Source of the DNA: Acidimicrobiales bacterium
GTDB taxonomy: Bacteria; Actinomycetota; Acidimicrobiia; Acidimicrobiales; VFJN01
Direction of reading: 5' to 3'
Length of the DNA stretch: 34,120 bases
Assembly: GCA_035316325.1 (NCBI GenBank)
Contig: DATHJB010000232.1
Location: 1 to 34,120 of the forward strand
Both the position numbers and the translations under genes were made by a program. Shown here piece by piece: positions 1-34,120 of this stretch (position 1 is its first letter; every line of letters starts with the position of its first letter). The notes under the pieces are model-generated. The model saw only the letters and a list, made by a program, of their open reading frames with translations, ran no database searches and was not told the DNA's origin.

Positions 1-149
1 CCACATCGAGCACCCCTCATCCCCCAGCACCCTGTGCTCCACCAGCACCCTGGTCAGGGCGCTGCGACCCCCGCGAACCCACCCCAGAATTGCTGCCGGC
101 CGGAGACCACATCCACCAGGAGGCCGGGTTCCTCGACTGCCCTCCCCAA

Positions 150-165
150 CGTTCCACGTGGAACA
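150..165. promoter_or_regulatory. parS site 1 (ParB binding site)
   Basis: A perfect 14-bp palindrome, GTTCCACGTGGAAC, occupies 151-164. It matches the known ParB/Spo0J recognition pattern (consensus close to TGTTTCACGTGAAACA). The outer bases are C and A, so the 16-mer is not fully symmetric. Its position close to the origin fits the normal placement of parS. Confidence 0.85.
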
Positions 166-509
166 CCACAAGGCCCTGACCACCGGCGCTCTGGTCGGGG
201 CATGGCGACCCCGCCACCGACCCTGGGCTGCTACCAGTTCGAGCCCGTCGTCCACCAGCTGTTGCCGCGACTGCCCTCCCGGACGTTCGACGTAGAAGCC
301 AGGAGTTCCTGGCCTTAAGGCAATGCCCCTTAGTCCGGCATCGGCGGCCGACGACCAGCCCGACGGCGGGGGGTCCCCGCAGCGCAGCACCGGAGAACGA
401 GACAAGGCGGACCTGTCCGACGCACGTGCTTGGAACATCCCAGATCCGTGGTCAGAGGGCCCGGCCCTCCGAGCTGGTGCCCGAATTGGACGTCGCCGCG
501 GCTTCATCG

Positions 510-525
510 TGTTCCACGTGGAACA
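510..525. promoter_or_regulatory. parS site 2 (perfect 16-bp palindrome)
   Basis: TGTTCCACGTGGAACA is symmetric over all 16 bases, making this the best of the three ParB sites. It is followed, after 9 bases, by a 17-bp element that also accompanies site 3. Confidence 0.9.
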
Positions 526-550
526 TGCGAATGTCCTGGTCAGCAGGCTG
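511..550 (+). repeat. extended parS module, copy A
   Basis: The parS core (511-524) is followed by a 9-base spacer and then TCCTGGTCAGCAGGCTG (534-550). The module recurs in inverted orientation at 1428-1467 with the same spacer length. The 17-bp element is identical at 16 of 17 bases between copies, and the whole 40-bp module at about 35 of 40. Conservation well beyond the 16-bp ParB footprint suggests either a duplication or a second binding determinant next to parS. Confidence 0.75.
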
Positions 551-1044
551 CCCACCTTCGATCGAGGCCCTGATCTGGACATTCGCCAAGGCTCCGGGAT
601 GGGAGCTGCCCGGCCCCCAGCCGGAACCAGGCAGCTCCACAAGCCGCCACCCAGCCAGGACTCTGCTGGGTCTGAGCTCGCCCGCAAGTAGGCGCCAGCC
701 CGGGCCACCGACCGGCCTCGTCTCCAGACCCCGAGCCCCTTGAAGTCGGGTACCTCCGAACCAAGCCAGGGCAGTCGCTACACATGACCCCACCGACGGG
801 TCAGGCCACGGCGACTCGTCCGGTCGCCCCCGACCACGCCAACCCCTTTCGCCAGAAGCGAGGTGGGTTGATCCACGGTGATGACTCAGGCCTGGCCGGC
901 GTGCCCGCGAACACAGCAGGTCCCCTACTCCTCCAAGCTGAACAAGCCTACGGGCCACAACGACCCGGTCGCACCTCCGGCAGGCCCGATCAGCGCGCCT
1001 GGCCGCGGCGACCTCACTGGAGCCCACTGAACTGATTCGAACCG

Positions 1045-1059
1045 CTGGCCAGTGGCCAG
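1045..1059. repeat. perfect 7-1-7 palindrome
   Basis: CTGGCCA-G-TGGCCAG is a perfect inverted repeat with a single central base, the geometry of a dimeric regulator site. It lies in the non-coding parS region with no adjacent gene start. Function unknown. Confidence 0.45.
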
Positions 1060-1337
1060 GAGGGGGGACCTGACCAGCTCGAGTCAACCACTACCCCAGC
1101 CACGCCGAGCAGTCCTGCAGGACCACGACCCGGCGCTCCTCGGACAGGCAGCCCTTCCGTAACCGACCCAGGGTCTCCGAGCCCACCCCGGCCTCCGATT
1201 CCCGCACCCCGCCGCTCTATCAGGCGACGACTGCCTTCCGGCCAACCGGCCAGACGGCTGACCGCCATCCCCCGCGCGCAGCCTCCCAGTCGGACCCAGC
1301 TATCAGCGGCCTTCGACCTCTATACGACGACAGCAGA

Positions 1338-1365
1338 AGAGCCGGCCCGAAAGAGCACCGGCTCT
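1338..1365. repeat. 8-bp inverted repeat (hairpin)
   Basis: AGAGCCGG (1338-1345) and CCGGCTCT (1358-1365) pair perfectly across a 12-base loop. No T-run follows on either strand, so a Rho-independent terminator is unlikely. It lies about 90 bp from parS site 3. Confidence 0.4.
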
Positions 1366-1427
1366 GACCTGGACGGGGCTGACAGAACTCTCTCACCGGG
1401 CCGTTCCAACACCCTGTTGAGCACGTC

Positions 1428-1467
1428 CAGCCCGCTGACCAGGAGTTTCACACGTTCCACGTGGAAC
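1428..1467 (-). repeat. extended parS module, copy B (inverted)
   Basis: Read on the minus strand: GTTCCACGTGGAAC (1467-1454), a 9-base spacer, then TCCTGGTCAGCGGGCTG (1444-1428). It is the inverted counterpart of 511-550, differing by one base in the 17-bp element. Confidence 0.75.
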
Positions 1468-1468
1468 A
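1453..1468. promoter_or_regulatory. parS site 3 (ParB binding site)
   Basis: A perfect 14-bp palindrome GTTCCACGTGGAAC occupies 1454-1467, with outer bases C and A. It is the third identical ParB core within 1.3 kb and about 6.3 kb from the dnaA-dnaN origin segment, a usual distance for origin-proximal parS clusters. Confidence 0.85.
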
Positions 1469-2063
1469 AACAGGCGGACAGGTGCGGTTCATGGCAGTGC
1501 CCAGCCATCTCCGCTGAGGCCTCGTGGTGCCGGCAGGAGGCCCGCGAACTGGCTATTCGTCCGGCGGCCTTGGACGGAAGGCGCGACACCCGGATGTGAC
1601 GGGCAGGACTATCGCGAGCCTGGCCGGGGGCACGCGGTTCCTGCCAAGAGCGGGCCACGCCAGGAGGGGCTGCGTGGTGAGGAGCCCGGCAGGTCCGATC
1701 CGGTTGGGCACCTCGGGCCCCATGGTGCGTCTCCTCGGTAGGACGAAAGCCTGACGCTCACACGGTGCCGAGCACCTTCCTCCGGTAGCACCCGTCGCTT
1801 CACCATCCGGCCGACAGGGCCGCGTGGCCTCAGAGCACCGCGTGGCTGCCGGGCCCTGGCTGTCGGCCTCGTTTGGACGCCCGTGGCTCGTTAGCTGGAG
1901 AGCTGGCCCGTTCAGTTGGGCGAGCGAGTCCTCTCGGGGGTTGCGGTGCAGTTGGCAGGGCACTTATCGGCGGAGCAAGGGGACGCAGGGTCATGCCCTG
2001 GGACCGAGGCCTCGACCGTGCCCCGATCGCAGCGGTTCCCCTGCTTCGTGAGTTCGGGGCAGG

Positions 2064-2081
2064 CCAGGGCCAGGGCCAGGG
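2064..2081. repeat. short CCAGGG tandem repeat
   Basis: Three head-to-tail copies of the hexamer CCAGGG stand in otherwise featureless non-coding sequence about 210 bp beyond the 3' end of rsmG. Probably simple-sequence slippage. Confidence 0.5.
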
Positions 2082-2292
2082 CGTCCGTCGGGCAGCCCTG
2101 ACGGTGCCGATGGCGGCCAGGGCGCTCGGCTTGTCCGGGCTCGAGCCTCTGTCGCTGAGGCTCGGGGCGGGCCATCAGGACCGTGCTGTGGGCGGGTCCG
2201 ACTGGGTGCGTCGCTCCTGGTCGGGCCTCATGGCGGGGCGCCAACGAACGCACTCGGCCACTGAGCTGGTGACGGCGGGCCTCCGCTGGCAG

Positions 2293-2913
2293 TTAGAAGA
2301 GGGGGCGCTTCGTGGGGATGCCGACGCGGCGGGGGTAGCGAGCGGGGCAGAGGGACACCTGGAGGAGCGACTGGTAGTGGAAGTCGGTGGACCAGCGCTC
2401 GGTGGGGGACAGGCCCAAGGGGGCCAAGCCGTCCTCGGGCCAGCGGGCCGTGTCGTCCGGGGGTTCGCTGACGAGGACGTGGCCGCCGACTCGGAGCAGG
2501 GGAGCAGCGCACTCGGCCGTGACGGCTGGGGCCCCGAAGCCACGGGCGACCACGACGTCGAACGACGAGCGGAGCTCCGGGCGGCGGCCGGCTTCCTCGG
2601 CCCGCACGGCAACCACGGTGCAGCGGTCGATCAGGCCCAGCGACTCGACGGCATCGACCAGGAAGCCCGCTCGGGTGGCGCTCCCCTCGATGAGCACGGC
2701 CCGAGCCTCGGGCCACGCCACAGCCAGCACCAGGCCCGGCAACCCGCCGCCGCTGCCCAGGTCGGCGAACGATGACGGCGCCGGGACCGGGCCCTCGGCG
2801 AAGCCCGAGGCGTGGGCGATCGCCCGTGGCAGCGGCCCGGCACCGATCCAGCCCCGGCGCTGGGCGTCGAGCAGCACGGTCTCGAGGGTCGTCGTCTCCG
2901 GCATCGCCCGCAT
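2293..2913 (-). CDS. rsmG: 16S rRNA (guanine-N7) methyltransferase RsmG
   Basis: RsmG (GidB) uses S-adenosylmethionine to methylate N7 of the 16S rRNA guanine equivalent to E. coli G527; losing it is known to give low-level streptomycin resistance. The 206-residue product has the SAM-binding glycine loop ADLGSGGGLPG near residues 49-59, a SFDVVVARG motif near 117 and the family's basic C-terminal tail, here RYPRRVGIPTKRPLF. Length is normal. The start is ATG at 2913; an in-frame ATG at 2904 is an alternative. It lies downstream of jag on the same strand, but a strong terminator separates them, so it needs its own promoter or read-through. Downstream is non-coding parS DNA instead of the usual parA. 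Confidence 0.93.
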   Translation of the reverse strand: MRAMPETTTLETVLLDAQRRGWIGAGPLPRAIAHASGFAEGPVPAPSSFADLGSGGGLPGLVLAVAWPEARAVLIEGSATRAGFLVDAVESLGLIDRCTVVAVRAEEAGRRPELRSSFDVVVARGFGAPAVTAECAAPLLRVGGHVLVSEPPDDTARWPEDGLAPLGLSPTERWSTDFHYQSLLQVSLCPARYPRRVGIPTKRPLF

Positions 2914-2920
2914 GCTCGCA

Positions 2921-2963
2921 CGAAAAACAAAGAGAGGGTGCGCCCTGCGAGACGCACCCTCTC
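2921..2963 (-). terminator. Rho-independent terminator after jag
   Basis: Read leftward, GAGAGGGTGCG (2963-2953) and CGCACCCTCTC (2942-2932) form a perfect 11-bp stem with a 10-base loop. A U-rich tract follows at once in the transcript (TTTGTTTTTCG). It ends the rpmH-rnpA-yidD-yidC-jag transcript just before the rsmG start. Such a clean intrinsic terminator is uncommon in DNA this GC-rich. Confidence 0.88.
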
Positions 2964-2977
2964 CGAATGAAGAAGAA

Positions 2978-3985
2978 CTAGACCGGCTGGATGATCACCC
3001 GGCGAGAGGGGTCTTCCCCCTCCGAGCGGGTGCTGATCCCCTCGATCTCGTTGGCCGTATCGTGCACGACCTTCCGGTCACCGGCGAGCATCGGGTCGAG
3101 CGCCTTGGCACGGCCGCTCTCCAGCACCTCGTCGGCGATCCGCTGGGTGAAGCGCTCGAGCGCCTCGCGGCGACGCAGCCGGTAGCCGGCGATGTCGATC
3201 CGCACCCGGGCGTGCGACTCGCCGACGAAGCGGCGCTGCACCATGCTCCGGATGAGCTCCTGCACCGCCTGGAGCGTCTGGCCCTTCGGTCCCACGAGGA
3301 GGCCGAGCTCCTCGCCCGACACGTCGGCCTCGAGGGTGGCCACGTCGTCGTCCACGACCGCGACCGACACCTCGGCCTCCGGACGACCGAACGCCGTCAC
3401 CAAGCCGCCGAGGAACTCCTCCACGGCGGCTCGCTGAGCCTCGACGTCGAGTGAAGATCGCCCGACTCCCTCGTCTCCGTCACGATCCTCTGTGGACACA
3501 ACTGCTCCCGTTCTGCTCGCTCCACCGCCTCGACCGCCGCGGCGGCGCCGACGCTTCTGTGCATCCGAGGTACCGCCATCCTCGTCCGCCGACCCCTCCG
3601 TCGACGCAGTGCTCGGTTCCACAGCCGCGTCCGACGACGTGCTCCGTCCTCCACCGTCAGCACGACGGCTCCCGTTCGACGCCTCGCGCCGGCCGTTCGA
3701 CTTGGTTCCGCTCTCACCTCGTCGACCACCGCCGGTCCCTCGGCCCTGACCCGGACGGCCTTCGCCAGTGCGACGACGTCGTTCCCGGCGCTCGGCCTTC
3801 GGACGGGGGGCGACGGGGCGAACACGCGCGCGTATGCGCGTCTCACCGCGCAGGCGGCCGAACAGGCCCCGCTGCGCCTCCTCGAGCACCTCGAACTCGG
3901 CCTCCTGCTCGTCGACTCCGAGCTGGTCGAGGGCGGAATCCAGCGCTTCGGCGACGGTCTTGCCCGTCGTCTCGACCCATTCCAC
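2978..3985 (-). CDS. jag: KhpB/Jag family RNA-binding protein
   Basis: A cytoplasmic RNA-binding protein of the KhpB/Jag (SpoIIIJ-associated) family, 335 residues. Three parts are visible. The N-terminal Jag-N region (about 1-50, starting MEWVETTGKTVAEAL) comes first. A long low-complexity linker rich in Arg, Gly and Ser follows (about 60-180). At the C-terminus are a KH domain with the GPKGQTLQAVQ loop (near 232-242) and an R3H domain (near 290-335) ending TRSEGEDPSRRVIIQPV. The linker makes it longer than many family members. The start is GTG, six bases after the yidC stop, with AGGAAG upstream inside the yidC end. The family is linked to translation control and division in Gram-positives; the target RNA here is unknown. 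Confidence 0.93.
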   Translation of the reverse strand: MEWVETTGKTVAEALDSALDQLGVDEQEAEFEVLEEAQRGLFGRLRGETRIRARVRPVAPRPKAERRERRRRTGEGRPGQGRGTGGGRRGESGTKSNGRREASNGSRRADGGGRSTSSDAAVEPSTASTEGSADEDGGTSDAQKRRRRRGGRGGGASRTGAVVSTEDRDGDEGVGRSSLDVEAQRAAVEEFLGGLVTAFGRPEAEVSVAVVDDDVATLEADVSGEELGLLVGPKGQTLQAVQELIRSMVQRRFVGESHARVRIDIAGYRLRRREALERFTQRIADEVLESGRAKALDPMLAGDRKVVHDTANEIEGISTRSEGEDPSRRVIIQPV

Positions 3986-3991
3986 GAACGA

Positions 3992-5062
3992 TCACTTCCT
4001 CTTCCTCTTCTTGCGCGACCGGGGTTGTGGCGAGCCGCTGCGAGCGGCGCCCGACGTCGTGGTCTGCGCTTTGGATCCGGTGGAGTCCTTGTCGGATGCG
4101 GTCGACCGTGCACCGTTGGACGACGAGCTCGCGACTCCCGACTTGGCTTCCTTGGCAGCGCCTCGTTGCCCGCCGGCGCCCTTGGCACGGGCGGCACCGT
4201 TCGAGGCGCCTTGCTTCTTCCGCTCGGCGCGAGCCTCGGCCATGGCCTTCTGGGCCTGCACGCCGGCGGAGTCCTCACCACCGTAGAGGGTCTGGGTGAT
4301 GTAGTACTGCTGGGCCACTCGCCAGCTGGTCGACACGAGGAAGTAGATCCCCACCGCGGCCGGGCTGACGAAGGCGAAGAAGATCTGGAACGCCGGGCCG
4401 ATCCGCATCATCATCTTCTGCTGATCGGTGACCTCGGTGTGCTTGTTCCGGCCCATGATCTGCCGCTGCTGGTACCACGCCAGCACGGCGATCACGGCCA
4501 GGGCCAGCAGGTACGGCAGGGCGGTGAGGAAGCCCTCCTGCAGGGCCTGGCTGGGGGAGATGGCCAGGTCGACCCCGAAGCTCGACATGTGGGTCTTGCC
4601 CAGCAGCGAGTTGTAGAGATCCGACGAGTGGTTGAGGTACTTGGGGTCGAACCCGCGGTTGATGTCGGGGTCCATCCCGTGGCCCACCAGCACGTCCTGG
4701 AAGCCGCCCCAGCGGGCCTGGTTGGTGAGGCCGCGCACGACCCAGTAGAGGATCGAGAACACCGGCATCTGGATCAACATCGGCAGGCAACCGCCCACCG
4801 GGTTGATCTCGTTCTCCCGGTAGAAGCTCATCATCTCTTCGTTGAGCTTCTGCCGGTCGTCCTTGTACTGCGCCTGCAGCTTGCGGATCTGCGGCTGGAG
4901 GCGCTGCATCTCGATCATCGAGCGGGTGCTCTTCAGCGTCAGCGGGGTCGTGATGACCATCGCAACGCAGGTGAGCAGGGCGATCGCGATCGCGTAGTTC
5001 GGCACCACCGAGTAGATGGCGCTCAGCAGCGACGAGATCAGCTCGAACAGGCTGTCCAACAT
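3992..5062 (-). CDS. yidC: membrane protein insertase YidC
   Basis: YidC/Oxa1/Alb3-family insertase that inserts and folds inner-membrane proteins, alone or with SecYEG. The 356-residue product has the Gram-positive-like layout: a first hydrophobic segment (about 15-37, AIAIALLTCVAMVITTPLTL), a cytoplasmic coiled-coil hairpin (about 48-90), and further membrane segments near 92-112, 183-200 and 222-245. There is no large periplasmic domain. The catalytic-groove arginine fits the KSTRSM stretch. After residue 265 comes a long hydrophilic Ala/Lys/Ser/Thr tail ending KKRKRK, probably ribosome-facing. Its ATG directly abuts the yidD stop, with no base between, so translational coupling is likely. 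Confidence 0.95.
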   Translation of the reverse strand: MLDSLFELISSLLSAIYSVVPNYAIAIALLTCVAMVITTPLTLKSTRSMIEMQRLQPQIRKLQAQYKDDRQKLNEEMMSFYRENEINPVGGCLPMLIQMPVFSILYWVVRGLTNQARWGGFQDVLVGHGMDPDINRGFDPKYLNHSSDLYNSLLGKTHMSSFGVDLAISPSQALQEGFLTALPYLLALAVIAVLAWYQQRQIMGRNKHTEVTDQQKMMMRIGPAFQIFFAFVSPAAVGIYFLVSTSWRVAQQYYITQTLYGGEDSAGVQAQKAMAEARAERKKQGASNGAARAKGAGGQRGAAKEAKSGVASSSSNGARSTASDKDSTGSKAQTTTSGAARSGSPQPRSRKKRKRK

Positions 5063-5293
5063 TTACTGGTGCTTTCCTTGTGGAACGGGGTCCCAGCCAT
5101 GGCCACCCCAGGGATGGCAGCGGGACAGACGTCGGACCGTCAGCCAACCACCGCGGACGGCGCCATGTCGGGCGAGGGCTTCCAACGCGTAGCTGGAGCA
5201 GGTCGGGTCATAGCGGCATGGCGACGGGCGACGGGCGGTGACGGCCTGGTAGCCACGCACGAGGCGGGTCAGCCCCCATGCCGCCGGGCTCAT
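5063..5293 (-). CDS. yidD: membrane protein insertion efficiency factor YidD
   Basis: YidD is a small membrane-associated helper of YidC. The 76-residue product carries the family core: RLVRGYQAVTARRPSPCRYDPTCSSYALEALARHG is recognisable in part (Cys at 26 and 32, Tyr-Ala after), then a third Cys in SRCHPWGGHGWDPVP near 59. Length is typical for the short form. The ATG at 5293 overlaps the rnpA stop in an ATGA. A longer open frame exists upstream in this phase, but it is only the rnpA shadow. No base separates its stop from the yidC ATG. Confidence 0.93.
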   Translation of the reverse strand: MSPAAWGLTRLVRGYQAVTARRPSPCRYDPTCSSYALEALARHGAVRGGWLTVRRLSRCHPWGGHGWDPVPQGKHQ

Positions 5294-5646
5294 CGTGCCG
5301 ACGTCCCCGCCGGTGGCCCCGAGCTCTCGGCACAGGCCGATGCGACGAGCTCGGCCAGGCGGTCGTAGTCGACGTCGACGACGTCGGGACGGGTCGTCAC
5401 CAGGTAGGTGCCCGGTCTGAGCCCGTCGGGGGAGGCGTCGAGGTGCTGCATGACCGCACGCAGGCGGCGCCGCGTGCGGTTGCGGATGACGGCGTTGCCG
5501 ACCTTGCGGGAGACGCCGTAGGCGACGCGCGTCGACGACTCGGGGCCCGCGGGAAGGAACGTGACCGTCACGGGCCCGCGACGGGCTCGCCGTCCGCTCC
5601 AACGCAGTGCCTCGAAAGTTCCACGGTCACGCACCCGCCAGATCAT
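5290..5646 (-). CDS. rnpA: ribonuclease P protein component
   Basis: Protein subunit of RNase P, which removes the 5' leader of precursor tRNAs together with the catalytic RNA. The 118-residue product has the conserved RNR box as [18 protein letters not shown] (about 48-66), preceded by RVAYGVSRK, and an N-terminal [10 protein letters not shown]. Length is normal. The start chosen is ATG at 5646, which overlaps the rpmH stop codon in an ATGA. The open frame continues far upstream but has no family similarity there. At its 3' end the TGA overlaps the yidD ATG, so rpmH, rnpA and yidD form one translationally coupled chain. Confidence 0.95.
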
Positions 5647-5777
5647 GCCGACAGGCGGGCACGACCTCTCTGCCGGCGCGCCCGCACGACCGCGCGACCA
5701 GCGCGCGTCCGCATGCGGAGCCGGAATCCGTGACGTCGCGCTCGACGACGGTTGTTGGGTTGGAACGTGCGCTTCAC
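5643..5777 (-). CDS. rpmH: 50S ribosomal protein L34
   Basis: Large-subunit ribosomal protein L34, 44 residues: it starts (M)[17 protein letters not shown] and ends [11 protein letters not shown], unmistakable for the family (the usual [21 protein letters not shown] core). It starts with GTG and is short, so simple ORF calling misses it. AGGAGG lies six bases upstream of the GTG, an excellent ribosome binding site. It is the first gene of the leftward block. Its TGA overlaps the rnpA ATG (ATGA), the tight rpmH-rnpA coupling typical of bacteria. Confidence 0.97.
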
Positions 5778-5910
5778 CTGTTGCCTCCTGGAGCACGCGG
5801 GCCACCTCACCTAGCTGCGAAGCCGACAAGGGCCGCGGCGGGGGAACACCGAACTTGCTACAACTCGTCACGACGCGCTGCGAACGACACCGCGCGCCGG
5901 TGCCGCGGCC

Positions 5911-5940
5911 ACGGTAGAGGCACGCCCCGTGCAGCAGCAA
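5911..5940 (-). promoter_or_regulatory. candidate rpmH promoter
   Basis: On the minus strand TTGCTG (5940-5935) and TACCGT (5916-5911) are separated by 18 bases, a plausible vegetative -35/-10 pair. Transcription would start near 5904 and give a leader of about 125 bases before the rpmH GTG. Based on motif only. Confidence 0.4.
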
Positions 5941-5955
5941 TTTCGGACGGGGACG

Positions 5956-6194
5956 ATCCACAATAGCGACCACGCTCCGCATCCCCAGGCTGTGGACAGA
6001 CATTGCACCCGCCCGAGACCCCAGTGGTAAGTTGGCCGCTCCCCGCCGCCAGCGACGGGTCTGTGATCGGCGGCGGAACTGCCGATTCTCCTTACCGAAC
6101 CGGCTCAGCCTGGACCTATCCCTACGAGTCGGCCTCAGCAAGGGTCAACCACTTGTCCACCTATCCACATTGTGTGGACAGTTCTGTGGAAACA
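5956..6194. promoter_or_regulatory. dnaA leader with DnaA-box cluster
   Basis: This is the main content of the 444-base gap between rpmH and dnaA. One box-like site, TGTGGACAG, lies at 5991-5999. Four more lie within about 40 bp: TTGTCCACC (6153-6161), CTATCCACA (6161-6169), TGTGGACAG (6173-6181) and TGTGGAAAC (6185-6193). All differ by one or two bases from TTGTCCACA/TTATCCACA or the complement. Clustered boxes just before dnaA are known to mediate autoregulation and, in many bacteria, form part of the origin. A weak promoter candidate is TTGCAC (6003-6008) and TAAGTT (6028-6033) with a long 19-base spacer. Confidence 0.75.
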
Positions 6195-6221
6195 GCGGGG
6201 TCAAAGGAGAATCGACGCACC

Positions 6222-7649
6222 GTGACCAGCGAAGCGCACCGCCTGTGGGACACCTGCGCCGAGCTGCTCCGTGCCCAGGTGTCCGAGGTCGTATGGGCCG
6301 CCGCCTTCGCCGCCGTGCAACCCGTCGACTACGACGGCCACACGCTGACCCTCGGTGTGACCAGCACCCTGGCGAAGGATCGCATCGAGGGCCGCTACCT
6401 CGGCCTGGTCCTCGACGCCCTGGAGGAGGCGGGGCAACCCCACGCCAAGCTCCGCCTGCAGCTCTACGACGCCGAGCCGCCGAAGCCGTGGTGGGTCGAG
6501 ACGCCGGCGCCGGGCCCCGCCCTTCCCGCCCTGCAGCTCCCGCTCACCGTCGTTCCCGGCTCCGCCTCCAACGCGTCGTCGCCGATGAACCCTCGCAACG
6601 ACGGGATCATGCGACGCGACGACGACATCGAGCTCAACCCTCGCTACACGTTCGAGAGCTTCGTGATCGGGGGGTCCAACCGCTTCGCCCACGCGGCCGC
6701 CCAGTCGGTGGCGGAGATGCCCGCCCGCAAGTTCAACCCGCTGTTCGTCTACGGCGACGCCGGCCTCGGCAAGACCCACCTGCTCCAGGCCATCGCCAGC
6801 TACGTCAACGACAACTACCCGACACACCGGGTGCGCTACGTCACCTCGGAGACGTTCCTCAACGAGTTCATCGACTCGATGCACTCCGACAGCCGTGACG
6901 CCTTCAAGCGCCGCTACCGCGACATCGACGTGCTGCTGGTCGACGACGTGCAGTTCTTCGAGGGCAAGCAGGAGACGGTCGAGGAGTTCTTCCACACCTT
7001 CAACCACCTCCACCAGACCAGCCGCCAGATCGTGCTGTCGTCGGACCGGCCGCCCGACCAGATCGGCATCGAGGACCGCCTGCGGAGCCGGTTCAAGCAG
7101 GGGTTGATGACCGACATCCAGCCGCCCGAGCTGGAGACCCGCCTCGCCATCCTCCGCAAGAAGGCCGACCTCGACGCCACCGGCATCCCCGCCGACGTGC
7201 TCGAGTTCATCGCCACGCACATCACCGACAACATCCGGGTGCTGGAAGGTGCGCTCATCCGGGTGTCCGCGTTCGCGAGCCTCACCCACGAGCCGCTCAC
7301 CGTCGACCGGGCCAAGCAGGTGCTGGCCGACCTGATGACCCAGGATCAGCCCCGCCCCATCACCCCGCAGCTGATCCTCGACGAGACCGCGGAGCTGTTC
7401 GGCTTCAGCATCGACGAGATCATCTCCAAGCACCGGCAGCGGCCGCTGGTGACGGCGCGCCAGATCGCCATGTACGTCATGCGGGAGCTCACCGAGCTGT
7501 CGTACCCCAACATCGCCCGGGTCTTCGGGGGCCGCGACCACACCACGGTCATGCACGCCGTGGAGAAGATCGGTGGGCTCATGCCCAAGGACCGGCAGAT
7601 CTACGATCAGGTCACGTTGCTGATGCAGCGGGTGCGCCAGGGCCGGTGA
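6222..7649 (+). CDS. dnaA: chromosomal replication initiator DnaA
   Basis: DnaA binds boxes at oriC, oligomerises with ATP and opens the duplex. With the GTG start at 6222 it has 475 residues. Domain I is about 1-85, a short linker about 86-135, the AAA+ domain about 140-355 with Walker A GDAGLGKT (178-185) and Walker B LLVDD (238-242), and domain IV about 365-475 with the DNA-binding signature GGRDHTTVMHA (436-446). The GTG is chosen because AAAGGAG lies just upstream and because the longer frame back to 6003 reads through the DnaA boxes and has no family similarity. Linker domain II is short compared with streptomycete DnaA. Autoregulation is likely from the boxes in the leader. Confidence 0.97.
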   Translation: MTSEAHRLWDTCAELLRAQVSEVVWAAAFAAVQPVDYDGHTLTLGVTSTLAKDRIEGRYLGLVLDALEEAGQPHAKLRLQLYDAEPPKPWWVETPAPGPALPALQLPLTVVPGSASNASSPMNPRNDGIMRRDDDIELNPRYTFESFVIGGSNRFAHAAAQSVAEMPARKFNPLFVYGDAGLGKTHLLQAIASYVNDNYPTHRVRYVTSETFLNEFIDSMHSDSRDAFKRRYRDIDVLLVDDVQFFEGKQETVEEFFHTFNHLHQTSRQIVLSSDRPPDQIGIEDRLRSRFKQGLMTDIQPPELETRLAILRKKADLDATGIPADVLEFIATHITDNIRVLEGALIRVSAFASLTHEPLTVDRAKQVLADLMTQDQPRPITPQLILDETAELFGFSIDEIISKHRQRPLVTARQIAMYVMRELTELSYPNIARVFGGRDHTTVMHAVEKIGGLMPKDRQIYDQVTLLMQRVRQGR

Positions 7650-7888
7650 CCGCCGTCCGGGTGGCCCGTGGACAAACCTCCGGAAGAGCTGTGGAACACG
7701 TCGGTCAGACGGTGGACAATGTCTGCTCCATCCCCACCCGGTCACACACGAGCCGCTGTGGCTGTGGGAGCCTGGGGACGAACAGGGGACGACCATCGTC
7801 CGTGTGGCCTGGGACAACTGTCGGTCGTCCACAATCCACAGCCCCTACTACTGCCTCTAGTTAGATATCCAAAAGAACGACAGAGAAA
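7650..7888. other. origin of replication (oriC), dnaA-dnaN intergenic segment
   Basis: The dnaA-dnaN gap is the usual actinobacterial oriC. Sites resembling DnaA boxes occur on both strands: CGTGGACAA (7667-7675), TGTGGAACA (7690-7698), GGTGGACAA (7711-7719), TCGTCCACA (7825-7833) and CAATCCACA (7832-7840). A tandem pair GGGGACGA at 7774 and 7785, exactly 11 bases apart, may be weak boxes on one helix face. The stretch from about 7846 to 7888 is clearly AT-richer than its surroundings (it includes TTAGATATCCAAAAG) and is the natural candidate for the unwinding element. Genes diverge from here in the leading-strand direction. Confidence 0.85.
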
Positions 7889-7900
7889 GTGAGCGGCGGC

Positions 7901-9001
7901 GTGAAGTTCCGATGCGAGCGAGACGTTCTGGTCGAAGCCCTCGGCACCGCGGTCCGTGCCACGGCGAACCGGGGCGGGGCATCGCCGGTACTGGCCGGCA
8001 TCCGCACAGAGCTGAGCCAGGGCAACCTCACCCTGACGGGCCACGACCTCGAGCTCACGATCTCGGTCACGATCAGCGAGGGCGTCTCCGGCGACACCGA
8101 CGGTGTGGCCGTGCTGCCCGCCCGCCTCGTGTCCGATGTCGTCAAGGCCCTCCCCGCGGGGGCGGTCGAGGTGTCCATCGACGACGAGCTGGCCCGCATC
8201 ACCGCCCAGCGCTCCGAGTTCTCCTTGCGGGTGCTGCCCGCCGACGAGTTCCCCCGCTACCCGGAGCCGGCCGGCGAGCCGATGACGCTCGACGCCGACG
8301 AGTTCCTGGGCGCGCTGCGCCAGGTGGTCCCTGCGGCCTCCAGCGACGATGCCCGGCCGATCCTGACCGGTGTGCTCCTGGCGGCCGAGGAGGGCGGCCT
8401 GCGGCTCGTGGCGACCGACTCCTACCGGCTGGCGGTGCGCGACCTGCCCGGTACGTCGCTGCTGTCCGAGGGCCAGTCGGTGCTGGTGCCGTCGCGTGCC
8501 CTCAACGACCTCACCAAGATCCTCGGCGACTCGAAGGAGCTCACGCTGCGGCTGGGCGAGCGCGACGCCAGCTTCGAGGCCGGCAACGTGCGGCTCACCA
8601 CAGTGCTCATCGAGGGCGACTTCCCGCCGTACCGGGGCCTGATCCCCAAGGGCCACCCCAACAAGCTGACCGTCGGCCGCGAGTCGCTGCTCGAGGGCGT
8701 GCGCCGCGTGAAGCTGCTCGCCCGCGAGGCCACGCCGGTGCGACTCTCGATGTCGAGTGAGGGTTTGGAGCTGGTGGCGGTCACCCAGGACGTCGGCCAG
8801 GCCCACGAGTCGCTCGACGCCAAGTTCGAGGGCGGCGAGCTGGTGGCGGCGTTCAACCCCGACTACCTGCTGCAGGGCGTCGAGGTGATGACGGGTGACG
8901 AGGTGATCGTCGAGACCGTCGACGCCCTCAAGCCGGCCACCGTGCGCAGCCCGGAGCACCCGGAGTTCCTCTACCTGCTGATGCCCGTCCGGGTCAGCTG
9001 A
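7901..9001 (+). CDS. dnaN: DNA polymerase III sliding clamp (beta subunit)
   Basis: The ring-shaped beta clamp tethers the replicative polymerase and other partners to DNA. From the GTG at 7901 the product has 366 residues and begins (M)KFRCERDVLVEAL, matching the family's standard N-terminus. Three repeated clamp folds follow, with LRQVVPAASSDDARPILTGVLL opening the second and ending EHPEFLYLLMPVRVS, the typical C-terminus that closes the ring. An in-frame GTG at 7889 would add four residues; GAGAAAG at 7883-7889 suits the later start better. It stands between oriC and recF, 30 bp from recF. Confidence 0.96.
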   Translation: MKFRCERDVLVEALGTAVRATANRGGASPVLAGIRTELSQGNLTLTGHDLELTISVTISEGVSGDTDGVAVLPARLVSDVVKALPAGAVEVSIDDELARITAQRSEFSLRVLPADEFPRYPEPAGEPMTLDADEFLGALRQVVPAASSDDARPILTGVLLAAEEGGLRLVATDSYRLAVRDLPGTSLLSEGQSVLVPSRALNDLTKILGDSKELTLRLGERDASFEAGNVRLTTVLIEGDFPPYRGLIPKGHPNKLTVGRESLLEGVRRVKLLAREATPVRLSMSSEGLELVAVTQDVGQAHESLDAKFEGGELVAAFNPDYLLQGVEVMTGDEVIVETVDALKPATVRSPEHPEFLYLLMPVRVS

Positions 9002-9031
9002 CCCCGCGCCGGGCGTCGGAAGCGATCGTCC

Positions 9032-10111
9032 GTGCTCGTCTCCGCGCTGTGGCTGGACGACTTCCGCAGCTACGAGAAGACCGAGCTGAAGCTGGTGCCG
9101 GGGTTCACCGCTCTGGTGGGCCACAACGGCGCCGGCAAGACGAACCTCATGGAGGCGCTGGCCTGGCTGGCGACCCTGTCGTCGTTCCGGGGCGCGCCGG
9201 TCGACGCGATGGTCCGCCAGGGCGCGCCGACCGCGGTGATCCGCGCCGAGGCCGTGCGGGAGGACCGGAGCCTGCTGATCGAGGCGCAGCTGGCCCGCAG
9301 CGGCCGCAACCGGGTGCAGGTCAACCGGCAGCCGCTGCGTCGCTCCCGTGACCTGCTGGGCGCTCTGCGGGTCACGGTGTTCACGCCCGACGACCTCGTG
9401 GTGGTGAAGGGCAGCCCGGGGGAGCGGCGGCGCTTCCTCGACGACGCGCTGGTGGCGCTGCACCCGCGCCACGACGCGCTGCGCACCGAGCTCGACCGGG
9501 TTCTACGCCAGCGCTCGTCGCTGCTGAAGCAGAGTGGCGGCCACCTCGACGAGTCGGCGGTGTTCACGCTCGACGTGTGGGACACGAAGCTGGCCGAGGC
9601 GGGCGAGGCCCTGGCCGCGGCGCGGGTCGACCTGGTCGACCGGATGCGGCCGGTCCTGGCGGAGACCTACGACGTCCTGGCTCGACGTCCAGCCGAGGTC
9701 GAGGCTCGCTACAGCTCGGACTGGCGCGACCGGGGGCTCGCCCAGGCGCTGGTCGACGCCCGGCGCGACGATCTGCGGCGGGGGGTGTGCACGGTCGGAC
9801 CCCACCGCGACGACCTCGAGCTGTCGATCGGGGGCTTCCCGTCGCGCACGCAGTGCAGCCAGGGGGAGCAGCGGACGCTGGCGCTGGCGCTGCGGCTGGC
9901 GGCGCACAGGGTCGTGGCCGAGGAGGCCGGCAGCGCCCCGGTGCTGTTGCTCGACGACGTGTTCAGCGAGCTCGACCCGGACCGGAGCGCAGCGCTGCTC
10001 GCCAACCTGCCTGCGGGCCAGGTGCTGTTGACCACCGCCGGCGTGCTGCCGCCGGGGGCCGAGCCCGACGAGGTGCTGGAGATCGTCGGCGGCACCATCC
10101 GCCCCCGCTGA
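9032..10111 (+). CDS. recF: DNA replication/repair protein RecF
   Basis: RecF is an SMC-like ATPase that loads RecA at single-strand gaps with RecO and RecR. The 359-residue protein has Walker A GHNGAGKT (30-37), the ABC-type signature region CSQGEQRTLALALRLAAH (about 275-292, QGE at 277-279) and Walker B VLLLDDVFSELD (304-315). VFTPDDLVVVKGSPGERRRFLDD is a clear family stretch around 116-138. Length is typical. The start is GTG at 9032 with GGA upstream. A small inverted repeat (GCCGG/CCGGC at 10114-10127) follows the stop but has no T-run. Confidence 0.96.
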   Translation: MLVSALWLDDFRSYEKTELKLVPGFTALVGHNGAGKTNLMEALAWLATLSSFRGAPVDAMVRQGAPTAVIRAEAVREDRSLLIEAQLARSGRNRVQVNRQPLRRSRDLLGALRVTVFTPDDLVVVKGSPGERRRFLDDALVALHPRHDALRTELDRVLRQRSSLLKQSGGHLDESAVFTLDVWDTKLAEAGEALAAARVDLVDRMRPVLAETYDVLARRPAEVEARYSSDWRDRGLAQALVDARRDDLRRGVCTVGPHRDDLELSIGGFPSRTQCSQGEQRTLALALRLAAHRVVAEEAGSAPVLLLDDVFSELDPDRSAALLANLPAGQVLLTTAGVLPPGAEPDEVLEIVGGTIRPR

Positions 10112-10194
10112 GCGCCGGCTGACCGGCGGGCGCGGTGCTTCCTCGCCCCGGTGGGTGACGGGCCCGGGTGGTGCCGGGGTGCTTGACTGGGGGC

Positions 10195-10590
10195 GTGACT
10201 GCTGTCGAGCCGACCGGTGCCCTGCCCCGTTGGCGACCGCTGCCCGGCAAGGGCCCCGCTCCGTCCCGGGTGGGCGACATGCTCGACCGCACGCTGCGTT
10301 CGATGGGAACCCCGTCGGTCGCCGGCGTCGAGCTGCTGTTCGAGCGGTGGGGCGAGGTCGTCGGCGACTCGATGGCCGCCCGCACGGTGCCCGTCCGCAT
10401 CGACGGCGAGACGCTGGTGGTGAGCTGCGACGAACCGGCCATCGCCACCCACGTCCGCTATCTCCAGAGCGAGCTCGTCGACCGTCTGGCGCAGCTCTCC
10501 GGTGAGCGCCGGATCACCCGGATCGACACCCGCGTGGCACAGGTGCGCCGCGGGCCCCGGCCACCCCGCCGAACACCGCGAAGAGCCTGA
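10195..10590 (+). CDS. DUF721 family protein (DciA-like)
   Basis: A DUF721 protein, the family between recF and gyrB in most Actinomycetota, related to DciA, the helicase operator that helps DnaB at the origin in many bacteria. Visible are the N-terminal VGDMLDRTLRSMG, the core LLFERWGEVVGDSMAARTVPVRIDGETLVV and HVRYLQSELVDRLAQL, and a basic RRGPRPPRRTPRRA tail. From the GTG at 10195 it has 131 residues. The open frame reaches back to 10168, and the true start is uncertain because no good ribosome binding site precedes either. Its place among replication genes supports a replication role, but function in this organism is inference. Confidence 0.85.
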   Translation: MTAVEPTGALPRWRPLPGKGPAPSRVGDMLDRTLRSMGTPSVAGVELLFERWGEVVGDSMAARTVPVRIDGETLVVSCDEPAIATHVRYLQSELVDRLAQLSGERRITRIDTRVAQVRRGPRPPRRTPRRA

Positions 10591-10631
10591 TCAACGCGCC
10601 TGGCATCCAGGGTTTGGGGCCTGTTCTCTGG

Positions 10632-10637
10632 TAGGCT
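10632..10637 (+). promoter_or_regulatory. possible gyrB -10 element
   Basis: TAGGCT fits the actinobacterial TAnnnT -10 pattern and lies in the 140-base gap before gyrB. No convincing -35 is seen at 16-18 bases. The leader would be about 85 bases. Weak motif evidence. Confidence 0.25.
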
Positions 10638-10730
10638 GCATCCGTTGTGATGTGCGGTTCTGATCAGGAGATCTCGAAGCAGATCCGGTCGAACGCACCG
10701 TCTGTCGGGGTTCGCTGAAAGGGTCGCGTC

Positions 10731-12671
<1,941 letters not shown>

Positions 12672-12691
12672 GAGCAGTGAGACACAGCTAG

Positions 12692-15163
12692 ATGAGCGAC
12701 CCCACGAACGGCGACGAGAACGGCACCGGCATCGGTGGCCCCGTGGTGGGCATCGAGCCGGTCGAGATCCAGGAGGAGATGGAGCGCGACTTCCTGGACT
12801 ACGCGATGTCGGTCATCACGGCGCGGGCGCTGCCCGACGCCCGTGACGGCCTGAAGCCGGTCCACCGGCGCGTGCTCTGGGGCATGCACGACATCGGCGC
12901 CCGTCCGGATCGCAGCTTCCTCAAGTGCGCCCGGATCACCGGCCACGTGATGGGCCACTTCCACCCGCACGGCAACTCGTCGATCTACGACGCGCTGGTC
13001 CGCATGGCGCAGGACTTCTCGCTGCGGCACCCGCTGGTGTCGGGCCACGGCAACTTCGGGTCGCCCGACTTCGGTCCCGCGGCCGAGCGCTACACCGAAT
13101 GCCGGCTCGCTCCCATCTCCATGACGATGCTCGACGGCATCGACGAGGAGACCGTCGACTTCCAGGACAACTACTCGGGAGAGACCGAGGAGCCGACGGT
13201 CCTGCCGGCCCGCTTCCCCAACCTGCTGGTGAACGGCAGCCAGGGCATCGCGGTGGGCATGGCCACCAACATCCCGCCCCACAACCTGGGCGAGGTCATC
13301 GACGCCACGGTCCACCTGCTCGAGAACCCGGGCTCCACCGCCGACGAGCTGATGCAGTTCGTCAAGGGCCCCGACTTCCCGACGGGCGCGCTGATCATGG
13401 GCCGCCAGGGGATCATCGACGCCTACCGCACCGGCAAGGGCTCGATAAAGCTGCGGGCCGTCGCCGAGATCGAAGAGGGCACCGGCCGTCAGCGCGACCG
13501 CATCATCGTCACCGAAATGCCCTACCAGACGTCGATCGCGTCCACCGCGTCGAAGATCAAGGAGCTGGTCGAGACCCGTCAGCTCGAGGGCGTCGCCGAC
13601 GTCAACGACGAGTCGGCCAAGGGCAAGACCCGCCTGGTGATCGAGCTCAAGCGCGACGCGCCGGGGTTGGTCATCCTCAACAACCTCTACAAGCACACCC
13701 CGCTGCAGACGAACTTCGCGGTGAACATGGTGGCCCTGGTCGACGGCGTGCCTCGCACCCTGAGCCTCGACCAGGCCCTGCAGGCCTACGTCGACCACCA
13801 GGTCGACGTCGTGCGCCGCCGGTCCGAGTTCCGCCTGCGCAAGGCCCTGGACCGGGCGCACATCATCGAGGGCCTGCTCAAGGCCATCAACGTCATCGAC
13901 GAGATCATCGCCCTGGTGCGTTCGTCGGAGAACCGGGCCGAGGCGCGGGCGCGCCTGATGGCCGAGCCGTTCGAGTTCACCGAGGTCCAGGCGAACCACA
14001 TCCTCGACCTGCAGCTCGGCCAGCTCACCCGGCTGGCCCGGGTCGACCTGGAGACCGAGCTCGAGGGTCTGCGCGACACCATCCGCGGCCTCGAGGCGAT
14101 CCTCGCCGACGAGGCGCTGCTGCGGGGCGTCATCCGCACCGAGATGCTGGCGATCAAGGACAAGTACGCCGACGCGCGCCGCTCGCAGATCACGTTCGAC
14201 GCCGGCGAGCTCGACCTGGAAGACCTGATCGACGACGAGGAGCTCGTCGTCACCATGTCGTCCCGCGGGTACGTCAAGGCCGTCATCTCCGAGAGCTTCC
14301 GGGCCCAGGGCCGTGGTGGCCGGGGCATCGCCGGCGCCAAGCTGCGCGACGACGACTACGTCACCCAGATCCTCACCACCACCGCGCACGCGTACCTGTT
14401 GTTCTTCTCGAACAAGGGGCGGGTGTACCGGCTCAAGGCGCACGAGATCCCCAAGAAGGACCGCACGGCTCGCGGCACCGCCATCGTCAACCTGCTGGCG
14501 CTGCAGCCGGGCGAGCACATCCAGGCGATCGTCGACACCCGCGACTACGAGACGAACCGCTTCCTGTTCTTCGCCACCCGGAAGGGCCAGGTCAAGAAGA
14601 CCCGGTTCAACGAGTACGACTCGTCGCTGCGCACCGGCCTCATCGCCATCAACCTGCGCGACGGCGACGAGCTCGTGGGGGTGCTCCCCACCGACGGAGG
14701 CCAGGACATCTTCATGGTGTCGCAGTCCGGCATGGCCATTCGCTTCAGCGAGGACGAGGTCCGCGCCATGGGCCGTGCTGCTGCCGGCGTGCGGGGCATG
14801 AAGCTGAAGTCGGGTGACGAGGTCGTGTCGTGCAGCGTGTCGCGGCCCGACGTGGCGCTGCTCCTGGTCACCGACGCCGGCTACGGCAAGCGCACGCAGC
14901 TCGACCGCTTCAACGTCCAGGGCCGCGGTGGCCAGGGCGTGAGGGGCATCAAGCTGACCGCCCGCAAGGGCAAGGTCGTGGCCGCCTTCATGGTCGAGCT
15001 GGAGACGGAGATCATGCTGATCTCCTCGTCCGGCACCTTGATCCGCACCCCGGTGCGCAACGTCTCCTCTCAGGGTCGTGATGCCACCGGCGTGCGCATC
15101 ATGAACCTCGACGACGGCCAGAGCGTGGCTGCCGTCGCACCGGTCTTCGTCACCGACGACTGA
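12692..15163 (+). CDS. gyrA: DNA gyrase subunit A
   Basis: Breakage-reunion subunit of gyrase, 823 residues. The catalytic tyrosine is Y134 in ERYTECRL. The quinolone-determining stretch is H93-G-N-S-S-I-Y-D100. Against E. coli, S96 and D100 keep the classical Ser83 and Asp87, but N95 replaces the usual Asp82. The C-terminal beta-pinwheel starts near 510 and contains the GyrA-box-like [10 protein letters not shown] near 535-544, with further [11 protein letters not shown] repeats near 747; this distinguishes gyrase from topoisomerase IV. The acidic N-terminal leader (about 1-20) is variable. The start ATG lies 20 bases after gyrB. A GC hairpin without T-run (15176-15190) follows the stop. Confidence 0.97.
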
Positions 15164-15248
15164 CGGCCGGCACCTCCCCGCGGCGCGGGGCTCGGCAGGA
15201 CGGCGACGTCCTCCCTCACACACCGAGTCCCACGTAGGGGAGGATGAG

Positions 15249-15902
15249 ATGGAACACGACGACGACCGTGGCCAGGTGACGATCCTGTCGACCACGGGCC
15301 TGGCTCTGTTGGCGGTGCTGCTCGTGGCGCTGGCGACGTTGGGGCGCGGGCTGGTCGACCGGGCCCAGGCCCGCACGGCCGCCGACGCCGCGGCCCTGGC
15401 GGGCGCGGCCGAGGGCGAGCAGACGGCGCGCGAGGTGGCCGCGGCGAACCATGGCGAGGTGCGGCGCTACGACGTGGTCGACGGCGCGGTGCTGGTCCAG
15501 GTGGTGGTGGGGCGGATCGACGCTTACGCCCGAGCCCGACGGATCCCGGAGGTCGCGCCACCGACGCGCGCCTTCGCCGGCGGCCCCACGACGGGGTCCG
15601 GCAAGCGGGCCGGACTGTCGCCGGACCTGTCGGCTGCCCTCGAACGGGCCGACCGGCTGCTCGGCACACCGGTCCCCATCGCCTCCGGTCTCCGCTCCCG
15701 GGCCCAGCAGCAGGCGCTGTGGGACCGGCGATCGACCAACCGGTATCCGGTGGCGAGACCCGGCACGTCGCACCACGAGACGGGTCGGGCGGTCGACGTT
15801 CCCCGCGGTTTCGTGCCCCGATTGCTGGCGGTGGCAGGCGCCGCGGGGCTGTGCCAGCCGATGCCGCGCACCGATCCGGTGCATTTCGAAGTGTGTCGAT
15901 AA
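15249..15902 (+). CDS. Tad-like N-terminus fused to M15 (VanY-type) peptidase domain
   Basis: A 217-residue protein with two recognisable parts. Residues 8-56 look like the N-terminal domain of TadE/TadG-like pilus-assembly proteins: RGQVTILSTTG, one hydrophobic segment (about 12-34), then DRAQARTAADAAALAGA. Residues about 125-217 resemble an M15 zinc D-Ala-D-Ala carboxypeptidase: SGLRSRAQQQALWDRR, S174-H-H176-E-T-G-R-A-V-D183, and D209-P-V-H212-FE. The metal ligands would be H176, D183 and H212. A membrane-anchored cell-wall peptidase is the simplest reading. GGGGAGG lies five bases before the ATG. It stands alone 85 bases after gyrA. The domain calls are strong by motif; the substrate is inference. 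Confidence 0.8.
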   Translation: MEHDDDRGQVTILSTTGLALLAVLLVALATLGRGLVDRAQARTAADAAALAGAAEGEQTAREVAAANHGEVRRYDVVDGAVLVQVVVGRIDAYARARRIPEVAPPTRAFAGGPTTGSGKRAGLSPDLSAALERADRLLGTPVPIASGLRSRAQQQALWDRRSTNRYPVARPGTSHHETGRAVDVPRGFVPRLLAVAGAAGLCQPMPRTDPVHFEVCR

Positions 15903-15935
15903 TGCACGCGCGGCGTCTCCGGCGGGCTCGTGCCG

Positions 15936-15941
15936 TAGAAT
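15936..15941 (+). promoter_or_regulatory. -10 element for a leaderless transcript
   Basis: TAGAAT ends seven bases before the ATG at 15949. Transcription would therefore start at or within a base of the A of the start codon. No Shine-Dalgarno sequence precedes this ATG. Leaderless mRNAs with exactly this spacing are common in Actinomycetota. Confidence 0.55.
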
Positions 15942-15948
15942 CCCGCCG

Positions 15949-16716
15949 ATGTCGGTCGATCGGCCCGAGGCACCTACGCCCCACAAGCAGGCCGGCGGGA
16001 ACGGACACGAGCGCAATGGCTCCACGACGTTCACCGAGGAGGTGGATGTCGGCACTGTCGAGCCCGTGGATCGCACCGAGAAGGTGAGCCCACCGGGCTT
16101 CGGCGACGGTCCCCCGATCGTCGTCCCACCGGCGCCGACGTTGCCGCCGAGTGACGACCGGCTGGTGTACGACCAGCCCCCTCGCCCGGGGCGTCGACGC
16201 GCCGCCGAGCCCGGCGAGCCGCGCCACGTCACCCATCGCCTGCGGCACCTGAGCCTGTGGTCGGTGGTCAAGCTGGCCGGCCTCCTCTACATCTGCCTGT
16301 TCTTCGCGCTGCTGGTGGCCACCGTGCTGCTGTGGAACGTGGGACGGGCCACCGGTGCGGTCGACCAGGTGGAGAGCTTCATCAGCGGCATGGGCTCCTA
16401 CGGCGAGTGCGTGCCCGAGGAAGGCCTCGAGCCCGGCACCGAGTTCGACCGCGACGAGGACTGCCGGCAGGGCAACGTCCGCATCGGCATGTTCGAGCTC
16501 CACGGCGGGGTCGTGTTCCGCGCGGCGCTCATCGGCGGCCTGGTGTTCGTGGTCGCAGCCACCGCCGCCACGGTGCTGGTGACGATCCTGTTCAACCTGT
16601 TGAACGAGATCACGGGCGGTGTCCGTTACACGTTGATCCGAGAACCGGCGGCCGCGGCTGCCGGTCCCGGCCCGGCGCCGGGGCGACGCCGACCACCGGG
16701 TCTCCGTCGCCGTTGA
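15949..16716 (+). CDS. DUF3566 domain membrane protein
   Basis: A 255-residue protein of the DUF3566 family that follows gyrA in many Actinomycetota. Residues 1-100 are hydrophilic and Pro-rich. The domain then starts RHLSLWSVVKLAGLLYICLF, with a first membrane helix (about 104-131), LWNVGRATGAVDQVESFI after it, a loop with Cys154 and Cys172 that could form a disulphide outside, a second helix (about 191-216), and FNLLNEITGGVRYTLIRE. The Cys-containing acidic loop looks like an addition to the usual short loop. The function of the family is not established; its place beside gyrase is conserved. Translation probably starts on a leaderless mRNA. Confidence 0.85.
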   Translation: MSVDRPEAPTPHKQAGGNGHERNGSTTFTEEVDVGTVEPVDRTEKVSPPGFGDGPPIVVPPAPTLPPSDDRLVYDQPPRPGRRRAAEPGEPRHVTHRLRHLSLWSVVKLAGLLYICLFFALLVATVLLWNVGRATGAVDQVESFISGMGSYGECVPEEGLEPGTEFDRDEDCRQGNVRIGMFELHGGVVFRAALIGGLVFVVAATAATVLVTILFNLLNEITGGVRYTLIREPAAAAAGPGPAPGRRRPPGLRRR

Positions 16717-16746
16717 TCCCACTGGCCGGAGGCGGGTGGGCGAAGC

Positions 16747-16752
16747 TAATGT
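16747..16752 (+). promoter_or_regulatory. possible tRNA-Ile -10 element
   Basis: TAATGT fits TAnnnT and lies 14 bases before the mature tRNA end, giving a plausible short 5' leader. No clear -35 is visible. Confidence 0.35.
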
Positions 16753-16766
16753 CGCTCACTCACTAC

Positions 16767-16840
<74 letters not shown>

Positions 16841-16845
16841 CAACC

Positions 16846-16869
16846 CGCCCCCGTCCTCTGGCGGGGGCG
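16846..16869 (+). terminator. GC-rich hairpin after tRNA-Ile
   Basis: CGCCCCCG (16846-16853) pairs perfectly with CGGGGGCG (16862-16869) around an 8-base loop, six bases after the tRNA. There is no T-run, so it is either a weak or U-independent terminator or a 3'-processing barrier. Confidence 0.5.
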
Positions 16870-16901
16870 AGCTCTATCCGGAGAGTGGAGAGAGAACCCC
16901 T

Positions 16902-17039
16902 ATGGCTCTGCTGCGACGTGCGCTCGCTGCTGTGAGCATCGCCGGCCTGATCGCAGTCGTGCTGCGATTGCGCGGTGGCGGTGGCACCCCTCCGCAATCC
17001 GGTGGCTGGCGTGAGCTGCGCGGGCCGGACCTCCGCTAG
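16902..17039 (+). CDS. 45-residue single-span membrane protein
   Basis: A small gene below usual length cut-offs. GGAGAGAG lies seven bases before the ATG, an excellent ribosome binding site. The product starts MALLRRALAAVSIAGLIAVV, with two arginines and then a membrane helix (about 7-22), a Gly-rich hinge, and a polar end WRELRGPDLR. The positive residues at the N-terminus suggest N-in topology. It sits where many Actinomycetota encode the tiny DLW-39 family protein (after gyrA-DUF3566-tRNA), but I see no clear DLW motif, so the relation is only positional. The next gene starts three bases after its stop, so the two are probably co-translated. Confidence 0.7.
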   Translation: MALLRRALAAVSIAGLIAVVLRLRGGGGTPPQSGGWRELRGPDLR

Positions 17040-17042
17040 CGC

Positions 17043-18035
17043 ATGAAGGTCCTCGTGCTCGGCGTCGGGGCCGTCGGTGCCCGCGCCGCCCGTTACCTGG
17101 TGGCCCACGACGACGTGTCGTCGGTGCTGATCGCCGACGCCAACGCCCGGCGGCGTGCCGTCGTGGCCTCGTCGCTCGGCGCCCGGGCCCGGACGCTCGA
17201 CAGCCCCGACGACGTCGCCGGCGCCCGGGCCGACGTGGTGCTGATCGCCACGCCGGCAGCGGCCCAGCCCGACGCCGCCCGCCAGGCCGTCGCCCAGGGC
17301 CGCCACGTCGTCGCCACCGCCGACAGCATCCCGGCCGTCCGCGCCCTGCTCGACCTCGACGCCGAGGCCCGCGAGCGGGGGGTGACCGTGGCCATCGGGG
17401 CGACGTTCTCGCCCGGTCTGTCCTGCGTGCTGGCCCGCCACGCCGCCTCCCAGTTCGACAGCGTCGACGAGGTGCACGTCGCCCGCCAGGGCACCGGCGG
17501 CCCCGCCTGCGCCCGACAGCACCACGGCGCCCTCCGCGGCCGCGGCATCGACTGGCGCGACCAGGGCTGGACCCGCCGCCCGCCGGGCTCCGGCCGCGAG
17601 CTGTCGTTCTTCCCCGACCCGATCGGCGGCGCCGACTGCTACCGGGCCGCGCTGCCCGACGCGCTGCTGCTGGTCCCGGCCTTCGCCGGGGTCAGCCGGG
17701 TGACCGCCCGGCTCGCCGCGACCCGGCGCGACCGGTTCACCGCCGGCCTGCCGATGCTGCGGCGTCCGCACCCCGAGGGTCGCATCGGCGGCCTGCGGGT
17801 CGAGGTGCGCGGCCGCCGCGGCCAACTGCACGACACCGTGGTCCTCGGGGCCATCGACCGCCCCGCCGTCGCCGCTGCCACGGTCGCCGGGCTCGCCACC
17901 CGTTGGGTCGGCTCCGGCCGGACCGAACCCGGTGCCCAGGGCCTGGCCTGCCTGGTCGACGCCCTGCCGTTCCTCCACGACCTGTCGGAGGCCGGCGTGC
18001 GCGCCGCGGTCTTCGAGGGAGCTGCGGCCGGCTAG
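17043..18035 (+). CDS. saccharopine dehydrogenase-like / Gfo-Idh-type NAD(P)-binding protein
   Basis: A 330-residue oxidoreductase-like protein. The N-terminal Rossmann fold is clear: MKVLVLGVGAVGARAARYL (G7, G9, G12), an acidic residue D32 ending the second strand (ADANARR), and VVLIATPAAAQPDAARQAVAQGRHVVATAD near 74-103. This matches saccharopine-dehydrogenase-type NADP-binding domains and Gfo/Idh/MocA proteins. The rest (about 125-330) fits a substrate-binding domain but shows no motif I can assign. Composition is strongly Ala/Arg-rich, like its neighbours. It is three bases downstream of the small membrane protein, so probably one transcript. The substrate is unknown. Confidence 0.75.
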   Translation: MKVLVLGVGAVGARAARYLVAHDDVSSVLIADANARRRAVVASSLGARARTLDSPDDVAGARADVVLIATPAAAQPDAARQAVAQGRHVVATADSIPAVRALLDLDAEARERGVTVAIGATFSPGLSCVLARHAASQFDSVDEVHVARQGTGGPACARQHHGALRGRGIDWRDQGWTRRPPGSGRELSFFPDPIGGADCYRAALPDALLLVPAFAGVSRVTARLAATRRDRFTAGLPMLRRPHPEGRIGGLRVEVRGRRGQLHDTVVLGAIDRPAVAAATVAGLATRWVGSGRTEPGAQGLACLVDALPFLHDLSEAGVRAAVFEGAAAG

Positions 18036-18076
18036 AGATGCCGCTTCGGCGGTGACGCCTGCCAGAATCGTGGCCG

Positions 18077-19051
18077 GTGATCGTCGACTGCGCCGTCTAC
18101 ACGAAGGGCGAACGGCAGCCCGGGGTGCTCAACCTCGAGGACGCGCTCGAGACCGCGCGCGCCGGACCGGACAACTTCGTGTGGATCGGGCTGTACGAGC
18201 CCACCAACGACGAGTTCGCCGACGTCGCCACGGAGTTCGAGCTGCACCCGCTGGCCGTCGAGGATGCGGTCACCGCCCACCAGCGCCCCAAGCTGGAGCT
18301 CTACGGCAGTCACCTCTTCGTCGTGGCCAAGACGGCCCGCTACGACGACGCCAGCGAGAGCATCGAGTTCGCCGAGATCCAGATCTTCGCCGGCGAGGGC
18401 TTCGTGGTCACGGTCCGCCACGGTGCGGCGAGCCCGCTGGCGGCCGTCCGTCACGACTTGGAGGACGACCCCGCCCGCTGCCGGCTCGGCCCGCTCAGCG
18501 TCGTCCACGCCATCCTCGACCGCGTCGTCGACGACTACACGCCGGTGCTCGACGGCCTCGACACCGACATCGTGGAGGCCGAAGGCGAGGTGTTCGCCCC
18601 GGAGCGCACCAACCCGGCGGAGCGCATCTACCGGTTGAAGCGCTCGGTGCTCGACCTCTACCGCAGCATCGAACCGCTGCTCGACGCCCTGACCGCCCTG
18701 CGTCAGGGCAAGCACCCCTTCGAGGGGCAGGACCTGGAGCACTACTTCCGCGACGTCGAGGACCACGTGCACAAGGCCGTCAGCCGCGCCGAAGGCGACC
18801 GGGAGATGCTGTCCGACGCGCTGAACGTCAACCTCGCCCAGATCGCGGTCGGCCAGAACCAGGACATGCGGACGATCTCGGGCTGGGCCGCGATCGCGGC
18901 GGTCCCGACCATGCTCGCCGGCGTCTGGGGCATGAACTTCGACCACATGCCGGAGCTCGACGAGTGGTGGGGCTACCCGCTGGCGCTGACGCTGATGGCC
19001 TGTGCCGCCTTCGGGATCTGGCGGGTGCTGCGCAAGCGCGGCTGGCTCTGA
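18077..19051 (+). CDS. corA: CorA-family magnesium/cobalt transporter
   Basis: CorA channels are homopentamers carrying Mg2+ (also Co2+) inward. The 324-residue protein has the large N-terminal cytoplasmic domain (about 1-260) with the long stalk helix, then two C-terminal membrane helices. The signature G285-M-N287 ends the first helix and is followed by the family's external loop FDHMPEL; the second helix is WGYPLALTLMACAAFGIW. A basic tail ends it. The GTG at 18077 has no clear ribosome binding site; CAGAAT nine bases upstream might be a -10 of a leaderless transcript, but this is weak. It converges on hisN with 12 bases between. Confidence 0.92.
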   Translation: MIVDCAVYTKGERQPGVLNLEDALETARAGPDNFVWIGLYEPTNDEFADVATEFELHPLAVEDAVTAHQRPKLELYGSHLFVVAKTARYDDASESIEFAEIQIFAGEGFVVTVRHGAASPLAAVRHDLEDDPARCRLGPLSVVHAILDRVVDDYTPVLDGLDTDIVEAEGEVFAPERTNPAERIYRLKRSVLDLYRSIEPLLDALTALRQGKHPFEGQDLEHYFRDVEDHVHKAVSRAEGDREMLSDALNVNLAQIAVGQNQDMRTISGWAAIAAVPTMLAGVWGMNFDHMPELDEWWGYPLALTLMACAAFGIWRVLRKRGWL

Positions 19052-19063
19052 CCCGCGGCGACC

Positions 19064-19840
19064 CTACGACGACAGCAGCTTGAGCAGGTCGTCGTGAAGG
19101 ACGCCGTTGGAGGCGACGCCGCTGCCCGCCTCGGGTGACGGGTCGCCGCCGAGGCTGCTGAACCGCCCGCCGGCCTCGGTGAGGATCACCGGGTAGGGCG
19201 CCACGTCGTAGTGCTCCGCCTCGGGGTCGACCGTCGCGTCGGCCCGCCCGGTGGCCACCAGCGCGTAGCCGTAGCCGTCGCCCCAGGTGCGCAGGTGCAG
19301 CCCGGCCCGCTTGACCGCCAGCAGCGACGCCTCGGGCCAGTGCGAGTAGCTGCTGCTCATCAAGTAGGCGCCGTCCAGGCTCGAGGTGTCGCTCACCCGG
19401 GCCGGACGCCCGTCGAACCAGCAGCCCCGGCCCCGGCCGGCCCACACGACCTGGTCGAGCGCCGGTAGCGCGATCACCCCGATGGCAGGGCCGTGCTCGT
19501 CGTCGAAGGCGAGCAACGTCGAGTAGAGGGGGACGCTGCGGGTGAAGGCCTTCGTGCCGTCGATCGGGTCGAGCACCCAGCGCCGCCCCGACGTGCCTTC
19601 GTAGACGGGCTCCTCCTCGCCGATCACGGTGTCGTCGGGGTGGTGCTCCTCGAGCTGTTCCCGGATCCAACGCTCGGCGACCCGGTCGGCGACGGTGACC
19701 GGCGTGCCGTCGGCCTTGGACTCGACGGCGAGGTCGTCGTCGGCGAAGTACCGCATGGTCAACTGGCCCGCCACGCGGGTGGTCTCGACGGCGAAGGCCA
19801 GCAGATCGGGGTCGACGGGAGGGGCGTCGGGGGTCGTCAC
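19064..19840 (-). CDS. hisN: inositol monophosphatase family, histidinol-phosphatase-like (HisN)
   Basis: Mg2+-dependent phosphomonoesterase of the inositol monophosphatase superfamily. The 258-residue product shows metal ligands in VIGEEEP (E75/E76), LDPIDGTKAFTR (D91, D94) and the later EHYDVAPYPVILTEAGGRF. WGDGYGYALVATGRADATVDP favours the HisN histidinol-phosphate phosphatase group, which supplies histidine biosynthesis in Actinomycetota; inositol phosphatase activity cannot be excluded. The start is GTG, four bases after the fabZ stop, so it can be the last gene of the fatty-acid operon, although the pathways are unrelated. Confidence 0.85.
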   Translation of the reverse strand: MTTPDAPPVDPDLLAFAVETTRVAGQLTMRYFADDDLAVESKADGTPVTVADRVAERWIREQLEEHHPDDTVIGEEEPVYEGTSGRRWVLDPIDGTKAFTRSVPLYSTLLAFDDEHGPAIGVIALPALDQVVWAGRGRGCWFDGRPARVSDTSSLDGAYLMSSSYSHWPEASLLAVKRAGLHLRTWGDGYGYALVATGRADATVDPEAEHYDVAPYPVILTEAGGRFSSLGGDPSPEAGSGVASNGVLHDDLLKLLSS

Positions 19841-19844
19841 GCCG

Positions 19845-20267
19845 TCACCCTAGGACGAAGAAGAGCCGTCCTGAGCACGTCGTCTTGCCCGCCACAGTGG
19901 CCGTCGCCCGACCCCAGCCGCCCCGTGCCGAGAGTCGTTCCAGCTCGACCACGAGGGTCAGCTCGTCGTGCGGCACCACCTGCCGGCGGAAGCGGACGTC
20001 CTCGACGCCGCCGAACAGCGGCAGCTTGTCCTTGTAGCGCTCGTCGGCCAGCACCGCGATCGCGCCGGCCTGTGCCAGCGCCTCCAGCTGGATGACGCCG
20101 GGGAAGATCGGCCGTCCGGGGAAGTGCCCGGCCAGGAACGCCTCCTCGCCGGTGACCAGGTAGCGGGCCTCGATGCTCTCGCCCGGCACCATCTCCACCA
20201 CCTTGTCGACGAAGCGGAACGGCGGTCGGTGGGGGAGGAGGTCGACCGCGTCGGCCACCTCGGTCAC
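19845..20267 (-). CDS. fabZ: 3-hydroxyacyl-ACP dehydratase FabZ
   Basis: Dehydrates 3-hydroxyacyl-ACP to trans-2-enoyl-ACP in FAS-II. The 140-residue hotdog-fold protein has LLPHRPPFRFVDKV (10-23) and the catalytic pair H48 and E62 in GHFPGRPIFPGVIQLEALAQ. Length is standard. The GTG at 20267 overlaps the fabI stop codon as GTGA; the longer open frame upstream is a shadow of fabI. A FabZ-type enzyme rather than a HadAB pair is notable beside an InhA-like reductase. Confidence 0.95.
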   Translation of the reverse strand: MTEVADAVDLLPHRPPFRFVDKVVEMVPGESIEARYLVTGEEAFLAGHFPGRPIFPGVIQLEALAQAGAIAVLADERYKDKLPLFGGVEDVRFRRQVVPHDELTLVVELERLSARGGWGRATATVAGKTTCSGRLFFVLG

Positions 20268-21058
20268 GAGGCCACCTCGGCCGGCTGGTTCGCCAGCGCC
20301 ACGGCATGGACGCCGCCGTCGACGTGGATGATCTCGCCGGTGGTGGCCGGGAACCAGTCGGAGAACAGGGCGACGCAGGCCTTCGCCGTCGGCTCCGGGT
20401 CGCGCACGTCCCAGCCCAGCGGTGCCCGCTCGCCCCACGCCACCTGCATCGCGTCGAACCCGGGGATCGACCTGGCGGCCATCGTGCGCAGGGGACCGGC
20501 CGCCACGAGGTTGACCCGGATGCCCTGCGGCCCCAGGTCGCGGGCCAGGTAGCGGGCGGTCGCCTCGAGCGCGGCCTTGGCGACGCCCATCCAGTCGTAG
20601 GCCGGCCACACCTGCTGGGCGTCGAAGTCGAGGGCCACGATCCCGGAGCCCGGTGGCATCAGCGGTGCCAGCGTCTCGGCGAGCGACTTGAGGGAGTAGG
20701 TGGAGATCTGCAGCGCCGTCGAGACGTCCTCCCACCCGGCGGCGAAGAGGCCCTCCGGCTGGCCGAGGCACTTCTCCGGCGCGAAGCCGATGGCGTGGAG
20801 CACCCCGTCGACCCGGCCCCAGCGCTCGCCCAGCGTCGAGGCGAGAGCGGCGTGGTGGGCGGCGTCGGTGATGTCGAGCTCGAGCACGTCGGGCGTGCCG
20901 GGCAGCCCGCGGGCCACTCGCTCGGTCAGGCGGAAGGCCCGCCCGAACGAGGTGAGCACGATCTCGGCCCCGGCCTTCACGGCCTGCTCGGCCACGGAGG
21001 CCGCGATGGAGTCCTTGGTCAGCACGCCGGTGAGGACGAGCTTCTTGCCTTCGAGCAT
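20264..21058 (-). CDS. fabI: enoyl-ACP reductase, InhA-like (FabI)
   Basis: NADH-dependent enoyl-ACP reductase, the last step of each elongation cycle and the target of triclosan and isoniazid-NAD in its family. The 264-residue SDR protein has the glycine-region GVLTKDSIAASVAEQA near 11-26, VLHAIGFAPE near 87-96, the catalytic Y154 and K161 in YDWMGVAKAALE, and NLVAAGPLRT near 183-192. FDFDAQQVWPAYDWM-type and NLVAAGPLRT segments are closer to mycobacterial InhA than to E. coli FabI. AGAGGA precedes the ATG at 21058, 20 bases after the accD-like stop. It is translationally coupled to fabZ by a GTGA overlap. Confidence 0.95.
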   Translation of the reverse strand: MLEGKKLVLTGVLTKDSIAASVAEQAVKAGAEIVLTSFGRAFRLTERVARGLPGTPDVLELDITDAAHHAALASTLGERWGRVDGVLHAIGFAPEKCLGQPEGLFAAGWEDVSTALQISTYSLKSLAETLAPLMPPGSGIVALDFDAQQVWPAYDWMGVAKAALEATARYLARDLGPQGIRVNLVAAGPLRTMAARSIPGFDAMQVAWGERAPLGWDVRDPEPTAKACVALFSDWFPATTGEIIHVDGGVHAVALANQPAEVAS

Positions 21059-21078
21059 TGGTGATCCTCTGCCGGTCG

Positions 21079-22452
21079 TTAGAGCGGGACGTTCTCGTGA
21101 CGTCGCCGCACGGGACGTTCGCGCTTGGTGGTGAGCGCCAGCAAGGCTTCGGCGACCGCCAGGCGGGTGCCGGCCGGTTCGACCACCGCATCGACGAAGC
21201 CGCGCTCGGCAGCCGCCCGGGGCGACAGGTGCTCCTCCGAGTACTCGGCCTCGAGCCGTTCCCGCAGCCCCTCGCGGTGCTCGTCCTCGGCCTTCAGCAG
21301 GGCCCGCCGGTGGATGATCCCCACCGCACCCTTGGCGCCCATCACCGCGATCTCGGCCTGGGGCCAGGCCAGCGCGCAGTCGTTGCCCATGGACTTGCAG
21401 TCCATGACGATGTAGGCGCCGCCGTAGGCCTTGCGCAGCACCACGCACACCCGGGGCACGGTGGCCTCGGCGTAGGCGAAGGCGAGCTTGGCGCCGTGGC
21501 GGACGATGCCGCGCCACTCCTGGTCGCGCCCCGGGCGGAACCCGGGCGTGTCGACCAGCGTGAGCAGCGGCACGTTGAACGAGTCGCACCAGCGAACGAA
21601 GCGGGCGCCCTTGATCGAGCTCTCGATGTCGAGGGCACCGGCGAGCTGGCTGGGCTGGTTGGCGACGATGCCGACGGGCAGTCCGGCCACCCGGCCGAAC
21701 CCGACCACCAGGCTGGAGCCGAAGCGGGCCCGCAGCTCCACGAACCAGCGGTCGTCGAGCAGGTCGGTGATGACGTTGCGCACGTCGTAGGACTCGCGCT
21801 CGTTGGCCGGCACCGCCTTGGCGGCCTGCACGCAGCGCCGGTCGGGCGGGTCGACGGTCGGTTCGCGGGGCGGCGCTTCCAGGCTGTTCGACGGGAGGAA
21901 CGACAGGACGTCGCCCACCGCGGCGAGCGCCTCGGTGACGTCCGCTGCGGCGAGGTCGGCCACGCCGCTGCGGGTCTGGTGCGACCAGGCGTCGCCCAGC
22001 TGGGCCGGGTCGATGCCGTTGGTGCCGGTCATGCGGGCCGAGGCCTCGGCGCCGTTGACGAACAGCTTGGCCTGCTCGGTCAGCACCACCAGGTCGACCA
22101 GGCCGACCGCGATGGCCGGACCGCCCAGGCACGGACCGTCGATCACCATGGCCGTGGGCACGACGCCCGAGGCCCGGGCCAGCTCGCGGGCGATCCGCCC
22201 CCAGGCACCGAGGGCCGCGAGCCCTCCCGGGGCGTCGAGGCCCATGCGCTCGATCACGCCAACGATCGGCACGCCGGCGTCGACGCCCGCCCGGATGGTG
22301 CGGGCCACGAGGTCGGCGTCGGCTCCGGTGATCGCGCCGCGGAACCAGGCCACCGTCTGCTCGCCCAGCTCCGGGAGCTGGCCGATCTCGGCGACGACCG
22401 ACCCGGATCGGGCGGCCGCGACGGGCAGCCGGGGCGCGACCACCGAACCCAC
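21079..22452 (-). CDS. accD: acyl-CoA carboxylase carboxyltransferase (AccD/PccB-type)
   Basis: Carboxyltransferase moving CO2 from biotin to acetyl- or acyl-CoA, presumably feeding malonyl-CoA to the FAS-II genes around it. From the GTG at 22452 it has 457 residues. The first crotonase-like half shows VIDGPCLGGPAIAVGLVDLVV and a FLPSNSLEAPP junction. The second half shows SSIKGARFVRWCDSFNVPLLTLVDTPGF, a GIVRHGAKLAFAYAEATVP stretch, AYGGAYIVMDCKSMG and AVGIIHRR. All are typical of PccB/AccD beta subunits. It is about 60-70 residues shorter than the usual 520, the loss being at the N-terminus. The start overlaps the fabF stop by one base (TAGTG). No biotin carboxylase lies in the window. Confidence 0.9.
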   Translation of the reverse strand: MGSVVAPRLPVAAARSGSVVAEIGQLPELGEQTVAWFRGAITGADADLVARTIRAGVDAGVPIVGVIERMGLDAPGGLAALGAWGRIARELARASGVVPTAMVIDGPCLGGPAIAVGLVDLVVLTEQAKLFVNGAEASARMTGTNGIDPAQLGDAWSHQTRSGVADLAAADVTEALAAVGDVLSFLPSNSLEAPPREPTVDPPDRRCVQAAKAVPANERESYDVRNVITDLLDDRWFVELRARFGSSLVVGFGRVAGLPVGIVANQPSQLAGALDIESSIKGARFVRWCDSFNVPLLTLVDTPGFRPGRDQEWRGIVRHGAKLAFAYAEATVPRVCVVLRKAYGGAYIVMDCKSMGNDCALAWPQAEIAVMGAKGAVGIIHRRALLKAEDEHREGLRERLEAEYSEEHLSPRAAAERGFVDAVVEPAGTRLAVAEALLALTTKRERPVRRRHENVPL

Positions 22453-23738
22453 TACGGCGTGGCTCCGTCGGTGCCGGGAGGTGGCCCGAGGATCAGCGCG
22501 GCGTTGTGGCCACCGAACGCGAACGACGTCGAGAGCGCCGGCGCCGAGGCCACCTGACGGGGGGAGCCGTGGACCACGTCGACCGGCAGGTCGCACTGCT
22601 CGTGGTTGGCCGTGGGCGGCACCTGGCCGTCGGCGACCGACAGCAGCGCCGCGATCGCCTCGACCGCGCCCGCCGCACCGATGAGGTGGCCGGTCACGCC
22701 CTTGGTGGAGGTCACGGGCACGGCGTGGTCGCCGAAGACCTTCGACAGCGCCGCCGACTCGGCGGCCTCGTTGTGCGGCGTCGACGTGCCGTGGGCGTTC
22801 ACATGGCCGATCTCGGACGGCTCCAGGCCGGCGTCGGACAACGCCACCTCCATGCACGCAGCCATGCCGGCCCCGCTCTCCAGGGGAGCGGTGATGTGGA
22901 AGGCATCGCAGGTGCTGCCGTAGCCGAGGACCTCGCCCTTGATCTCGGCGCCCCGGGCCACGGCGTGGTCGAGCGTCTCCAGCACCACGAACCCGGCGCC
23001 CTCGCCCATCACGAAGCCGTCACGGTCGACGTCGAAGGGCCGGGAGGCCTCCTCGGCGGGCCGCTTGCTCAGCGCGCCCATGCGGGCGAACGCCGACATC
23101 GACACCGGAGCGACGCTCGCCTCGGTGCCACCGCAGACCACCACGTCGGCGAGGCCCTCGCGCACCATGCGGGCGCCCTCGCCGATGGCGTTGGAGCCGG
23201 TGGCGCAGGCGGTGGCGACGGCCAGGTTGGGGCCGGTCCAGCCCTGGTGGATGGCGATCATCGCGGCGGGGGCGTTGGGCATCATCATCGGCACCAGGAA
23301 CGGGCTGGTGCGGCTCGGGCCCTTCTCCGCGTAGCTGATGACCTGGTCCTCCAGCGTGCGGATGCCACCCACGCCGGAGCCGGCCACCACGCCCCGACGA
23401 TGCATCGGCGCGGCGAGGCCGTCGTCCGCGTGGCCCTCGGTGGCCACCGCGCCGGCATCGGTGACCGCGTCCGCCGCCGCGGCCACGGCCAGCAGCGTGG
23501 CGCGATCGGTGCGGCGCACCTCCTTGGGACCGACGTAGGGCACGGCGTCGAAGTCGCGCACCTCGCAGGCGATGCGCACGGAGTGCTCGGTGGGATCGAA
23601 CAGAGTGATGGTGCCTGCCCTCGTCGTGCCTGCGAGCAGCGTCTCCCACATCGAGTCGACCGTCAGACCGGCGGGCGTCTTCACGCCCATGCCGGTGACG
23701 ACGACGCGGGGCCGTCCCCGGTGGTCGGTCGAGGTCAC
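22452..23738 (-). CDS. fabF: beta-ketoacyl-ACP synthase II (FabF)
   Basis: Elongating ketosynthase that condenses malonyl-ACP with acyl-ACP. The 428-residue thiolase-fold protein has the complete triad: C178 in VATACATGSNAIGEG, H316 in NAHGTSTPHNEA and H351 in STKGVTGHLIGAAGAVE. The C-terminal gate STSFAFGGHNAALIL is present. Length is slightly above the usual 412. The start is GTG at 23738, two bases after the acpP stop, and its stop overlaps the carboxyltransferase start. The acpP-fabF pair is the classic arrangement. Confidence 0.96.
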   Translation of the reverse strand: MTSTDHRGRPRVVVTGMGVKTPAGLTVDSMWETLLAGTTRAGTITLFDPTEHSVRIACEVRDFDAVPYVGPKEVRRTDRATLLAVAAAADAVTDAGAVATEGHADDGLAAPMHRRGVVAGSGVGGIRTLEDQVISYAEKGPSRTSPFLVPMMMPNAPAAMIAIHQGWTGPNLAVATACATGSNAIGEGARMVREGLADVVVCGGTEASVAPVSMSAFARMGALSKRPAEEASRPFDVDRDGFVMGEGAGFVVLETLDHAVARGAEIKGEVLGYGSTCDAFHITAPLESGAGMAACMEVALSDAGLEPSEIGHVNAHGTSTPHNEAAESAALSKVFGDHAVPVTSTKGVTGHLIGAAGAVEAIAALLSVADGQVPPTANHEQCDLPVDVVHGSPRQVASAPALSTSFAFGGHNAALILGPPPGTDGATP

Positions 23739-23740
23739 GA

Positions 23741-23995
23741 CTAGGCCTTCGAGGCCACACTCGCGGCGAGGATGACGTCGAGCGCGTCGCCGACGGTCTT
23801 CACCTCGGCCAGCTCGTCCTCCTCGATGGTGATGCCCAGGGTGTCTTCCAGCGACATCACCAGCTCCACCAGGTCGAGGCTGTCGGCCTCGAGGTCCTCG
23901 GCGAACGACGCCGTCTCGGTCACCTTGTCGGCTTCGACCTGAAGGACGTCGACCGCCGCCGTGCGGAGGGCGGTGAGTGCATCGGAACGCTCCAT
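23741..23995 (-). CDS. acpP: acyl carrier protein
   Basis: Small acidic carrier holding acyl chains on a 4'-phosphopantetheine arm. The 84-residue product has the attachment serine in EADSLDLVELVM (Ser39), preceded by ASFAEDLE, and the helix-3 region ITIEEDELAEVKTVGDALDVI. The ATG at 23995 is chosen because GGAG lies nine bases upstream; an ATG six bases earlier (24001) is too close to it. The upstream open frame is a shadow of fabG. A 64-base gap before it is the longest internal gap of the operon and may give it its own strong translation signal. Confidence 0.96.
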   Translation of the reverse strand: MERSDALTALRTAAVDVLQVEADKVTETASFAEDLEADSLDLVELVMSLEDTLGITIEEDELAEVKTVGDALDVILAASVASKA

Positions 23996-24059
23996 GTACA
24001 TCTTCTCCAGTTCTCTCGGGATGTCGGACTCGATCGGACGGTGGTCCGGTGCCGGGTGC

Positions 24060-24809
24060 TCAGCGTCCCATGCCGACGCCGCCGTCCACAGGGACGACCG
24101 CGCCGGTGATGTAGGACGCGCTGTCGGAGCACAGGAACGCCACCAGGGCGGCCACCTCTTCGGGACGGCCCAGGCGACCGACGGCGGTGGCCGCAACCAG
24201 GAGCTCACGGCGTTGCTCGGGCAGAGACTCCATCATGGCAGTGTCGATCGGACCCGGCTCGACCACGTTCACGGTGATGTTGCGGGACGCGACCTCGCGG
24301 GCCACCGAGCGGCTGAAGCCCACCAGCCCGGCCTTGGCGGCGGCGTAGTTGGCCTGGCCCGGCGAGCCCATGGCGCCCACGATCGACGACACCTGCACGA
24401 CCCGGCCGAACCGGGCCCGGATCATCGGCCGCAGCGCCCGCTTGGTGGTGCGGAAGGGGCCCGACAGGTCGGTGTCGAGCGTGTGCTGCCAGTCGTCCTC
24501 GCTCAGCTGCACGAGCAGCTTGTCGCGGTTGACGCCGGCCGCATTGACCAGCACCTCGACGGGCCCGAAGGCCTGCTCGACGTCGGTGAACGCGGCGTCG
24601 ACGCCGCCGGGGTCGGACACGTCGATGTGCACCACCCGGGCGGTGCCGCCCTCGCCCTCGATCTGGCCGGCGGTCTGCTCGGCGGCGTCCTGCCGGCCGG
24701 CGTAACCCACCGCCACCAGCTTCCCGTCCGCCGCCAGCGCTCGGGCCACGGCGGCGCCGATGCCACCCGACGCGCCCGTCACGAACGCGACGCGCTTGCC
24801 GTCGCTCAC
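24060..24809 (-). CDS. fabG: 3-oxoacyl-ACP reductase FabG
   Basis: NADPH-dependent reductase of 3-ketoacyl-ACP, an SDR protein of 249 residues. TGASGGIG (11-18) binds the cofactor, NAAGVN is at 89-94, S142 lies in VVQVSSIVG, and Y155 and K159 in NYAAAKAG. The fourth member of the usual tetrad, the Asn of the xxNL motif, is replaced by Asp (D114 in LDTDLSGPF). The C-terminus ITGAVVPVDGGVGMGR is typical. The GTG at 24809 is chosen because it overlaps the fabH stop (GTGA), the pattern seen elsewhere in this operon; another GTG at 24824 would add five residues. Confidence 0.94.
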   Translation of the reverse strand: MSDGKRVAFVTGASGGIGAAVARALAADGKLVAVGYAGRQDAAEQTAGQIEGEGGTARVVHIDVSDPGGVDAAFTDVEQAFGPVEVLVNAAGVNRDKLLVQLSEDDWQHTLDTDLSGPFRTTKRALRPMIRARFGRVVQVSSIVGAMGSPGQANYAAAKAGLVGFSRSVAREVASRNITVNVVEPGPIDTAMMESLPEQRRELLVAATAVGRLGRPEEVAALVAFLCSDSASYITGAVVPVDGGVGMGR

Positions 24810-25876
24810 TTCTGTTCGTCCCACGATGTCCGCCAGCGTAGGAGACCGGTGCCGACCGTGAGGCCTGCACCGAAACCGGTCACCAGCACGAGGCTGCCGT
24901 CGCGCAGCCGGCCGGTCTCGGCGATCTCGCTCAGCGCCAGCGGCACCGAGGCCGCGGAGGTGTTGCCGTGCCGGTCGACGGTCTGGACCGCCTGCTCGGG
25001 GGCGAGGCCGACGCGGGCCAGCACGGCGTCGATGATGCGGGCGTTGGCCTGGTGGGGCACGAACAGGTCGACGTCAGCGGGGGTGCAGCCGGCGGCGGCG
25101 AGCGTGCGGGTCACCGAGTCGGACACGGCCCGCACGGCCCGGCGGAACAGCTCGGGGCCGTCCATGCGCAGGTGCTGCTCGCCGGCGGCGAGGCTCTCGA
25201 CCGTCGTGGGTCGGCCCGAACCGCCGGCAGTGATGGTCAGCAGCTCGGCGCCCTCGGGGTCGTCGACCAGGTCGGAGGCCAGGAGCCCGCCGTCCTGCTC
25301 GCTGGTGCCGTCGCGCACGAGCACCACGGCTCCGGCGCCGTCGCCGAAGAGCACGGCGGTGCCGCGGTCGGCCGGGTCGACGCTGCGGGTGAGCGTGTCG
25401 GCCCCGACCAGCAGCACCTTGCGGGCGATGCCGGTCTCGATGAGGGAGCCGCACACGACCATGCCGTAGACGAAGCCGGCACAGGCCGCGTTCAGGTCGA
25501 AGGCGCCGGCGGGGGTGCCCAGCTCGGCGGCCACCAGCGCCGCGGTCGACGGCATCGGCTGCTCGGGCGTGGTGGTGGCGACGACGACGAGGTCGAGCTC
25601 GTTGGGGAGCATCCGGGCTCGGACGAGGGCGTCGCGGGCGGCGGCGACGGCGAGGGGACCGGTCGACTCACCGGGCCCGCCGACCCGGCGCTCGCGGATG
25701 CCGGTGCGGGTGCTGATCCAGGCGTCGCTCGTGTCGAGCCGCAGTGCCAGCTCGTCGTTGGTGACGCGCCGCTCGGGCAGCGCCCCGCCCCAGCCGGCGA
25801 CGGCGAAGCGGGCCTGGAGCGTCGATGTGGTGGGGGCGCTCGCGGTGCCCCACTCGGTCAGCAGCCCCGAGCTCAC
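24806..25876 (-). CDS. fabH: beta-ketoacyl-ACP synthase III (FabH)
   Basis: Initiates FAS-II by condensing acetyl- or branched acyl-CoA with malonyl-ACP. The 356-residue product has the triad C132 (DLNAACAGFVYGM), H275 (VPHQANARII) and N305 (RHGNTSAASVPLAL), and the C-terminal LVTGFGAGLTVGTGLLRW. About 20 residues before the conserved ARFAVAGWGGALPERRVTN are extra relative to the usual start. The GTG at 25876 overlaps the stop of the carrier-like gene (GTGA). Primer preference (acetyl or branched) cannot be read from the sequence. Confidence 0.96.
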   Translation of the reverse strand: MSSGLLTEWGTASAPTTSTLQARFAVAGWGGALPERRVTNDELALRLDTSDAWISTRTGIRERRVGGPGESTGPLAVAAARDALVRARMLPNELDLVVVATTTPEQPMPSTAALVAAELGTPAGAFDLNAACAGFVYGMVVCGSLIETGIARKVLLVGADTLTRSVDPADRGTAVLFGDGAGAVVLVRDGTSEQDGGLLASDLVDDPEGAELLTITAGGSGRPTTVESLAAGEQHLRMDGPELFRRAVRAVSDSVTRTLAAAGCTPADVDLFVPHQANARIIDAVLARVGLAPEQAVQTVDRHGNTSAASVPLALSEIAETGRLRDGSLVLVTGFGAGLTVGTGLLRWRTSWDEQK

Positions 25877-26154
25877 GAGAGGACCCGCACCCACGCCAGG
25901 GGCTGACCGTCGCGGACCCGCTCGCCGGGGAGTGCGAGCAAGCCCATCAGGAACCCGGTGTGGGGGCTGACCACCGTCACCGATTCCGCGTTGCGTTCGA
26001 TGAACCCCATGGCCTGGCCCGCTTGGACGATCTCGCCCTCGCTGGTCACGACGTCGGGAGGCAGCAGCGAGAACACCCCCGCGACGGGAGCCGCGATCAG
26101 CCTCTCCGGGACGTGGAGGTCCTCGGCGAGGGCGGTGTGGTCGACTTGGCTCAT
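25873..26154 (-). CDS. biotinyl/lipoyl-domain-like protein without any lysine
   Basis: A 93-residue protein in the fatty-acid operon that aligns by eye with the C-terminal domain of AccB (BCCP). AAPVAGVFSLLPPD (21-34) matches the BCCP SPMVGTFYRxPSPD stretch; EIVQAGQAMGFIE (41-53) matches the strand before the biotin hairpin; SPHTGFLMGLLALPGERVRDGQPLAWV matches the second half. The EAMK motif with the biotinylated lysine reads E53-R-N-A56, and the protein has no lysine at all, so neither biotin nor lipoate can be attached. GGAG lies eight bases before the ATG, and both flanking genes are tightly spaced, so it is a translated gene. A structural or regulatory role in an acyl-CoA carboxylase complex is a guess; a diverged paralogue of BCCP is the safest description. 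Confidence 0.75.
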   Translation of the reverse strand: MSQVDHTALAEDLHVPERLIAAPVAGVFSLLPPDVVTSEGEIVQAGQAMGFIERNAESVTVVSPHTGFLMGLLALPGERVRDGQPLAWVRVLS

Positions 26155-26182
26155 GTGATCGTCTCCGGTCGGGCGGGGGAGG

Positions 26183-27115
26183 TCATCGGGACGGGACGGC
26201 AGCGGCGAGCTGCTGGGCGACGTCGGCGATGTCGTCGGGGGTGGTGACGTTGAGGATCCGGACGTCGGGCACCGTGCGCTTCGCCATGCCGGCGAGGACG
26301 CGGCCGGGGCCGACCTCCACGAACGTGTCGGCGCCGAGGGCGACCAGGGCGAGCTGGCAGTCGGTCCAGCGCACCGGCTCGACCAGGTGCCGGCGCAGCA
26401 GCTGCGGCCAAGCGTCCGGCGCCGTGACGGGCGCGGCGTCGGTGTTGGTGACGACGGGGGTCGCGGCGGTCCGGAAGGTGACGGTGTCGAGGAGGGGGGT
26501 CAGCGCCTCGGCGGCGTCGGCCAGCAGAGGTGTGTGGAACGCGTGGCCCACGGCCAGCGGCATCACCTTGCGGGCACCCAGCTCCCTCGCCCGCTCGGCG
26601 GCCTGCTCGAGACCGTCGGGCGTGCCGGCGATCACCACCTGGCCGGGGGCGTTGTCGTTGGCCACCCAGGCATCGACGTCGGCGCAGGCGTTCTCGGCCA
26701 GCTCCACGTCGGCGCCCAGCAGCGCCGCCATGCGTCCCGTCCGGGCGTCGGCGCTGTCCTGCGACACGTCGGCGCGGCGGGCGGCGAGCCGGAGCCCGTC
26801 GCTCCGGTCGACGGCACCGGCGGCGATCAGCGCCGTGATCTGCCCCAGCGAGTGGCCGGCGAAGGCCACGGGTCGTTCGTCCAGTTGGTCCGACAGCGTG
26901 TCCCAGGCCATGAGCGAGCCCAGGAGCACGGCCAGCTGACTGGCCCGGGTGGTCGCCAGCTCGTCGGCATCGGCGTCGAGGAGGAGGCGGCCGAGCGGCC
27001 GGTCGAGGATCGACTCGGCCTCGGTCACGGTCGCCCACGCGTCGTGGTCCTTCCACACCTGGCCGGCGCCCGGAGTGGCGGCTCCCTGGCCAGGGAAGAT
27101 CACGACGTACGACAC
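26183..27115 (-). CDS. fabD: malonyl-CoA:ACP transacylase FabD
   Basis: Moves malonate from CoA to ACP. The 310-residue product starts VSYVVIFPGQGAATPGAG, the family's N-terminus. It has the nucleophile S89 in AGHSLGQITAL, a substrate-binding Arg region AARRADVSQ, the catalytic His194 in GHAFHTPLL and the C-terminal FVEVGPGRVLAGMAKR. The GTG at 27115 is chosen over the longer frame because the family starts there and GGAGG lies about ten bases upstream. It is the first gene of the leftward FAS-II operon; the 111-base gap upstream should hold the operon promoter, but I see no convincing -35/-10 pair (TTGGAC near 27170 lacks a good partner). Confidence 0.95.
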   Translation of the reverse strand: MSYVVIFPGQGAATPGAGQVWKDHDAWATVTEAESILDRPLGRLLLDADADELATTRASQLAVLLGSLMAWDTLSDQLDERPVAFAGHSLGQITALIAAGAVDRSDGLRLAARRADVSQDSADARTGRMAALLGADVELAENACADVDAWVANDNAPGQVVIAGTPDGLEQAAERARELGARKVMPLAVGHAFHTPLLADAAEALTPLLDTVTFRTAATPVVTNTDAAPVTAPDAWPQLLRRHLVEPVRWTDCQLALVALGADTFVEVGPGRVLAGMAKRTVPDVRILNVTTPDDIADVAQQLAAAVPSR

Positions 27116-27226
27116 AGGGCGGAGTCCTCCAGCAAGACGCGAGATGAACAGGACTGAACGGGGTGGGGTCCAACTTCGACCCATCGGCCCCCGGTCCGTT
27201 ACATCTGACGCTTCGCTGTACCTCCG

Positions 27227-27526
27227 CTACACCGGGATGGTGGTGGTGCTCCCGCTGTCGAGGATCGTCGTGGTCGACTCGGGCGGGGGCGGGGGGACGC
27301 TGGTGTCGGGCGCGCCGCCGTCACCCTCGACGACCTCGCCGCCCTCGCCGGGCACCGTCGTCGTCGTCTCGGGAGGGAGCGTCGTCGACGTCGTGGTGGT
27401 CGCCTCGGTGGTGTTCGTGGGACGGTTGCCGGTCTGGGGGACCGAGTCGTCATCGTCGTCGCTGCAGGCACCGGCCACCAGCAGGGCCGCGACGAGAGGG
27501 ATAGCCAGGAGAAGGGTTCGACGCAT
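27227..27526 (-). CDS. small threonine-rich lipoprotein
   Basis: A 99-residue predicted lipoprotein. MRRTLLLAIPLVAALLVAGAC is a standard lipoprotein signal (two Arg, hydrophobic core, cysteine at 21), although Ala at -3 is a less usual lipobox residue. After cysteine come five aspartates, then Thr/Pro-rich low-complexity sequence with TTTT runs to the end and no folded domain. It may be a surface spacer or an envelope peptide. The ribosome binding site is weak. The fur-like gene lies 56 bases upstream on the same strand. Confidence 0.65.
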   Translation of the reverse strand: MRRTLLLAIPLVAALLVAGACSDDDDDSVPQTGNRPTNTTEATTTTSTTLPPETTTTVPGEGGEVVEGDGGAPDTSVPPPPPESTTTILDSGSTTTIPV

Positions 27527-27582
27527 CGGTGCAAAGGCTGACGAGTCGCGGCCACCCCGCGCAAACCCGACCGGCCTGTCGG

Positions 27583-28026
27583 CTAACGGCAGCGCGTGCA
27601 GAGGCCGACGAGGTCGAGCCGGTGGTGCAGTGCCCGGAAGTCGGCACCCGTGGCGACCTCGGTCAGCGCGGTGTCGAGGCGGCGCTCGATCTCGCTGGGA
27701 ACCGTGAAGTCGGTGACGTCGCCGCAGCCGCTGCAGATGAGGTGGTGGTGGTGCTCGGTGAGGTCCTCGGCCAGCTCCCAGCAGGCGTGGTCGCCGGTGG
27801 TGACGATGCGGTGGGCGACCCCGGCGCGCTCCAGCACGGCCAGGTTGCGGTAGGCCGACGATTGCGCCAGGCCCGACGAGCGCTCCAGCAGCTGGGGCAG
27901 GGTCAGCGGTGACGGCGCCGCCGCCAGCACGTCGACCAGGGACCGGCGTTGCGACGTGAAGCGCTGCCCGACGTGCCGCAGCCGTCGGGTCACGATCGTG
28001 TGGAGGTCAGCGCTGGGCTCGCTCAT
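27583..28026 (-). CDS. Fur-family metal-responsive regulator
   Basis: A 147-residue Fur/Zur/PerR-type repressor. Residues 10-80 form the winged helix, with QRFTSQRRSLVDVL and SSAYRNLAVLERAGV as the recognition part. The metal-sensing part shows HHHH at 92-95 in AEDLTEHHHHLICSGCGDV, then the structural zinc cysteines C98-x-x-C101 and C143-x-x-C146 at the end. Which metal is sensed (iron, zinc or manganese) or whether it senses peroxide cannot be fixed from sequence. The ATG at 28026 follows a perfect 7-1-7 operator over its promoter, so it probably represses itself. Confidence 0.92.
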   Translation of the reverse strand: MSEPSADLHTIVTRRLRHVGQRFTSQRRSLVDVLAAAPSPLTLPQLLERSSGLAQSSAYRNLAVLERAGVAHRIVTTGDHACWELAEDLTEHHHHLICSGCGDVTDFTVPSEIERRLDTALTEVATGADFRALHHRLDLVGLCTRCR

Positions 28027-28041
28027 GCGTCAAGGTCCTGG

Positions 28042-28061
28042 TGAGAACTGTTCTCAGATTA
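28042..28061 (-). promoter_or_regulatory. Fur-type 7-1-7 operator overlapping a -10 element
   Basis: TGAGAAC-T-GTTCTCA (28042-28056) is a perfect 7-1-7 palindrome of the Fur-family type (TGAnAAy-n-rTTnTCA). On the minus strand TAATCT (28061-28056) is a good -10 directly next to it, putting the transcription start near 28048, inside the operator. A bound dimer would block the regulator's own promoter, and perhaps affect the divergent esterase 114 bases away. Confidence 0.75.
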
Positions 28062-28169
28062 GCTGGTGGCCTCCGCGACACGGTGCCGGGGGCCTCGGCG
28101 ATTGGTTGCACTGAAGATGCAATCAGGGCAGGCTGACCCGCAACCATCGCGGGGGAACCGGAGGACACT

Positions 28170-29402
28170 GTGACGAACCTGGTGGAAGGCAGCAAGGCAT
28201 CCGGGTACGTGGAGCCGGGGTTCGAGGGCGTCCGCCAGGCGTTCGACGACAACTTCGCCGAGCACGGCGAGGTGGGCGCGGCGGTGGCCGTGTACGTCGA
28301 GGGCCGCAAGGTGGTCGACCTGTGGGGCGGCGTGCGCCAGGTCGACACCGAGCTCCCCTACGACGAGGACACCCTCCAACTCGTGTTCTCCACCACCAAG
28401 GGCGTCACCGCGCTGTGCGCCAACCTGCTGGTCCAGCGGGGGCTGCTCGACGTCGACGCCCCCGTCGCCGAGTACTGGCCCGAGTTCGCCGCCGCCGGGA
28501 AGGCCGACGTGCCGGTGCGCTGGCTGCTGTGCCACAAGGTGGGCCTGCCCTACGTCGACGCCGACCTGACCCTCGAGCAGGTGCTGGCCTGGGACCCGGT
28601 GGTCGAGGCGCTGGCCGCCATGGAGCCCGTCTGGGAGCCGGGCAGCGGCCACGGCTACCACGCCGTCACCTACGGGTGGCTCGTCGGCGAGGTCATCCGC
28701 CGCATCTCCGGTCGCAGCGTCGGGCAGTTCGTGGCCGAGGAGCTGGCCGGCCCGCTGGGCCTCGACTTCTGGGTGGGCCTGCCCGACGACAAGCAGGCGC
28801 TCGTCGCACCGCTCACCAACCGCGGGCCCCGCGACGGGTCGGCGCCGCCCCAGCCCGGCGAGGGCAAGGACCTCGCCCAGATGATCACCGACGCCCTCGG
28901 GCCCGACGCGCTGGTGCTCAAGGCGCTCGGCGGCGTCCCCGGGCTGCTCACGCAGGAGGGGATGTTCAACCGTCCCGAGGTGCGGGCCGCCGAGCTGCCG
29001 GCCGCCAACGGGGTCGGCAACGCCCGGTCGCTGGCCCGGCTCTACGCCGCGGTCATCGGCGAGGTGACCCACGACGGCGCCGTCGTCGGGCCGCTGCTCA
29101 CACCCGAGCAGACCACGGCGGCCCTCGAGGTGCAGACATCCGGGCCCGACAAGGTGCTGCTGTTCGAGACCGTGTTCGGGCTCGGCTTCATGCTCTCGTC
29201 CCCGTTCTCGCCCTACGGCGGCCCACGGGGCTTCGGTCACTCGGGTGCCGGCGGTTCGATGGCCTTCGCCGATCCCGACCACGGGGTGGCGTTCGGGTAC
29301 GCCATGAACCGGATGCTGGCGAACCTCGCCGGCGACCCCCGCACCACCGGGCTCGTCGCGGCGGTCTACGACGCCATCGGCGTCACCCCGACGTTCGTCT
29401 GA
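28170..29402 (+). CDS. serine hydrolase, beta-lactamase family (family VIII esterase type)
   Basis: A 410-residue hydrolase with the class C beta-lactamase/D-Ala-D-Ala-peptidase fold. The nucleophile motif is S74-T-T-K77 in LVFSTTKGVTAL, the tyrosine element YHAVTYGWLVGEVIRRISG starts at about 163, and the third motif lies near GFGHSGAGGSMAFADPDHGVAFGYAMN. This set is typical of family VIII carboxylesterases (EstB-like), which act on short-chain esters rather than beta-lactams. No signal peptide, so cytoplasmic. CCGGAGGA lies about seven bases before the GTG start. It is divergent from the fur-like gene. Confidence 0.88.
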   Translation: MTNLVEGSKASGYVEPGFEGVRQAFDDNFAEHGEVGAAVAVYVEGRKVVDLWGGVRQVDTELPYDEDTLQLVFSTTKGVTALCANLLVQRGLLDVDAPVAEYWPEFAAAGKADVPVRWLLCHKVGLPYVDADLTLEQVLAWDPVVEALAAMEPVWEPGSGHGYHAVTYGWLVGEVIRRISGRSVGQFVAEELAGPLGLDFWVGLPDDKQALVAPLTNRGPRDGSAPPQPGEGKDLAQMITDALGPDALVLKALGGVPGLLTQEGMFNRPEVRAAELPAANGVGNARSLARLYAAVIGEVTHDGAVVGPLLTPEQTTAALEVQTSGPDKVLLFETVFGLGFMLSSPFSPYGGPRGFGHSGAGGSMAFADPDHGVAFGYAMNRMLANLAGDPRTTGLVAAVYDAIGVTPTFV

Positions 29403-29428
29403 CCCTCGGGGCCGTCAGGACGCTCGGG

Positions 29429-29653
29429 TCAGCCGGGTAGGCGGCCCTCGCCGCGCTGGTGGGCGCCCCGCCACACCATCTCCTTGTAGGCCTGGCGGGT
29501 CCGCTCCTTCACCGGCGGGGCGTGCTCGGCCGCTGCCGCCTCGGCGGCCGTCGGTCCCCGCCCGGCACCCCGGAGCACCTGCTCGTCGATCCGGGCGAAC
29601 TCACGTGTCTGCCGGGTGACCCTGTCGTAGCCCGGGTCCTGCTTGCTGCTCAT
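29429..29653 (-). CDS. small hypothetical protein
   Basis: A 74-residue, highly charged protein (MSSKQDPGYDRVTRQTREFARIDEQ... then KERTRQAYKEMVWRGAHQRGEGRLPG near the end) with an Ala-rich middle. No membrane segment or signal peptide, and I do not recognise a family. AAAGGGGG lies four bases before the ATG, a strong ribosome binding site, which argues it is real. It converges with the esterase and diverges from prfC, so it is a single-gene unit. Confidence 0.6.
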   Translation of the reverse strand: MSSKQDPGYDRVTRQTREFARIDEQVLRGAGRGPTAAEAAAAEHAPPVKERTRQAYKEMVWRGAHQRGEGRLPG

Positions 29654-29724
29654 GTGACCCCCTTTGGAACGGTCGCCGTTGTCGACGCCGACACCTGACG
29701 TCGTCCTTACCCCGTCAGGCGACA

Positions 29725-29767
29725 GGGGGAATCCCCGAGACCGCCGGGGGCTGCGGGGGATTCCCCC
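29725..29767. promoter_or_regulatory. paired GGGGA-W-TCCCC palindromes
   Basis: GGGGAATCCCC (29726-29736) and GGGGATTCCCC (29756-29766) are both perfect 5-1-5 palindromes, 30 bases centre to centre, about three helical turns. With the flanking bases they also form a 12-bp inverted repeat that could pair over a 19-base loop. They lie between divergent genes (29653 leftward, 30037 rightward), so a two-site operator is the natural reading. The regulator is unknown. Confidence 0.5.
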
Positions 29768-29889
29768 CGATGGCGCCGGACCTGGGCCGTCGTACCTTGC
29801 GATCAGTGAGAGCGCGGTGGTGGCCCCGGCGGGCGGACGGTCGGAGCCACCACCGCCACACCGGCAGAGCCGCTTCCCCCGGCGGCTTG

Positions 29890-29930
29890 CTGTCCCCGAG
29901 AGTCACGGCGGGCGGGACTCTCGGGGACAG
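29890..29930. repeat. perfect 15-bp inverted repeat upstream of prfC
   Basis: CTGTCCCCGAGAGTC (29890-29904) pairs perfectly with GACTCTCGGGGACAG (29916-29930) over an 11-base loop. There is no T-run on either strand, so it is not a standard terminator. It lies about 105 bases before the prfC start. Together with the paired palindromes this accounts for the main visible structure of the 383-base gap 29654-30036. Confidence 0.6.
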
Positions 29931-29997
29931 TCACGCTGCCGGTCGTCGACCCGGCCCCCCGGCTCGATCTCACTCCCTCCCCGAGCGGTGCCCCAGA

Positions 29998-30003
29998 TAG
30001 CCT
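29998..30003 (+). promoter_or_regulatory. possible prfC -10 element
   Basis: TAGCCT fits TAnnnT and would start transcription near 30010, giving a leader of about 27 bases. No good -35 is visible. Confidence 0.25.
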
Positions 30004-30036
30004 GGCTCGTCCCCTCGCCTCTGGTTGGTCCGTTTG

Positions 30037-31632
30037 ATGTCGCCCGAAGACCTCCTCCCTGCCGCGGAAGCCGCACGCCGCCGCACCTTCGCCATCATCA
30101 GCCACCCCGACGCGGGCAAGACCACCCTCACCGAGAAGTTCCTGCTCTACGGCGGTGCGGTCCAGGAGGCGGGACAGGTCAAGGCCCGGGGTGAGCGGCG
30201 CCGGGCCCGGTCCGACTGGATGGAGCTGGAGCAGAAGCGCGGCATCTCGATCACGTCCGCCGTGCTGCAGTTCCCCTACCAGGACCACGTCTTCAACCTG
30301 CTCGACACCCCGGGCCACCGCGACTTCTCCGAGGACACCTACCGCGTGCTCGCCGCCGTCGACGCCGCGATCATGGTGCTCGACGCCGCCAAGGGCATCG
30401 AGCCGCAGACCCTCAAGCTCTTCGAGGTGTGCCGCGTGCGGGGCGTGCCCCTGCTCACCTTCGTCAACAAGTGGGACCGGCCCGGGCAGGAGGGCCTGGC
30501 CCTGCTCGACGAGCTGGAGTCGCGGCTCGACCTCCAGGCCGTGCCCATCACCTGGCCGGTCGGCATCTCCGGCGACTTCCGGGGCCTGGTCGACCGGCGC
30601 GACGGCCGTTACGTCCGCTACGGCCGCACGGCCCACGGTGCCGCCGAGGCCGGGGAGGAGTTCGTGTCGCCGGAGGAGGCGGCTTTGGAGGAGGGCGAGG
30701 CCTGGACCGCCGCCGCCGAGGAGCTGGAGCTGCTCGACAGTACGGGGGCCGAGATCGACCCGATGCTCTTCGAGGCCGGGGAGCAGACGCCGGTGTTCGT
30801 CGGTTCGGCGCTCACCAACTTCGGGGTGCGTCCGCTGCTCGACGCCATCATCGGCATGGCGCCGGCGCCCGGGCCCCGGATCGACCGCGACGGCGCGGCC
30901 CGCAAGCTGGGCGACCCCTTCTCGGCGTTCGTGTTCAAGGTGCAGGCCAACATGGATCCCTCACACCGCGACCGGGTCGCGTTCGTGCGGGTGTGCTCGG
31001 GGAAGTTCGAGCGGGGGATGGTCGTCACCCACCAGCCGACCGGCAAGCCGTTCGCCACCAAGTACGCCCACTCGGTGTTCGGGCAGGAGCGCGGCACCAT
31101 CGACGAGGCCTTCCCCGGCGACATCGTCGCCCTGGTCAACGCCGCCGACGTCAAGGTGGGCGACACCCTCTACGTCGACACGCCCGTCGCCTATCCCCGG
31201 CTGCCGGAGTTCGCCCCCGAGCACTTCCACGTCGCCCGCACCCGCGACACCGGTCGGTTCAAGCAGTTCCGGCGGGGCATCGCCCAGCTCGACGAGGAGG
31301 GCGTGGTGCAGGTGCTGCGCGACCGCGACCGGGGCGACCAGGCGCCGGTGCTGGCTGCCGTCGGACCCATGCAGCTCGAGGTGGCGTTGTGGCGGCTGGA
31401 GAACGAGTTCGGTGCGCCCACCGAGCTGTCGCCGACGGCGTACACGGTCGCCCGGCGAACCGACGAGGCATCGGAGTCGGCGTTGCGGGCGCTGCCGGGC
31501 GTCGACGTCCTCGCCCGTGCCGACGGCACCCGGTACGCCCTGTTCGAGAGCCCCTACTGGCTGGCCCGGGTCGAGGCCGAACACCCGGAGCTCACGCTCG
31601 ACCGCCTCGTCGCCGAGGGTTCGGCCGGCTAG
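30037..31632 (+). CDS. prfC: peptide chain release factor 3
   Basis: RF3 is a translational GTPase that recycles RF1/RF2 from the ribosome. The 531-residue product has G1 SHPDAGKTT (22-30), switch I with RGISITSAVLQF, G3 DTPGHRDFSEDTYR, and G4 as VNKWDRPGQEG where most RF3 have NKLDR. Later domains show GPMQLEVALWRLENEFGAP and end YWLARVEAEHPEL, all typical. The ATG at 30037 is preferred to the upstream TTG at 30025 because the family starts near there; no strong ribosome binding site is seen. It is a single-gene unit, convergent with the downstream hydrolase. Confidence 0.95.
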   Translation: MSPEDLLPAAEAARRRTFAIISHPDAGKTTLTEKFLLYGGAVQEAGQVKARGERRRARSDWMELEQKRGISITSAVLQFPYQDHVFNLLDTPGHRDFSEDTYRVLAAVDAAIMVLDAAKGIEPQTLKLFEVCRVRGVPLLTFVNKWDRPGQEGLALLDELESRLDLQAVPITWPVGISGDFRGLVDRRDGRYVRYGRTAHGAAEAGEEFVSPEEAALEEGEAWTAAAEELELLDSTGAEIDPMLFEAGEQTPVFVGSALTNFGVRPLLDAIIGMAPAPGPRIDRDGAARKLGDPFSAFVFKVQANMDPSHRDRVAFVRVCSGKFERGMVVTHQPTGKPFATKYAHSVFGQERGTIDEAFPGDIVALVNAADVKVGDTLYVDTPVAYPRLPEFAPEHFHVARTRDTGRFKQFRRGIAQLDEEGVVQVLRDRDRGDQAPVLAAVGPMQLEVALWRLENEFGAPTELSPTAYTVARRTDEASESALRALPGVDVLARADGTRYALFESPYWLARVEAEHPELTLDRLVAEGSAG

Positions 31633-31651
31633 CTCAGGCTGGTCCTGCGGC

Positions 31652-33157
31652 TCAGCTGCAGGTGAGGCCGTCCTCGGGCGGCTCGAGGTCGACCAGGTAG
31701 GTGGCGATCGCGTCGTCGATGCAGCTCACGCCGTTGCCGACCACCGTGTGCCCGTCGCCCTCGTAGGTGACCAGGACGCCGGTGGTCAGCTTCTCCGCCG
31801 TGCGGACGCCGGCCTCGTAGGGGGTCGCCGGGTCGTTGGTGGTCGACACGACGACGATCGGCGGGGCTTCGGGTGCGGTCACCTCGGTCAGCGGCTCGGC
31901 TTCGACCGGCCACATGGCGCAGCGGACGTAGTCGTTCACGATCGACTCGCCGAAGTGCGGGGCGTCGGTGGCCATGGCGGCGCCGTCGTCGAGGAGCTCC
32001 TGCGGCTCGGCGGGCCACTCGCCGTCGAGGCAGTTGACGGCGAAGTAGATGTCGAAGCTGCCGATCGACAGGTACTCGTCGGCGAGGCTGACCATGCCGG
32101 ACCCGTCGCCGTCGAGCGCGTCGGCCGCCGCCTGGGCGAGCGACGGCCACAGCTGCTGCGAGTACAGCGGTAGGGCGAGGCCGATCGCGAGGTCGCCAGG
32201 TCCGAGGTCGCGGGGCGAGGCGTCGATGGGGGCCTCTTCCACCGCGGCCGACATCTCGTCGATCCCGGCCATGGCGTCGGGCGCCAGCGGGCAGCTGTCG
32301 TCGGCGTCGCAGTCGTCGGCGAACGCCTGCAGCGCCTTCTCGAAGCCGAGCGCCTGCAGCTCCGCCGACTCGGTGCCGGTCGGGCCCAGCTCGACGACGC
32401 CGTCGAGCACCATCGCCCGCACCCGCTCGGGGAACAGGTCGGCGTACACCTGCCCGATGCTGGTGCCGTAGCTGTAGCCGAGGTAGCTGATCTGGTCGTC
32501 GCCCATGGCCTCGCGCACGGCGTCCATGTCGCGGGCGACGTCGCGGGTGCCCAGGTGGCTGAGCACGTCACCTTCCGCCGCCTCGCAGTCGTCGACGTAC
32601 TCCTGGCTGACGTCGAGGAGGGTCTCCTCGTCCTCGGGGGAGTCGAGGCTGTAGTCGACGCCGTAGAGCTCCGCGAAGTCGGCCCCGCAGTCGATGGCGC
32701 TGGCGCCGGTGCCGCGGGGGTCGACGCCCACGATGTCGAAGTGCTCGGTGACGTCGGGGGGCAGAGCGGTGGCCATCTGGGCGGCGAAGTCGCTGCCGGT
32801 GGCGCCCGGGCCACCGGGGTTCAGGAACAGCGCACCGATCCGGTCGCCGGTCGCGGGCGTGCGCCCGATGCTGACGGTGAGCGTGTCGCCGTCGGGCTCG
32901 TCGTAGTCGAGCGGCACGTCGAGGGTGGCGCACTCGCCCTCGAAGCCGCAGTCCCCCCAGTCGAGCGTGTCGTCGGGGTTGGTGCCCCCGTCACCGTTGC
33001 CGCTGTCGGTGCCGTCGCTGCCGTCGTCGGTGGCGGACTGGTCGTCGTCGGTGCGGGTCGACAGCGCAGCGTCGTCCGACTCCTTGGCGCAGGCCACGGC
33101 GGCCAGGACGAGGAGCAGGCCCGCGAGCAGTGGGAGGGCACGGTTGCGGCGGAGCAC
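31652..33157 (-). CDS. secreted alpha/beta hydrolase, TAP-like peptidase lipoprotein
   Basis: A 501-residue exported alpha/beta hydrolase of the tripeptidyl-aminopeptidase (TAP-like) group of Actinomycetota. The N-terminus VLRRNRALPLLAGLLLVLAAVAC is a lipoprotein-type signal with Cys23, followed by a Asp/Ser/Gly-rich linker (about 28-62). Then come LFLNPGGPGATGSDF (oxyanion region), IVGVDPRGTGAS, the nucleophile in LGYSYGTSIGQVYADLFPERV, the Asp region VVVSTTNDPATPYEAG and the His in YEGDGHTVVG. The C-terminal TAP-like domain ends with a Cys pair. The GTG at 33157 has no Shine-Dalgarno but sits six bases after TACCGT, so a leaderless mRNA is likely. Confidence 0.88.
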   Translation of the reverse strand: MLRRNRALPLLAGLLLVLAAVACAKESDDAALSTRTDDDQSATDDGSDGTDSGNGDGGTNPDDTLDWGDCGFEGECATLDVPLDYDEPDGDTLTVSIGRTPATGDRIGALFLNPGGPGATGSDFAAQMATALPPDVTEHFDIVGVDPRGTGASAIDCGADFAELYGVDYSLDSPEDEETLLDVSQEYVDDCEAAEGDVLSHLGTRDVARDMDAVREAMGDDQISYLGYSYGTSIGQVYADLFPERVRAMVLDGVVELGPTGTESAELQALGFEKALQAFADDCDADDSCPLAPDAMAGIDEMSAAVEEAPIDASPRDLGPGDLAIGLALPLYSQQLWPSLAQAAADALDGDGSGMVSLADEYLSIGSFDIYFAVNCLDGEWPAEPQELLDDGAAMATDAPHFGESIVNDYVRCAMWPVEAEPLTEVTAPEAPPIVVVSTTNDPATPYEAGVRTAEKLTTGVLVTYEGDGHTVVGNGVSCIDDAIATYLVDLEPPEDGLTCS

Positions 33158-33163
33158 GAAGCG

Positions 33164-33169
33164 ACGGTA
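33164..33169 (-). promoter_or_regulatory. -10 element for a leaderless transcript (hydrolase)
   Basis: TACCGT (minus strand) ends six bases before the GTG start at 33157, so transcription would begin at the start codon. The gene lacks a Shine-Dalgarno sequence. Same geometry as at 15936-15941. Confidence 0.45.
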
Positions 33170-33183
33170 GCTGCTGGCTGTGC

Positions 33184-34008
33184 TCAGGGAGTTTCGGGCC
33201 GGCTGAGCATCCACTCGCGGGGCGCCAGCCCGGAGTCGTGGATCTGGGCCGCGACGTCGTGGCCGACGTAGCGCAGGTGCCAGGGCTCGAACGAGTAACA
33301 GGTGCGGGTGGTCGGCATGTCGGGGTAGCTGATCACGAACCCGTGCTCGTGGGCGTGCTCGGCCAGCCACTGGCCGGTGGCGGTCTCGGCGAAGGCGGGG
33401 ACCAGGTTCTGCGATCCGGCCTCCAGCAGGTCGAAGGCGGTTCCCAGCTGGTGCTCGCTGTGGCCCGGTCGGGCGGTCTCCTTCTGGGCCTCGACCTCGC
33501 CCTCCTCGGCGACCTCACGGTCGTAGAGGTTCTGCTGGTAGGAGTAGCTGCGGTAGGCGGAGACGAGGCCGAGGGGCGTGCCGTTCTCCTCGGCGGCGAC
33601 GCGGAGGGCGCCGAGGTCCTCCACGATGATCTGCCGGATCATGTCGTCGGTCTCGAACCCGGCTTCGGCGGCGCTCACCAGGTCGGGGGGCTCGAAGTCG
33701 CCGGGCAGGGCGCGGTTGGCGTCGACCACGATCGTGCCGTAGTCCTCGGCCGGGTCGCCGACGGACACCTCGTCGCCGATGACGCAGTCGGGCACGACGA
33801 CGGAGGTCGGGGTGGTCGGTGGGGGCGGCTGTGGCGCGTCTGCCGCCGGGACGCTGGTGGTGCCCCCCTCGGCCGCACTGGCCACGTCCGACAGGTCGGC
33901 CGCGGCGTCCACCACGTTCTGCCCGTCCCAGCGCAACGCCGACCACGCCCCCAGTGCCGCCACCAGGAGCGCGACGGCGATGGCTGCTCCGATGGCCCGT
34001 CCCTCCAC
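33184..34008 (-). CDS. D-alanyl-D-alanine carboxypeptidase, VanY/M15B type
   Basis: Zinc carboxypeptidase that trims the last D-Ala of peptidoglycan stems. The 274-residue product has an N-terminal membrane anchor (about 5-25, GAAIAVALLVAALGAW), a Pro/Thr-rich stretch (about 57-70), then the M15 core: SAYRSYSYQQNLYDR, the zinc motif RPGHSEHQLGTAFD and EPWHLRYVG near the end with the third ligand. Length and motif order are those of VanY-type enzymes; no vancomycin resistance genes are nearby, so a housekeeping role is likely. The GTG at 34008 follows TAGAGT by eight bases. It is the second M15-type enzyme in the window. Confidence 0.92.
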   Translation of the reverse strand: MEGRAIGAAIAVALLVAALGAWSALRWDGQNVVDAAADLSDVASAAEGGTTSVPAADAPQPPPPTTPTSVVVPDCVIGDEVSVGDPAEDYGTIVVDANRALPGDFEPPDLVSAAEAGFETDDMIRQIIVEDLGALRVAAEENGTPLGLVSAYRSYSYQQNLYDREVAEEGEVEAQKETARPGHSEHQLGTAFDLLEAGSQNLVPAFAETATGQWLAEHAHEHGFVISYPDMPTTRTCYSFEPWHLRYVGHDVAAQIHDSGLAPREWMLSRPETP

Positions 34009-34016
34009 AGCCCGGC

Positions 34017-34022
34017 ACTCTA
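34017..34022 (-). promoter_or_regulatory. possible -10 element of the VanY-type gene
   Basis: TAGAGT on the minus strand lies eight bases before the GTG at 34008, close to leaderless geometry. It stands back to back with a plus-strand TACGCT (34029-34034) that may serve tRNA-Ala. Confidence 0.35.
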
Positions 34023-34045
34023 GAGCACTACGCTGAACCGACCCA

Positions 34046-34119
34046 GGGGACGTAGCTCAGTTGGCTAGAGCACCTGCTTTGCAAGCAGGGGGTCGTGGGT
34101 TCGAGTCCCATCGTCTCCA
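34046..34119 (+). tRNA. tRNA-Ala (anticodon TGC)
   Basis: A 74-base cloverleaf: acceptor GGGGACG/CGTCTCC (one G-U pair), D arm GCTC/GAGC, anticodon stem CCTGC/GCAGG with loop TTTGCAA (anticodon TGC), T arm GTGGG-TTCGAGT-CCCAT. It is complete apart from CCA, and ends one base before the window edge. In most Actinomycetota it directly follows tRNA-Ile near gyrA; here about 17.2 kb lie between them. Confidence 0.97.
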
Positions 34120-34120
34120 C

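Follow-up and report, generated by a model that had tools for sequence, protein, structure and literature searches.

The rsmG-parA intergenic region and its parS sites

The window analysed here (34,120 nucleotides) is the entire contig C232, one of 244 contigs in an assembly of 6.37 Mb. Its minus strand carries yidC, jag and rsmG in that order, followed by 2.3 kb without a recognised gene. The gene upstream of this gap, rsmG (gidB; positions 2293 to 2913, minus strand), was identified by its match to PF02527 (7.6e-20), whereas a Pfam search of the ORFs tested in the gap matched no family, and every hit of an Rfam search of the gap fell under its family's gathering score. The parB gene is found on a second contig, C107, with parA adjoining it at the extreme end. 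The terminal bases of C107, CCACATCGAGCACCCCTCA and then a few differing ones, correspond to the opening bases of the window (positions 1 to 19), a putative join of about 20 overlapping bases. Since the end of C107 that bears parA overlaps the start of the window, the parS cluster described below lies between rsmG and parA, in an intergenic region that takes up positions 1 to 2292, and parA and parB carry on in C107.

This region contains three perfect parS cores, GTTCCACGTGGAAC, at positions 151 to 164 (site 1), 511 to 524 (site 2) and 1454 to 1467 (site 3). This core is a perfect palindrome and fits the parS consensus at all three sites. No further parS was found in the 6.37-Mb assembly when up to one mismatch was allowed. 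Positions of both rsmG and parA could be established for 27 relatives, and in 26 of these the gap between them also carries parS (69 sites in total), over gap sizes that range from less than 0.2 to 4.8 kb; the sole exception is a locus (L065) titled as a gammaproteobacterium. Contig L051, titled Bifidobacterium breve, has an rsmG-parS-parA region closest to this order (RsmG 49%, ParA 72%) and is probably a mislabelled or mis-binned MAG. The palindrome, the nearby parA and parB genes and the position conserved among relatives are all those of a chromosomal ParABS parS cluster. We read the locus as the centromere of a chromosomal ParABS system in an actinobacterium, of the order Acidimicrobiales to go by the names of its relatives. 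ParB is predicted to bind there, and the arrangement of its parS sites is a standard one for such clusters.

Repeated segments and relics around the parS sites

Comparison of the repeats showed that sites 2 and 3 belong to an inverted repeat of 41 nucleotides with 88% identity (positions 510 to 550 on the plus strand and 1428 to 1468 on the minus strand). Each copy consists of parS, a 9-nucleotide spacer that is identical at 5 of 9 positions, and a 17-bp element, TCCTGGTCAGC followed by A or G and then GGCTG, identical at 16 of 17 positions; it reads TCCTGGTCAGCAGGCTG in copy 2 (534 to 550, plus strand) and TCCTGGTCAGCGGGCTG in copy 3 (1444 to 1428, minus strand). The palindrome, spacer and element that the earlier note had described as common to the two sites in opposite orientations are therefore confirmed. 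Beyond the 14-bp core the two sites agree on one side only, at 21 of 26 bases; the remaining pairings of their flanks give 7, 10 and 10 of 26, and pairs of parS flanks taken from different genomes match at 7.3 of 26 bases on average. In the alignment the similarity begins at the palindrome and stops at the final base of the 17-bp element.

Two further duplications, neither of which is mentioned in the earlier note, are present in the gap. The first is a third, partial copy of spacer and element, inverted and without parS (GCGAATGTCCAGATCAG, positions 570 to 586, minus strand), which matches positions 527 to 543 at 15 of 17 bases and forms with them an imperfect hairpin of 61 nucleotides; no inverted copy this good within 100 bp was obtained in 2,000 shuffles. 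It has the spacer of copy 2 and so was derived from copy 2, or copy 2 from it. The second is a direct tandem duplication with 69% identity (E 7e-7) between unit A (39 to 163, plus strand), which ends in the intact parS site 1, and unit B (180 to 297, plus strand), at whose end lies a decayed parS (GTTCGACGTAGAAG, 285 to 298, plus strand; three mismatches). A possible third unit of this duplication, within the parA leader of C107, reached marginal significance (P 0.036) and was set aside. Site 1 was also considered as a diverged third copy of the module, but its flank matches that of site 2 at 12 of 26 bases (P 0.04 uncorrected), which is not significant after correction.

The gap also holds immigrant sequence, consisting of a dispersed repeat and a tRNA relic. 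The repeat (332 to 427), of roughly 100 bp and without an Rfam match, has about ten more copies in the same genome (on C229, where it is intergenic, C214, C91 twice, C171, C218, C212, C43, C203 and C62). The relic is a decayed tRNA-Pro(GGG) at about 1937 to 2007 on the plus strand, with a local alignment score of 63, where the background reached 35 at most; C43 carries the live tRNA-Pro(GGG) gene. The terminator-like hairpin that directly follows tRNA-Pro in two relatives, G001 and G164, is also present (CAGGTCAGAGCCGG...CCGGCTCTTCTG, 1328 to 1374, minus strand), with no recognisable tRNA ahead of it here. A tRNA origin of the site 3 element was rejected, as the minus strand from 1375 to 1452 scores 27 to 31 against tRNA-Pro and other parts of the window reach 34 to 35, even though this tRNA-type terminator hairpin lies just past the element.

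parS flanks and parS turnover in relatives

The 397 genomes of the order that we searched for the module (parS-N9-TCCTGGTCAGC, three mismatches allowed) were its own and 396 others, all from other genera. The true combination of spacer and element was found in its own genome only. Four of the others (G140, G306, G322 and G342) gave one near match each, at three mismatches, and a reversed control also yielded stray matches. The earlier note had named as a refutation related genomes that keep the parS core but lack the spacer and the element; those compared, all from other genera, do keep parS at this place without either.

In relatives, the flanks of parS are conserved at their first few bases only. 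Over 198 flanks of 99 parS sites, information content falls from 0.61 bits at position +1 to about 0.2 at +2 and +3 and does not exceed 0.16 from +4 onwards; the conserved A at +1 corresponds to the 16-bp form of parS. The near-palindrome CTGGTCAG, which lies within the module, occurs once within 60 bp of these 99 sites when 0.94 occurrences are expected, i.e. at chance level, and the 17-bp element was not found at its spacing from parS in the 396 genomes from other genera.

What does recur in relatives is duplication of parS together with its surroundings. In G053 a segment of 67 bp bearing parS is perfectly duplicated, the copies being 249 bp apart. G002 and G006 align at 91–94% around the locus, yet their parS sets differ: a duplication of parS and flank spans 56 bp in G002 and 48 bp in G006 (80–83% identity), one flank copy in G006 (L070:2660) has no parS, one parS of G002 is missing from the corresponding place in G006, and one parS of G006 carries a mismatch. 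The duplicated flanks are different sequences in each lineage, which fits duplication with selection on the palindrome alone and not a shared second binding site. These close species, with gain and loss of parS inside duplicated segments of the rsmG-parA gap (L070:2560-3200 in G006 and L069:7950-8420 in G002), are a good system for studying parS turnover.

Origin of the module and comparison with known centromeres

The earlier note had left two explanations for the module, a second protein bound beside ParB or the remnants of a duplication. We favour segmental duplication followed by decay within the parS cluster, with a probability of about 0.8, because the gap also contains a copy without parS, a decayed parS and the tandem duplication at site 1, and because relatives have undergone independent duplications. 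The homology runs across both parS and flank, and partial or decayed copies accompany it. The second protein loses ground, since relatives from other genera retain parS but not spacer and element. Nor does the genome show any enrichment of the 17-mer: with up to three mismatches it gave 129+121 matches, compared with 121+140 for its reversed control, so that there is no excess of copies elsewhere in the genome as a dispersed repeat would show.

According to the duplication reading, the rsmG-parA gap changes fast, both by decay and by the duplication of short segments in direct or inverted orientation, and ParB would select for the 14–16-bp palindrome only, so that parS stays intact while the neighbouring sequence copied with it drifts. 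Sites 2 and 3 would be an original and its inverted copy, hence the same 26 nucleotides on one side of each. This segment may have been copied as a unit; inverted template switching or a short gene conversion starting in the parS palindrome, followed by drift, may also be proposed because the homology is one-sided and anchored at the palindrome. Direct tandem copies could result from replication slippage or unequal exchange. The 17-bp element would then be a hitch-hiker, presumably without function; ParB would load at every intact palindrome and spread, and the element need not take part. That ParB has no need of a longer module, as the earlier note had remarked, agrees with the binding of Caulobacter ParB to parS on 24-bp duplexes with a low-nanomolar Kd (PMC5815017). 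The flanks would thereby record shifts in parS number and position, the selected palindromes being carried along in short duplications whose remaining sequence decays, and the rsmG-parA gap of this order would be a good place to measure gain and loss of parS between close species.

The best-placed alternative, though an unlikely one, is that a second sequence-specific protein or an additional ParB contact binds CTGGTCAG, whose centre is 22 bp (two helical turns) from that of parS. The spacer has the identical length of 9 nucleotides at sites 2 and 3, and conservation between the two copies is higher in the element than in the spacer (16/17 and 5/9; Fisher P 0.034, with the boundary chosen after the fact). 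The 8-mer CTGGTCAG occurs four times in the gap (positions 50, 536, 1070 and 1435) and nowhere in the other 32 kb of the window. The 7-mer TGGTCAG is present six times in the gap when about 0.4 are expected (nominal P 6e-6), an over-representation that after correction is no more than suggestive, because the best null 7-mer over 30 shuffles reached 1e-6. At site 1 its reverse complement, CTGACCA, has the same offset from parS, and the flanks of sites 1 and 2 share the 12 of 26 bases given above (P 0.04 before correction). Nevertheless, three of the six TGGTCAG copies (at 51, 449 and 1070) lack a parS at the fixed spacing, the module is missing from the 396 other genomes, all from other genera, CTGGTCAG is at chance near the parS sites of relatives, and genomic matches to the 17-mer do not outnumber those to its reversed control. 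This reading, which would make the locus a composite chromosomal centromere peculiar to its lineage, with an unknown protein or an extra ParB contact reading CTGGTCAG two helical turns away from parS, is held improbable, and an accessory site beside parS specific to the lineage or genus is unsupported.

Less probable still is that spacer and element form, with the inverted copy at 570 to 586, a structured element that acts at site 2 as a cruciform or an RNA hairpin. Positions 527 to 587 do fold as an imperfect hairpin (z of −3.6 for DNA, with 1 of 200 shuffles as good), but site 3 has no corresponding hairpin (z of −0.5 and −1.8), there is no T run behind the one at site 2, and no Rfam match falls at its position. 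Finally, chance resemblance between unrelated parS flanks can be dismissed as extremely improbable: matches of 16/17 anywhere within 2.3 kb do arise in about a quarter of shuffles, but a match anchored at parS with identical spacing (at least 21 of 26 bases; binomial P of about 4e-8) refutes it, and an extra copy of spacer and element lies about 20 bp away.

Composite plasmid centromeres include parS of P1, with its ParB boxes and IHF site, and sopC of F, with its 43-bp repeats. As in these, the binding palindrome of the window is embedded in a longer repeated unit; unlike in these, the unit is absent in relatives and present only twice, in inverted orientation, with no second binder indicated. 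Comparable too are the duplications of G053 and of G002 and G006, where the segment copied within the rsmG-parA gap likewise comprises parS and tens of bases of its flank, although their flank sequences are unrelated to those of the window and their copies are direct whereas those of the window are inverted. In chromosomal ParABS clusters, for instance those of mycobacteria and Caulobacter, parS sites lie near parAB and oriC. The mycobacterial gidB, parA and parB genes adjoin or overlap one another, with two parS close by (PMC2346475). The window shares with such clusters several perfect 14-bp parS palindromes beside rsmG/gidB, parA and parB, and differs from them in that a long non-coding stretch between rsmG and parA holds all three of its parS sites, two of which belong to copies of a single longer segment.
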